Positions 1 to 64,000 of a DNA stretch of 64,000 nucleotides are shown here, piece after piece. Position 1 is the stretch's first letter. Each line of letters opens with the position of its first letter. Both the position numbers and the translations under genes were made by a program. The notes beneath the pieces are model-generated. The model had not been told where the DNA came from. It did no database searches and saw only the letters and a program-made list of their open reading frames with translations. This DNA is from an uncultured Alphaproteobacteria bacterium (lineage in GTDB: Bacteria > Pseudomonadota > Alphaproteobacteria > HIMB59 > GCA-002718135): NCBI GenBank assembly GCA_902623255.1, contig CACNSY010000001.1, forward strand, positions 143,463-207,462. Direction: 5' to 3'.

Positions 1-1000
1 AAATGACTACATCTTCAGGCTCTAAATGTAAATGTTGATGAGAATTATAAGCTATTCTGAAAAGGGCAGATCTCTTTTCACCCTGACTACCAGTACAAAT
101 TATTACTAAATTTTCTCTTGGTATATAAGAAGCTTCATCTTCACTAATAAAAATTTCATCATCTGCAACATAGCCACATTTTCTTGCTACTTCGATATTT
201 TTTTTCATACTCCTTCCAACAAGAGCAACCTTTCTTTTATTTTTTTTTGCTGCTTGAATAATATTTTTCATTCTTGCAATATTTGAAGAAAAACAGGTAA
301 CAACAATTCTATTAGAAAATCTTGAAAATATACTTGTCAATTCATCCCTAACATCACTTTCAGATTCTGATTTACCAGGAACATTTGCGTTAGTAGAATC
401 ACCTATTAAGGCAAGTAATCCATCATTTCCTAATTTTTCAAATTTTTCTTTTGAAAATGAGTCTCCTAAAGTAGGTGAATGATCTATTTTCCAATCAGCA
501 GTATGAAGTAATGATCCATATGTTGTTTTAATTACTATTGCAGTTGGTTCAGGAATTGAGTGTGTAGTTGGAATAAAACTTATATCAAAATTATTGAGTA
601 TTAATTTCTTATCTAGATTTATCTCTTCTAAAGTAAACCCATCTACTTTATTGAATTCTTTTAACCTATTTTCGATAAGAAATTTTGCAAATTTACTTGC
701 ATATACAGGGCATTTAATTTTATTTGCTAAGAACGCAACAGCTCCTGCATGATCTTCATGACCATGGCTGATAATAATAGCCTCGAGATTATCTTCTAAA
801 CTTTCAATATGATCTATTTTTGGTACCAATAAATCTACACCAGGAAACTTTTCATCTGCAAATGAAAGACCTAAATCTATCATTATCCATTTTCCATCAC
901 ATCCATAAAGATAACAATTTGCACCTATTTCTCCAATACCCCCAAGAGATAAAAAGTGTAGTCCTTCATTAAAATCATTTAGTTGTAAATTATTACTCAT
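1..1000 (-). CDS. rnj: Ribonuclease J / metallo-beta-lactamase RNase (C-terminus truncated by window edge)
   Basis: Manual minus-strand translation from ATG at 1000: MSNNLQLNDFNEGLHFLSLGGIGEIGANCYLYGCDGKWIMIDLGLSF...IIISHGHEDHAGAV...; HxHxDH motif; start overlaps coaX stop (ATGAGTAA). Absent from the ORF track because it is open at the edge. Confidence 0.93.
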   Translation of the reverse strand, partial: MSNNLQLNDFNEGLHFLSLGGIGEIGANCYLYGCDGKWIMIDLGLSFADEKFPGVDLLVPKIDHIESLEDNLEAIIISHGHEDHAGAVAFLANKIKCPVYASKFAKFLIENRLKEFNKVDGFTLEEINLDKKLILNNFDISFIPTTHSIPEPTAIVIKTTYGSLLHTADWKIDHSPTLGDSFSKEKFEKLGNDGLLALIGDSTNANVPGKSESESDVRDELTSIFSRFSNRIVVTCFSSNIARMKNIIQAAKKNKRKVALVGRSMKKNIEVARKCGYVADDEIFISEDEASYIPRENLVIICTGSQGEKRSALFRIAYNSHQHLHLEPEDVVI

Positions 1001-1754
1001 AAAAATATTTGATACCGATCTCTTTTATTCCTTCTAATGTTAAATGTTCCATATATATAGGTTTATAAATAATTTTATCCCTAAATATTTTACCTAGACC
1101 ACCCGTAATATAGACTTTGGGCTTAAAATTATTCTCCTTAATAATTTGCTTTAATATGCCATTAACTGCATGCAAATAACCAAAATAGAAACCTGATTGA
1201 ATAGAAGAGGATGTATTATTATTAACAATTTTATTTGATTTTGAGATTTTTGAAGTTTTTATTAACTCAGCATTTTTTAAAAGTGTCTCCATTGAAAGAT
1301 TTATACCTGGAAAAATTAATCCACCTAAATATTGATTACTTTTAATGACATCAAAAGTAGTAGCTGTACCAAAGTCGACAATTATACAGTCTTTGATTTT
1401 ATTACTATATACATAGGCATAGTTTGCTATTCGATCACTTCCAATTTGATTTAAATTATAATTAATACTATTTCTAAATGGTATTTTTTTTGGATTAATT
1501 ACATAAAATTTGAATTTATTTTTTTGAAAAATATTTTTAAAAATTAAATTTAAAGAAGGTACAACAGAGGACAAGATACAAAGTCTATCTTTAAGATTAT
1601 TAATCAACTTTTTGTTAGAGTTAAAAAATTTATTTATTTCTTTTTGTGTAATATTAATTTTTTTTTCTGTTTTTAATCTAATAATTTTATTTAATTTATT
1701 TTTTTTATATAAACCTATAACTATATTAGTATTACCTGCATCTATAACAATCAT
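993..1754 (-). CDS. coaX: Type III pantothenate kinase
   Basis: MIVIDAGNTNIVIGLY N-terminus, DFGTATTFDVI, GGLIFPGI motifs; nuoN-birA-coaX-rnj order. Confidence 0.93.
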   Translation of the reverse strand: MIVIDAGNTNIVIGLYKKNKLNKIIRLKTEKKINITQKEINKFFNSNKKLINNLKDRLCILSSVVPSLNLIFKNIFQKNKFKFYVINPKKIPFRNSINYNLNQIGSDRIANYAYVYSNKIKDCIIVDFGTATTFDVIKSNQYLGGLIFPGINLSMETLLKNAELIKTSKISKSNKIVNNNTSSSIQSGFYFGYLHAVNGILKQIIKENNFKPKVYITGGLGKIFRDKIIYKPIYMEHLTLEGIKEIGIKYFYE

Positions 1755-2488
1755 TAAATTATTCTAGCATTATATATATTTTCATAATTAATATTATTTT
1801 TTAAAGTGATTGAACCATCTGGGTTAAGATTATGAAATATTCCTTGTTTTACATATTGTTCATCAATTTTTAAATTAATATTGCCTCCTAAATATAATAA
1901 TCTACTTTTATATTCATTCATAATTTTTTCGTGATTATTTAGTAGTTGTTTAAAATTGTTAAAATACTCTTCCATAATTTCATATACAAAATAAAAATTA
2001 TTAATTTCTTTATTGTATTTATTAATATTAGTTGTTGGATAATTTTCAATTTTTGGAGAAGATACTATATTAACTCCAAAACCAGTATTTATATATTTAT
2101 CACTTTTAATACTAAATATTTCAGAAATTATTCCAGAAATTTTTTCTTTATTAATTAAAATGTCATTTGGCCATTTAATTTGAGTTTTTACATTACAAAT
2201 ATTTTCAATCACAGAACAGATCATATTAGTAATAAAAGCATTATTTAAAAAATGATTTTCTATTGGCAATATATTTTTAGATAAAATAGAAATATAGACA
2301 TTATTTTTTGGACTTTCCCAAGTTGTTCCTCGTCTTCCAAATCCTTTTTTTTGTTCATTTGCCATCAAACATATATTTCTATTATCAATAAGTTTTTTAA
2401 CCTCTGACATTGTAGAATCTACACATTCAATAAAATGAAAATCAAAATTGTTTTTATCTAAAAGATTTTTAATTTTATCTAATGACAT
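1754..2488 (-). CDS. birA: Biotin--[acetyl-CoA-carboxylase] ligase, without N-terminal HTH
   Basis: GRRGTTWESP, IKWPNDILI, KISGIISE, TGFGVNI motifs. Confidence 0.92.
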   Translation of the reverse strand: MSLDKIKNLLDKNNFDFHFIECVDSTMSEVKKLIDNRNICLMANEQKKGFGRRGTTWESPKNNVYISILSKNILPIENHFLNNAFITNMICSVIENICNVKTQIKWPNDILINKEKISGIISEIFSIKSDKYINTGFGVNIVSSPKIENYPTTNINKYNKEINNFYFVYEIMEEYFNNFKQLLNNHEKIMNEYKSRLLYLGGNINLKIDEQYVKQGIFHNLNPDGSITLKNNINYENIYNARII

Positions 2489-2491
2489 TAA

Positions 2492-3928
2492 TCAAATTGT
2501 CAAACTTGCTGATATATTAATCAATAAAGATGGATAAAATATAAAACAAATAATTAAAAACAAACTTAAGAACAGAATAATTTTTGATTGAAAAGAAATT
2601 TTAAAATTAATTATTCCTTCACTTTTACTTTCATCAAAATACATTATCTTAATAATTCTTAAATAATAAAAAGCAGAAATAACACTGGCTAGGACACCAA
2701 GAACTGAAAGTACATATAATTCTTGTTCAATTGCAGCAATGAAAACATAAAACTTTCCAAAAAATCCTATAAATGGAGGGATGCCAGCCATAGATAGCAT
2801 TATTATTGAAATAGAAAGACTTACGATTGGATTACTTTTACTTAACCCTTTTAAATCACTTATATTAATTAAATATTCATTTTTAACTTTTAATGAAAGT
2901 AAAATAGCAAAAATAGCAACATTCATTATCATGTATGAAAACATATAAATTGATGCTGCTTTAATTCCATCATCATTTGCGGCAACTAAAGCTATTAATA
3001 TATAACCTATATGTCCAATAGAACTATAAGCTAATAATCTTTTAATATTTGACTGTGCTATAGCCGCTATAGCTCCAAGAAACATTGAGGCTATTGATAA
3101 AAATAAAATTATTTGACTCCATTCTAAGTAAAAATTTTCAAATGGAACTAAGCAAAAACGATAAATTAAAGCTACTGCAGCAATCTTAGGTACAATAGCA
3201 AAAAAACCTGTAATTGAATTTGGGGCTCCTTCATAAACATCGGGAGTCCACATATGGAAAGGTACGGCTGAAACCTTAAAAGCCAAGCCTACCATCACAA
3301 ATACAAGCCCAAATATTAGACCTAAATTTAAATTATCGTATTTTGATAAATAGAAACTTATATCATCAAAATTCATTGAACCGCTAAATCCATAAATTAA
3401 AGAGAAACCATACAAAAGTATACCCGAAGATAATGCCCCTAAAATAAAGTATTTTACTCCTGACTCAGCTGATGAAATTGAATCTCTTTTTATTGCTGCA
3501 GCAACATAGAGAGATAAACTTTGTAGTTCTATTGCTAGATACATAGACATAAGATTATTTGAAGCAATCATTAACATCATCCCAAGTGTTGAAAATAAAA
3601 ATAAAACAGGAATTTCAAAATTTTTAAGCTTTATGCCTAAGAAATAATCTTTAGAAATGATGATACTAGCTATAGATCCTAATAGAGCTAAAATTTTAAA
3701 AAAATTTATAAAAGAAGAGTGGCTAAATAAACTTTTATAATTTGCAAAATTTGATTCACTATCATTGTAAACAAGCAAAATGGTTAATAATAAAACGAAA
3801 ACTGCTAGATTGGAAGTTTGCCTAAATGCATTCTTTTTTAAAAAAAGGCCAAAAAGTAAACAAACAAAAGAGGAGCATGCTAAAAAAATTTCGGGTATAA
3901 AAAAAATATTGTAAATATTATTTAGCAT
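2492..3928 (-). CDS. nuoN: NADH-quinone oxidoreductase subunit N
   Basis: Hydrophobic antiporter-like subunit; last gene of nuo operon. Confidence 0.95.
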   Translation of the reverse strand: MLNNIYNIFFIPEIFLACSSFVCLLFGLFLKKNAFRQTSNLAVFVLLLTILLVYNDSESNFANYKSLFSHSSFINFFKILALLGSIASIIISKDYFLGIKLKNFEIPVLFLFSTLGMMLMIASNNLMSMYLAIELQSLSLYVAAAIKRDSISSAESGVKYFILGALSSGILLYGFSLIYGFSGSMNFDDISFYLSKYDNLNLGLIFGLVFVMVGLAFKVSAVPFHMWTPDVYEGAPNSITGFFAIVPKIAAVALIYRFCLVPFENFYLEWSQIILFLSIASMFLGAIAAIAQSNIKRLLAYSSIGHIGYILIALVAANDDGIKAASIYMFSYMIMNVAIFAILLSLKVKNEYLINISDLKGLSKSNPIVSLSISIIMLSMAGIPPFIGFFGKFYVFIAAIEQELYVLSVLGVLASVISAFYYLRIIKIMYFDESKSEGIINFKISFQSKIILFLSLFLIICFIFYPSLLINISASLTI

Positions 3929-5402
3929 TGGCTATTTCATAATTTGTTATAATTAGTTCAAGTGATAATCTCATAGGATCTAAAAATAGATTTGGAAATA
4001 TACCTAGTAATATTACTGAAATTGCTAAAGGAATTAATATGATTTTCTCTCTTGTGTTTATATCTAAAATATCTGCAAGTTTATTATTAGTTATGGTGCC
4101 AAAAATAATTCTTTTATAAAGGTATAGCATGTAAATAGCGGATAATATTATTCCAAAAGCCGCGCCAATAACAACGTAACTTGAAACTTTAAATGCGCCA
4201 ACAATAACTAAAAACTCTCCAATAAAACCACTAGTCCCAGGTAATCCAACTGATCCCAGCATAAAAATCATGAATACTGTTGCATAAAGTGGCATTCTTT
4301 GAACTAATCCTCCGTAAAATTCAATTTCTCTAGTATGCATTCGATCATAAATAACACCAACACATAAAAATAAAGCTGCTGAGACTAGTCCATGACTAAT
4401 CATTTGCATCATTGCTCCTTCTAAACCTTGTTGATTAACTAAAAAAATTCCAATTGTTACAATTCCCATATGAGCAACGGATGAATATGCAATTAGTTTT
4501 TTTATATCAGTTTGTGCTAGTGCCACTAACGAAGTGTATACTATAGCAACTATACTTAATGTCATAATTAAAGGAATAAAAAACTCTGTTGCTTCTGGAA
4601 GCATGCCTAAAGAGAAACGGATAAAACCATATCCGCCCATTTTTAAAAGTACTCCGGCTAAAATAACAGATCCAGCCGTTGGAGCTTCAACATGGGCATC
4701 GGGCAACCATGTATGAAAAGGCCACATAGGAATTTTAACTGCAAAGGAAGCAAAGAAGGCAAGCCAAAGAAACAACTGAGTATTATAGGAAAAATAATTA
4801 CCTTGTAAGAACTCAATACTCATTGAACTTGTATTTCTATACATCACAATAATAGCAATCAACATGAGTACTGAACCCAAAAGAGTGTAGAGAAAGAATT
4901 TAAAAGAAGCATAGATTCTTCTATTGCCTCCCCATATACCTATGATTAGATACATTGGTATTAATACTGCTTCAAAAAAAATATAAAATAAAAGTATGTC
5001 TATAGAAGCAAACATTCCAATCATTACAGTCTCTAAAAATAAAAAAGAAAGCATGTATTCCTTGACTCTTTTTTTAATATTATTCCAACTAGCTAAAATA
5101 CAAAGTGGGGTCAAAAATGTACTTAATAAAATCATAAAAAGTGAAATACCGTCAACTCCAACATGGTAGAAGAAATTAAAATCATCAAACCATCTAAATT
5201 TTTCTTCATATTGATAAGACGGATTGGAATAATCAAATTGTAGCCAGAGTATTAAACTTAAAATAAATGTTCCTAACGTTGTTAGCAAAGCAGCCCATTT
5301 AATATTAATTGATGTTAATTCATCTTCTTTAATAAAAAGAATAATTAAAGCACCAATTAAAGGTAAAAAAATTATTACTGATACTAACGGCCAGTCAATC
5401 AT
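3918..5402 (-). CDS. nuoM: NADH-quinone oxidoreductase subunit M
   Basis: Antiporter-like motifs, FHTWLPDAHVEAPTAGSVILAG. Confidence 0.96.
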   Translation of the reverse strand: MIDWPLVSVIIFLPLIGALIILFIKEDELTSINIKWAALLTTLGTFILSLILWLQFDYSNPSYQYEEKFRWFDDFNFFYHVGVDGISLFMILLSTFLTPLCILASWNNIKKRVKEYMLSFLFLETVMIGMFASIDILLFYIFFEAVLIPMYLIIGIWGGNRRIYASFKFFLYTLLGSVLMLIAIIVMYRNTSSMSIEFLQGNYFSYNTQLFLWLAFFASFAVKIPMWPFHTWLPDAHVEAPTAGSVILAGVLLKMGGYGFIRFSLGMLPEATEFFIPLIMTLSIVAIVYTSLVALAQTDIKKLIAYSSVAHMGIVTIGIFLVNQQGLEGAMMQMISHGLVSAALFLCVGVIYDRMHTREIEFYGGLVQRMPLYATVFMIFMLGSVGLPGTSGFIGEFLVIVGAFKVSSYVVIGAAFGIILSAIYMLYLYKRIIFGTITNNKLADILDINTREKIILIPLAISVILLGIFPNLFLDPMRLSLELIITNYEIANAK

Positions 5403-7310
5403 TTAGTAATATAAAAACCATGTTAAAATTATTACTAAGCCACCAAGCATAGCAAAAGCATAATGAAACAAATACCCTGATTGAAATAAACTTACATAAG
5501 ATGAAGATTTTGAAATAATCCAGGAGACCCCGTTTGGTCCTAAACCATCAATAGTTTTTTCATCCCCTCTTTTCCAGAAAAAGTTTGCTAATTTGAAGAA
5601 AGTTAAAACAAATACTTTATGATATAGCTCATCCACATACCATTTATTTTTAGAAAGAGAATATAAAGGATCTAAATTATAGGAAAGATTTTTTGCTCTG
5701 TTTAAATTATTTGAATATATCAACACACAGACAAGAATTCCAACTGCAACAGCAGACTTTGATATTAATGATTGTGTAAAAGGAAGATATTTATGAGAAC
5801 TTTCTGTTAATAATATAGCATTATCCCAAAATTCTTTTTTATAATATCCAATAAAATAATCAGCAAAGAATATTCCAGAAAAAATAGAACCAATTGCAAG
5901 AATAAATAATGGAGCTGTCATTACTAAAGGTGACTCATGGGCGTGATCATATGTTTTATTATTTGATCTATTTTCACCATGAAATGTTAGGAATAATAAT
6001 CTCCATGAATAAAAAGCAGTAAGTAAAGCAGTTAAAATACCTACTAAATATGCAAAGTATGCTATTCCATTTGAAGCATAGAAAGCATTTTCTAAAATAC
6101 TTTCTTTTGAATAGTAACCAGATAGATATGGGAAACCAATAATTGCAAGAGACCCAATCCACATCATTGAGGCAGTAAAAGGTATTTTTTTGAAAAGCCC
6201 CCCCATTTTTCTCATATCCTGTTCATGATGCATTGCGTGAATTACAGAACCTGCAGAAAGAAATAGAAGAGCTTTAAAAAATGCATGAGTTGTTAAGTGA
6301 AATATTGATGCATTATAAGCTCCTACACCTGCTGCAAAAAACATATATCCCAATTGACTGCATGTTGAATATGCAATGACTCGTTTAATATCATTTTGCG
6401 TTAAGGCGATAGAGGCAGCAAAAATAGCTGTGGCTGCACCAATAAAAGTAATAAATAAATTAGTAAATGTCGCAAACTCATAAAGAGGACTCATTCTTGC
6501 AACTAAAAATACACCAGCAGTTACCATTGTTGCAGCATGTATTAGTGCAGATACAGGAGTAGGTCCCTCCATGGCATCTGGCAACCATGTGTGCAAACCT
6601 AATTGAGCTGATTTGCCCATTGCACCTATGAATAAAAGAAAACATAAAAAATCTAAAGTTGGAAAACTGAATGAAAGGAATTGAATTTGATGCTCACTAA
6701 ATCGATCCACTTGTGAAAATATACTGTCGAAACTTATAGTGCCAAAAATATAAAAAATTCCTGCAATTCCAATTGCGTATCCAAAATCTCCAACTCTGTT
6801 TACAACAAATGCTTTTATGGCAGCTTTATTTGCTGAATCTTTATGGTGCCAAAAACCAATTAATAAATATGAGGCTAGCCCAACACCTTCCCAACCAAAG
6901 AACATTTGCAGCAAGTTATTACTTGATACAAGAACAAGCATAAAAAAAGTAAATAAGCTTAGATAACCCATAAATCTTATTTTTGATGGATCTTCTTCCA
7001 TATAGCCTATTGAATATAAATGAACACAAGCAGAAACAGTTGTAACCACAATGAACATCACAGCAGTTAAAGTGTCTAATCTAATTGACCAATCGACAAT
7101 AAAGTTTCCAGAAGTGATCCAGTTAAGAATAAAAATTATTTCAGTTTCCTTATTATTAATAAACTGAATGAATATTATCCAAGAAAATAAAGTACAAAGA
7201 AAAAGGATTGAAGTTGTTGATATTTGATAAACCTTATAGTTAAACTTTTTACCGAGTAAAAAACAAAAAAGAAAACCAAGTAGAGGTAAAAATATAATTG
7301 AGATTGCCAT
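5403..7310 (-). CDS. nuoL: NADH-quinone oxidoreductase subunit L
   Basis: GWEGVGLASYLLIGFW, LHTWLPDAMEGPTPVSALIHAATMVTAGVFL. Confidence 0.97.
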   Translation of the reverse strand: MAISIIFLPLLGFLFCFLLGKKFNYKVYQISTTSILFLCTLFSWIIFIQFINNKETEIIFILNWITSGNFIVDWSIRLDTLTAVMFIVVTTVSACVHLYSIGYMEEDPSKIRFMGYLSLFTFFMLVLVSSNNLLQMFFGWEGVGLASYLLIGFWHHKDSANKAAIKAFVVNRVGDFGYAIGIAGIFYIFGTISFDSIFSQVDRFSEHQIQFLSFSFPTLDFLCFLLFIGAMGKSAQLGLHTWLPDAMEGPTPVSALIHAATMVTAGVFLVARMSPLYEFATFTNLFITFIGAATAIFAASIALTQNDIKRVIAYSTCSQLGYMFFAAGVGAYNASIFHLTTHAFFKALLFLSAGSVIHAMHHEQDMRKMGGLFKKIPFTASMMWIGSLAIIGFPYLSGYYSKESILENAFYASNGIAYFAYLVGILTALLTAFYSWRLLFLTFHGENRSNNKTYDHAHESPLVMTAPLFILAIGSIFSGIFFADYFIGYYKKEFWDNAILLTESSHKYLPFTQSLISKSAVAVGILVCVLIYSNNLNRAKNLSYNLDPLYSLSKNKWYVDELYHKVFVLTFFKLANFFWKRGDEKTIDGLGPNGVSWIISKSSSYVSLFQSGYLFHYAFAMLGGLVIILTWFLYY

Positions 7311-7313
7311 CTA

Positions 7314-7619
7314 CTATCCCTTAAGCTGATTAATTTTATTTACTTCTATTGATCCTAAATTTCTAAAAAATACTACAAGAATGGCGAGTCCAATTGCTGC
7401 TTCAGCGGCTGCAACAGTTAGTGTAAGCATTGCGAAGATTTGTCCTGAGATATCATTAATATACGCTGAGAAAGCAATAAAATTAATATTTACTGATAAC
7501 AAGATGAGTTCTATAGACATTAAAATTATAATTAAATTTTTCTTATTTAAAAATATTCCTAAAACACCTAAGGTAAAAATAATTGCGCCGAGAAAAAGAT
7601 AGTGTTCAAGAGTAATCAT
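7314..7619 (-). CDS. nuoK: NADH-quinone oxidoreductase subunit K
   Basis: 101 aa, [27 protein letters not shown]. Confidence 0.96.
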
Positions 7620-7622
7620 TAA

Positions 7623-8234
7623 TTAAATTCCTTCGCCTATTTTTACTTTTTTCTTTTCTATAGCTGTTGATGCATCAACTGTATTTTGAGAATCTATATT
7701 TTGCCTTTTAACACCACCTTTATCTCTTAATGTAAGTGTAATAGAGCCAATCATTGCAACTAATAAAATTATCCCACATATTTGAAATAAATAAAAATAT
7801 TCAGTGTAGAGTATTTGCCCAATCATTTTTGTATTTTCCACTTCATTAACTATAGGTTGTAGTGGTGTTTGATTGTTATAAATATTAGACGATCTATCTG
7901 TTAAAAAAAGTATTCCAAGTTCAATTACTAGAACTATCCCTAATAATGCTCCAAAAGGTAAATATTGCAAAAAACCTTCTCTCAACTTTACAAAATTTAT
8001 ATCAAGCATCATTACAACAAATAGAAAAAGGACGGCAACAGCTCCAACATATACAACGACAAGGATCATTGCCAAAAATTCAGCACCTAATAAAACAAAG
8101 AGTCCTGATGCGTTAACAAAGCTTAAAATTAAGAACAAAACTGAATGAACTGGATTTTTTGCACTTATAACCATAAGAGCAGAAAGAACTGCAACAGATG
8201 AAAAAAGATAAAATGTTAATGAATAAAGAACCAT
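7623..8234 (-). CDS. nuoJ: NADH-quinone oxidoreductase subunit J
   Basis: NPVHSVLFLILSFVNASGLFVLLGAEFLAMILVVVYVGAVAVLFLFVVMML. Confidence 0.96.
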   Translation of the reverse strand: MVLYSLTFYLFSSVAVLSALMVISAKNPVHSVLFLILSFVNASGLFVLLGAEFLAMILVVVYVGAVAVLFLFVVMMLDINFVKLREGFLQYLPFGALLGIVLVIELGILFLTDRSSNIYNNQTPLQPIVNEVENTKMIGQILYTEYFYLFQICGIILLVAMIGSITLTLRDKGGVKRQNIDSQNTVDASTAIEKKKVKIGEGI

Positions 8235-8236
8235 TC

Positions 8237-8737
8237 TTATCTATATTTTCTATCGAGATGAATATTTTGAGCAATTTCTTGCTCCCATCTATCTCCATTT
8301 TCTAAAAGTTTATCTTTATTATAAATTAATTCTTCTCTTGTTTCAGTGGCAAATTCAAAATTTGGTCCTTCTACTATCGCATCAACTGGGCAAGATTCTT
8401 GACATAAACCACAGTAAATACATTTAGTCATATCTATATCATATCTTGTTGTTCTTCTGCTTCCATCCTCTCTTGGCTCTGCTTCAATTGTAATTGCCTG
8501 AGCAGGACATACTGCTTCACAAAGTTTACATGCGATACATCTCTCTTCCCCACTTGGATATCTTCTCAAAGCATGCTCACCTCTAAAACGTGGGCTTAAT
8601 GGACCTTTTTCGTGAGGATAATTTATTGTAACTTTTGATTTAAATATGTATTTAAAAGTTAAAAATAGTCCTTGAAATAATTCAAATAAAGTAAAAGATT
8701 TAATTAATTTATACATATTAATTTGGCAGCATGTCAA
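8237..8737 (-). CDS. nuoI: NADH-quinone oxidoreductase subunit I (2x[4Fe-4S])
   Basis: [16 protein letters not shown] and [16 protein letters not shown] motifs. Confidence 0.97.
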
Positions 8738-9719
8738 AATATACTAAAAAACCAGAAGTTGCCACAACCCAAAACAAAGAAAACGGTAGAAAAACTTTCC
8801 ATCCAAGTCTCATTAACTGATCATATCTATATCTTGGGAAAGTTCCTCTAACCCAAATAAATAAAAATAATATAAATATTATTTTTACAGTAAACCAGAT
8901 TACTCCAGGAACAACATTTAATGGGTATACATCAAATGGAGGAAGCCATCCGCCTAAAAAAAGAATGACAGTCATAGAAGACATTAAAATCATACTCGCG
9001 TATTCACCTAAAAAAAATAATACAAATGAAGCAGATGAATATTCAGTAAAAAATCCTGCAACAAGTGTTGATTCATCTTCAGGAAGATCAAAAGGTAATC
9101 TATTTGTTTCAGCTAATGCAGAAATAAAAAAAATAATAAACATAGGTAATAATGGAATTGCAAACCATACAGTCTGCTGAGCTAAAACTATCTTTGATAA
9201 ATTTAAAGAACCTACACATAATAATACTGTAATAATTACAAATCCAATAGATACTTCATATGAAACCATTTGAGCAGCTGATCTTAATGCTCCTAGAAAA
9301 GGATATTGAGAGTTACTAGCCCATCCAGCCATTATTATTCCGTATACTCCAAGAGATGATACTGCAAACAGATACATGATACCTACGTTAATATCAGAGA
9401 CTACCCATCCTGGAGCAAAAGGTATTACTGCCCAACCTGCTAAGCTAAGTACCATTGTTATTATGGGTGCTAAAATAAAAACAATTTTATTTGATCCACT
9501 AGGTATAATATTTTCTTTAGTAATAAGTTTTAATGCATCAGCAAAGCTTTGTAATATACCAAAAGGCCCTACTATATTTGGACCTCTTCTTAATTGAATT
9601 AATGCTAAAACTTTTCTTTCAGCATAAACTAAAAAAGCTACAGATATTAAAACTGGCACAACAACAGCAAGTATTTGGGCAATTATTATTAACCCTGTAA
9701 TTAATATATCATAAGTCAT
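8718..9719 (-). CDS. nuoH: NADH-quinone oxidoreductase subunit H
   Basis: [50 protein letters not shown]. Confidence 0.97.
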
Positions 9720-9726
9720 CTAATTA

Positions 9727-11766
9727 TTATGCTGCCTTATTTAAAATATCTTTAGTACATTTTGCCATTGTTTCAGAAGATCTAGAAATAGAATCATTCA
9801 TATAAAAATTTTCAATGTTATATTTAATTTTAATATTCTCAATTTTATTATTTTTAGCAAAAGTTATTTCACCAATAGAATTAACTTCATTTAAGAGAGC
9901 AAATTGACCATAGGTACTTGTAAGCTCATTTCGAAGCTCCCCAAGATTATTAAAATTTAAATTTTTTTCAAATAAGTCACTTAAAACTCTAAAAATTTTC
10001 CACTCCTCTTTTGCTTCACCTATTGGATTATGACACTTAGTTGTTTGAATAACTCTACCTTCTATATTCATATATGTAGAACTTTTCTCAGTATATGCAG
10101 GGGTTGGTAAAATTATATCCGCTATAGATGCTGAAACATCTCCATGATGACCAAGATAAACAACAAAAGCATTTTCAAATGTTGAAAAATTTATCTCATC
10201 TAACCCCATTAAGAAAACTACAGGCTTTGTTTTATCAATATGTTTTTTTAATTGTTTATTGTAATCATTATCAAATTTTTTATTATAAAATTTCAAATCT
10301 AATGCTCCTACTCTAGAAATATCTTGGTTAAGAATATTTAACGGATTTGTATTTTTATTTTTTTGAATTTTTTTCGCAATTAATCCTGCAGTTTCTAATA
10401 TTTTTTTACCATGATCATTATTTATTGCTGAAGTACCAAGTATTATAAGTGGGTTTTTTGCAGATTTTAAAACTTTATTGAACTCAGATTTATTATTAGA
10501 TAATTTATTAAGGTAATCTAAAGAATCAGATAAATGATGATAATCGTAAGTAAGATCTAATTTAGGACCTATAAGACCAATTTTGCAGTTATTTTCAATA
10601 TATGCCTTTCTAATTCTAGCGTTTAGTACCGCTGCTTCCCATCTAGGGTTTGATCCAATTAAAAGAATAGTATCAGCCTTTTCAATTTCTTGAATTGTTG
10701 AATTAAATTTATAACTTGAAGATGAATTATCGATAATTTGTGTATTATCAAATCTGCAATCATAGTTTTTTGATTTTAGTGAATTACTAAATTTTTGTGC
10801 AGAATATAAAGTTTCAATATCGGTAAACTTACCAGATAGGAATACAGTATTTTCTTTACCTCTTTTTGTAATTTCTTTTTTTATTAATTCAAATGCATTA
10901 TCCCATGAAGATTTTTGGAGTTTTTTATTTGATTTAGAATATACATTATCCAATCTTTGACTTGAGAGTCCGTCAACTGCAAATCTAGATTTATCACTTA
11001 TCCATTCTTCATTGGTTTCTTCATTTATTCTAGGAAGAGCTCTTAAAACTTTTTTTCCTCTTGTATCAATCCTTATACTTGAACCTATACCATCGAACAC
11101 ATCAAATGTTTCTGTCTTGGTTAGCTCCCATGGTCTAGATTTAAATGCATATGGTTTACTTGTTAAAGCACCTACGGGGCATAAATCAATTACATTTCCA
11201 GATAATTCTGACTCAATAGTTTTTTCTAAGTACGTCGTGATCTCAGCATTTTCACCTCTGCCAAGTAAGCCTATATCATCAACACCCGCAACTTCTGTAG
11301 AAAACCTTACGCATCTTGTACAATGTATACATCTTGTCATAATTGTTTTGACAAGTGGTCCCATATTTTTATTTTGAACTGCTCTTTTGTTTTCTTCATA
11401 TCTAGTTTTATCAAAACCATAATACATCGCTTGATCTTGAAGATCACATTCTCCTCCTTGATCACAAATAGGGCAATCCAATGGATGATTAATGAGAAGA
11501 AACTCCATTACACCTTTTCGAGCTTTTTTAACTGTTTCTGTTTTTGTTTTTATAACCATTCCATCTGCTGCTGGCATGGCACATGATGCAATAGGTTTTG
11601 GAGCTTTTTCCATTTCTACTAAACACATTCTACAATTTCCTGCTATTGAGAGTTTTTCATGATAACAAAATCTTGGAATTTCTGTTCCTGCTTGTTCACA
11701 AGCTTGCATTACGGTCATGCCGTTTTCAAATTCGTATTCTTTATTATCAATTGTTATCTTTGGCAC
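9727..11766 (-). CDS. nuoG: NADH-quinone oxidoreductase subunit G
   Basis: 2Fe-2S and 4Fe-4S ligands, CRMCLVEMEKAPKP, CPICDQGGECDLQDQ. Confidence 0.96.
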   Translation of the reverse strand: MPKITIDNKEYEFENGMTVMQACEQAGTEIPRFCYHEKLSIAGNCRMCLVEMEKAPKPIASCAMPAADGMVIKTKTETVKKARKGVMEFLLINHPLDCPICDQGGECDLQDQAMYYGFDKTRYEENKRAVQNKNMGPLVKTIMTRCIHCTRCVRFSTEVAGVDDIGLLGRGENAEITTYLEKTIESELSGNVIDLCPVGALTSKPYAFKSRPWELTKTETFDVFDGIGSSIRIDTRGKKVLRALPRINEETNEEWISDKSRFAVDGLSSQRLDNVYSKSNKKLQKSSWDNAFELIKKEITKRGKENTVFLSGKFTDIETLYSAQKFSNSLKSKNYDCRFDNTQIIDNSSSSYKFNSTIQEIEKADTILLIGSNPRWEAAVLNARIRKAYIENNCKIGLIGPKLDLTYDYHHLSDSLDYLNKLSNNKSEFNKVLKSAKNPLIILGTSAINNDHGKKILETAGLIAKKIQKNKNTNPLNILNQDISRVGALDLKFYNKKFDNDYNKQLKKHIDKTKPVVFLMGLDEINFSTFENAFVVYLGHHGDVSASIADIILPTPAYTEKSSTYMNIEGRVIQTTKCHNPIGEAKEEWKIFRVLSDLFEKNLNFNNLGELRNELTSTYGQFALLNEVNSIGEITFAKNNKIENIKIKYNIENFYMNDSISRSSETMAKCTKDILNKAA

Positions 11767-13076
11767 TAGGCTACTCTTTTATTTCTTTCTTGAATTCTTT
11801 TTTCAATTTCAGGTCTAAAGTGTCTAAACAAACCTTGAATAGGCCAAGCAGCGGCATCACCTAATGCACAAATAGTATGACCTTCAATTTGCTTAGTCAC
11901 ATCTAAAATTTTATCAATATCTTGATGTTCAACATTTCCATGAACCATTTTTTCCATCATTCTGTACATCCATCCAGTACCTTCTCTGCAAGGTGTACAT
12001 TGACCGCAGCTTTCATGTTTATAAAAATGTGATAATCTAGCTATTGCTTCAACAATATCTGTTGATTTATTCATTACAATAACAGCAGCAGTTCCTAATC
12101 CACTTTGAACTTCTTTTAGGCTATCAAAATCCATTTTAACTGTATCGCAAATAGACTTAGGTAATAAAGGCACACTTGCACCTCCAGGAATTACAGCTAA
12201 TAAATTTTCCCAACCACCAATTACACCTCCTGCATGTTTTTCAATCAGTTCTTTTAATGGTATCCCCATTTCCTCTTCTACATTGCATGGGTTATTAACA
12301 TGTCCTGAAATACTAAAAATTTTTGTACCTGTATTGTTGGCACTTCCTAAATCAGCGAACCATTTTGAACCACGTCTTAAAATAGTTGGTGCAACGGCAA
12401 CTGTTTCAACATTTGTAACTGTTGTTGGACATCCATATAAACCTGCACCAGCGGGAAACGGAGGTTTTAATCGAGGTTGGCCTTTTTTACCCTCTAAACT
12501 TTCAAGTAAAGCAGTTTCTTCACCACAAATATATGCTCCTGCTCCTCTGTGAAGATAAATATCAAAATCCCACCCTGTACCACATGCATTTTTACCAATT
12601 AAATTATTTGCGTAGGCTTCATCTATTGCTTTTTGTAAATTAGAAGATTCAGAATAATATTCACCCCTTATATAAATATAACAAGTATGTGCATGCATAG
12701 CAAAGGCAGCAACTAAACAACCTTCTAAAAGAAGATGTGGGTCGTTTCTCATAATCTCTCGATCTTTACATGTGCCTGGCTCTGACTCATCTGCATTAAC
12801 AACTAGGTAATGATCTTTTCCAGAGTCTTTTGGCATAAATGACCACTTAAGTCCCGCAGGGAAACCTGCTCCTCCCCTTCCTCTTAATTGACTATTTTTA
12901 ATTTCCTCAACAATTTTTTCGCTACCCATTTTAATAAGTTCTTTAGTATTTGACCAAATACCTCTTTTTTTGGCACCATCTAATTTCCAGTCTTCAAAAC
13001 CGTATAAATTTTTAAAAATTTTATCTTTTTCCCTAAGCATCAAATTTTCTTTCAGGTTGTGATGATTTTCTACCAA
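11766..13076 (-). CDS. nuoF: NADH-quinone oxidoreductase subunit F (true start probably the internal Met at about 13040)
   Basis: [47 protein letters not shown] is the usual N-terminus. Confidence 0.95.
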
Positions 13077-13632
13077 TTTGTGAACCTACTTTTATTGATT
13101 TATTATCTTTTAAATCTTGAAGTATTTTTTTAAAACTCTCTTCATCTAAATCTTCATAATAATCATCATTGATCTGGACCATAGGAGCATTGCAACATGC
13201 ACCTAAGCATTCAACTTCAACAACTGTAAATATTCCATCATCACTTGTCTCGCCAATATTAGTTTCACAAACTTCTTGTGCAACCTTAGACAGTTTATCA
13301 CTCCCTCTTAGCCAACAAGGTGTCGTTCTACAAATTTGTACAAAATTTTTACCAATAGGTTCTAAATTAAACATCGAATAAAAAGTGGCAACTTCTAACA
13401 CCCTTATATAAGACATACTTAGAGTTTCAGCTACTTTTTCCATTGAGTTTTTACTTAGCCATCCATTATTTTGTCTTTGTGCTAAATCAAGTAAAGGAAT
13501 AACTGCGCTTTGAATACGGTTTGATGGATATTTTTTTATTATTTCAGAAATTTTTCTAAAATTTTCTGATGACCATTCAAAATTATCATTAATTTTTTTA
13601 TATACTTTATTATTTGAACCAGGATGATGCAT
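13033..13632 (-). CDS. nuoE: NADH-quinone oxidoreductase subunit E
   Basis: Thioredoxin-like 2Fe-2S motif, [10 protein letters not shown] ... [16 protein letters not shown]. Confidence 0.95.
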
Positions 13633-14810
13633 TATCTATCTATCTCTCCAAAAACAATATCTAAGCTACCTAGTATAGCGGCTATGTCAGCCATTAAGTG
13701 GCCTTTAGATAAATGATCCAATGTTTGAAGGTGTGCAAAACCTGGTGCTCTTATTTTACATCTATATGGTTTACTAGATCCATCAGAAACAAGGTAAACG
13801 CCAAATTCACCCTTTGGAGCTTCTACTGCACTATAAACTTGACCAGCGGGAACACGGTAACCTTCAGTGAAAAGTTTAAAATGATGAATTAAAGCTTCCA
13901 TTGATTTTTTCATTTGATTTCTTTTAGGAGGTGTAATTTTATTATCCTCAATTGATATTGGACCTGGTTTGATTTTATTTAAACATTGGTTAATAATACT
14001 AATGCTTTGTCTCATTTCCTCTATGCGAACCAAATATCGATCAAAACAATCACCCTTTTTTCCAACAGGAACTTCAAAATCAACTTGATCATAGGCGTCA
14101 TAAGGTTGAGATCTTCTTAAATCCCATGCTACACCTGCACTTCTTAATACAGGACCAGAACACCCCCATTCAATTGCTTCGGACTTTGAAATTATTCCTA
14201 TATCAACTGATCTTTGTCTTAAAATTCTGTTATTAGTAAGCAAGCTTTCAAGATCATCAATAAATTTTGGAAGAGTTTTAAAATGGTCAAATAATTTTTC
14301 TTCCATTCCTTCTGGCATATCCTGATGAACGCCGCCAGGTCTAAAATAGGCTGCATGAAATCTTGCTCCAGATACTGCTTCATGAAACTCCAAAAGCTTT
14401 TCCCTTTCTTCAAAACACCATAAAAAAGGTGTCACTGCACCAATGTCAGCAGCATAGGCAGGTATATTTAATAAATGATTTAGTATTCTAGTAATTTCGG
14501 CAAAAATAACCCGAATATATTTAGCTCTTTCAGGAACATTGATACCTAGGAGATTTTCAGTTGCCAATGCAAAAGCATGTTCTTGACACATTGGTGAAAC
14601 GTAATCAAGTCTATCAAAATAAGGGACAGCCTGAAGATAAGTTTTATATTCAATTAATTTTTCTGTCCCCCTATGTAACAATCCGATGTGTGGTTCTGCT
14701 CTTTGAACTACTTCACCTTCAAGCTCAACTACTAAACGTAAAACACCATGCGCAGCTGGATGTTGAGGGCCAAAGTTAATTGTAGTTGTATTAAGCTCTA
14801 CTTCTTTCAT
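13632..14810 (-). CDS. nuoD: NADH-quinone oxidoreductase subunit D
   Basis: [34 protein letters not shown]. Confidence 0.97.
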
Positions 14811-15392
14811 TTAATTTTCACCAGTAGATTTCTCATCACCAAAAAGTTTGTTTTCCATTCCTTCCCAAGGAGATTCACTATCGAAATTTCTAAATTCTTG
14901 AGTTAACTTAACAGGCTCATATATTACTTTTTTTTCAAGGTCATCGTAGCGAACTTCTGTATGTCCTGTTAAAGGAAAATCTTTGCGCAACGGATAACCT
15001 TCAAAATTGTAATCCGTCATTATTCTTCTTAAATCAGGATGGTTAATAAATTCAATTCCAAATAAATCATAGCATTCTCTTTCATACCAATCTGCAGATT
15101 TGTGAATATTGGTTATTGATTCTATGTTTTCGTTTTCTTTAATGAAAGTTTTAAGAATAATTTTTTTATTTTTTGTTAAACTTTGCAAAATATAAATCAA
15201 ATCAAATCTAAATTCTCTTGAAGGATAATCAACAGCTGTAATATCTAATAATTGATTAAAATTAAACTCATTGTTATCTTTTAATTCAGTAAAAATTTTT
15301 ATAATGTTATGTTTTTCAAATTCTATTTCCAACAGATTATTATTCTCTAAAACATCATTTATGCCATCTATTTTAGTAAGAATTTTAATCAT
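14811..15392 (-). CDS. nuoC: NADH-quinone oxidoreductase subunit C
   Basis: ADWYERECYDLFGIEFINHPDLRRIMTDYNFEGYPLRKDFPLTG. Confidence 0.96.
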   Translation of the reverse strand: MIKILTKIDGINDVLENNNLLEIEFEKHNIIKIFTELKDNNEFNFNQLLDITAVDYPSREFRFDLIYILQSLTKNKKIILKTFIKENENIESITNIHKSADWYERECYDLFGIEFINHPDLRRIMTDYNFEGYPLRKDFPLTGHTEVRYDDLEKKVIYEPVKLTQEFRNFDSESPWEGMENKLFGDEKSTGEN

Positions 15393-15398
15393 ATAAAA

Positions 15399-15932
15399 TT
15401 ATCTTTTAAATTTATTTTCTCTTCTAATTTTTTTCTGTAATTGCAATATGCCGTAAACTAATGCTTCTGCTGTTGGGGGGCATCCTGGAACGTAAACATC
15501 AACGGGGACGATCCTGTCACAACCTCTAACTACTGAATACGAGTAGTGATAATATCCGCCACCATTTGCACATGAACCCATTGATATTACCCACCGAGGT
15601 TCTGGCATTTGATCATAAACTTTTCTTAAAGCTGGTGCCATTTTATTTGTTAATGTGCCAGCAACAATCATTACATCAGATTGTCTAGGGCTACCTCTTG
15701 GTATGACTCCATAACGATCTAGATCATATCTTGCCATGTAAGAATGGATCATTTCTACTCCACAACATGCCAATCCGAATGTCATTGGCCATAAGGAACC
15801 AGTTCTAGCCCAAGTAAGAATTTTATCGTAGCTAGCCACTAAGAAACCTTTAGAGGATAATTCTGTATTTAGAGTGTCATCAACAATTTTTTTTGCTTCA
15901 TCTACTCCCATTCTAAAGCTCCTTTTTTCCAT
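15399..15932 (-). CDS. nuoB: NADH-quinone oxidoreductase subunit B
   Basis: [29 protein letters not shown]. Confidence 0.97.
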
Positions 15933-16267
15933 TCATAAATAAAACCAATAGTTAAAACAGTTAGAAAAATCATCATTGACCAAAAACCAAACAATCCAAT
16001 TTTACCAAGTGTTATTGCCCATGGAAACAAGAAAGCAACTTCTAAATCAAAGATAATAAATAAGATTGCTACTAAATAAAATCTTACGTCAAATCTTCCA
16101 CGAGCGTCGTCAAAAGCCTCAAATCCACACTCATAAGCAGATAATTTTTCTTGATCTGGCTGAGAGTCTCCAACTACAAAAGATAATAAAGTCATTCCAA
16201 AAGCCAATGCTAAAGCTATAAATATAAAAATTAATATTGGTAAATATTCAAATAGAAACTCTGACAC
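15902..16267 (-). CDS. nuoA: NADH-quinone oxidoreductase subunit A (GTG start)
   Basis: [40 protein letters not shown]; start codon reads GTG. Confidence 0.96.
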
Positions 16268-16319
16268 TATAATCTCACAAATAAATTAGTAATGTATTTA
16301 ACGATTTATTCAACAATAA

Positions 16320-16334
16320 CAACGTGTCTCGTTG
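16320..16334 (-). terminator. Possible small hairpin downstream of tRNA-Asp / upstream of nuoA
   Basis: CAACG-TGTCT-CGTTG inverted repeat; only 5 bp, T-rich on minus strand. Confidence 0.3.
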
Positions 16335-16367
16335 CGACTTTAGTACACAAAAAAACACTGAAATAAG

Positions 16368-16444
16368 TGGCGCGAGAGACGGGATTCGAACCCGCGGCCT
16401 CTGCCGTGACAGGGCAGCGTTCTAACCAGCTGAACTACTCCCGC
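16368..16444 (-). tRNA. tRNA-Asp(GTC), CCA encoded
   Basis: Reverse complement GCGGGAGTAGTTCAGCTGGTTAGAACGCTGCCCTGTCACGGCAGAGGCCGCGGGTTCGAATCCCGTCTCTCGCGCCA folds as cloverleaf. Confidence 0.97.
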
Positions 16445-16447
16445 GCA

Positions 16448-16523
16448 TGGTGGGTGTTGAGAGACTTGAACTCCCGACCCTCTCGGTGTAAACGAGATGC
16501 TCTACCAACTGAGCTAAACACCC
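16448..16523 (-). tRNA. tRNA-Val(TAC), CCA encoded
   Basis: Reverse complement GGGTGTTTAGCTCAGTTGGTAGAGCATCTCGTTTACACCGAGAGGGTCGGGAGTTCAAGTCTCTCAACACCCACCA. Confidence 0.97.
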
Positions 16524-16524
16524 A

Positions 16525-16560
16525 AATAAAAGCGGCTGTTAAATTCATTTAACAGCCGGT
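16525..16560 (-). terminator. Rho-independent terminator of hupB
   Basis: CGGCTGTTAAAT-ga-ATTTAACAGCCG followed by CTTTTATTT on the minus strand. Confidence 0.85.
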
Positions 16561-16575
16561 GCAAGAAAAAAATAA

Positions 16576-16851
16576 TTAATTATTTACTGAGTCTTTAAGA
16601 GCTTTTCCCACAGTAAATTTAGGTCTCTTAGATGCTGGGATTTGGATTGATTCTCCTGTTCTAGGATTTCTACCAGTAGTTGCTTTTCTATGACTAACAC
16701 TAAAATTACCAAATCCAACAATACTAACCTTTTCATCTCTTTTCAAAGCGTTAGTTATTGAATCCAAAAAGCTTTCAATTGCTCGAGTTGCGTCAGATTT
16801 AGATAGTCCAGCGGAAGAAGCTACAGATGCGATAAGATCATTTTTGTTCAC
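16576..16851 (-). CDS. hupB: HU family DNA-binding protein
   Basis: MNKNDLIASVASSAGLSKSDATRAI, GRNPRTGESIQIPASKRPKFTVGKALKD. Confidence 0.96.
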   Translation of the reverse strand: MNKNDLIASVASSAGLSKSDATRAIESFLDSITNALKRDEKVSIVGFGNFSVSHRKATTGRNPRTGESIQIPASKRPKFTVGKALKDSVNN

Positions 16852-16987
16852 TTTTATTCTCCTTTAATAAATTTTCTAGATAATTATTTGTTTTATGAAC
16901 AAGTCAACAATATTATAAAATTTTTCGCAGAAATAAGGGAATTTGACAATAAAATGGCTTAATAGCTGATTTTTTTAAATTAAAATA

Positions 16988-19354
16988 TTAGTGAGTACTA
17001 GTGGTGTTTTGATTATTTTTTAATTGAGATTCGCTTAAATTTAATGGAATAATGGGCTTTGTTAAAGTGTGTTCAAGAATTGAGAATGCATCAGAAACAG
17101 CAATAATTTTTATACCTTTTATAACTTCCTTATCAAACTCTGCAATTTCCCTAAAGTTTTCATGAGGAATAAGAATTTTTTTAATCCCTGCTCTACTAGC
17201 TGCATATATTTTTTCTTTCAAACCACCAATTGGTAAAACTCTACCTCTCAGTGTAATTTCTCCAGTCATTGCAACATCTCTTTTGATTTTGTTGTTTGTT
17301 AAAGATGAAACTAATGAATTAAAAATAGCTATACCTGCACTAGGTCCATCTTTTGGAGTAGCGCCCTCAGGTACATGGATGTGGATATCATAATTCTCAA
17401 AGTCTCTAGGATTAATTCCAAGAGTTACCGATTTTGATTTAACATATGAAGTTGCAGCCTGAATGGATTCTCTCATAACTTCACCTAATTTACCTGTTAT
17501 TGTAAGTTTACCTTTACCGATTGATAAAATAACCTCAACTGACAGAATTTCTCCCCCGACCTCCGTCCAAGCTAAACCATTAGTTACTCCTACTAAATTT
17601 CTTTTTTCAATTTCACTTGTTCTAAATTTTGAAATGCCTAGAAATTCTTGTAAAGATTTCTCATTTAATTTAATTTTTTTTAATCTCGTTGTCTCTAATT
17701 TTTTAACTGCTTTTCTACATACTTTAGATATTTCTTTTTCAAGATTTCTCACTCCAGCTTCTTTAGTATAATTTCTGATAATCAAACTCAAAACCCTAGA
17801 GTTAAATGTTATTTCAGAATTTTTAATTCCATGGTTTTTAATTTGCTTTGGTAACAAATATTTTTTTGCAATTTGATTTTTTTCTTTTTCAGTATAACCT
17901 GGTATTCTTATTACTTCCATTCTATCTAAAAGTGCAGGCGGTATATTTAATGTGTTAGCAGTACATACAAACATTACATCAGATAGATCATAATCCAATT
18001 CTAAATAATGATCATTAAATTTACTATTTTGTTCAGGGTCAAGAACTTCTAACAAAGCAGAGGATGGATCTCCTCTCCAATCAGATCCCAACTTATCAAT
18101 TTCATCTAATAAAATTAATGGGTTAGAAGATTTTGATTTTTTCATAGCTTGTATAAATCTACCTGGCATAGAGCCTATATATGTTCTTCTATGACCTCTA
18201 ATTTCAGCTTCGTCCCTTACACCCCCCAATGACATTCTTACAAAACTTCTGCCAGTTGAATTTGCAATTGATTTACCTAGGGATGTTTTTCCAACACCGG
18301 GAGGACCAACTAAACATAATATAGGTCCTTTAAGTTTATCAGTTCTTTTTTGAACAGCTAAATATTCAAGAATTCTCTCTTTTACTTTCTCTAAACCATA
18401 ATGATCATTTTCTAAAATCGTTGAAGCTTTATTAATATTTTTTGAAATTTGATCTGGATTATTCCAGGGTATAGACATAACCCAATCCAGATAATTCCTA
18501 ATTACAGTTGCTTCTGCTGACATAGCGCTCATATTTTTTAATTTTTTAATTTCAGATGCACATTTATCCTTGGCCTCTTTAGAAAAGTTATACTGATTTA
18601 TTTTTTTTTCTAATTCTGCAATTTCATCTACGTCATCATTTTCACCCAATTCTTTTTGAATCGCCTTCATTTGTTCATTTAAATAATATTCCTTTTGAGT
18701 TTTCTCCATTTGCCTTTTTACACGGCCTTTAATTTTTTTTTCAACTTGGAATGAATCAATTTCTGAAACAAGATGACCATAGGTTTTATTTAATCTATCT
18801 TCTGTATTTATGATTTCTAAAATTTCTTGTTTTTGAGATATAGATATTGAAATATTTGATGCAATTATATCAACTATTTTATCAGGATCAGTAATAGATT
18901 TAACATTGTTTATGATATCAAGTGAAACTTTTTTATTAATCTTTTGAAACTCGGTAAATTGCTCAATAATGAGCTTTTGTAGAGCTCTTATATTAGAATT
19001 TTTTTTTGTTTTATAATTAATTTCACTAATGGAAGCAGAAATAAAATCTTTGTTAAAATTTATTTTTTCAACTTTTGCTCTGTGTATACCTTCCACTAAT
19101 ACTTTAAGTGTTCCATCAGGGAGTTTAAGCAATTGAATTACTTTAGCAACCGTACCAAAAGAATATAGATTATCTTTATTAGGATTATCTATTTTTGAAT
19201 TTTTTTGTGATATTAAAAAAATCTTTTTATCAGTAGTCATTACATTATTAAGTGCATTAACTGATTGATCTCTGCCAACAAAAAGTGGGGCAATCATATT
19301 AGGAAAAACTACAATATCTCTTAAGGGAAGAACGGGTATAGTATTTTTTACCAT
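16988..19354 (-). CDS. lon: ATP-dependent protease La
   Basis: GPPGVGKTSLGKSIA, PKDGPSAGIAIF Ser-Lys protease motif. Confidence 0.97.
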   Translation of the reverse strand: MVKNTIPVLPLRDIVVFPNMIAPLFVGRDQSVNALNNVMTTDKKIFLISQKNSKIDNPNKDNLYSFGTVAKVIQLLKLPDGTLKVLVEGIHRAKVEKINFNKDFISASISEINYKTKKNSNIRALQKLIIEQFTEFQKINKKVSLDIINNVKSITDPDKIVDIIASNISISISQKQEILEIINTEDRLNKTYGHLVSEIDSFQVEKKIKGRVKRQMEKTQKEYYLNEQMKAIQKELGENDDVDEIAELEKKINQYNFSKEAKDKCASEIKKLKNMSAMSAEATVIRNYLDWVMSIPWNNPDQISKNINKASTILENDHYGLEKVKERILEYLAVQKRTDKLKGPILCLVGPPGVGKTSLGKSIANSTGRSFVRMSLGGVRDEAEIRGHRRTYIGSMPGRFIQAMKKSKSSNPLILLDEIDKLGSDWRGDPSSALLEVLDPEQNSKFNDHYLELDYDLSDVMFVCTANTLNIPPALLDRMEVIRIPGYTEKEKNQIAKKYLLPKQIKNHGIKNSEITFNSRVLSLIIRNYTKEAGVRNLEKEISKVCRKAVKKLETTRLKKIKLNEKSLQEFLGISKFRTSEIEKRNLVGVTNGLAWTEVGGEILSVEVILSIGKGKLTITGKLGEVMRESIQAATSYVKSKSVTLGINPRDFENYDIHIHVPEGATPKDGPSAGIAIFNSLVSSLTNNKIKRDVAMTGEITLRGRVLPIGGLKEKIYAASRAGIKKILIPHENFREIAEFDKEVIKGIKIIAVSDAFSILEHTLTKPIIPLNLSESQLKNNQNTTSTH

Positions 19355-19384
19355 TTATTATAAATGTTCATATAATATTTAAAA

Positions 19385-20653
19385 TCAAGAGTTATTAGAC
19401 ATTAATTTTTGATTATTTTCTTTATTTGAATAAATTAAAATAGGGTCAGATTTTTTTGCAATTACATCTTTGTTTATAACAACTTTATATAAATCTTTTT
19501 GATCAGGAACTTTGTACATAAGTTCCATTAGTGAATCTTCAATAATTGATCTCAAACCTCTTGCGCCAGTATTTTGAACAACTGCTAACTTAGCAATTTC
19601 CTTTAATGCATCTTCTTTGATTTCTAACTTGACCCCATCCATTTTCAAAAGAGCCTCAAATTGCTTAACTATAGCATTTTTTGGTTGAGTCATAATTCTT
19701 ATCAACATATCTTCATCTAATTCATTTAAAGTAGTTATCACTGGAAGCCTTCCAATAAATTCTGGTATCATACCAAATTTGAGCAGATCTTGATTTTCAA
19801 GTTTTTTAAGTGCCTCACCAATAGTCTTCTTTTTTGGATCAGTGTCTAATTTAGAATTAAATCCTATTGCAGTACCTTTTAATCTATAATTTATAATTTC
19901 CTCTAGGCCTGAAAAAGCGCCTCCACATATAAAAAGTATATTAGATGTATCTACTTGCAAAAATTCTTGCTGAGGATGCTTTCTTCCACCCTGTGGAGGG
20001 ACACTTGCAATTGTACCCTCCATAATTTTTAGTAATGCTTGTTGAACACCCTCTCCTGAAACATCTCTTGTAATAGAAGGGTTGTCACTTTTTCTTCCTA
20101 TTTTATCAATCTCATCTATATAAACTATTCCTTTTTGAGCCCTTTCCACATTGTATTCGGAGGCCTGTAGCAATTTAAGAATAATATTTTCTACATCTTC
20201 ACCAACATAGCCTGCCTCAGTTAAACTAGTTGCATCTGCTACAGTAAAAGGAACGTCTAAAATTTTAGCTAAAGTTTGAGCAAGTAATGTTTTTCCTGTA
20301 CCAGTAGGCCCAACCAAAAGAATATTTGATTTTGATATCTCAACACTTTCATTTTCTGATTTAGACGAAAGTCTTTTATAGTGATTATAAACAGCTACAG
20401 AAAGAATTTTTTTAGAATCTTTTTGACCAATAACATAATCATTTAAAAATTTATTTATTTCTGAAGGTTTCGGAATATCTTTTTTTATTTTAAATTTATT
20501 ATTCTTATTGTCTTCTTTTATAATATCCATGCATAATTCAACACATTCATCACAAACGAAAACTGTTGGTCCTGCAATTAATTTTTTTACTTCTTTCTGA
20601 TTTTTTCCGCAAAAAGAGCAAAATAATGAATCTTTATCATTTTTTTTATTCAT
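19385..20653 (-). CDS. clpX: ATP-dependent Clp protease ATP-binding subunit ClpX
   Basis: [11 protein letters not shown] zinc finger, [15 protein letters not shown]. Confidence 0.97.
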
Positions 20654-21264
20654 TATTTCCTACCTTTTACAACTTTGTCAATAAGTCCAAATTTAATAGC
20701 TTCATCAGCGGAGAAATACTTATCTCTTTCCATTATACTTGATATTTCTGAAATTTTTTTTCCGGTATGTTTTGAATAAATTTCATTTAATTTTGACTTT
20801 GTTTTTTTTATCTCGTTAGTTTGTATTTCAATATCTGTTACTTGACCTTGATAACCCCCACTAGGTTGATGAACCATTATCCTTGAATTAGGTAAAGAAA
20901 ATCTCATACCTTTTTCCCCAGCAGTTAAGAGAAGTGAGCCAGCAGAAGCAGCTTGGCCAATACAAATAGTCATAATTTTTGAAGAAACGTATTGCATTGT
21001 ATCATAAATAGCCAATCCTGACCAAACGATACCACCCGGTGAATTAATATAAAATGAAATTTCTTTTTTGGGATTTTCAGACTCTAGAAATAATATTTGA
21101 GCACATATTAAACTCGCAATATTATCATCAATAGGACCAGTCAGAAAAATTATTCTTTCTTTTAATAAGCGTGAATAAATATCATAAGATCTTTCGCCCC
21201 TAGATGATTGTTCAACAACCATTGGAATTAAGTTATTAGAAATATTATCTATTGGATCTTTCAT
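20653..21264 (-). CDS. clpP: ATP-dependent Clp protease proteolytic subunit
   Basis: [35 protein letters not shown]. Confidence 0.97.
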
Positions 21265-22613
21265 TTTCTTTTATCTTTAATGTCAAAAGTTTTAACTTCA
21301 AGTTTTTTATAATCATCTTCACTTAATTTTATAACATTTGTTTTCGATTTGGAAATAATTGAATCTATTACTTTTTGTTCAATAAGAGGTGCTCGAATCG
21401 TATCCAATGATGATGGATTTTTTTCAAAATATTCCATAATCTGCTTTTCTTGACCAGGATATTGCCTAGTATATTCTAATATACCTTTGTTAATTTCTTC
21501 TTCAGAAACAACAACTTTTTCTTCTGAAGCTATATGTTGCATTAATAAACCAAGTTTTACTCTTCTTTCTGAAATTTTTTTATATCTTTTTTTGAGATCG
21601 TCATCTTTTAGTAGCTTATCATCCTCATCTAAACTACCTTCTTTTTTAGCCTGCTCTAAACGATTCCATATTTGATTAAAATCATCTTCTAGTACTCCAT
21701 CAGGTAAGTCAAATTTATAATTATTATCTAAAAGGTCCATCAACTCTTTTTTTTCAATTTGCTTTATACCTTGTTCGTATTGAGATTTCATATTTTTCAC
21801 TAGAAAATCTTTAAGATCCTTTTCAGTTTTGAAACCATTCTTATCTAAAAACTCTTTTGTAAGTTCAAATTTAATTTTTTCTTCAATTGAAATTATTTCA
21901 AAATTAAATGTTATTTTTTTAAATTTATCATCTTTAAGAATTTTAGATAAGTTGATTTTTAATTCAATTTTATCTCCAGTTTTTACTTTTCTATTAATCA
22001 ATTCTTTATTTAAACCTGGAAGTATTCCATCATCAAATCCCAAATCAATTGGAAAATTTTTTTGAGATTTTAAATATTCTGGAAGATCTTCTTGAGAGGA
22101 TTCAAAATTAACAATAACCTTGTCAGTATTTTTAACATGTCTCAAACTATCAATTTTTTTAAAATTTTTTTGTGAATCAATAAAACTCTTAAATTGATTA
22201 TCTTCTGCTTTTTTACCTAATTCAATTTCATACTTATTAATTTTAAGATCCTTAAAATCTTTAAGTTTAATTTCAGGTTTTAAATCAAATTTTAAATTTA
22301 TAATTATTGGCTTATTTTTTTCATAGTTACTAAGCTCAACTTTAGGAGCTCTAAAAAGAGAAAACTTTTTTTTATCAATTAATTTTTTTGTGTTTGTATC
22401 TATTACTTTTTGAATTACTTCATTTAAGACGTTATCTTCATATTTTTTCTTAACAATATTTAGTGGTGCTTTACCTTTTCTAAAACCAGGAATATTTACT
22501 GTAGGTAATATTTGATTTATCTTATTATCTACTTCAATATCAATTTCTTCGTAAGGAATTTCTAATGAGAATTCTTTATAAAGTTTTGTAGATTTTAATT
22601 CTTTTGTGTTCAT
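21261..22613 (-). CDS. tig: Trigger factor
   Basis: [28 protein letters not shown]; upstream of clpP-clpX-lon. Confidence 0.95.
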
Positions 22614-22629
22614 AACTCTTTATACCTAA

Positions 22630-22714
22630 TGGTAGGCCGGAAAGGACTTGAACCTTCACACCTCGCGGCACTAGAACCTAAATCTAGCGTGTCTACCAAT
22701 TCCACCACCGGCCC
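22630..22714 (-). tRNA. tRNA-Leu(TAG), CCA encoded
   Basis: Reverse complement GGGCCGGTGGTGGAATTGGTAGACACGCTAGATTTAGGTTCTAGTGCCGCGAGGTGTGAAGGTTCAAGTCCTTTCCGGCCTACCA; class II variable arm. Confidence 0.95.
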
Positions 22715-22781
22715 TATTATTATTAGCCTTTTATGTACAATAAATTAAAAAACAATAGAGAAAATTAATTAATATTGAGAA

Positions 22782-22859
22782 TGGGGCGAACGATGGGATT
22801 CGAACCCACGGCATCAGGCACCACAAGCCTGCGCTCTAACCAACTGAGCTACGCTCGCC
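22782..22859 (-). tRNA. tRNA-His(GTG), encoded G-1, C73 and CCA
   Basis: Reverse complement GGCGAGCGTAGCTCAGTTGGTTAGAGCGCAGGCTTGTGGTGCCTGATGCCGTGGGTTCGAATCCCATCGTTCGCCCCA. Confidence 0.96.
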
Positions 22860-22911
22860 ATAGAACTTAATTAAAAGTTTAATTTTTATATTAAATCGCT
22901 ATATCAAAAAT

Positions 22912-24407
<1,496 letters not shown>

Positions 24408-24448
24408 TTTTTCTTTACTTTTATATAAAACCTAGTAATTATCCAATA

Positions 24449-24499
24449 ATCGTTCAACTCTTTTAGAGTCGGAAGTAGGCATTGTGCCGAAGGAACGCA
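24449..24499 (+). promoter_or_regulatory. Glutamine riboswitch aptamer, glnA RNA motif, copy 1
   Basis: AUCGUUCA-ACUC-uuuu-AGAGU-CGGAAGUAG-GGC-auugu-GCC-GAAGGAACGC; matches remembered glnA-motif core (CGUUCA...CGGAAGUAG...GAAGGAACGC). Confidence 0.9.
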
Positions 24500-24513
24500 T
24501 GCAAAAGTTATAA

Positions 24514-24567
24514 ATCGTTCAACCTATTTTTATAGGTCGGAAGTAAGCCATAAGCTGAAGGAACGCG
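24514..24567 (+). promoter_or_regulatory. Glutamine riboswitch aptamer, glnA RNA motif, copy 2
   Basis: AUCGUUCA-ACCUA-uuuu-UAUAGGU-CGGAAGUA-AGC-cauaa-GCU-GAAGGAACGC; stems covary with copy 1 while the core is unchanged. Confidence 0.9.
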
Positions 24568-24606
24568 CATCAAAAGCAGATTTCATAACTAGAGCATGAT
24601 TTAACC

Positions 24607-24634
24607 GGGTAACGCTGGATAGCATACCCTTTTG
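24607..24634 (+). promoter_or_regulatory. Hairpin plus U-rich tract before glnA; candidate riboswitch expression platform
   Basis: GGGTA-AC-GCT-GGAT-AGC-A-TACCC followed by TTTTG. Confidence 0.5.
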
Positions 24635-24653
24635 TTGAAGTAAGGAGATAGAT

Positions 24654-26084
24654 ATGAAATTAAAAAGCTCGACTCCAAAAGATTTAATGTCTGAAATTAA
24701 AGATATGGACATTAAGATGGTTGATATGCGCTTTACTGATATACCAGGAACAACTCAACATTTTACAATACCAATTAAATTTTTAGACGAAGATATATTT
24801 TCTGACGGACTTGGTTTTGATGGATCTTCGGTAAGAGGTTTCCAAGAAATTCAAGACAGTGATATGATTGTTTTGCCAGATGCAACAACAGCTTATATTG
24901 ATCCATTTTTTTCAGAAAAAACTTTGGCATTACATTGTAATATTAAAGATCCTGTAACTTTGGTTGACTATAGTCGTGACCCAAGAAATATTGCTAAAAA
25001 AGCTGAAGCCTATTTGAAATCATCTGGTATTGGTGACACAGCATTTTTTGGTCCAGAAGCAGAATTTTTTGTGTTTAATAACGTTCAGTTTGACTCAGGA
25101 TCAAATTTTGCATTTCATGAAGTTGATTCTGTTGAAGGTACTTGGAATAGTGGTGCTGATGAAAACCCAAATTTAGGTCATAAGCCTAGACATAAAGAAG
25201 GTTATTTTCCTTTACCGCCAGTTGATACACTTCAAGATGTAAGAACTGAAATGGTAATGACAATGCAAGACATTGGTCTTACAGTTGAAGCACATCACCA
25301 TGAAGTTGCAACAGGTGGACAATGTGAAATTGATTTAGAATTTTCGCCTTTACTAAAAATGGCTGATGATATGATGAAATATAAGTACGTTGTTAAAAAT
25401 GTTGCAAGACAACATGGAATGACAGCTACATTTATGCCTAAACCTTTATTCGAAGATAATGGTTCAGGTATGCACGTTCATCAAAGTGTTTGGAAAGACG
25501 GTGACACATTAATGTATAAAGAGGGTAACTATGCTAACCTAAGTGATTTAGCTCTAAATTATATTGGTGGTATACTTAAACATGCACCTGCTCTTTTAGC
25601 TTTTTGTGCTCCTACTACTAATTCTTATAAAAGATTGGTCCCAGGCTTTGAGGCTCCAGTGAACATTGTTTACTCTCAAAGAAATAGAACTGCATCTGTT
25701 AGAATTCCTGCTTATTCTCAAAGCCCTAAAGCAAAAAGAATGGAATTTAGATGTCCAGATCCAAGTGCAAATCCATACTTAGCATTCTCAGCAATGTTAA
25801 TGGCAGGATTAGACGGGATTAAAAATAAAATTAATCCTGGTGATCCAACAGATATAAATCTCTATGCTGCTAGCGATGAAGTTTTGTCTAAAATTCAATC
25901 TACGCCTGGATCTTTAGCTGAATCTCTTGAAGCTCTTGAAAAGGATCATGCATTTTTATTAGAGGGTGATGTATTCACCAAAGATGTAATTGAAACTTAT
26001 ATTAGCTATAAAAAAGAGAGTGAGGTTGATCCAATTAATATTAGACCTCATCCACACGAGTTTAAACTATACTACGACGTGTAG
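24654..26084 (+). CDS. glnA: Glutamine synthetase type I
   Basis: [32 protein letters not shown], Tyr-adenylylation region NPYLAF; SD TAAGGAGA. Confidence 0.97.
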
Positions 26085-26108
26085 AATTATACTTATCTCT
26101 ATAAAGAA

Positions 26109-26132
26109 AACCGCCTTAGGGCGGTTTTTTTT
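26109..26132 (+). terminator. Rho-independent terminator of glnA
   Basis: AACCGCC-TTA-GGGCGGTTTTTTTT. Confidence 0.92.
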
Positions 26133-26168
26133 ATGTTTTTAGAACAACACTTTTGATAAGAAATATAT

Positions 26169-28103
26169 GTGGCTAAAAAATCTACTTATAATGCCAAAGA
26201 TATTGAAGTACTTGAGGGTCTTGAGCCTGTTCGTAAAAGACCAGGTATGTATATTGGAAGCACAAATCAAGATGGTCTTCATCATTTAGTTAACGAAGTA
26301 CTAGATAATAGTATAGATGAAGTTTTAGCTGGTCATGCAACTGATATAAGTTTTCAATATAAAAAAGATGGTTCGATAAAAATAAAAGATAATGGAAGAG
26401 GTATTCCTATTGATTTTCATCCAAAATATAAAAATAAAAGAGCACTTGAAGTAGTTTTAACTACACTTCACGCAGGTGGTAAATTTAACAGTAATGCTTA
26501 CAAAACTTCTGGTGGATTACACGGTGTTGGGATTTCTGTTGTAAATGCATTAAGTTCTTTATTACAAGTTAAGGTATTCAAAGATGGAAAAGTGTATAGA
26601 CAAGATTACTCAAAAGGAAAGGTTAAGACAAAAATAAAAATTGAAAAATGTAGCAAAAAATTAAAAGGTACAGAAATTTCTTTTATTCCAGATGAAAGTA
26701 TATTTGAAGAAACACAATTTGTTCCAAAAAAATTATATAATTTTATAAACATGAAATCAGTATTAGTTGGAGGCACAACTATCAACTTTGAAATTGATAA
26801 AGAATTAATAAAAGATAAAACCCCTAACAAAAAAAGTTTTTTTTATAAAAAAGGAATTGAAGATTATTTTCAATTAGAATACGCAAACAACTCTAAATTA
26901 TTTGAAAAAAATTTTTTATTAAAATCAAAAATTAAAGATAATGAAAATTTTGAGACTTTAATTACATTTAATACAAATGAAAATTCAAGTTTAATGTCAT
27001 ATTGTAACACTATTGAAACACCAGATGGCGGCTCTCATGAAAATGGTATTCGTAATGGAATTCTAAAAGCTATAAAACTTTATGGCCAAAAAAATCAATT
27101 CTCAAAAATCAGTAATATCAATCACAGTGATATTTTTGATTACTCTAACGTTATTATTTCAATCTTTATAAATGATCCAAGTTTTGAAGGTCAAACTAAA
27201 AAAAGAATAATAATGCCAAATTTACAAAAAGAAATTGAAACAAAAACACAACAAGAATTTTTATTATGGTTAAATGCTAATAAGAAAAATTCAAAAATAC
27301 TTTTAGATAATTTAATTGAAAGAGCTCTTCAAAGATCTGATTTATCAAAAATTAAAGAGTTAGATAGAAAAAGTATTAAAGAAAGAAATCGTCTTCCAGG
27401 TAAATTAGTAGATTGTTCGAGTAAATCAATAAAAGATTCTGAAATATTTATTGTTGAAGGTGACAGTGCTGGAGGTTCTGCTAAACAAGCAAGAAATAGA
27501 GAATTTCAAGCAATACTTCCTTTAAGGGGGAAAATATTAAATGTTTATAATGTTGGGCTATCTAAAATTGCTGATAACAATGAAATACAAAATCTTATTC
27601 AATCTTTAGGTTGTGGTATTGGAAAAAACTTTGAAATTTCAAAACTTCGATATGAGAAAATAATTTTAATGACTGATGCGGACGTAGATGGTTCACATAT
27701 TGCAACTCTACTTATTACTTTTTTTTATAAATATATGAAAAGTTTAATTGATGAAAATAAACTATATCTAGCAATGCCTCCTTTATTTAAAATTTATAAT
27801 AAAAATAAATCTTTTTACGCATATGATGAAAAAGAGAGGGATAAATTAATTGAAAAAGAATTTAAGTCTGACAATTATAACATTACAAGATTTAAAGGTT
27901 TGGGTGAAATGCCAGCTGATCAATTGAAAGAGACTACCATGGATCAAAACAAAAGAAATCTAATATTAATTAACTCTGAAAAAGCTAAGAAAGATATGAA
28001 GAATACCGAAAGTTTATTCGAAACCTTAATGGGAAAACAAGCAGAGTTACGTTTTAAATTTATTCAAAATAATGCTAACTTCATTAAAAATTTAGACGTC
28101 TAA
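26169..28103 (+). CDS. parE: DNA topoisomerase IV subunit B
   Basis: VLEGLEPVRKRPGMYIGSTNQDGLHHLVNEVLDNSIDE, EGDSAGGSAKQARNREFQAILPLRGKILNV. Confidence 0.93.
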   Translation: MAKKSTYNAKDIEVLEGLEPVRKRPGMYIGSTNQDGLHHLVNEVLDNSIDEVLAGHATDISFQYKKDGSIKIKDNGRGIPIDFHPKYKNKRALEVVLTTLHAGGKFNSNAYKTSGGLHGVGISVVNALSSLLQVKVFKDGKVYRQDYSKGKVKTKIKIEKCSKKLKGTEISFIPDESIFEETQFVPKKLYNFINMKSVLVGGTTINFEIDKELIKDKTPNKKSFFYKKGIEDYFQLEYANNSKLFEKNFLLKSKIKDNENFETLITFNTNENSSLMSYCNTIETPDGGSHENGIRNGILKAIKLYGQKNQFSKISNINHSDIFDYSNVIISIFINDPSFEGQTKKRIIMPNLQKEIETKTQQEFLLWLNANKKNSKILLDNLIERALQRSDLSKIKELDRKSIKERNRLPGKLVDCSSKSIKDSEIFIVEGDSAGGSAKQARNREFQAILPLRGKILNVYNVGLSKIADNNEIQNLIQSLGCGIGKNFEISKLRYEKIILMTDADVDGSHIATLLITFFYKYMKSLIDENKLYLAMPPLFKIYNKNKSFYAYDEKERDKLIEKEFKSDNYNITRFKGLGEMPADQLKETTMDQNKRNLILINSEKAKKDMKNTESLFETLMGKQAELRFKFIQNNANFIKNLDV

Positions 28104-28106
28104 TTT

Positions 28107-29588
28107 ATGAAAAAATATTTTTTGGTAATAGATCAAGGAACAACAAGTTCAAGAATTGTACTGTATAATAAAAAATTTGAAATATTCGATATTGTCCAAA
28201 AAGAATTTAAACAATATTTTCCCAAAGAGGGATGGGTAGAACATAATGCAACAGAAATTTGGGATGATGTTAGAAATTTAATTTCAAAAATATTAAGAAA
28301 AAATAAGTTAAATTCAAAAAATATAATTTCAATTGGAATTACCAATCAAAGAGAAACAACAGTTTTGTGGAATAAGAAAACAGGGAAACCAGTTTACAGA
28401 GCAATAGTCTGGCAAGATAGAAGAACAGCTAATCTTTGTGAAAATTTAAAAAGAAAAGGGATTGATAAAAAAATTCAAAAAATAACTGGTCTAGAGCTTG
28501 ATCCATATTTTTCAGCTACTAAAATTAAATGGATTATTGATAATGTTAAGGAAGTAAATAAGAATTTAAAAAATAATAATTTACTTTTTGGAACAATAGA
28601 TACCTGGTTATTATGGAAATTAACTAAGGGAAAATCTCACCTAACAGATATATCAAATGCTTCAAGAACCATGATTTTTGACTCGCAAAAAGAGCAGTGG
28701 TCTTACAAAATTTTAAAAATATTTAATATTCCAAAAAATATTTTACCAACTGTAGTTGAAAATGCATGTGATTTTGGCTCTACTAAATTATTTGGTGATT
28801 CAATACCAATTGGAGGCATGGCTGGAGACCAACAGTCAGCAACAATTGGTCAAGCTTGTTTTAAAAAAGGGCAATCAAAAAGTACGTATGGTACAGGCTG
28901 TTTTCTTCTTATGAATATTGGAGAAAAATTTAAATTATCTAAAAATAGATTACTAACAACTGTTGCTTTTAAAATAAATGGTAAAAAAATGTTTTGCTAT
29001 GAAGGAAGTATTTTTGTAGCAGGATCTGCCATACAATGGCTTCGCGATAATTTAAAATTTATAAAAGATTCTAGTGAAACTGATAAATTGTATAAAAAAG
29101 CTAATAAAGATGAAAGTTTATTTTTTGTCCCAGCCTTAACTGGACTTGGCGCCCCATATTGGAACCCTAATGCAAGAGGAACATTTTTTGGCATCACTAG
29201 AAATACGTCTAAAGAAGATATCATTAAAGCAACTTTGGACAGCCTATCTTTTCAAACTTATGAATTAATTGAGTGTATGGAAAAAGATTCTAAGACTAAG
29301 ATTAGTGAAATAAGAGTTGATGGAGGTATGGTTAAAAATAATAGCTTTCTACAAAGTTTAGCAAATATTTCTCAAATTAAAATTATTAGACCAAGTAATG
29401 TTGAGACTACTTCGCTTGGCGCAGCATATCTTGCAGCAATTCAATCTGGATATTTAAAAAATACAAGCCAAATAAGTAAACTTTGGAAAAAAGATAAAAC
29501 AGTAAAAGCAAATATTAACAAATCCATTTCAACTTCTAGTATTAGTAAGTGGAAATCAATTATAAATGTAGTCAATAATTTTTATTAA
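28107..29588 (+). CDS. glpK: Glycerol kinase
   Basis: DQGTTSSRIVLYN, GWVEHNATEIW, NQRETTVLWNKKTGKPVYRAIVWQDRRT, GMAGDQQSATIGQ. Confidence 0.94.
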   Translation: MKKYFLVIDQGTTSSRIVLYNKKFEIFDIVQKEFKQYFPKEGWVEHNATEIWDDVRNLISKILRKNKLNSKNIISIGITNQRETTVLWNKKTGKPVYRAIVWQDRRTANLCENLKRKGIDKKIQKITGLELDPYFSATKIKWIIDNVKEVNKNLKNNNLLFGTIDTWLLWKLTKGKSHLTDISNASRTMIFDSQKEQWSYKILKIFNIPKNILPTVVENACDFGSTKLFGDSIPIGGMAGDQQSATIGQACFKKGQSKSTYGTGCFLLMNIGEKFKLSKNRLLTTVAFKINGKKMFCYEGSIFVAGSAIQWLRDNLKFIKDSSETDKLYKKANKDESLFFVPALTGLGAPYWNPNARGTFFGITRNTSKEDIIKATLDSLSFQTYELIECMEKDSKTKISEIRVDGGMVKNNSFLQSLANISQIKIIRPSNVETTSLGAAYLAAIQSGYLKNTSQISKLWKKDKTVKANINKSISTSSISKWKSIINVVNNFY

Positions 29589-30393
29589 GATTTAACCAAT
29601 TTGAAAGTTCTAAAGAATGGATTTCTTCATCAACTACATCATCATATATATGTAATTCTTTTTTCTCAAGATTATCAGGGTTTTGTAAAATCATTTTTTC
29701 ATTTTCAAATTCTGATAAATTTTCATATACTTTTTGTTCCAACAAAATATCTTTTCTCATTTCCATAAGTCCGGCCATCCATTTTGAACTAAATTCTGGA
29801 TGGTATTGCACTGCCCAAACACTTGATTGATTTACTTCAAAGCTTATAGATTGGAATTGACTGATATTATTTGAGGCTAGTACCTTAGTTTCTTTTGGAA
29901 GCTTTTCTGCTTCATCATAATGCCAACAGAGTGCATTAAATGATTTTTTTTTGTTTTTATACATGGGATGAATTTCACCATCTTGATTTAATGTAATATT
30001 TTTAGCTAAAACTGCTTCAAGGCCATTTGGATTTTTTCTTACTTTACCTCCTGCAGCAGTTACTAAAACCTGAAGCCCCCAACAACTACCAAATATTTTA
30101 TTCTTTTTTTTAAATAATTCTTTAGCTAAATCTATTTGATTAGTTATGGATTTTGTCATGTTATATATATTAAGTAAGCTTCCTGTCCAAGCAACCGCTT
30201 CGAAATCGTCAAGACTTAAGCCTAAAGGAAGATAATTATTATGAACAGCAGGATGAATTGTTGTAATATTGATAGTTGAACTAGAATATTTTTTTAAAAT
30301 TTTTTCATATACTTGAAATTGAGTATCCATACCCAATTTTGTATATCGATCAGAAGCTTCTTTTTCATTTCCATCGACTAATAATATGTTCAT
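29572..30393 (-). CDS. Class I glutamine amidotransferase-like protein
   Basis: GSCWGLQVLVTAAGG nucleophile elbow, VQYHPEF His motif. Confidence 0.85.
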   Translation of the reverse strand: MNILLVDGNEKEASDRYTKLGMDTQFQVYEKILKKYSSSTINITTIHPAVHNNYLPLGLSLDDFEAVAWTGSLLNIYNMTKSITNQIDLAKELFKKKNKIFGSCWGLQVLVTAAGGKVRKNPNGLEAVLAKNITLNQDGEIHPMYKNKKKSFNALCWHYDEAEKLPKETKVLASNNISQFQSISFEVNQSSVWAVQYHPEFSSKWMAGLMEMRKDILLEQKVYENLSEFENEKMILQNPDNLEKKELHIYDDVVDEEIHSLELSNWLNLNKNY

Positions 30394-30436
30394 ATTTATC
30401 TTTATTTTTCATCTATCATGAAATATGTAAAACTTC

Positions 30437-31330
30437 ATGAAAATTAAACTTGGTATCGCGCCTATTGCCTGGAGTAATGATGATATGCCAGAACTAGGAG
30501 GTGACACTCCTATTGAAAAATGTTTAGAGGATGCAAGCACATCTGGATTTTCAGGTATTGAATTAGGTGGAAAATTTCCGAGAAATCCTGGAATAACAAA
30601 ATATCTTTTAGAAAAATTTAATTTAAAAATGCCAGGTGGTTGGTATGGGGCAATGCTTAGAGAAAGAAGTGTAAAAGAAGAATGGATAGCACTCCAAGAT
30701 CATTTAAATTTATTAAAGTTAATTAATGCGGATGTTTTTGTTTTTGCTGATGTATCTGATTCAATCCAAGGCGATCAATCAAAAGCTCTTAGTAAAAGAC
30801 CAATACTTGAAAAAGATGAATGGGATAGCTATTGCAAAAAAATCAGTGAATTATCTGATATGCTGATGGATGAAGGAATGCCAATGTCGTATCATGAGCA
30901 TATGGGAACTATTATACAGTCCGAGGAAGATGTAGATCGATTTATGGATATGACAAATCAAAATACATTTTTGCTTTACGATACTGGACACTTAATGTTT
31001 GCCAAAGCAAATTACGAAAGAGTATTAAAAAATTATATTTCTCGAATTAACCATGTTCATTGTAAAGATATTAGAAAAGATGTTTTTTTAAAATCTATTA
31101 AAGATGACTTAAGTTTTAGAGAGTCTTTTTTAGATGGTGTTTTCACTGTTCCAGGAGATGGTTGCATCGATTACGATCCATTAATTAAGATACTATATGA
31201 TGCAAAATATCAGAAATGGTTAATTATTGAAGCTGAGCAGGATCCTAAAAAAGCAAACCCTCTTGAATATGCAAAATTAGGACATAATTACTTGCATAAT
31301 ATAATAACAAAAAATGGGTATATTCTTTAA
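30437..31330 (+). CDS. Sugar phosphate isomerase/epimerase family, inosose dehydratase-like (IolE-like)
   Basis: APIAWSNDDMPELGGDTPIEKCLEDASTSGFSGIELGGKFPRNP; TIM-barrel family. Confidence 0.83.
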   Translation: MKIKLGIAPIAWSNDDMPELGGDTPIEKCLEDASTSGFSGIELGGKFPRNPGITKYLLEKFNLKMPGGWYGAMLRERSVKEEWIALQDHLNLLKLINADVFVFADVSDSIQGDQSKALSKRPILEKDEWDSYCKKISELSDMLMDEGMPMSYHEHMGTIIQSEEDVDRFMDMTNQNTFLLYDTGHLMFAKANYERVLKNYISRINHVHCKDIRKDVFLKSIKDDLSFRESFLDGVFTVPGDGCIDYDPLIKILYDAKYQKWLIIEAEQDPKKANPLEYAKLGHNYLHNIITKNGYIL

Positions 31331-31763
31331 AATAACGATAAGTACTTTAATTTCATTCATTCCTTTATATGTTTTAGCTCACAAAGTAACTTTAGAGGAC
31401 AAATCATTAGAAAATGTTGTTAACGAAAGAATGGCAATAATGCAAAAAATTAAAAGCACATCATCGAAACTTTACAGATTAATAAATTCAGATCAATATG
31501 AAGAAATGTTGGAGCTTAATGAAACTCTTCTTCATTCAGCATCTGAATTTAAAGATTTTTATCCTGAAAATAGTCAAGCAGAAGGAGCTAGTGATAATAT
31601 TTGGAGTGATCGTGAGACATTTAATGAATATAACCAAAACTTTGTAGATGATATCGAAATGATATCTTTAAGTATAGAATTAGAAGATAAAGAGATGATA
31701 AGTGATGCTATTAAAGCAATGGCTGCAAATTGCAGCACTTGTCATAAAAAATTTAGAAATTAA
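31314..31763 (+). CDS. Cytochrome c' / c556-like secreted protein
   Basis: Signal peptide; four-helix-type sequence with C-terminal CSTCHKKFR heme motif. Confidence 0.85.
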   Translation: MGIFFKITISTLISFIPLYVLAHKVTLEDKSLENVVNERMAIMQKIKSTSSKLYRLINSDQYEEMLELNETLLHSASEFKDFYPENSQAEGASDNIWSDRETFNEYNQNFVDDIEMISLSIELEDKEMISDAIKAMAANCSTCHKKFRN

Positions 31764-32470
31764 TTATTTAATCTTAAGTGTGGATTATATTTCCATTCTA
31801 AATATTTAACAAATTGAACCATTAGAAAATTTAAAAAAAGATAAAGAATTCCTGCAGCAATAAATGCTTCAACAGGTGCAAATGTTTTAGCCATTATCTT
31901 TCTAGCAATACCTGTCATTTCCATGTATGTTGTCAGACTAACTAAAGAGGTTGCTTTAACCATTAGTATTAATTCATTACCGTAAGACGGTAGAACTTTT
32001 CGTATAGCAATAGGTAGAATAATTTTTCTTAAAAGTAAAAATTTTCCAAACCCAAGAGATAGGCCTGATTCAACCTGACTTTTCTCAATTGATTGAATAC
32101 CACCTCGAAAAATTTCTGCTCCATATGCAACAGTATTAATTGTAAGTGCTATTACTCCGCACCAAAAAGGTTCTTTCAATGCGTACCATAAAAAACTTTC
32201 TCTAATAAATTTTACTGAACCTAAACCAAAATAAATTAAATATATTTGAACAAGTAAAGGCGTTCCTCTAATAACAAAAATATAACTAGCAATTGTTCTT
32301 GATAATAATGCAATTTTAGAAACTCTTCCTAGAGCAAATAATAATGCTAAGACAAAACCAAGTGGTAATGAAATTAATAATAATAAAATTGTATTATCTA
32401 AGCCAGATAGGACCAAAAAGAAATTTTTATAAATAAGAGAATTTTGAATACTATTTAAATATTCAATCAT
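31760..32470 (-). CDS. Polar amino-acid ABC transporter permease (HisM/GlnP-like)
   Basis: EAA-type motif GGIQSIEKSQVESGLSLGFGKFLLLRKIILPIAIRKVLPSYGNELILMVKATSL. Confidence 0.9.
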   Translation of the reverse strand: MIEYLNSIQNSLIYKNFFLVLSGLDNTILLLLISLPLGFVLALLFALGRVSKIALLSRTIASYIFVIRGTPLLVQIYLIYFGLGSVKFIRESFLWYALKEPFWCGVIALTINTVAYGAEIFRGGIQSIEKSQVESGLSLGFGKFLLLRKIILPIAIRKVLPSYGNELILMVKATSLVSLTTYMEMTGIARKIMAKTFAPVEAFIAAGILYLFLNFLMVQFVKYLEWKYNPHLRLNN

Positions 32471-33174
32471 GTCGAAAATCCTTTTGAATAATTTACTTCT
32501 AGCGTTTTAAAAACCCTGCCAGAGATTGTTGTTAAACATAAATACAATATTGCGGCTGTTATTAAGAAAGTTAAAGGTGAATGCTCAACGTTAGAAGATA
32601 TTCTAGATTGACGCATAATTTCAACAAGACCAGTTACGGAAATAAGGGAAGTATCTTTAAGAGTTATTTGCCATACATTCCCTATTCCCGGTAAAGCATG
32701 TCTTATAACTTGAGGCGAAATAACTTTAAAAAAAATACTAAATTTATTCATACCCAGTGCTCTTGCAGCTTCTATTTGACCCTTAGATATAGCCAAATAA
32801 GAAGCTCTTAAAACTTCACTCGAATATGTAGCTGATATTACTGCAATGGCTATTGTCGCAATTGTAAGTGCGTTTAGTTCTATATATTTATTATATCCAA
32901 ATACTTTAGCTATACTCATAACAACAGCATTGCCGCCAAAGAAAATTAGATAGATAACTAATAATTCAGGAACACCTCTTATTACTGTTGTATAAAAATT
33001 TGCAATAAATCTTGTTATTCTGTTTTGTATTATCTTTGCCCAAACTGTAATAATTGCTAAAAAAAGACCTAAGCCCATTGATAAAATGCTTACTAGTAAA
33101 GTCATGAGTGTTGCTATAAGAAATTCATCGCCCCACCCTGCATCGCCAAATACAAGTTTATCAAATTTGAACAT
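32467..33174 (-). CDS. Polar amino-acid ABC transporter permease (HisQ-like)
   Basis: ISKGQIEAARALGMNKFSIFFKVISPQVIRHALPGIGNVWQITLKDTSLISVTGL. Confidence 0.9.
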   Translation of the reverse strand: MFKFDKLVFGDAGWGDEFLIATLMTLLVSILSMGLGLFLAIITVWAKIIQNRITRFIANFYTTVIRGVPELLVIYLIFFGGNAVVMSIAKVFGYNKYIELNALTIATIAIAVISATYSSEVLRASYLAISKGQIEAARALGMNKFSIFFKVISPQVIRHALPGIGNVWQITLKDTSLISVTGLVEIMRQSRISSNVEHSPLTFLITAAILYLCLTTISGRVFKTLEVNYSKGFST

Positions 33175-33233
33175 ATAAAAGTAAACAAGTAATGATGAAA
33201 AATATACTTGTCTACCTTCTAATATATGAAATT

Positions 33234-34226
33234 TTAAATCAGAACTTTTTCTATTTCTTCAATCACTCTAGAGACAGGTATTTTATTGATATTTTTTGAG
33301 TTAAAATCACTTGAAGATATAGAAAATAGATTTGGATTTTCAGGAGTAAATTTTGTAGAATCTTTTGGACCAAACAGTTTAATTAATGGGCAATATCCAG
33401 TGGACAACATATGACTAACACCGCTATCGTTCGATATGGCTAATTGTAAATATTTGGTGGTAGCCATAATAATTTCTATATTTTGAAATCCAGTAATATG
33501 ATCCTCGATAAATATTGAGTGAGGAAATATATTTTTTAATTTTTCTTTTAAATAAAGTTCATCAGGTCCAATAAAAAAAACTATAGTCTTATTATTTACT
33601 TGAAGATAGTTACATAACTCGATGTATTTTTCTAAAGACCAAATCTTATTTTTTTCACCTGCACCAGGTGCAATTCCTACATAGCTTTTATGTTTTAATA
33701 AAATATTACTTATTATTCCTTCGAGATTTTCACTTATTGGAATTTTAAAATCACTTCTATTTTTTTTAAAAACTATTAAATCTAATAAATCTAAAATGTA
33801 GTTTAAATAATACTTTCTTTTCTTGTTACTTTTAAATTTTTTAGAAGAAAAAAAACCATTAGCTGATCCAGAAATAAAATTTTTATGCTTGATTCGTTTT
33901 AATGCTATAGTTCTTATTACTGATTTTTGTGTATCTAAAATATAATCAAAAAAATCACTCTCTAAATTATATTTTTTTGATATTTTATTCCAAAAAAATG
34001 GACTAAGATTTGATTGATCAAGAATCTCATCAATATAATTACTTGCAATGAATTTAAGAGTACTTGAATAAACAGTTTTACCCTTATTAGTAAGCCAATA
34101 TAATTTATAGTCTGGAAGTCTTGTTTTAATTTCGTGAAGAAGTTGTAATTTAATTATTCCATCTCCAATTTTTTCACCATTTGAAAAAACTAAAATTTTT
34201 TTAGTCATATTAGAACACTTTAACAC
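33234..34226 (-). CDS. Glycosyltransferase family 9 (heptosyltransferase-like)
   Basis: GIAPGAGEKNKIWSLEKYIELCNYL, SNDSGVSHMLSTGYCPLIKLFGPKD. Confidence 0.85.
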   Translation of the reverse strand: MLKCSNMTKKILVFSNGEKIGDGIIKLQLLHEIKTRLPDYKLYWLTNKGKTVYSSTLKFIASNYIDEILDQSNLSPFFWNKISKKYNLESDFFDYILDTQKSVIRTIALKRIKHKNFISGSANGFFSSKKFKSNKKRKYYLNYILDLLDLIVFKKNRSDFKIPISENLEGIISNILLKHKSYVGIAPGAGEKNKIWSLEKYIELCNYLQVNNKTIVFFIGPDELYLKEKLKNIFPHSIFIEDHITGFQNIEIIMATTKYLQLAISNDSGVSHMLSTGYCPLIKLFGPKDSTKFTPENPNLFSISSSDFNSKNINKIPVSRVIEEIEKVLI

Positions 34227-34421
34227 AAATTTTTTAAGAGTCTAATTTTCAAGAATTGTAGGATTAAATAGCGTAAATAAAACAAAACATTTCTAGGGTA
34301 ATAAAAAGTAACATTTACGACCTAATTAACTAACCAATAATTATCAAAACTTAGACTTTTCTCTAATAAAAGCTGTGTAGTTTATCTTTGAAAAAGCAAA
34401 AAAGTTACCCTCAAAAAAAAG

Positions 34422-34497
<76 letters not shown>

Positions 34498-34549
34498 ACA
34501 AGTCATCAGATAAAGTATTTATAATTAAATTCAATTAAAAATAGGATAA

Positions 34550-34729
34550 TTAATCAGATTTTATTTGCAGCCCATGTTCATCAGTGAGCCATTTCATCAA
34601 ATCAAGACTAGCGCATTTTTTTGAACAAAAAGGTATAAATGGTTCCTTAGAAACCTTTTTACATGTTGGGCATTTAGATTTTTTTTTTAAAGAAATGATA
34701 TTATTTTTTTTAGATTTTTTTATTTCCAT
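34550..34729 (-). CDS. yacG: DNA gyrase inhibitor YacG-like zinc-binding protein (59 aa)
   Basis: Manual translation [59 protein letters not shown]; CPxC...PFCSxxC..xDLxxWL signature; below the ORF-track length cutoff. Confidence 0.88.
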
Positions 34730-34938
34730 CTAAAAGTAATTCTGCCTTTTGTTAAATCATAAGGTGTCATTTCTACTGTCACTTTATCACCAGCTAATAC
34801 TCTTATTCTATTTTTTCTCATTTTTCCTGATGAGTGAGCTAGAATTTCATGATCATTTTCTAATTTTACTTTAAACATTGCATTTGGAAGAAGTTCTAAT
34901 ACAACTCCTTGAAATTCAATCGATCCTTCTTTTGGCAT
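34720..34938 (-). CDS. infA: Translation initiation factor IF-1
   Basis: [64 protein letters not shown]. Confidence 0.97.
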
Positions 34939-34962
34939 ATTTGTATAAGCTTATAGTAAAAA

Positions 34963-36243
34963 TTATTTCTTTTGTCTAATTTTAACTGACAATTTGTGTC
35001 CATCTAGACCTTCAAGTCCTGACATTTTTTCAGTATCTTCCGAAAGAGCATTAAAAGATTTTTTATTCATACCAACAACAGATGTTCTTTTCATAAAATC
35101 TAAAACACCTAGACCTGATGAAAATTTTGCCGCTCCTGATGTCGGCAATACATGGTTAGTTCCTACAATATAATCACCAAAAGCTTCGACAGAGTATTCA
35201 CCTAAAAATATACCGCCAGCATTATTTATATTCGATAATAATTTTTTATTATTAGAAATGTGAATATGTAAATGTTCTGGTGCAACAAAATTTATGATTT
35301 CTGAAGCAAGTTCTATATTATCGACCAAAGCTATAATTCCATTATTATTTAAACTTTTTTCAATTATTTTCTTTTTTGATAAATCTTTTTTAATTTTTTT
35401 AATTGAACTTAAGACTTTAGTTGCAAAATCTTTACTATCCGTAATTAAAATTGCTTGTGTATTTTCATCATGTTCTGCTTGAGCTATTAGATCTGAAGCT
35501 ACCCAATCTGGATTATTATTGTTATTTGCAACAACTATTATTTCAGATGGTCCTGCTAGCAAATCTATACCTACTTTTCCATACAATTGTTTTTTTGCCT
35601 CTGCTACATAAGCATTACCAGGTCCAAATATTTTATTGACTGGCTTAATAGTTTGAGTGCCAAACGTTAGTGCACTAATAGCTTGAGCTCCTCCTACAAA
35701 ATATGTTTCTTTAATACCTAATTCCCTTATTAATTTTATAAAATATGGATTAATTGATTTAGTTGGTGGCGTGATACAAACAATTCTTTTTACTCCAGCT
35801 ATGATTGCAGGTACTGCATTCATAATTAAAGATGAGGGATAAAAAGCCCTTCCTCCAGGTACGTACAAGCCAACTGAATCAATAGGCTTCCATACAGATT
35901 TCAATGTTGCACCATTATTAGTATAGGTAATATTTTTAGGTAATTGTTTTTTGTGAAATGATGAAATATTTTTTATAGCTTTTTTAAAACTATTAAATAT
36001 TTGTGGCTCAACTTTAGGTTGTATTTTTATTTTAGATAAATCTAAACTAAGATCTTGTTTACTAATTTTAACTTTATCAAATTTTGCTGCATACTTAATT
36101 AGAGATTTATCGCCATTTTTTTTTACATCATAAATAATTTTTTTTACATCTTCTTGAATTGATTTACTTGATAATGAATTTCTTTTTTCAATCTTTGTCT
36201 GAAATTGATTATAAAAATTTTTATTAAATTTTATTATTTTCAT
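34963..36243 (-). CDS. hisD: Histidinol dehydrogenase
   Basis: VGLYVPGGRAFYPSSLIMNAVPA, GPGNAYVAEAKKQLYG, DLIAQAEHDE. Confidence 0.96.
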   Translation of the reverse strand: MKIIKFNKNFYNQFQTKIEKRNSLSSKSIQEDVKKIIYDVKKNGDKSLIKYAAKFDKVKISKQDLSLDLSKIKIQPKVEPQIFNSFKKAIKNISSFHKKQLPKNITYTNNGATLKSVWKPIDSVGLYVPGGRAFYPSSLIMNAVPAIIAGVKRIVCITPPTKSINPYFIKLIRELGIKETYFVGGAQAISALTFGTQTIKPVNKIFGPGNAYVAEAKKQLYGKVGIDLLAGPSEIIVVANNNNNPDWVASDLIAQAEHDENTQAILITDSKDFATKVLSSIKKIKKDLSKKKIIEKSLNNNGIIALVDNIELASEIINFVAPEHLHIHISNNKKLLSNINNAGGIFLGEYSVEAFGDYIVGTNHVLPTSGAAKFSSGLGVLDFMKRTSVVGMNKKSFNALSEDTEKMSGLEGLDGHKLSVKIRQKK

Positions 36244-36887
36244 TTAACAAAAGTACCTATTTCAGAAATAATTTTTGAAACCTCATTCATATTTGTCTTA
36301 TAAGCTGATCTATTGACAATTAATTTAGATTGAATTTTCATTATTTCTTCAATTTCAGTCAAACCATTTTCTTTCAATGTTTTTCCTGTAGAAACTAAAT
36401 CTACAATTCTTCTACACATATTTAAAGAAGGGGCTAATTCCATAGATCCACTTAGTTTTATAATTTCTACTTGTATCCCCTTATTATAAAAAAATTTTTT
36501 AGTAATATTTGGGTATTTAGTAGCAATTCTAATATTACTCCAAGTTTCTGGATCCTCTTTTTTTAATAAAGATTTCAAAGCAGCTACAGAAATTCGACAA
36601 TGCCCAATATTTAAATCAAGCGGAGCATATATTTCTGAGTAATCAAATTCATTAATTACATCCTCACCAGCTATTCCTATTTGAGCAGCTCCAAATGCAA
36701 CAAATGTACATGCATCAAAGGCTCTTACTTTGATATACTCAATGTTTCTTTTTTTAGATTTAAAAGTTAACTTTCTTGTATCTTTATCAAATAGTAAAGG
36801 ATCAGGGGCAAAACTTGTTTTAAGTAACAAGTTTTTACATTCTTTTGTTATTCTGCCTCTTGGTACTGCAATAACTATTTTGCTCAT
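36240..36887 (-). CDS. hisG: ATP phosphoribosyltransferase, short form
   Basis: IAVPRGRITKE, GIAGEDVINE, GSMELAPSLNMCRRIVDLVSTGKTLKENGL. Confidence 0.93.
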   Translation of the reverse strand: MSKIVIAVPRGRITKECKNLLLKTSFAPDPLLFDKDTRKLTFKSKKRNIEYIKVRAFDACTFVAFGAAQIGIAGEDVINEFDYSEIYAPLDLNIGHCRISVAALKSLLKKEDPETWSNIRIATKYPNITKKFFYNKGIQVEIIKLSGSMELAPSLNMCRRIVDLVSTGKTLKENGLTEIEEIMKIQSKLIVNRSAYKTNMNEVSKIISEIGTFVK

Positions 36888-36933
36888 AAATTGCAGGCTT
36901 TTATATTGTGATCAAAGAAAAAACTAGAAAAAG

Positions 36934-38190
36934 TTAGTTTTTCTGTCTTTTTATTTTTGCTCCCAAACTACCTAATATTTTTTCAATATTTTCATAGCCT
37001 CTATCAAGATGATAGACACGATTTAGTGTCGTTTGACCATTCGCATTCATAGCAGCTAACACTAAACTTATACTAGCTCGTAAATCACTAGCCATTACCT
37101 GCGCTCCTTTAAATGTTTGATTGCCTATTATTGTGGCGGTATCTTTTTCTACTGTAATATTCGCACCTAATCGATTCAGTTCAGGAACATGCATGAATCT
37201 ATTTTCAAAAATTGTTTCTTTAATTTTTGACTTCCCATCAGAGATACACATAAGAGACATTAACTGAGCTTGTAAATCGGTGGGAAATCCTGGATATGGA
37301 CTAGTTGAAAGACTAGTAGATTTTAGTTTTGATCCTTTAGAGACTTTTATCGAATTTTTACTTACTTTTAATTTTGCACCCATTTTTTTTAAAATATCAA
37401 TTAAGGATTTTAAATAAATAGTGTTAAAGTTATTTATTTCTAAAGCTGAATTTAACATTAAAGCTGCAATTATATATGTGCCAGCTACAATTCTATCAGC
37501 AATTATCTCATGCTCTGCTTTTTTTAAATTTGTTACACCTTGTACAAGAATAGTTTTTGTTCCATGACCTTCAATTTTTGCACCCATTTTTATAAGACAT
37601 TTTGACAAATCTTCTATTTCTGGTTCTCTTGCAGCATTAGAAATTTTAGTTTCACCTTTTGCCAATACTGAGGCCATTAGTATATTTTCAGTTGCTCCTA
37701 CACTTGGAAATGGTAATTTAATTTTATTTCCAATTAATTGTGATTTAACACTACCAACAACAAAACCATTTTGAATTTCAAAATTAGCTCCCAATTTTGA
37801 TAAACCAGCAAGATGTATATCTATTGGCCTAGTTCCAATAGCACATCCTCCTGGTAAAGATATTCTAGCCTCACCAAATCGAGAAAGTAATGGACCTAGA
37901 ATCAATATGGAGGCTCTCATTTTTCGCACAACATCATAATCTGCTGATAGATTCTTAATTTTTGATGGATTTATTTTTAATTTATTTTTTTTGTGTTCAA
38001 TTTTTACACCATAATTTTTCAGTAATTTTATTAAATTTAAAACATCAACCACATTAGGTACATTTGAGAGTTTTAAAGTTTTTTTAGATAAAAGAGAAGA
38101 TACTATAATCGGTAGTGCAGAATTTTTTGAACCATGAACATTAACTGCTCCAGAAATTTTTGAACCTCCTTTTATTATTAATTTATCCAT
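36934..38190 (-). CDS. murA: UDP-N-acetylglucosamine 1-carboxyvinyltransferase
   Basis: GGSKISGAVNVHGSKNSALPI, GGCAIGTRPIDIHLAGL, YPGFPTDLQAQ. Confidence 0.96.
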   Translation of the reverse strand: MDKLIIKGGSKISGAVNVHGSKNSALPIIVSSLLSKKTLKLSNVPNVVDVLNLIKLLKNYGVKIEHKKNKLKINPSKIKNLSADYDVVRKMRASILILGPLLSRFGEARISLPGGCAIGTRPIDIHLAGLSKLGANFEIQNGFVVGSVKSQLIGNKIKLPFPSVGATENILMASVLAKGETKISNAAREPEIEDLSKCLIKMGAKIEGHGTKTILVQGVTNLKKAEHEIIADRIVAGTYIIAALMLNSALEINNFNTIYLKSLIDILKKMGAKLKVSKNSIKVSKGSKLKSTSLSTSPYPGFPTDLQAQLMSLMCISDGKSKIKETIFENRFMHVPELNRLGANITVEKDTATIIGNQTFKGAQVMASDLRASISLVLAAMNANGQTTLNRVYHLDRGYENIEKILGSLGAKIKRQKN

Positions 38191-38332
38191 TTTTGCTAAT
38201 AGCTTTTTTTCTTTTTAAAATATTTGATTTCAGTTTTTTTTCTAACCTTTTTAATCTTGTTAAGCGTATTTCTTTTTTAGAATCATCTTTTACTTGATGT
38301 GTATCTTTTTCTTTATTTAATTTATCTGTCAT
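38183..38332 (-). CDS. Small Lys-rich hypothetical protein (49 aa) overlapping murA start
   Basis: Manual translation MTDKLNKEKDTHQVKDDSKKEIRLTRLKRLEKKLKSNILKRKKAISKNG*; fills an otherwise empty gap, 8 bp overlap with murA. Confidence 0.5.
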   Translation of the reverse strand: MTDKLNKEKDTHQVKDDSKKEIRLTRLKRLEKKLKSNILKRKKAISKNG

Positions 38333-38341
38333 AAATAAGAT

Positions 38342-38527
38342 TTAATTTTTATTATTTTTTTTTAATCCATTTTTAGAGCATTTCTTAGAACAATATAAAA
38401 CATTCTTCCAATCTCTTTCCCATTTTTTTCTCCATGAGAATGGCTTATTGCAAACAATACAAACTTTAGATGGTAAGTTTTTCTTCAAGATTTTACTCAA
38501 ATAGGTAAAAATATCCGTAGGCAACAA
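38342..38527 (-). CDS. DUF2256-like small zinc-binding protein (start uncertain)
   Basis: [32 protein letters not shown] matches the CxxCxxPFxWRKKWExxWxxVxYCSxxC signature. Confidence 0.85.
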
Positions 38528-39641
38528 CTAATGCAGGAATTGCACTATAAAGGGTTGCTAAAATCGCAGCTTTTGGGGCAAGAGCAATTGCTGGGAATAA
38601 AGCATCACCATCATTTGAAATAGCATTACCAAGCTCTGCAGAAAGAGGAATGTAGCCATTTAGATAAAACGTTGCTACAACAACTTGCGGTCCACAACCA
38701 GGTAAAAAACCAAATAGAATTGCTACCAATGGAACAAACGGTAGCCATAAATCAAAAAATATTTTTAAATCTAAACTTGTAAAATACATAAATATTTCAA
38801 AGACAAGAAAACCACTAATGACCCAGGTGGTTACAAAATTAGTTGTATCTACTACTCTTGATAATAATCCTCTACTTTTATCAGTTGAGCATTGAAAATC
38901 ACTTAATGGATTTAATGACCACATAAATATTGAAAGTATTGCTCCAGCAGAAGCAACAAAAACTAAAAGTGAGTTATAAGCTGGTGAAAATTCTATCTGG
39001 AATGCAACTAGAATACCTAAAATAAAACCAGGGATAAATAAAAAAAGCCAAAAGAAATTAAAATTCGATACAAAAGTTTTATTTATTTTTTCAAATTCAA
39101 CTTTTATTTTCGTCTCTGATTGCATAAAATTTATGCCATGAATAAAATCAATTATATAACCTGAAATAGATCCAACAATTATTCCAATACCAAATATTAA
39201 AAGTCCTGTTGTGGGCTCAATAGCAAGTATTAAAAAAGCTGCATCACCCATTGTTGCTGTTAACACAGCGACTAAGGATCCAAAAGAAATACGGCCCTGA
39301 ATATATTGCGTTACAACTATTATAGCTCCACCACATCCAGGTATTGCACCTAAAAAAGCAGCTATACCGACATGGAACTTTTGTGTCTTAGATAAAAAAT
39401 TCTTAACATCAAATTTTGTTAAACTATCCAAGCCAATAAAAACAAATAGAGTAAATCCAACAAAAACAGATACCTGGATATAAGCATCTATCATTGATGA
39501 TCGTATAACTTCTCCAAACTCTCCTCCTTGAAAAACAAGAGAAAGTAATAATAGACCAAAGAAAGATTTCTTTAATAACCTTCCATCATTCTCAAGAATG
39601 ACCTTTGTTTTTTCATTAATAGCGTTAATTAGAGCATTCAT
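38493..39641 (-). CDS. Putative 10-TM heavy-metal (manganese) exporter
   Basis: Polytopic; duplicated [16 protein letters not shown] / [16 protein letters not shown] motifs; divergent to an mntR-like gene. Confidence 0.78.
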
Positions 39642-39690
39642 TGAATGTATATATAGCTAATAAATATAGCTATGGCTACATTTTCTGTTA
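39641..39690. promoter_or_regulatory. Candidate operator in mntR/exporter divergent promoter
   Basis: AATGTA(39644)...TACATT(39682) inverted ends enclosing two direct ATATAGCTA repeats (39651-39659 and 39664-39672). Confidence 0.5.
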
Positions 39691-39694
39691 ATTT

Positions 39695-40111
39695 TTGTTG
39701 ATAATTATGCTAAAAAAAAGGATGTCATTCAGTAAAGTCCGAAATGCTCATAAAACAGAAAATACTGAAGATTATTTAGAACTAATTGCAGAACTTTTAA
39801 ATTCCAAAGGTGAAGCTCGTATTGTTGATATTGCTGAAAGCTTGGGTATTGCACAAGCCACAGCCAATAAAACAATACAAAGATTACAAACACAGGGTTT
39901 CATTAAAAGAGAACCTTATCGATCAATTTTTTTAACTTTTAAAGGTCAAAAAATAGCAAGTGAATCAAGAAAAAGGCATAATATTGTATACAATTTTTTA
40001 CTAAATCTTGGTTTAGACAAGAATACGGCCTCTGAAGATGCTGAAGGAATAGAGCATCATGTTAGTGAAAAGACACTTAGAAAAATGGATAATTTTAACT
40101 CGAAAAAATAA
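39695..40111 (+). CDS. mntR: MntR/DtxR-family metal-dependent transcriptional regulator
   Basis: TEDYLELIAELLNSKGEARIVDIAESLGIAQATANKTIQRLQTQGFIKREPYRSIFLTFKGQKIA...RHNIVYNFLLNLG...DAEGIEHHVSEKTL. Confidence 0.85.
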   Translation: MLIIMLKKRMSFSKVRNAHKTENTEDYLELIAELLNSKGEARIVDIAESLGIAQATANKTIQRLQTQGFIKREPYRSIFLTFKGQKIASESRKRHNIVYNFLLNLGLDKNTASEDAEGIEHHVSEKTLRKMDNFNSKK

Positions 40112-40149
40112 ATTTAATTTATTGCCAAATCAATTTTATCTAGTGTATA

Positions 40150-40184
40150 AAAAAAGAAGGGACACGGCGAATATCCCTTCTTTT
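40150..40184. terminator. Bidirectional terminator between convergent mntR and methyltransferase
   Basis: AAGAAGGGA-n11-TCCCTTCTTTT with A/T tracts on both sides. Confidence 0.8.
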
Positions 40185-40275
40185 CATCATTGGTTTATGG
40201 ATAGAAAATAAACCTAAGTAATAAATACCCGATTCTCGGTTTTGGCTCAAATTTTTTAATTAAAAAGCCTAAATT

Positions 40276-40899
40276 TTAATATTTTTGTAATAAAACAATT
40301 TTTATTTTTATTTTATTTTTGAAATCATTGTTCAAAGGTAGATAATTTAATGGTCTTGAAATTTTATTGATTTTTAATGACTTTTGATGTTTTTTTAAAA
40401 TACTTAAAAAATCCTGTTTCTCCCATAAATCTATTCTATGGGTAAATAGTACAAAGCCTTTTTCTTTAATATTTTTATTAATATTAGCAAAAAATCTGTC
40501 AAAGTTTTTGCAATACGTCATGGAGCCAATCAGGGAAATGAGATCAAATTTTATTTTATAATGATGTAATTGTTCAAAATTTTTTATTTGTAATTTTTTA
40601 TAAATTTTTTTTCCTGATGAAATTATCAGGCTTTTTTTTGAAATATCTGAACCATAAATATGACTTTTTGGATAAACTTTTTTTAATTCAGCACCAAATA
40701 AACCAGTTCCACATGCTAAGTCTAAGATATTTTTTGGTTTGATATTAATCGTTTCTTTTAAAAATTTAATGCTTTTTTTAGGTGCTTGATAATTCCATAA
40801 CTTGAGTGTTGCATCATAATTTTTTGACCAATCATCATAATATTTTGTTGTTTTACTCAAATTGCCAACGCCAGAAACTAGTGATTTAAAATTACTCAT
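40276..40899 (-). CDS. Class I SAM-dependent methyltransferase
   Basis: ILDLACGTGLFGAELKKVYPKSHIYGSDISKKSL. Confidence 0.88.
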   Translation of the reverse strand: MSNFKSLVSGVGNLSKTTKYYDDWSKNYDATLKLWNYQAPKKSIKFLKETINIKPKNILDLACGTGLFGAELKKVYPKSHIYGSDISKKSLIISSGKKIYKKLQIKNFEQLHHYKIKFDLISLIGSMTYCKNFDRFFANINKNIKEKGFVLFTHRIDLWEKQDFLSILKKHQKSLKINKISRPLNYLPLNNDFKNKIKIKIVLLQKY

Positions 40900-41698
40900 A
40901 TTTTAAAGAAGGAATTTTTTTTCTTATTTTATCTACATCAGAAATATTAATAGTTGAGTTAATAATTGCAGGTTTATTTTTGGTACTATTTATAATCTTC
41001 CCCCATGGATCTACTAAAAGAGAATATCCATAGGTCTTCCTTTTCATATGATGATTTCCACACATACCTGTTGCCACAATAAATACATTATTCTCTATAG
41101 CTCGTGATCTATTCAAAACCTCCCAATGATCTTTTCCGGTTGGTCTAGTAAAAGCAGCAGGAACTAAAATAATTGAACAATCTTTTTTTGCAAGTTGCCT
41201 ATATAAATTAGGAAATCGTAAATCATAACAAATTGTCATTCCTAATTTAATATTATTAATTTTTGTAAAAATTATTTTATTACCAGCTTTGAACAAAGAT
41301 GATTCCTGATGTTTTTCTTTATTATTAATTTCAACATCAAACATATGTATCTTATCATATGTTTTTTTTATGACTCCATAATTGTTTATAAAAAAAGACC
41401 TGTTAATGAGCTTTTTGCGATTTTTGACTTTTAAAAGTAAAGAACCAAGATTTATACTAACTTTGTTTTTTTTAGCAAAATCTTTAGCCATTTTCAAAAC
41501 TGGACAGGAATTTTGATAAGGTGCGTTTAACATTAAATAATTTTTGTCATTTGTAATTATATTCGAACATTCTGGAGTGCATATTAAGTGAGGTTTAAAT
41601 TTGATTGCCTTGTTAAAATTTTGTTCAAGAAGTTTAGAATTAAAATTCGGTAGATGACTTGCAGAAAATTGGACTTGAGATACTTTAAGCTTATTCAT
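40892..41698 (-). CDS. Carbon-nitrogen hydrolase (nitrilase superfamily, Nit2-like)
   Basis: Glu-Lys-Cys triad context: CTPE, YDKIHMFD, GMTICYDLRFPNLYR. Confidence 0.92.
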   Translation of the reverse strand: MNKLKVSQVQFSASHLPNFNSKLLEQNFNKAIKFKPHLICTPECSNIITNDKNYLMLNAPYQNSCPVLKMAKDFAKKNKVSINLGSLLLKVKNRKKLINRSFFINNYGVIKKTYDKIHMFDVEINNKEKHQESSLFKAGNKIIFTKINNIKLGMTICYDLRFPNLYRQLAKKDCSIILVPAAFTRPTGKDHWEVLNRSRAIENNVFIVATGMCGNHHMKRKTYGYSLLVDPWGKIINSTKNKPAIINSTINISDVDKIRKKIPSLKYE

Positions 41699-42855
41699 TT
41701 AAATTTTAGTAAGAAAACTAATCCAGAGGTAAACACTATAATACATAATAAATACATATTTAATGTAAGAGAATAAGCTTCAGCTAAAAATCCAATTCCA
41801 GCAGGCATAATCATTGTTGATGATAATCCGATTGTTATAAGGTTAGTCACAGTCATAGGAATACTCTCATTAGACTGTTTAACTGCCTGTCTAATAATAA
41901 TGGGTACTAAATTGGCTATAGCAAATCCATAAAAGCTTAAAACAACAAGAATAATATAAAAATTATTGGTTAACAAAGATAAAAGCATTATTGATGCACC
42001 AATCATCACAAAGTGGCAACCTACAACTTTTTCACTAAATAAATTGATTAATGAATTAGAAAATAAATTAGCAAAAATTGCTCCAATACTAAAGAAAATT
42101 AAACCCATACTTGCCAAGTAAAGTGGGGCATTTAAATCTTTTGATAACCATAATGTTGACCAATCCATAATTATTCCACCGGAGCCAAAAATAAAAAATA
42201 ATAAAAACCCAAATAATAGAACATTAGTTTCAGGTATTTTGAATTTTTCACCAACACCTTTAAAGTCTAAATTACGCGGTAATCCAAATGAGAATACAAA
42301 AAAAGATATAAAGATTGATAAAAAAGACAAGATAGTTAAAAATATATAAGGTTCATAATTATATCTCATAATTATACCTGCTAACCCTCCTCCAATTAGA
42401 ATACCTAAATTAAATCCCATCGCATAATATGGAGTAATAATTTTCTTAAAATGTTGTTCAATTAATTGAGTATGAATTCCACCTATAGGGCCAGATGCGC
42501 CCCAACCTATTCCAGCTGGTATCGATGTTAATAAAAAATAAAAATACGAAGGAGACACAATTGAAAGTAAAGTAGAAAAAGTAACAAGTGGAAAAGCCAA
42601 AGACATTATCAATTTTGTTCCATATTTTGGAACAAGTATTCTTCCAGCTATCTGGTTAGAGATGATAAAAAATATTCCAAATAATAGTATTGCAAAGCTT
42701 AAATCAGACTCATCTATTGATAGTCTATTCATATTCCATGGAGTTACACCAAAGTAGCAGCCAACTACTATCATGGGATAAGTTGATGTAATTATTGAAG
42801 CAAGTGTTGCTCTTCTAAATATTTTAATTTCTTCTGACACAAAAATTTTTACCAA
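41695..42855 (-). CDS. MFS transporter
   Basis: Polytopic, about 12 TM segments, GWGASGPIGG. Confidence 0.82.
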   Translation of the reverse strand: MVKIFVSEEIKIFRRATLASIITSTYPMIVVGCYFGVTPWNMNRLSIDESDLSFAILLFGIFFIISNQIAGRILVPKYGTKLIMSLAFPLVTFSTLLSIVSPSYFYFLLTSIPAGIGWGASGPIGGIHTQLIEQHFKKIITPYYAMGFNLGILIGGGLAGIIMRYNYEPYIFLTILSFLSIFISFFVFSFGLPRNLDFKGVGEKFKIPETNVLLFGFLLFFIFGSGGIIMDWSTLWLSKDLNAPLYLASMGLIFFSIGAIFANLFSNSLINLFSEKVVGCHFVMIGASIMLLSLLTNNFYIILVVLSFYGFAIANLVPIIIRQAVKQSNESIPMTVTNLITIGLSSTMIMPAGIGFLAEAYSLTLNMYLLCIIVFTSGLVFLLKFK

Positions 42856-43832
42856 CGATGATGAACATCATCAAAAAAATATTTTGTGTAAACACTATTG
42901 ATTTCATTCATTAAGGATGAAATTTCATTTAATTCTGATGCAGAAGTATTCAAACCTACGTGATCTTTATTTTTAGCGCCAGGAATAACAATACTTACTG
43001 CATCATGCATTAAAATCCATTTCAGTGACAATTGAGACAATGTAATCCCTTCTGGTAATATATTTTTTAACTCATCAACAGCTTCTAATGCTTTATTAAA
43101 ATTTACCCCAGAAAATGTTTCACCTACATCAAACGCATCTCCATTAATATTGTAATTACGATGATCATCAGGAGCAAATGAGGAATCTTTATTAAATTTT
43201 CCAGTTAATAATCCACTTGCAAGGGGTACTCTCACAATAATTGCAACTTTTTTTTCTTTTGCAATTTTAAATAATTTTTCAGCAGGTTTTTGTCTGAAAA
43301 TATTGAATATAACCTGAATAGATTTTGTATTTGGTCGTTTGATGCATTCAAGAGCCTCGTCAACTGTTTGAACACTAAAACCATAATTTTGAATTTTACC
43401 TTTACTCACTAAATAATCTAACATTTCGAATGTGTTGTCAGATGAATACACTTCTGTTGGAGGACAATGCATTTGTAAAAGATCAATTGTTTCAACATTA
43501 AGGTTTGATAAAGATTGATTTACATAAGATTCCATTAAATCTTTATCATAGTATCCCTTTGCAACATGGGGGTTGATTTGTCTTCCAGCTTTTGTTGCTA
43601 CATAAATTCTTTCAGATACTGATTTAAGGAACTCGCCTACAAATTTTTCACTTCTGCCCATTCCGTAAACATCAGCGGTATCGAAGAAGTTTACACCATT
43701 TTCATACGATGATTTTAAAATTTCTTGAGCGCTGTCTTCAGTTACATTCCCCCAATCAGCTCCTATTTGCCAACAACCTAAACCAACTTCGGAAACATTC
43801 CAATCCAGTGAGCCAAATTTTCTATATTTCAT
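42849..43832 (-). CDS. Aldo/keto reductase
   Basis: MKYRKFGSLDWNVSEVGLGCWQIG, FFDTADVYGMGRSEKFVGEFL, VIPGAKNKDHV. Confidence 0.93.
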   Translation of the reverse strand: MKYRKFGSLDWNVSEVGLGCWQIGADWGNVTEDSAQEILKSSYENGVNFFDTADVYGMGRSEKFVGEFLKSVSERIYVATKAGRQINPHVAKGYYDKDLMESYVNQSLSNLNVETIDLLQMHCPPTEVYSSDNTFEMLDYLVSKGKIQNYGFSVQTVDEALECIKRPNTKSIQVIFNIFRQKPAEKLFKIAKEKKVAIIVRVPLASGLLTGKFNKDSSFAPDDHRNYNINGDAFDVGETFSGVNFNKALEAVDELKNILPEGITLSQLSLKWILMHDAVSIVIPGAKNKDHVGLNTSASELNEISSLMNEINSVYTKYFFDDVHHRW

Positions 43833-43835
43833 TAT

Positions 43836-45995
43836 TTATTCTACAATGACTTCATCGGTCACCATAGTTCCATCTTCAACAATTAATCCCATAGCTCCAT
43901 TTTCAAGCACATCCGAATTATCAGTGAACTCTAAAACAACTTTATTATCAAGATAACCAGATAATTTATTATCCTCAACTTTAAGCGATAATTTATAATC
44001 TTTATAATATTCAAGATCAAAATCTATTTCTTTCAACACTTTTGGCTCATTAATTACTTTTATTAATTGAAGTTTATTTGATGCATTAATCACTAAACCA
44101 TAATATCTATTTAATCCTTGCACTCTTACAGCAAGACCGCCTGTTTTTACTCGCTGAATTGCAATATCGGAAGTAACCTTATAGTTTTTCCATAAATCAG
44201 TTCCTGTAATTAACATTCCTCTACCACTATCTTTACACACTCTAAAAGTTCTCTCTCCACTATCCCATTTATCTAGAGCATCGACCCAACTAGCTTTCCA
44301 CATTTTAGCATTTGAAAATTTAACACCCCTTTTATGTTTTCCAATGTGGTTAGGTTTAGAAAATTTACAATTTGGCTCACCCGTGAAAGTTAAATAATTT
44401 AAAATTAAACTGCCAGAATTTGCTTCATCTGATTCTATAGAAAAACCAACTTGTGTAATAGGATTGCCTTCTGTTGAAGGAATTTTCCATTTAAGTTTTT
44501 GTGATTTATCAGGAAAAAGCACAACGCTATCAGAATTTATTCTTTCGTAATTATCCTCTTCTCCAAAAACATTGATAAAACAAGTAACCGTTATTGGTTT
44601 TTGAGAATTCGACTTAAAAATGATTTCGCTTTCTATATTTTGTCCTGAATATAAAAGTGGACAGGAAATAAAGTTATAACTTTGAAAAAATCTTTCTCTT
44701 GCAGAGCCTGTCAACTCATACAATTCCTGAGGAAAAAAAGTATCAACAACAGCCTCAGAACAAACACCAGGCGCAACTCTGTCAAATTTAATTTCTAATG
44801 CTCTTTTTCCTATACTACTCTCATACTCTGTATTTTGGACAATAGTTGAAATATTTTTGTTATTTTTAAAACTTGATCTCCAACCTTGAACGGAACCAGG
44901 CATTTCAAAATGAAATCTTGAACCATTTTTAGGCTCAACAGTTTCTTCTTTATTCATTTTTTTAGCAGTATTAATAACCTTATAAGCTTCTGTTAAGGCA
45001 TCAGTTTGTGTTTCACCTCCGTTAGCAGTCGGACAATACATTCTATCTTGTATAGGTGTTAAATAATCTGGACCATTCCTTAAGCCTTCAAGACCATTTT
45101 TAATACCCATAATGCAACCAACGTTACCAGAATTACAATCAGTGTCATGACCAGCGGTATTTACTATCATAAGAGTTTTTTGAAGATCATCATCACCAAA
45201 TAATAGTGACAGTATAATTATTGCATGGTTAGGTATCATATGACATCCACCAAGATATTTATCATATCCATATGTTTCAGCTTGAAATTCTCTTGCCTGC
45301 ATCCAATCATTATTACCAGCTCTCATATTTTGAAGTTCACCTATCAGTTTATAAATAAGAGAACTATTTGGGATATATTTTTTTGACTCATCAATAATTT
45401 TGTTAATATCAGTCTCAACAAATGCTAGTGACTCCATAGCTGCAACCATCTGAGCACCATAGATTGCTTCCCCGTCATGACTGACACTTCCTGCTCTTCT
45501 TGCAAGATCTGCTGCTTTTTCTGGATCACCAGGAGTGACTAAAGCCCAACCGTCAATAAATATTTGCGCACCTATTTGTTCCGCAACTACTTTACCATTT
45601 GTTTCTATTGATCCACTCATAGGAGCTTCTATTCCAGCTTTTAAATTTTGATATGCGGTATCTTCAGCTGAATGACCTCTTCCTCCCCACCATAAAACTG
45701 TTTTGTTCTCAATTAAATTATTTAGCCAAGACTGACCAATTTGTTTTGGACTTATATTAGGGTCATAATTATTTTCTCTTAGAGCGCGAAGAAATGTAAA
45801 TGTTCCAGTTATATCATCGTCAGTTACAACTAATGGAACATTTAATTGCTCATTAACATAGTAATTTATTTCACCTAGCTCTTCCATGATCCTTTCATGT
45901 GACCACTGCTCAAAAGGACGGCCTAAATACACACCAATTAATTTACCGAGCACTCCAGCGTATACTTTTTCTTCATAAATCTTATCTAATTTCAT
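43836..45995 (-). CDS. ADP-ribosylglycohydrolase-family protein with C-terminal beta-sandwich (LamG/DUF1080-like) region, paralog 1
   Basis: GKLIGVYLGRPFEQW, VTDDDITGTFTFLRAL, NTAGHDTDCNSGNVGCIMG; C-terminal DLWKNYKVTSDIAI...GLAVRVQGLNRYYGL...LDNKVVLEFTD. Confidence 0.87.
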   Translation of the reverse strand: MKLDKIYEEKVYAGVLGKLIGVYLGRPFEQWSHERIMEELGEINYYVNEQLNVPLVVTDDDITGTFTFLRALRENNYDPNISPKQIGQSWLNNLIENKTVLWWGGRGHSAEDTAYQNLKAGIEAPMSGSIETNGKVVAEQIGAQIFIDGWALVTPGDPEKAADLARRAGSVSHDGEAIYGAQMVAAMESLAFVETDINKIIDESKKYIPNSSLIYKLIGELQNMRAGNNDWMQAREFQAETYGYDKYLGGCHMIPNHAIIILSLLFGDDDLQKTLMIVNTAGHDTDCNSGNVGCIMGIKNGLEGLRNGPDYLTPIQDRMYCPTANGGETQTDALTEAYKVINTAKKMNKEETVEPKNGSRFHFEMPGSVQGWRSSFKNNKNISTIVQNTEYESSIGKRALEIKFDRVAPGVCSEAVVDTFFPQELYELTGSARERFFQSYNFISCPLLYSGQNIESEIIFKSNSQKPITVTCFINVFGEEDNYERINSDSVVLFPDKSQKLKWKIPSTEGNPITQVGFSIESDEANSGSLILNYLTFTGEPNCKFSKPNHIGKHKRGVKFSNAKMWKASWVDALDKWDSGERTFRVCKDSGRGMLITGTDLWKNYKVTSDIAIQRVKTGGLAVRVQGLNRYYGLVINASNKLQLIKVINEPKVLKEIDFDLEYYKDYKLSLKVEDNKLSGYLDNKVVLEFTDNSDVLENGAMGLIVEDGTMVTDEVIVE

Positions 45996-46019
45996 AACCC
46001 ATCCTTTTTAAATTAAAAT

Positions 46020-48182
46020 TTATTCAATTGAAATTGATTCACTCTGAATAGCTCCATTTTCAGTTATGAAACCAATCATCCCTTGTTCAAATGAATTTTC
46101 ATTATCTTCAACCTCAATCATTAATTTATCATCAATAAAACCTTGTAAATGATTACCTTTAACTTTGAATTGTAAATTGTAATCTTTAAAAAATTCTAAA
46201 TCAAAATCTATTTCTTTTAGAGTTTTTAATTCATACTCCATTTTATTTATTTTTAATTTTTTGTCAGAAGTGAGCTCAAGAGAGTAATATCTTTTTAAGC
46301 CTTGAGATCTTAGTATCAGACCAGCAGCAGATGCGAGTGGAATGGATATCTTTGATGAGATTGTATAATCTTTCCATGTCTCACTTCCAGTCATAATGTG
46401 ACCCCTTCCAATACCTCTTACAATTTTAAAAGCTTCTTGCCATCTAAATTGCCATTTATCTACATCATTCACCCAAGCCCTTTTCCATAATTGACCGTAA
46501 GGCTGTTCTTTATAAAAAATACCTCTTGTATATTCATCAATGTGATCAGGTCTTTTGAATGTCATTTTAGGTGTTCCAGAAATATCTAAATAATTCATTA
46601 GAATTTTGCCATTATTATTATTATCTGAGTTAATACTAATACCAATCTGACCAATTGGATTTGATAAAGTATCAGGTACAATCCATTCTATAATTTTATT
46701 TTCTTTATTCTTAATATTAAAATCATCAGATGATACTTTAATGAGCTTATCATCAGCACCCCAATATTTGATAAATAAATTAATTTTTAAATCTTTATCA
46801 GTATCTGAGATCAATTCTGTCTTAATTTTTTGACCGCTATATACGGTTGGACAAGCTACATAATCATAATGAAAATATCTTTGGAATTGATAACCTTCTA
46901 ACCTTGTAAACCATTCAGGAAAAAAACTTTCTACATAAATTTCACTTGATAAACCAAAAGATAAGTCAGTAAAATTTATCTCTAGCGCTCTCTGTCCAAT
47001 ATTTGATTTATAATCAACATTTGAAATTTTAGTGTTTAAATTATTATCATTTGATTTATCTACCATCCAACCTTGTGTCGATGTTTCCATTTCAAAATTA
47101 TATCTTGCGTTATTTTTTATAGACTTACTTTCTAGTCCATTCATTCTTCTCGTAATATTAATAATATTCTGACTTTCTATTAAGGCATCGGTCATTGTTT
47201 CCGAGCCATATGCGGTAGGTAGATATATTATATCGTTAACAGGCGTAATATAGTCTGGACCATCTTTAATACCTTCTAGGCCATTTTTGATTCCTAAAAT
47301 ACATCCAACATTACCAGAGTTACAATCAGTATCCCAGCCAGCAGTATTTACAATCATTAAAGATTTTTGAAAATTATCATCACCAAAAAGTAGTGCGAGA
47401 ATAATTAAAGCATGATTGGGAACGATATGACAATTACCTGGAAATTTAGCATAACCATATTTATCTTCAATTTTAGTTCTTGCTTGCTCCCAGTCTAAAT
47501 TACTTGAACTCCAATCTTGAATATCAGAAATAAGTTTGTAAATTGTCGAGTCAGAAGGAACAAACTTTTTACTTTTTTCAATTATTTTTTTAATATCATT
47601 TTCAATAAAAGAATATGCTTCCATTGCAGCTACCACTTGAGCACCGTAAACAGATTCACCATCATGACTTACACTGCCAGCTTTTTTTGCTAATTCAACT
47701 GCTTGCTCAGGATCTCCTGGCGAAACCATTCCCCATCCATCAATAAATATTTGAGCACCTATTTGCTCAGCAATTACTTTTCCATTCATTTTAATAGAAC
47801 CACTTTCAGGAGCATGAATACCTTGTTTCAAATTCATGTAAGCACTTTCTTCAGTTAAGATTCCTTTTCCAGCCCATGCAAGAACAGTTTGGTTTTCTAA
47901 ACAATAATTTAACCAGGTTTGACCAATTTGTTTTGCGGTAATATTTTTATCAAAATTAAAATGCTTCAAAGCATTAATAAATCTAAATGTTCCTGTTAAA
48001 TCATCATCTGTTACATGAATGGGAAAATCTAATTTATCATTTACATAGTAATTAATAGGACCAAGTTCTTTCATTATTCTGTCGTAATACCAACCTTCAA
48101 AAGGACGGCCTAAGTAAACGCCAATGATTTTTCCTAATACACCTGCGTATACTTTATCTTCAAAAGTCTTGTTAAGGTCCAT
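46020..48182 (-). CDS. ADP-ribosylglycohydrolase-family protein with C-terminal beta-sandwich (LamG/DUF1080-like) region, paralog 2
   Basis: Co-linear with paralog 1: GKIIGVYLGRPFEGW, VTDDDLTGTFRFINAL, NTAGWDTDCNSGNVGCILG. Confidence 0.87.
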   Translation of the reverse strand: MDLNKTFEDKVYAGVLGKIIGVYLGRPFEGWYYDRIMKELGPINYYVNDKLDFPIHVTDDDLTGTFRFINALKHFNFDKNITAKQIGQTWLNYCLENQTVLAWAGKGILTEESAYMNLKQGIHAPESGSIKMNGKVIAEQIGAQIFIDGWGMVSPGDPEQAVELAKKAGSVSHDGESVYGAQVVAAMEAYSFIENDIKKIIEKSKKFVPSDSTIYKLISDIQDWSSSNLDWEQARTKIEDKYGYAKFPGNCHIVPNHALIILALLFGDDNFQKSLMIVNTAGWDTDCNSGNVGCILGIKNGLEGIKDGPDYITPVNDIIYLPTAYGSETMTDALIESQNIINITRRMNGLESKSIKNNARYNFEMETSTQGWMVDKSNDNNLNTKISNVDYKSNIGQRALEINFTDLSFGLSSEIYVESFFPEWFTRLEGYQFQRYFHYDYVACPTVYSGQKIKTELISDTDKDLKINLFIKYWGADDKLIKVSSDDFNIKNKENKIIEWIVPDTLSNPIGQIGISINSDNNNNGKILMNYLDISGTPKMTFKRPDHIDEYTRGIFYKEQPYGQLWKRAWVNDVDKWQFRWQEAFKIVRGIGRGHIMTGSETWKDYTISSKISIPLASAAGLILRSQGLKRYYSLELTSDKKLKINKMEYELKTLKEIDFDLEFFKDYNLQFKVKGNHLQGFIDDKLMIEVEDNENSFEQGMIGFITENGAIQSESISIE

Positions 48183-48204
48183 TTAATTACTCCCGTTTTA
48201 AATA

Positions 48205-49047
48205 TTAACCTTTAGTTGCTCCACTCGTTAAACCAGCGATAAACCTTCTTTGGAAAAACATAAATAAAATAGCAATTGGTGCAGCCATTAAAATTGAAGC
48301 TGCGCTTACCAATCCATAATCATTTGCAAATCTACTTTGGAATGTAAACAAAATTGATGAAATAGGTTTGTACTCATCAGTAATAATAAAAGTAATAGCA
48401 AATAAAAACTCATTCCAAACTGTTAATGACACAATAAGCGCTGTTGTTAAAAAAACTGGCCAAGATAAAGGTAGGGCAACCCTTGTAAACAATTGCATAA
48501 CAGATGCCCCATCTAGTTTAGCAGCTTCAAATAGTTCTGTAGGTAGTTGCAACATATATGATCGAATTAAGAAAGTTGCGAAAGGGGCATTTAAGGCGCT
48601 ATAAATAATAACTAAACCAATCCTTGTGTCTAGGAGATATAAACTTTTCCACATTAAAAATAATGGTAAAATAAATAATTGAGCAGGAATACTTATTCCA
48701 ACTAAAAGGTATAAGCCAACAACAATTGTTTGAATTCCTCTTGGGTTTAAAATTGCCAAACTGAAAGCAGCAAGGCCTGAAACAGTCAAATTTAATATCA
48801 ATGTCCCGATAACCAAAGTAAGTGAATTCATAAATATTTGAGTGTAATTTCCATTTACCCAAGCATCATAATAATTCATCAATCTTATTTCATTTGGAAA
48901 ACCTAAAGGATTTGCTCCAAATTCAGAAGATGGTTTTATAGAATTAAAAGCTAAAACTAGTAATGGTAAAATAATTGTTAAAGCCATAAAAATCAAAATG
49001 GCGTGATTTATATAGCTAGATCTTTGTCTAAATCTTGCAGTTGCCAT
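48205..49047 (-). CDS. Carbohydrate ABC transporter permease (MalG-like)
   Basis: EAA motif LPTELFEAAKLDGASVMQLFTRVALPLSWPVF; C-term RRFIAGLTSGATKG. Confidence 0.93.
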   Translation of the reverse strand: MATARFRQRSSYINHAILIFMALTIILPLLVLAFNSIKPSSEFGANPLGFPNEIRLMNYYDAWVNGNYTQIFMNSLTLVIGTLILNLTVSGLAAFSLAILNPRGIQTIVVGLYLLVGISIPAQLFILPLFLMWKSLYLLDTRIGLVIIYSALNAPFATFLIRSYMLQLPTELFEAAKLDGASVMQLFTRVALPLSWPVFLTTALIVSLTVWNEFLFAITFIITDEYKPISSILFTFQSRFANDYGLVSAASILMAAPIAILFMFFQRRFIAGLTSGATKG

Positions 49048-49055
49048 TTATAATT

Positions 49056-49934
49056 TTATACCTCCCAACCCATCCGCCTTAAAATTGCAAAAAAACCAAC
49101 TATAATACCGACATAGAAGAACATCATAACACCTATAGTAGACGCGTAACCAACATTCATTCGTTGAAAGGCTTGAGAGTACAGATGATTTGCTACAACT
49201 TCAGAACTGTATGCTGGCCCACCCATTGTTAAAATGTATACATAATCAAATGTTGGGACAGACCAGATAATGATAATTATTAAAGATAAAACAAAAATTG
49301 GGCGTATCATTGGTAAAGTAATGTATCTAAATTTTTGAAATTTTGTTGCTCCTTCAATATCTGCTGCTTCATAAAGAGAATCATCAACTTGATACATTCC
49401 AGTTAAATAAATAATAACTAAGAAGCCCCAGAAGTGCCACATATCTACCCAGGCAACAGCGTATAAAGCAGTCTCTTTCATTGCAAAAGGTGACTTAGCA
49501 AGAAAATCAATACCTTGATTCTCAAACCAACCACCTAAACCATGTCTTGGATGGAATATGTATCTCCAAATCAAACAGTTAACGATACTGGCTAAAATAT
49601 ATGGAAAAAAATATACTAGCCTATAAAAAAGTTGTCCTCTTTTTATTCCAGTTAAAAGATAGGCTATAATAAGTGCTACTATTACTGGTATTGTTAAGAA
49701 CATTACTGTCCAAATTATGTTGTGTTTAACTGCTTTCTTGAAAACACGGTCTCTAAATAATTCTTGAAAGTTTTCTAATCCAACGTAATTTATTCTGCCA
49801 AAACCATTCCAGTCCGTTAAACATAACAATAAACTTAGTACCGATGGAAACATCACCACAAAGAAATGAATAAATATTACTGGAAATAAAAAGTACCAGG
49901 AAATTGCATTTATACTTGTTAAAAATTTTGGCAT
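49056..49934 (-). CDS. Sugar ABC transporter permease (MalF-like)
   Basis: EAA motif VDDSLYEAADIEGATKFQKFRYITLPMIRPIF. Confidence 0.93.
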   Translation of the reverse strand: MPKFLTSINAISWYFLFPVIFIHFFVVMFPSVLSLLLCLTDWNGFGRINYVGLENFQELFRDRVFKKAVKHNIIWTVMFLTIPVIVALIIAYLLTGIKRGQLFYRLVYFFPYILASIVNCLIWRYIFHPRHGLGGWFENQGIDFLAKSPFAMKETALYAVAWVDMWHFWGFLVIIYLTGMYQVDDSLYEAADIEGATKFQKFRYITLPMIRPIFVLSLIIIIIWSVPTFDYVYILTMGGPAYSSEVVANHLYSQAFQRMNVGYASTIGVMMFFYVGIIVGFFAILRRMGWEV

Positions 49935-49948
49935 AATTTTATTATTTT

Positions 49949-49978
49949 TAATAAGGGGAAAATATTTCCCCTTATTTA
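49949..49978 (-). terminator. Hairpin between binding-protein and permease genes (attenuator/3' stabiliser)
   Basis: AATAAGGGGAAA-atat-TTTCCCCTTATT palindrome followed by AT-rich tract. Confidence 0.7.
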
Positions 49979-49988
49979 AATTTATAAA

Positions 49989-51326
49989 TTATCTTTTTCC
50001 AACTGGAACTAATGCATCGTCTGCACGAGCTTGATCCCAAAGTCTTTGAGATTCTTCCATGAATTCAAGTGGAGTAATATCTCCAGCCCAAACCACTTCC
50101 ATGTCTTTCCAAATATGAACACCTGGATCATTCGGATAGAACGTCCATGTTGTATATCCATAGTTTCCAGAATCAGAAGCTTCTGCGAATTCAGTTAAGA
50201 ATCTTTTTTGTCTTGGATCAATATTAGGATCAAAGTCAGCATCAGTGTATTTTAGTGGTAACAACCAAGCGCCATAACCTAAACTACCAGTAACTTTAAG
50301 AGCTCTTTCTTTATCAGAAAGAATCCAATCAATTACTTTTGCAGCTCCATCAGCATTTTTAGATGCTGCATTAATGGACATTGTTCCACCTGTTGCAAGT
50401 TGGTAATTAGGAGCACTTCCTGCCTGTGAATTCAGAATCGGTAAAGGATTCCAATCCCAATCATCAGAAGTTTCTCCAAAATTCGTTGCCGTTACATTGA
50501 AACCCCAAGTTCCAATCATGAGCATCGCAGAACCTCTAGTAGCAAACTCGTTATTAAAATCATCCCAATCTAAAGAATAATATGTCTCTAAATCCCCAGA
50601 CCAATAACCTTCATCTACCATGTGTTTTCTTAAAAGTTCAATTGCTTCTACAAACTCTGGATCAGTCCACTTTTTTTCACCAATTAATGCTTTATAGACA
50701 TTATCTGGTCCAGCATAAGTGTTGAAATAGTTTCCTACTAAATGTTCGTGAGTTGGCTGCCATCCAGCAGAACCATACGCGTAAACATTCATTCCCTTAG
50801 CTTTAATTTTAGCAGCTAAAGATTCAACTTCTTCTAAATTATTTGGCGTACTCCATCCATTTTCTTCAAACAAAGTTTTATTATAAAAATAAATCATTGT
50901 TTCATAGTTTTTTGGAATTGAATATAATTCACCATCAAATACTCCTGAGTTGTAAGCCCAACCTAGAAGTTTATCTTGCCAACCATATTGATCAGCATAC
51001 TCTTGCATAGATTTAACAAGACCTGCATCTTGGTAAATTTTTATGTAAGAAGCACCAGGTGTATCAAACATGTCCGGTCCACTTCCAGATAAAAGAGCTG
51101 GTCTGATAGTATCATTAATGTCTTCTTTGAATACACATTCTAATTCTACTTCATCTTGTTCAGCATTAAAAGCATCACACATCATTTCTTGAACTGTAGG
51201 GTCAGTATCTGCACTACTTTCCATCCACCAAACTACTTTAGTGGCAGCAAATGTTGAAGTTGCGAAAAAAGCTGTAAGAATAAAAGTTAAAAAAATATTT
51301 AAAATTTTATTCATCATTTCCTCCAT
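49989..51326 (-). CDS. Extracellular solute-binding protein (family 1); likely start at an internal MNKIL Met
   Basis: Signal peptide MNKILNIFLTFILTAFFATSTFAATKVVWWMESSAD; GGAGG SD just upstream. Confidence 0.93.
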   Translation of the reverse strand: MEEMMNKILNIFLTFILTAFFATSTFAATKVVWWMESSADTDPTVQEMMCDAFNAEQDEVELECVFKEDINDTIRPALLSGSGPDMFDTPGASYIKIYQDAGLVKSMQEYADQYGWQDKLLGWAYNSGVFDGELYSIPKNYETMIYFYNKTLFEENGWSTPNNLEEVESLAAKIKAKGMNVYAYGSAGWQPTHEHLVGNYFNTYAGPDNVYKALIGEKKWTDPEFVEAIELLRKHMVDEGYWSGDLETYYSLDWDDFNNEFATRGSAMLMIGTWGFNVTATNFGETSDDWDWNPLPILNSQAGSAPNYQLATGGTMSINAASKNADGAAKVIDWILSDKERALKVTGSLGYGAWLLPLKYTDADFDPNIDPRQKRFLTEFAEASDSGNYGYTTWTFYPNDPGVHIWKDMEVVWAGDITPLEFMEESQRLWDQARADDALVPVGKR

Positions 51327-51429
51327 ATATAAGAAATTTATACTACAAATAGAAACCCTGTAAATCTATTTATGAAATATTTTGACCCAAAAAAACGAAG
51401 AAAATTAGGAATTGCGACAAAAAATTAAT

Positions 51430-51543
51430 CTAAAGCATAAAAATCATTTGCTCCCTAATTAAACTTAAAAAATAGTTAAAAGAAAAATAAAAAATAACTA
51501 TTAAAAAAATTGCTATTAAAGACCAAATTATAAATTTTATCAT
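51430..51543 (-). CDS. Possible small membrane protein (37 aa)
   Basis: Manual translation MIKFIIWSLIAIFLIVIFYFSFNYFLSLIREQMIFML*; single TM-like; AT-rich so chance ORF possible. Confidence 0.3.
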   Translation of the reverse strand: MIKFIIWSLIAIFLIVIFYFSFNYFLSLIREQMIFML

Positions 51544-51623
51544 TTTATAGTTTTTATAAATTAAATAATGTTTAAGGATAGTAATAATATAATATAAATT
51601 ATAAGTATATTCTAATCATAATT

Positions 51624-52412
51624 ATGAAAAACAAATTATTTGATATTTGGAAAAAAGATAAAGCATCTATCAATGCGTGGCTTTCTATACCTAATTCTTT
51701 TACGGCAGAAGCCTTTGGTAAAATGGGTTGGGATTCAGTAACCATCGATATGCAGCATGGCCAGAATGATTATTCAAGTTCAATTGCAATGATACAAGGT
51801 TTAACAAATAGTGATACTGTACCTATGACAAGAGTTCCATGGAACGAGCCAGGTATAATTATGAAAATGTTAGATTTAGGTATTCAAGGAATTATTGCGC
51901 CAATGATTAATACTAAAGAGGACTGTGAAAAATTTGTTTCATATTGTTATTATCCTCCCATAGGTCAAAGAAGTTTTGGCCCTATGAGAGCTCAAGTAGT
52001 TTATGGTTCAGATTACTATCAACACGCAAATGATAATATTGTAAGTTTAGCAATGATCGAAACAAAACAAGCAGTGGAGAACCTAGATGCCATTCTCTCG
52101 GTTCCAAACTTGACTGGTATTTATATTGGGCCTGCGGATATGAGTTCTTCTTACGGTTTACCACCTAAATTTGATGTTCGTGAAGATCCGGTATTCTCAA
52201 ACATTAAAATGATTGCAAAAAAAACAAAAGAAAAGGGAAAGATTGCTGGTATTCATAATGGATCAGTAAAGTATATGAAAGAAATGATGGAATACGGTTT
52301 TCAATTTACCACCTTACTTTCTGATTTTAGAATGATGACATCACATGCTGAAAGTTTATTAAAAGAATTGAAAGATGTAAATACTAAGTCTGATAATACT
52401 AGCGCGTATTAA
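51624..52412 (+). CDS. HpcH/HpaI-family aldolase (2-keto-3-deoxy-sugar-acid aldolase type)
   Basis: NAWLSIPNSFTAEAFGKMGWDSVTIDMQHGQND, PMTRVPWNEPGIIMKMLDLGIQGIIAPMINT, GIYIGPADMS. Confidence 0.92.
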   Translation: MKNKLFDIWKKDKASINAWLSIPNSFTAEAFGKMGWDSVTIDMQHGQNDYSSSIAMIQGLTNSDTVPMTRVPWNEPGIIMKMLDLGIQGIIAPMINTKEDCEKFVSYCYYPPIGQRSFGPMRAQVVYGSDYYQHANDNIVSLAMIETKQAVENLDAILSVPNLTGIYIGPADMSSSYGLPPKFDVREDPVFSNIKMIAKKTKEKGKIAGIHNGSVKYMKEMMEYGFQFTTLLSDFRMMTSHAESLLKELKDVNTKSDNTSAY

Positions 52413-52419
52413 TAGTCGC

Positions 52420-54234
52420 TTAATTACTAACTAAATCTTCTTCCATTTTAATTAATTCATACCATCTATTTTCTTTTATATTGAGATCACTATTAAGATC
52501 TTCCATTTTAGAAGTTATTTCTTGATAGCGTTCATAATTTTCTAAATATAAATTTGTATCCTTCAATTCATTTTTAATATCTTCTAATTCTTGTTGAATA
52601 TTTTTTATTTGGTTTGGTAATTGTTCTAATTCATATTGAAACTTATAGGATAATTTTTGTTTTAAACTTTTTACTTTATTGTTTTCTGAAAGTGATTTTT
52701 TAGTTTCTTTATTTTTAGTAACTTGTTGATTTTCAGATTTTAAAAAATCACTATATCCTCCAAAAAACAATGATACATTTCCATCCTCTTTGAAATGTAG
52801 AATTTTATTTACAGTTTGATCTAAAAAATCTCGATCATGCGATACTATTAATAACGTTCCATTATAATTAGATAACATTTCAGTTAATAGATCTAATGTT
52901 TCTAAATCTAGGTCATTTGTCGGCTCATCTAAAATAAGTCCAGTCTTTGGATTAGCTAATACTTTTGCCAAAAGTAATCTATTTTGCTCTCCTCCTGATA
53001 ATGTTTGTATAGTATGATTGACATTTTTAGGATCAAACTGAAAATCTTTGACATAACTACAAACATGCCTATCTCTTCCTTGAACTTTTAAATAATCTCC
53101 TCCAGAGGGTACTAAGATATCTTTAATAGATTTTCTGCCATTAAGATCATTACGCATTTGATCAAAATAAGAAAATTCTAAATTTTTTTTCAGCTTGATT
53201 TTACCTTTAGAAATTTTTATTTCATTAAGAATTGTTCGAAGAAAAGTTGATTTACCACTTCCATTATTCCCTAACAGACCGATACGATCATTTTTTGAAA
53301 TTTTAATAGATAGATTTTTAAAAACAAATTCACTTTGATTTGGATATTTCACAAACACTTCTTGAAGTTCAGCAATAAATTTAGATTGATCAGTAGATTT
53401 TTTAGAAACTTGCGGTCTTAAAGATTTAATTGCACTTCTGTAAGATGCTTCATCTTTTTCTAATTGCGCTTTTAATTCTTTTGCTCTTTTTAATCGTTTT
53501 TCATTTCGCTTAACTCGCGCCTTTACACCTTTATTTGCCCACTCGAGTTCAATATTAACAAATTGCTTTCTATTTCTTAATTCTCTATATTCTTGATCGA
53601 GTAACTCCTCTGACCATTTATCAAAATCCTTAAATCCTCTTGGGCTTACCCTTAATTTTCCTCTATCTATCCAAAAAACTTTATTGGTAAAATTACTGAG
53701 AAAAGTTCTATCATGACTTACACATATAATTGTCTTATTTAAATTGCGTAAATAACTTTCTAGCCATTCGATGCATTGCAAATCTAGATGATTGGTTGGC
53801 TCATCTAATAACAAAACATCGGAGTCTTTTAATAAAGATCGAATTAAATAAACTTTTCTTTTTTGACCTCCTGAAAGATCTTCAACATTAGCAAGTTTAT
53901 CTAAATTGAGTTTATTGCAAAATATATCAACAAAATGTTTATTTTGTTCGTTAAGTAAGTCTGAAAAATTCTCTTCAATGGTTTTATTATCAAGTTTTTC
54001 AAATTTCTGATTAAAATATCCAACTTTTAGATTTGGATAATTCCATAATTCTCCTGCATCTAAATCTTGATCACCATTTATAGTTTTCATAAGTGTTGTT
54101 TTGCCAACACCATTTTTACCAACAAGCGCAATCATATCACCCTTGTGTAAATTTAAGTTTAGATCTTGGAAAATAACTTTTTTGCCAAATTTGATTTCTA
54201 CATCTCTTAGAGAAAATAATAAATCACTAGCCAC
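52420..54234 (-). CDS. uup: ABC-F family ATPase (Uup-like, with C-terminal coiled coil)
   Basis: Two Walker A (GKNGVGKTTLMK, GNNGSGKSTFLR) and two LSGGQ-type motifs, ABC-F linker. Confidence 0.9.
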   Translation of the reverse strand: MASDLLFSLRDVEIKFGKKVIFQDLNLNLHKGDMIALVGKNGVGKTTLMKTINGDQDLDAGELWNYPNLKVGYFNQKFEKLDNKTIEENFSDLLNEQNKHFVDIFCNKLNLDKLANVEDLSGGQKRKVYLIRSLLKDSDVLLLDEPTNHLDLQCIEWLESYLRNLNKTIICVSHDRTFLSNFTNKVFWIDRGKLRVSPRGFKDFDKWSEELLDQEYRELRNRKQFVNIELEWANKGVKARVKRNEKRLKRAKELKAQLEKDEASYRSAIKSLRPQVSKKSTDQSKFIAELQEVFVKYPNQSEFVFKNLSIKISKNDRIGLLGNNGSGKSTFLRTILNEIKISKGKIKLKKNLEFSYFDQMRNDLNGRKSIKDILVPSGGDYLKVQGRDRHVCSYVKDFQFDPKNVNHTIQTLSGGEQNRLLLAKVLANPKTGLILDEPTNDLDLETLDLLTEMLSNYNGTLLIVSHDRDFLDQTVNKILHFKEDGNVSLFFGGYSDFLKSENQQVTKNKETKKSLSENNKVKSLKQKLSYKFQYELEQLPNQIKNIQQELEDIKNELKDTNLYLENYERYQEITSKMEDLNSDLNIKENRWYELIKMEEDLVSN

Positions 54235-54245
54235 TAATTTAAGTC

Positions 54246-54362
54246 TTATATAATTTTGAAATAAACAACAATAAAATCAAGGATCATAAATATTATAAAT
54301 AGTATTGCCACTCTAGTTAATGACCATTGACCTTTTGGAAAAATAAAATTTAGGAACTTCAT
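54246..54362 (-). CDS. Possible small membrane protein (38 aa)
   Basis: Manual translation [38 protein letters not shown]; fits between two same-strand genes. Confidence 0.4.
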   Translation of the reverse strand: MKFLNFIFPKGQWSLTRVAILFIIFMILDFIVVYFKII

Positions 54363-54368
54363 ATTAAT

Positions 54369-54974
54369 TTACTTACCCTTTAACCTAATCCATTTAATGC
54401 AATCTTCAAGTCTGTCATCTCCCCAAAATACTTCTTTGCCATCATATACAAATGTAGGACTTCCAAAAACTCCTTTTTTGTAGGCATATTCAGTATTGCT
54501 TAGATATTTATCTTTTATTTCCTGTGTATTAGCTTTCTTTATAGTTTCTTCTGAATCTAGGTTAAGCTCTTTAAATATTTCGTTTAAGTTTGGCTGTGTA
54601 GCTGGTTCTTTTCCTTGCTGAAACCATCTTTGATATGTTTTGTAAACATAATCAACTCCCCAACCTTCATTCATTCCAAGAATTGCAATTTGATTTGCTA
54701 AATCAAATTCTTTTAATGGATATGGTGCTGGCACCTTAGCTTCAAAGCCATAAAATTTTGCTCGTCTTTCAATATCTCTCCACATGTAATCTGATTTTAT
54801 TTTTTTGGCTGGTGGCGTGAATGGAATGTTATCCATATCCATCATAATTTTTCTTACACTAAAGGGATGCCAATTAAATTTGATGTTTTCTTTTTCTGCA
54901 ACCTCATTCAACCTATTGACTGTTAAATACGTATAAGTACTTCCTATTGAAAACCAAAAATTTACCTCTTCCAT
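54369..54974 (-). CDS. 2-hydroxychromene-2-carboxylate isomerase / DsbA-family protein
   Basis: VNFWFSIGSTYTYLTVNRL, NWHPFSVRKI, GVFGSPTFVYDGKEVFWGDDRL. Confidence 0.88.
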   Translation of the reverse strand: MEEVNFWFSIGSTYTYLTVNRLNEVAEKENIKFNWHPFSVRKIMMDMDNIPFTPPAKKIKSDYMWRDIERRAKFYGFEAKVPAPYPLKEFDLANQIAILGMNEGWGVDYVYKTYQRWFQQGKEPATQPNLNEIFKELNLDSEETIKKANTQEIKDKYLSNTEYAYKKGVFGSPTFVYDGKEVFWGDDRLEDCIKWIRLKGK

Positions 54975-55000
54975 AAAATTACTTTATAAATTTTATATTT

Positions 55001-55852
55001 TTATTCAACAATTATTTCATCCGGTGTTGTATCGATATCAATACTTGGATCCCACGTAATACCACTTTTACCTGATCCAAATTTTGCACCTTTGTTTGTG
55101 AATGGAAGTTTGTATAATTCAGATTCAAAATATTTTTGCATTTTGGGAAGTTGTTTAAAGTTATTAAAAAAATCTGAAATCAGAGGATATTTAAGCAACG
55201 CAAAAACATTATTTTTATCTGCATGTTCAACAAAATTATAATAAAGTAAGAACTCACAATAAAGATCTAAAGTATCAAAAAGGTTAAAGTCTGGAGAAGA
55301 AATTTTATTACCTACTAAATATAATTTTGTTTTGCTTTTCTCTTTTGAAGAAAGCCAATGTTCAAATTTTTGAAGTTTACCAGAATTAGAATTTTCAAAT
55401 GCAGTATTGTAAACTTCTTTAGCTGCTAATAATTCTTCATCTTTAGAATTAAAATGAGTGTAAGCAAATCTTGTTACAATTGATCTTAAATCTACAGTTT
55501 CTTGGAGTAACTGCTCACATTCCAGTTCTTCCTCTTGCGTCTCACCAAACATACCAAATTCTTTGCCCAAAAAAGTAAGACAGGTATTGGAATGAGATAT
55601 TATGAATTCTTTATCATCCTTAAAATATTTTAAGTATGGCAAATTAATTAAACTATTTTTTTTCTTTAAATCAATTTTATCATTATCATGCCATGAACTT
55701 CCCTCATATATAATCTGATTATTTTCTTCTTTAGGAAGTACTTTATAAATTTTTGCTATTAGAGGAACACCTGCATAAATAATCATTTGTCTTGATGCAG
55801 AGCCAAGTCCTTTTGTACTCCAATATCCTAGTGTAATTTTATTCACATCCAT
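55001..55852 (-). CDS. Glutathione S-transferase-like protein
   Basis: N-terminal LGYWSTKGLGSASRQMIIYAGV and helical C-terminal domain. Confidence 0.75.
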   Translation of the reverse strand: MDVNKITLGYWSTKGLGSASRQMIIYAGVPLIAKIYKVLPKEENNQIIYEGSSWHDNDKIDLKKKNSLINLPYLKYFKDDKEFIISHSNTCLTFLGKEFGMFGETQEEELECEQLLQETVDLRSIVTRFAYTHFNSKDEELLAAKEVYNTAFENSNSGKLQKFEHWLSSKEKSKTKLYLVGNKISSPDFNLFDTLDLYCEFLLYYNFVEHADKNNVFALLKYPLISDFFNNFKQLPKMQKYFESELYKLPFTNKGAKFGSGKSGITWDPSIDIDTTPDEIIVE

Positions 55853-56024
55853 ATAAATTATAATTTAAATTAAATATTATTTTATAATCATTCTAAATTT
55901 AATTTATAACAAAATCATAATAATTCTTTATTTTTAGAGCTTTCTTGGAATAAAATACATTAAAAATATTATTAAAAAAAAATATTTTTAATCTCTATGT
56001 AATAAATTCATAATAATCATCTTA

Positions 56025-56663
56025 TTGCAATTAACAAAGGAGGTAAATATGTTTGCAACATGGAAAATAAGAACTGACTACGCAAATGCTGTAGATATTT
56101 TTGATAAAGTTTCACCTTGGTTTAAAGAAAGTGGAGCTCGAATGACTAATGTTACGCATAATATTGGTGGTGATGATAATACATTCACTATGGTAGCAGG
56201 ATTTGAGAGTTATGAAGCATTTGGAAAAAATGATGATGCTTGGGCTTCATCTCCAGAATGGTGGCAAAAAATGCAACCAAATTTTGTAAACAATCAATTA
56301 GTTGAAGCTGTATATTTAACTGAATTGATTGGAAATATTAAAGGTGCTACTGAGGAAATGCCTGTATGGGCACATTTTGTTTTTAGTCATCCAGATGTGG
56401 ATGCTATAAAAAAAAGTTTTGAAATTGATGAAAAACACTACATGTCAAATGGTTCATCAGGAATTGCAATTCATAGAATGTTTGGTGATAGAAATAATCA
56501 ATATTTATTTGCTGCAAGGTTTAAAAGTATGCAAGAGTTAGGCAAGTGCATGGATGCTAACCAAAATTCTCCAGATTATTGGGAAAGTCATAAAGATTAT
56601 TATGCAAACTTAACTATTCATCTAAATTATAATGCTAGAGTAATTAGAAGAGATATTTATTAA
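56025..56663 (+). CDS. Conserved hypothetical, two ferredoxin-like/dimeric alpha-beta-barrel half repeats, paralog 1 (probable start 56049)
   Basis: AAGGAGG SD just before ATG 56049 (MFATWKIRTDYANAV...); two internally similar halves. Confidence 0.7.
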   Translation: MQLTKEVNMFATWKIRTDYANAVDIFDKVSPWFKESGARMTNVTHNIGGDDNTFTMVAGFESYEAFGKNDDAWASSPEWWQKMQPNFVNNQLVEAVYLTELIGNIKGATEEMPVWAHFVFSHPDVDAIKKSFEIDEKHYMSNGSSGIAIHRMFGDRNNQYLFAARFKSMQELGKCMDANQNSPDYWESHKDYYANLTIHLNYNARVIRRDIY

Positions 56664-56676
56664 AAAAGGAGGAAAT

Positions 56677-57291
56677 ATGATTGTAGGAAGTTGGACATAC
56701 AGTATATCTAATGCGAATGCTATTAAAGCATACAATACTGCAGCAGAATATTTTAAAAAATATGGTGCTGTTGGATCATCACTTGCAAGCCATCTTGGAA
56801 GAGATAATGGTTTGTACACAACAAACATTGGATATGAAAATTATGCTCATTTTGGAGAGGTAGATGATAAATTATCTAATGATGAAAATTGGGCAAAGGA
56901 TATGGAGCCATTCTTTTCTGACACTAAATGGGAAACAAATAATTTTTACGAACCATTGGTTCATAATATGCCTTCAGATGCTGGTATTAAACCTGTTTTT
57001 GCACAGTGGATGTTTTATCATAAAGATATCAACTTAATTCAAGATAAAGGTGATATTTTTATTAAAGCTTGGATGGATAATGGCGCAACAGGAGGATCTG
57101 TTGGTAGGATGAATGGAAAAGATAATGGCTCCTTCGGATTTGCTGTTCGTTTCAATACTATGAAAGAATATGGTTTAGCTCAAGACAAACTAAATGGTGA
57201 TAATTTTTGGTCGGATCATAAAGATTTTCTAGATGAAGTAGAGCCAAGAGGCATGAGTCTTGTAAGAATCTTAGAAACAAATTGGGAATAA
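56677..57291 (+). CDS. Conserved hypothetical, two ferredoxin-like/dimeric alpha-beta-barrel half repeats, paralog 2
   Basis: Strong AAGGAGG SD; MIVGSWTYSISNANAIKAYNTAAEYFKKYGAVG...; similar to upstream gene. Confidence 0.75.
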   Translation: MIVGSWTYSISNANAIKAYNTAAEYFKKYGAVGSSLASHLGRDNGLYTTNIGYENYAHFGEVDDKLSNDENWAKDMEPFFSDTKWETNNFYEPLVHNMPSDAGIKPVFAQWMFYHKDINLIQDKGDIFIKAWMDNGATGGSVGRMNGKDNGSFGFAVRFNTMKEYGLAQDKLNGDNFWSDHKDFLDEVEPRGMSLVRILETNWE

Positions 57292-57295
57292 TTTT

Positions 57296-57322
57296 ATAGC
57301 AGGAATTTTATTCCTGCTATTT
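57296..57322 (+). terminator. Terminator-like hairpin after the tandem hypothetical genes
   Basis: ATAGCAGGAA-tttta-TTCCTGCTATTT. Confidence 0.75.
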
Positions 57323-57336
57323 AAATAGATTTTAAT

Positions 57337-57414
57337 ATGTATTTATTATCAGTTATCTGGGGTTTTAATGGTTTGGCTATATTTTACTTAATTAAAAAAA
57401 ATCAAAATTCATAA
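57337..57414 (+). CDS. Possible 25-aa membrane peptide
   Basis: Manual translation MYLLSVIWGFNGLAIFYLIKKNQNS*; no clear SD. Confidence 0.2.
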   Translation: MYLLSVIWGFNGLAIFYLIKKNQNS

Positions 57415-57591
57415 TAATTATTTTTAATGTGGATAATATGCTCAAATAATTAAAATTTTTTTTGGCAAAAAAAAGCAATTCTTTCCTGAATCCTCAATCA
57501 AAATAGAGAGGCATAATCCATAAGTTATTAATATTTAATAATAATTTTTAGAAACTTTTATGTCATATTCTTCAAATATTTATTTAAAAAA

Positions 57592-58932
57592 ATGGGGGTA
57601 AAAATGAAAATTATATCAATTTTTATTAGCTTCTTGTTTTTATCATTTTCGTTAAACGCTGACACTATCAAGTATTGGACTACTGAAGAACAGCCTGCAA
57701 GAATGATGAAGCAAGTTCAAATGGCTGTGGACTTTAATAAGGCGTCTGGCCATAATGTTACTGTTATACCAATTTCAGAGAGTGAAATGGGTAAAAGAGC
57801 TGTAGCTGGTTTTGCTGCAGATGATTTGCCGGATGTAATCTATACTACTTTGCAGTATATTTTACCATGGGCTGAAGAAGGTATAATTGATGTAGATGCT
57901 ACAAACGAAGTAGTTAATATGTTAGGTGCTTCTACTTTTGGGGAAAAAGCTCTAGGCATGGCAAGTTACGATAGTAAATTTGCTGGTGTGCCAGTTGATG
58001 GTTGGACTCAAATGGTAGTATACAGAAAAGATCTTTTTGAAGAAAAAGGTTTAGCTGCACCAAATACTTTTGATAACATTCTAAAAGCAATTGATGCACT
58101 ACACAATCCACCAAATATGTATGGATTTGTGGCAGCAACAAAAACTGATGAAAACTTTATGAGTCAGGTATTGGAACACGTGCTTTTAGCAAATGGATGT
58201 TCGCCTGTTGATTCTTCAGGGATTGCCGAAATGGGTAGTGCTTGTGTTGAAGCAATTGATTTTTATGAAGAATTAGCAAAAGCAAGTCCTCCAGGTGATT
58301 TATTCTGGCAACAATCTCGTGAATTATATTTTGCTGGTAAAGCAGCTATGATTATTTGGTCACCTTTTATTATGGATGAATTAGCTGGTCTTAGAGACTC
58401 AGCGCCTCCAACAATAAATGATGATCCAACTTCACCAGAATTAGCAAGTAAAACTGGTTTCATTACTAACTTTGCTGGTCCAAGTAACCCAAGTGGTGCT
58501 GCATGGGCGGATGTTAGATTTATGATTATTACAGATTCTGCTAATACAGAAGTTGCACAGGAATGGATAAAATATGCTGTTGGCGATGGTTATGTTCAAA
58601 CTTTAAGTATCGCTCCTGAAGGTAAATTTCCTGTTCGTAGAGGAGATGCTTCAGACTCAGATAAATTTGTCCAAGCTTGGAGTAGCTTACCTGTAGGTGT
58701 AGATCGAAAAGCACCACTTAAAGATTTATATGATGCATCAGTTATTAATGACATTGTTGCAGGGCTAGATGTTGCTGAAAGATGGGGAGTCAAAGAAGGC
58801 CAGCTATCTGCAGCTTCAAAAGTAATTAATAGTCAAATTATAAATCGTGAGGTTAGAGAAGTTATAGATGGTAACAAATCTGCTAGTGATGCAGTAGCTG
58901 CTATCAATAGCCAAATTAGCGATATAGACTAA
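57592..58932 (+). CDS. Extracellular solute-binding protein (family 1); probable start 57604
   Basis: Signal peptide MKIISIFISFLFLSFSLNADTIKYWTTEEQPARMMKQ; GGGGGT SD precedes ATG 57604. Confidence 0.92.
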   Translation: MGVKMKIISIFISFLFLSFSLNADTIKYWTTEEQPARMMKQVQMAVDFNKASGHNVTVIPISESEMGKRAVAGFAADDLPDVIYTTLQYILPWAEEGIIDVDATNEVVNMLGASTFGEKALGMASYDSKFAGVPVDGWTQMVVYRKDLFEEKGLAAPNTFDNILKAIDALHNPPNMYGFVAATKTDENFMSQVLEHVLLANGCSPVDSSGIAEMGSACVEAIDFYEELAKASPPGDLFWQQSRELYFAGKAAMIIWSPFIMDELAGLRDSAPPTINDDPTSPELASKTGFITNFAGPSNPSGAAWADVRFMIITDSANTEVAQEWIKYAVGDGYVQTLSIAPEGKFPVRRGDASDSDKFVQAWSSLPVGVDRKAPLKDLYDASVINDIVAGLDVAERWGVKEGQLSAASKVINSQIINREVREVIDGNKSASDAVAAINSQISDID

Positions 58933-58951
58933 ATTTTTTTTTTATCGTATT

Positions 58952-58977
58952 AAAGGCGACATATATTGTCGCCTTTT
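58952..58977 (+). terminator. Hairpin between binding-protein and permease genes
   Basis: AAAGGCGAC-atatatt-GTCGCCTTTT. Confidence 0.8.
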
Positions 58978-58982
58978 CATTA

Positions 58983-60224
58983 ATGTTTAACTTAAATAAA
59001 GAAGCAAAATTAGCATACACAATGCTAATTCCTACAATTAGTATCGTTTTTTTAATTATATTATTTCCTATTTTTGGAAATTTTTGGTTAAGCTTTAAAG
59101 AAGTTAAACTTGGAGATTTAAGAGCGCCACAACCTATCATAAAAGAAAAACTTAAGACTAAGGATATAGAACCTGGAGATGATATTTTAATTGAATATAG
59201 ATTCAAAAATAGTTCACAAAAAAAACCAATATTTAATATAGAAATTACTGATAAAATTTCAGAATTTATTTCACCTGTAGAAATTGCTGAAGGATGTTCA
59301 GTAAATAATAATTTATTGAGTTGTTATTTTGAAGAATGGAAACCAAAATATAATGAAAAAATAATTTTTAAATTTAAAGCGAATGATAATTTTGAAATAG
59401 ATAATTTCAATCCAAAAGAAAGCAAACCAAGAGGTGTTGCTGATGCAGATAATATTTTAACAAACTTAAAATTTTCTCTTAAAAATTTTCAAAAAATATT
59501 ACAAAAAAATGAAACAATAGAAAATATAAAGGTAACTTTTTTATATTCTTTTTTTGCTACTATCGGAGCATTATTTTTAGGTATAAGTGCTGCTTTATTA
59601 CTTGAAAAAAATTTTTTAGGAAAAGGGTTTTTTAGAGGGTTATTTTTATTTCCGTTTGTTTCTCCTGTAATAGCAGTAGCATTTACCTGGGTTTACATTT
59701 TAGATCCTTTTAAGGGCTTTCTTAATAATTATTTATTAAACAACGAATTTATAAGTGAGCCAATTTTTTTCTTAGGACTAAAAAAAGTTGATTTTCTTGG
59801 GTTTGATTTTCCATTTACTCTATTTATTGTAATTCTTTTTGAGAGCTGGAGATATTTTCCATTAGCTTTTTTATTTATACTAGCAAGATTACAAGCTATT
59901 CCAAAAGATCTTTATGAGGCATCGGATATTGATGGAGCAACAAGAATACAACAGTTTTTTTACATTACATTACCGCAATTACTTGGAGTTATTTCCCTAC
60001 TTTTCATTTTACGTTTCATTTGGAACTTTAATAAGTTTGAGGATATATTTTTATTAACGGGGGGTAATGCTGGAACTAGAACATTAACGGTTCAGGTGTA
60101 CGATGAAGCTTTTGCACTTTCAAATATGGGCACTGCATCTTCAGTAGCTGTACTTATATTTATTCTTCTGGCAATTTTTGTTTTCATTCATCAAAAAATA
60201 GCACCTAAGGATATAGAAGAATGA
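58983..60224 (+). CDS. Sugar ABC transporter permease (MalF-like) with DUF11-like extracytoplasmic insertion
   Basis: EAA motif IPKDLYEASDIDGATRIQQFFYITLPQLLGV; insert between TM1 and the rest containing IEYRFKNSSQKKPIFNIEITDKISEFISPVEIAEGCSVNNNLLSCYFEEWKPKYNEKIIFKFKAND. Confidence 0.88.
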   Translation: MFNLNKEAKLAYTMLIPTISIVFLIILFPIFGNFWLSFKEVKLGDLRAPQPIIKEKLKTKDIEPGDDILIEYRFKNSSQKKPIFNIEITDKISEFISPVEIAEGCSVNNNLLSCYFEEWKPKYNEKIIFKFKANDNFEIDNFNPKESKPRGVADADNILTNLKFSLKNFQKILQKNETIENIKVTFLYSFFATIGALFLGISAALLLEKNFLGKGFFRGLFLFPFVSPVIAVAFTWVYILDPFKGFLNNYLLNNEFISEPIFFLGLKKVDFLGFDFPFTLFIVILFESWRYFPLAFLFILARLQAIPKDLYEASDIDGATRIQQFFYITLPQLLGVISLLFILRFIWNFNKFEDIFLLTGGNAGTRTLTVQVYDEAFALSNMGTASSVAVLIFILLAIFVFIHQKIAPKDIEE

Positions 60225-61426
60225 CAAATAATATTTATCAGTTTTTTTTCATTTATTTATATTCAATAATTACGCTATTTTTATTAGCTGTAATTGGAGA
60301 TTTTGTTTCAATATCAATTTTTCTCTCAAAAAATATATTTATTTATAAAAATATTTTTCTATATTGTTTCCTTTACGCAATTTGTTTTTTTGCAATACGA
60401 ATTATAATTACCAATCAAGTCTCTAACATTTTTATTTTTATAATATCTTTAGCCTTATCGTATTTTTTTCTAATTAATAAAGAAATTAATGCCTATCAAT
60501 TATTAATTATTTTATCAGTGTTTATAGCTTTTAATCTACTGTTACAAAAATATTTTACAGCTAAAAATTTTAGTAATTTTTTATTTGAAGTTTCTTTTTT
60601 AAAATTTCTTAAAACAAATAGTTTAATATTTTTTTCTTTTATAATTATTTTTCCTTTTTATTTAATGTTTGTATCAAGCTTAAAAAGCCAAATGGTTTTG
60701 TTACAAAACCCAACTGATTTAAGTATTCCATTTTTTTATTCAATATCAGATTTTTTTTCGAGCTATATTGCTGTTATCACTCAATACAACTTTTTAAATT
60801 TTGCTTTAAACAGCACTATTGTCTCATTTGTAACTGTTTTCGTCAGTTTGTTTTTTTCTATTCCAGGTGCATATGCAGTTGCACGCTTAAGATTTGCAGG
60901 AAGATCAAAAATATCATCATCTATTTTAATAATATATATGGTTCCGGCAATAGTACTTGTAATTCCACTTTATGTTATATTCAGTCAACTTGGTTTTAGA
61001 AATAGCTTGTTTAGTCTAATGATTGTTTATCCGGCAACAACTATTCCTGTTGCACTTTACATGTTGCAAGGATATTTCAAAGGTATCCCATATGAACTAG
61101 AAGAGTCTGCTCTTATTGATGGATGTTCTCGTATTGGGGTCATATTAAGAATTACATTACCATTAAGTGTGCCAGCTATTTTATCTGTTTCATTGTACGT
61201 ATTTATGATTGCTTGGAATGAATTCTTATTTGCCTTTATGTTTTTAGATAATCAAGAATATTTTACTATACCAAGAGGTCTTTATACTCAACTTGATGAT
61301 CAAGAAGTGCCAAGACAATATTTGATGGCTGGGTCTGTGATGATAACTGTGCCTGTACTATTATTATTTTTTATTTTTGAAAGATATTTGGTAGGAGGCT
61401 TAACTGCAGGAAGCGTTAAAGGATAA
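60221..61426 (+). CDS. Carbohydrate ABC transporter permease (MalG-like) with N-terminal TM extension
   Basis: EAA motif IPYELEESALIDGCSRIGVILRITLPLSVPAIL; C-term RYLVGGLTAGSVKG; about 140 aa extra hydrophobic N-terminus. Confidence 0.9.
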   Translation: MTNNIYQFFFIYLYSIITLFLLAVIGDFVSISIFLSKNIFIYKNIFLYCFLYAICFFAIRIIITNQVSNIFIFIISLALSYFFLINKEINAYQLLIILSVFIAFNLLLQKYFTAKNFSNFLFEVSFLKFLKTNSLIFFSFIIIFPFYLMFVSSLKSQMVLLQNPTDLSIPFFYSISDFFSSYIAVITQYNFLNFALNSTIVSFVTVFVSLFFSIPGAYAVARLRFAGRSKISSSILIIYMVPAIVLVIPLYVIFSQLGFRNSLFSLMIVYPATTIPVALYMLQGYFKGIPYELEESALIDGCSRIGVILRITLPLSVPAILSVSLYVFMIAWNEFLFAFMFLDNQEYFTIPRGLYTQLDDQEVPRQYLMAGSVMITVPVLLLFFIFERYLVGGLTAGSVKG

Positions 61427-61484
61427 TCAAGTCAATTATGAATGATTTGAGTAAATATTTTGCTTATGCTAATATTACATAAGT

Positions 61485-61559
61485 GCTGATATAGTATAAT
61501 GGTTATTACAGGCCGTTGGTAACGGTCAGATTCAAGTTCGATTCTCGGTATCAGCACCA
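61485..61559 (+). tRNA. tRNA-Thr(GGT), CCA encoded, atypical arms
   Basis: GCTGATATAGTATAATGGTTATTACAGGCCGTTGGTAACGGTCAGATTCAAGTTCGATTCTCGGTATCAGCACCA; acceptor and anticodon stems close, A:C mismatch in T stem. Confidence 0.85.
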
Positions 61560-61564
61560 TAGAA

Positions 61565-61948
61565 ATGAAATATGCAATTATAATTCTAATTTTTTTTATA
61601 AATTTTGAAATAATGGCCAAACAAATATCTGATTTTAATTGGGAGAAAAGAATAGTTATAATTTCCTTTGAAAAAAAAGAGGATCAAATATTTCTTTTTA
61701 CTCAAAAATTTGTTTCTGAAAATAAATGTTCAATAAACGATAGAAATTTGAAATTTATATACTTTGAAAAATTCAAAAATAAGGAATTTGAAACACCAAC
61801 TTTTCTAAATAAATATGGAATATGGTTAATCGGATACGACGGCTCAATTAAAGATTATAGTATAAATGAAAAAATTTTTATACGCTTATTTAAATTGATT
61901 GATTCTATGCCTATGAGAAAAAATGAAATGATAAATGATCAATGTTAA
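61565..61948 (+). CDS. DUF4174-like secreted protein
   Basis: Signal peptide; ISDFNWEKRIVIISF...NDRNLKFIYF...YGIWLIGYDGSIKDYS...IDSMPMRKNEM. Confidence 0.75.
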   Translation: MKYAIIILIFFINFEIMAKQISDFNWEKRIVIISFEKKEDQIFLFTQKFVSENKCSINDRNLKFIYFEKFKNKEFETPTFLNKYGIWLIGYDGSIKDYSINEKIFIRLFKLIDSMPMRKNEMINDQC

Positions 61949-62346
61949 ATTTTTTTGAAATTTCTAAAGATAAAAAATAAATTTAAAATACTCAATATAG
62001 AAAAGAAAATTGCATTAGTTGCAATAATGTTTAGACTTGTTTCACCAGGATTATTCGTAAAAACATATCTCCAGAAATTTAATGATACTAAAACTTGAAA
62101 AATAAATATTAAAATAATAAATGGTAGTTGTTTTTCTATTCCTCTGAACATAATTATTATGTAAGCTAAAACAAAAGTAACAAATATTATTCCTACAATT
62201 TCTGATAAACCCGCTACTGCATGATTAAAAAAACCTAAATTGTTCATAGCAAATTCATCAGTGAATATTAAAAGTTGAATAGCGTAGTATGAAAAGAAAA
62301 TAATATTTAGAATAATGATAAAAATATCTATATTTTTTTTGAACAT
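61945..62346 (-). CDS. Hypothetical four-TM membrane protein
   Basis: 133 aa, about four hydrophobic segments. Confidence 0.6.
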   Translation of the reverse strand: MFKKNIDIFIIILNIIFFSYYAIQLLIFTDEFAMNNLGFFNHAVAGLSEIVGIIFVTFVLAYIIIMFRGIEKQLPFIILIFIFQVLVSLNFWRYVFTNNPGETSLNIIATNAIFFSILSILNLFFIFRNFKKI

Positions 62347-62381
62347 AACTGTGTATCATGTAAAAAAATTAAATAATCAAT

Positions 62382-63038
62382 ATGGAAATTACATTATACT
62401 ATTTTAAAATCCCTTTTTGGAGAGCAGAAGTTACAAGATTAGCTTTATTTATAGGAGGCATTCCATTCAATGATTATCGTGTTGAAGGAAAAGAAATAGA
62501 TGACTTGAAGGCAACGGGATTATTACCAAACAAACGAAAAGCTCCTTTTAAGCAATTACCTGTATTGGATATTGATGGAAAAATAATTGCGCAAACAGGA
62601 GCAATTGCCAGATTTTGTGGGAAGTTATCCGGCTTATATCCAAAAGATAATGATTTTGATGCAGCACAAATTGATCAAATAATTGATACGGCACAAGACA
62701 TAAACTATCTGGTAACTCTGTCTAGTAGAGATAAAGAGAAGGAACGATTAGAATTGGCTAGAAAAATATTAGCAACAAAACATCTACCAAAATGGTTTCA
62801 GTTTCTTGAAAATTTACTTGAGAAAAATAATGAATCTAATTTTTTTGTTGGTAAAAATATTTCTATTGCTGATTTGGCAATATGGAGACTACTTGGCTGG
62901 CTAACCTCTGGACTTTTAGATGGTGTACCAATAGATATATTAGAACCTTATGAAAGGTTAAAAAAATTCAGAGAAGAAGTATATAATCATCCTAAAGTTC
63001 ATGAATGGATGATTAAAACATATGGGAAAGTTATATAA
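62382..63038 (+). CDS. Glutathione S-transferase
   Basis: ITLYYFKIPFWRAEVTRLALFIGGIPFNDYRV, KQLPVLDIDGKIIAQTGAIARFCGKLSGLYP. Confidence 0.9.
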   Translation: MEITLYYFKIPFWRAEVTRLALFIGGIPFNDYRVEGKEIDDLKATGLLPNKRKAPFKQLPVLDIDGKIIAQTGAIARFCGKLSGLYPKDNDFDAAQIDQIIDTAQDINYLVTLSSRDKEKERLELARKILATKHLPKWFQFLENLLEKNNESNFFVGKNISIADLAIWRLLGWLTSGLLDGVPIDILEPYERLKKFREEVYNHPKVHEWMIKTYGKVI

Positions 63039-63047
63039 TTTATAAAC

Positions 63048-63782
63048 ATGACAGCCTTAAGTGTTAATGTAAACAAGTTTGCTTTAGTAAGAAATGCTAG
63101 AGGAGCTGATTTACCAAACTTAATTGATATTAGTGATAAATGTTTAAACTATGGTGCTGATGGAATTACAGTACATCCGCGTCCTGATGAAAGACACGCA
63201 AAATTTTCTGACCTAGAACCTTTAAAAAACTTATTATCAAAATTTGAAAATAAAGAATTTAATATAGAGGGATACCCATCAGATTTTTTTGTCAAAAAAG
63301 TAATTGAAGTTAAACCAGATCAAGTAACTTTAGTTCCAGATCCACCTGGTGCTCTTACCTCTTCTTTTGGTTGGGACTGTGAAACTAACAAAAATTTATT
63401 AACAGATATAGTTAGTGAATTTAAGAGTAATAATATTCGCGTTTCAATATTTATTAACCCTTCTATAAAAACACTGGAAAATTTAGAAGTAATAAAAACT
63501 GATAGAGTAGAACTTTATACTTTTGATTATGCTCATAACTTTAATGAAAATAAGGAAAAAGCAATTAAAGATTATATTAACGTAAAAAACTATTTAGAAA
63601 AAGAGTTTCCAAAAATTCAATTAAATGCTGGTCATGATTTAAATTTAGAAAATTTAAAGTTTTTTTTAGATAAAATAAATAATATTAAAGAAGTATCTAT
63701 TGGTCATGCTCTCATCTGTGATACTTTTGAATTTGGCTTACAAGAAACAATCAAAAAATATTTAACCCTAACAAATAATTAA
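63048..63782 (+). CDS. pdxJ: Pyridoxine 5'-phosphate synthase
   Basis: VNVNKFALVRNARGADLPNL, GADGITVHPRPDERH, FNIEGYPS, VTLVPDPPGALTSSFGWD. Confidence 0.96.
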   Translation: MTALSVNVNKFALVRNARGADLPNLIDISDKCLNYGADGITVHPRPDERHAKFSDLEPLKNLLSKFENKEFNIEGYPSDFFVKKVIEVKPDQVTLVPDPPGALTSSFGWDCETNKNLLTDIVSEFKSNNIRVSIFINPSIKTLENLEVIKTDRVELYTFDYAHNFNENKEKAIKDYINVKNYLEKEFPKIQLNAGHDLNLENLKFFLDKINNIKEVSIGHALICDTFEFGLQETIKKYLTLTNN

Positions 63783-64000
63783 GTGACTTTTATATTTTGG
63801 CTTCAGTTTGCTACTGTCTGTGTTGCAGGAGCAATGTCACCTGGCCCAAGTTTAGCGTTAATTATAAGAAATAGTATTACAATTAGCCGATTTGCTGGAT
63901 TTATGACTGCTATTGGTCATGGGATTGGTATGGGTGTGTACGCAGTTTTTGCAGTTACTGGGCTTATAATTATTTTAACTACAAATGAAATACTATTTCA
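63783..64000 (+). CDS. LysE/RhtB-family translocator, 3' truncated by window edge (GTG start)
   Basis: Manual translation VTFIFWLQFATVCVAGAMSPGPSLALIIRNSITISRFAGFMTAIGHGIGMGVYAVFAVTGL; MSPGP signature. Confidence 0.87.
   Translation, partial: MTFIFWLQFATVCVAGAMSPGPSLALIIRNSITISRFAGFMTAIGHGIGMGVYAVFAVTGLIIILTTNEILF

Follow-up and report, generated by a model that had tools for sequence, protein, structure and literature searches.

The glnA gene in the 64,000-nt stretch of alphaproteobacterial DNA analyzed here (the window) is preceded by two look-alike RNA segments, which raises the question of how glutamine synthetase is controlled in this organism and whether the two segments act as one device. 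A sequence-only reading of this DNA had placed two copies of a glutamine aptamer, 65 nt apart, between glnB and glnA. When the whole window was searched with cmscan, both copies were matched over their full length by RF01739 (Glutamine riboswitch) at scores well above the gathering score of 35 bits (Table 1), which bears out the identity of the aptamers as well as their start-to-start spacing; the downstream open reading frame is indeed glnA. No competing Rfam family was found at either aptamer in this search, and RF01704, the type-2 glutamine riboswitch or Downstream-peptide motif, was not matched at threshold in the window. It is nearly certain that both copies are type-1 glutamine (glnA-motif) aptamers, and they are predicted to bind glutamine.

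Table 1. Parts of the glnA leader and its neighbours, in window positions.
Feature	Position	Strand	Evidence
glnB, nitrogen regulatory protein PII, 113 aa, upstream neighbour	24066..24407	+	ORF; PF00543, E 2.7e-33
Terminator-like hairpin and T run over the 3' end (last codons) of glnB	24389..24405 (hairpin), to 24415 with T run	+	One site against 0.2 expected in shuffles
Glutamine aptamer 1	24449..24501	+	RF01739, 64.3 bits, E 6.1e-12
P1 of aptamer 1	24451..24455 with 24493..24497		
J2/3 of aptamer 1, CGGAAGUA	24470..24477		
Conserved 18-nt linker CATGCAAAAGTTATAAAT, proposed 5' strand of P0; it opens with the linchpin C of aptamer 1 (24498)	24498..24515	+	Near-invariant in 112 tandem loci
Glutamine aptamer 2	24514..24569	+	RF01739, 64.7 bits, E 4.7e-12
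P1 of aptamer 2	24516..24520 with 24561..24565		
Linchpin C of aptamer 2	24566		
Conserved 3' element GATTTCATAACTAGAGCATGA	24579..24599	+	Near-invariant in 112 loci
AUAAC and GCAUG of the 3' element	24585..24589 and 24594..24598		Complementary to the linker (P0)
GAUUUCAUA of the 3' element with the start region	24579..24587 with 24653..24661		Alternative pairing, 9 bp
Hairpin GGGTA/TACCC between element and ribosome-binding site	24607..24629	+	Leader comparison, fold
Shine-Dalgarno AAGGAG; glnA ATG	24642..24647; 24654..24656	+	Direct reading
glnA, glutamine synthetase, 476 aa, regulated gene	24654..26084	+	PF00120, E 4.2e-139; PF03951, E 3.6e-30

By direct reading, the stems are those that had been described: P1 is CGUUC/GAACG in both copies, while P2 (ACUCU/AGAGU in copy 1, ACCUA/UAGGU in copy 2) and P3 (GGC/GCC in copy 1, AGC/GCU in copy 2) differ between the copies yet remain paired. 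The compensatory evidence seen in these differences proved genuine, and it is much stronger among relatives than between the two copies of the window; in an alignment of 30 tandem leaders, 13 pairs of P2 and P3 stay paired through changes on both sides, with P1 invariant. The CGGAAGUA junction and the linchpin C after P1 were invariant in both copies of all 30 leaders, where the invariance of the junction is partly by construction since the tandem loci were gathered by a pattern that fixes it, whereas the linchpin C was not fixed. Across this alignment all ligand-binding positions are constant while the stems covary. The aptamers reach about 24569, and the feature about 24661 once the 3' element, the hairpin and the start region are counted. 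At its upstream side, the terminator-like hairpin at the 3' end of glnB may partially separate glnB from the glnA leader; a hairpin with a T run just before the leader suggests that glnA may have its own promoter, and a simple scan found no sigma-70-like promoter.

The alphaproteobacterial host that the sequence-only reading had proposed can be specified as a member of the HIMB59/AEGEAN-169 lineage. The GlnA encoded in the window is 99% identical to that of the single-cell genome AG-337-I02 and 97-100% identical to that of many other ocean single-cell genomes. In the literature AG-337-I02 serves as a genus in the AEGEAN-169 marine group, which belongs to order HIMB59 and was once called SAR11 clade V (PMC8692485; PMC12965618), and GlnA identity indicates that the window genome probably falls in this genus. 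RF01739 matches were found in 97 of 100 sampled genomes of the window's family, with up to eight matches each and almost always as tandem pairs, and the tandem arrangement spans several genera of the family. These matches, together with E values of about 1e-12 found twice in tandem, rule out a chance match. Two family genomes, G001 (93% complete) and G059, were without a match, and a lineage-specific loss is possible in both. In the other family of the order, no RF01739 match was found in the genus sampled. Class-wide, 6 genomes among 385 had matches, all of them in the window's family and in one further family, f10, where 23 of the 32 genomes carry a match, in nearly every case a single copy; phylum-wide, the only match among 399 genomes was the window's own genome. 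The aptamers are therefore not a general SAR11 or alphaproteobacterial feature. One genome (G897) carries three identical single glutamine aptamers before the same unidentified open reading frame (L316, L317 and L318), and this triple copy has the appearance of a mobile or phage element.

Where relatives are well assembled, their eight copies are arranged as four tandem pairs, found before glnA, before each of two neighbouring amtB genes and before an operon whose genes specify a circularly permuted ATP-grasp protein, an Alpha-E protein and a transglutaminase; in the window's family, aptamer copies were found only before nitrogen genes. The window's own genome has two pairs, at glnA and at the ATP-grasp operon, and no amtB in an assembly that is 87% complete, which is most simply explained by an unassembled locus. 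Genus g6 has one amtB with a pair and a second Amt gene with a single aptamer. In family f10, the single aptamer stands ahead of the same ATP-grasp gene in nearly all cases examined, and two of these loci (L323 and L327) are minimal riboswitches, in which the aptamer abuts the start codon and itself supplies the Shine-Dalgarno sequence. In other bacteria, operons of this ATP-grasp type accompany the proteasome-like protease Anbu, which is raised in nitrogen-limited Pseudomonas putida (PMC5666114), and nitrogen control of the ATP-grasp operon would fit this observation. All 27 ATP-grasp leaders, including L157 on the own contig C25, also contain an upstream open reading frame of 16-22 codons (e.g., MVKKLDSKKKFYSNLKRFTP), which ends a few bases from the ATP-grasp start and usually overlaps it as TGATG or TAATG, suggesting translational coupling. 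Downstream of amtB lies a gene for a small conserved protein (about 120 aa) that has no Pfam match (L142:4832-5206; homologues in L145, L149, L155 and L156); in genus g1 this gene is flanked by the two amtB genes.

Sigma-54 (RpoN) was undetectable in 14 genomes of the order by a search that was positive in E. coli, B. subtilis and Caulobacter, so the usual RpoN-dependent NtrC route is probably unavailable to this lineage; a sigma-54-activator-type protein is still present in the window's family.

The two aptamers are joined by a linker of 17 or 18 nt, which is nearly invariant across 112 distinct tandem loci and reads CATGC-AAAA-GTTAT-AAAT in glnA leaders; amtB and ATP-grasp leaders lack one or two of the A residues that precede GTTAT. 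Downstream of aptamer 2 these 112 loci share a near-invariant element, ATTTCATAACTAGAGCATGA or ATTTCCATAGCTAAGCATGA, and tandem, linker and element are kept as a unit before glnA, the two amtB genes and the ATP-grasp operon. Neither linker nor element was present in the single-aptamer leaders examined. Ten matches to the linker pattern in viral contigs are regarded as chance, because none of them has an RF01739 match. CAUGC of the linker is complementary to GCAUG of the element, and GUUAU to AUAAC or AUAGC; the resulting helix, P0, has an outer part of 5 bp that is intact in all 108 of 108 loci; in linkers that read GUUAG or GUUUG, the pairing register shifts. RNAalifold predicts P0 unprompted (30/30 aligned sequences), and the linker-element duplex is better than with shuffled linkers in 19 of 19 representatives (p 0.003-0.027). 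The 30-sequence alignment gives no proof of compensatory changes in P0, whose columns hardly vary; nearest to such proof come the matched loop lengths on both strands, compared between glnA and amtB leaders, and the register shift of the GUUAG and GUUUG linkers. Together, the tandem pair would form one composite device, with P0 as the proposed switching helix; this helix, the genome-wide regulon and the question of sign go beyond the sequence-only reading. That reading took the tandem to imply cooperative glutamine sensing, which it may provide, but tandem aptamers in general can also act independently of each other.

With moderate confidence, the glnA leader is read as a composite translational switch that is turned off by glutamine. 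At low glutamine, the linker would pair with the 3' element to form P0, which encloses aptamer 2, leaving the glnA start codon free so that glutamine synthetase is made. In the solved glutamine riboswitch, a G of the junction is drawn by the bound ligand into a pair with the C that directly follows P1 on its 3' side (PMC11477058). The C at 24498 is both this linchpin C of aptamer 1 and the first base of P0, and bound ligand and P0 would therefore compete for it. With glutamine bound, the C that opens the linker would be captured at the base of P1 of aptamer 1 and P0 would give way; the released element could then base-pair through UUUCAUA with UAUGAAA of the start region, blocking glnA translation. 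Directly, this competition costs P0 one base pair only, and folding places P0 and the alternative state about 1 to 6 kcal/mol apart on average. When P0 is forbidden in folding, the accessibility of the start region falls in every locus class. The gain from element-start pairing exceeded that of shuffled elements (p<0.05) in 8 of 11 glnA representatives, and among the amtB and ATP-grasp representatives a single one reached significance; an element-start pairing common to all loci is thus partly supported, holding for glnA and not clearly for amtB or the ATP-grasp operon, and one common downstream mechanism is not established. The same device, with less clear, locus-specific downstream pairings, would repress the ammonium transporters and the ATP-grasp/Alpha-E/transglutaminase operon when glutamine is plentiful. 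From the competition for the linchpin C, the element-start pairing and the drop in accessibility, which suggest an OFF switch, we infer both the sign and translation as the level of control.

The sign deserves particular attention, as every glutamine riboswitch tested by experiment is an ON switch (PMC6316151). The leaders described here could work in this cyanobacteria-like way if glutamine stabilized aptamer 2, joined linker and element, favored P0 and thereby freed the start region; since P0 encloses aptamer 2, a folded aptamer 2 would indeed shorten the loop that P0 must close. This reading is nevertheless considered unlikely. Switching on glnA and amtB by glutamine would amount to positive feedback, whereas these genes are needed at low glutamine, making OFF the physiologically expected sign, and the linchpin C of aptamer 1 would be needed by both bound ligand and P0. 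Moreover, two f10 loci (L323:1488 in G916 and L327:1612 in G915) have the ATP-grasp start three bases after P1 and their sole Shine-Dalgarno inside the aptamer (GAAGGAACG-CAU-AUG), where glutamine can hardly do other than repress; by their arrangement, these loci lend independent support to the OFF sign. Seven leaders of phages or mobile elements were folded, and in them the Shine-Dalgarno lies within a helix whose first base is the linchpin C of the last aptamer, an arrangement that fits release of the Shine-Dalgarno by glutamine (ON). By contrast, the helix starting from the linchpin C of aptamer 1 in the window's family holds the anti-start element, so that the sign would invert.

Control might also be exerted by transcription termination, with the hairpin between element and Shine-Dalgarno as the terminator and the element as part of an antiterminator. 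The position of this hairpin is kept among relatives while its sequence is variable, and a T run follows it in some of them (glnA of genus g6, amtB2), but many glnA, amtB and ATP-grasp leaders have no such run and a terminator scan of the window found none at this hairpin, which makes termination distinctly improbable. The sequences of linker and element are more constant than pairing alone would demand and show no compensatory change, as might be expected if a protein or small RNA bound there; the aptamers would then still be glutamine riboswitches, without a switching helix. Against this, linker-element complementarity is significant in every representative and loop length changes in step on the two strands when glnA and amtB leaders are compared, and we give a mere binding site little credence. 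That the aptamers now lack any function, being relics or a mobile repeat, as several copies per genome and the occurrence of such aptamers in phages (PMC9004378) might suggest, is scarcely credible given the restriction to nitrogen genes in the window's family, the invariant ligand-binding positions within covarying stems and an arrangement that spans several genera.

The translational OFF switch favored here can be compared with systems described previously. With the RF01739 riboswitches tested in Synechocystis (gifB) and Synechococcus elongatus, the window shares P1, P2, P3, the CGGAAGUA junction, the linchpin C and a location in the leader of a nitrogen gene. It differs from them in its alphaproteobacterial host and in a consistent tandem with conserved linker and 3' element, and its family in the genes controlled (glnA, amtB and the ATP-grasp operon rather than gifB-like genes) and in the predicted OFF rather than ON sign. 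Glutamine riboswitches have also been reported in pelagiphages and other phages, including Melnitz-like phages (PMC9004378). A pattern scan of viral contigs found at least six with real tandem pairs among the matches listed. Five tandem leaders of this kind (L191, L196, L217, L253 and L275) have the same aptamer, the tandem and a translational-looking platform in common with the window; their linker, however, is 6-9 nt long and unconserved, their linchpin-C helix covers the Shine-Dalgarno directly and the 3' element is absent. The type-2 motif, RF01704, has the same ligand and a related core (PMC2864571) and is known from marine picocyanobacteria, where it precedes short open reading frames (PMC6316151); the window aptamers are type 1. 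Like the window, where two like aptamers in one leader have a single output, the tandem glycine riboswitch couples a pair of similar aptamers to one output and has a short conserved linker with a structural role, but its aptamer and ligand are unrelated, and the window linker would pair 3' of aptamer 2.

As early as 2010, the glnA motif, its tandem occurrence and its links to GS, PII, GOGAT and Amt genes were noted in cyanobacteria and marine sequences (PMC2864571), and a 2018 review regarded glutamine riboswitches as restricted to cyanobacteria, with the GS, PII and Amt cases known only from environmental sequences of uncultured strains (PMC6316151). Two HIMB59 papers that were searched contain no mention of riboswitches or glutamine; with subscription journals thinly covered, an earlier host report is possible. 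What is new is a defined host lineage, a regulon extending to the ATP-grasp operon, a composite architecture of linker and element, and a predicted OFF sign. The wider picture, in which a very abundant ocean lineage would combine a linker-element helix that inverts the sign from ON to OFF with a sigma-54-free regulon of glnA, the main amtB genes and a peptide-ligase/Alpha-E/transglutaminase operon, is plausible but tentative.

For the environmental glutamine riboswitches at GS, PII and Amt genes, at least one host can now be given, namely HIMB59/AEGEAN-169 (the former SAR11 clade V). The RNA device is nearly universal in one HIMB59 family, and control by glutamine riboswitches appears to run nitrogen uptake in a further major plankton group beyond the cyanobacteria, with an OFF-type glutamine riboswitch being predicted. 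The poorly understood ATP-grasp/Alpha-E/transglutaminase operon is tied to glutamine status in two families, and a concrete answer is offered to the question of how sensing of nitrogen status could work in a streamlined bacterium that lacks sigma-54.
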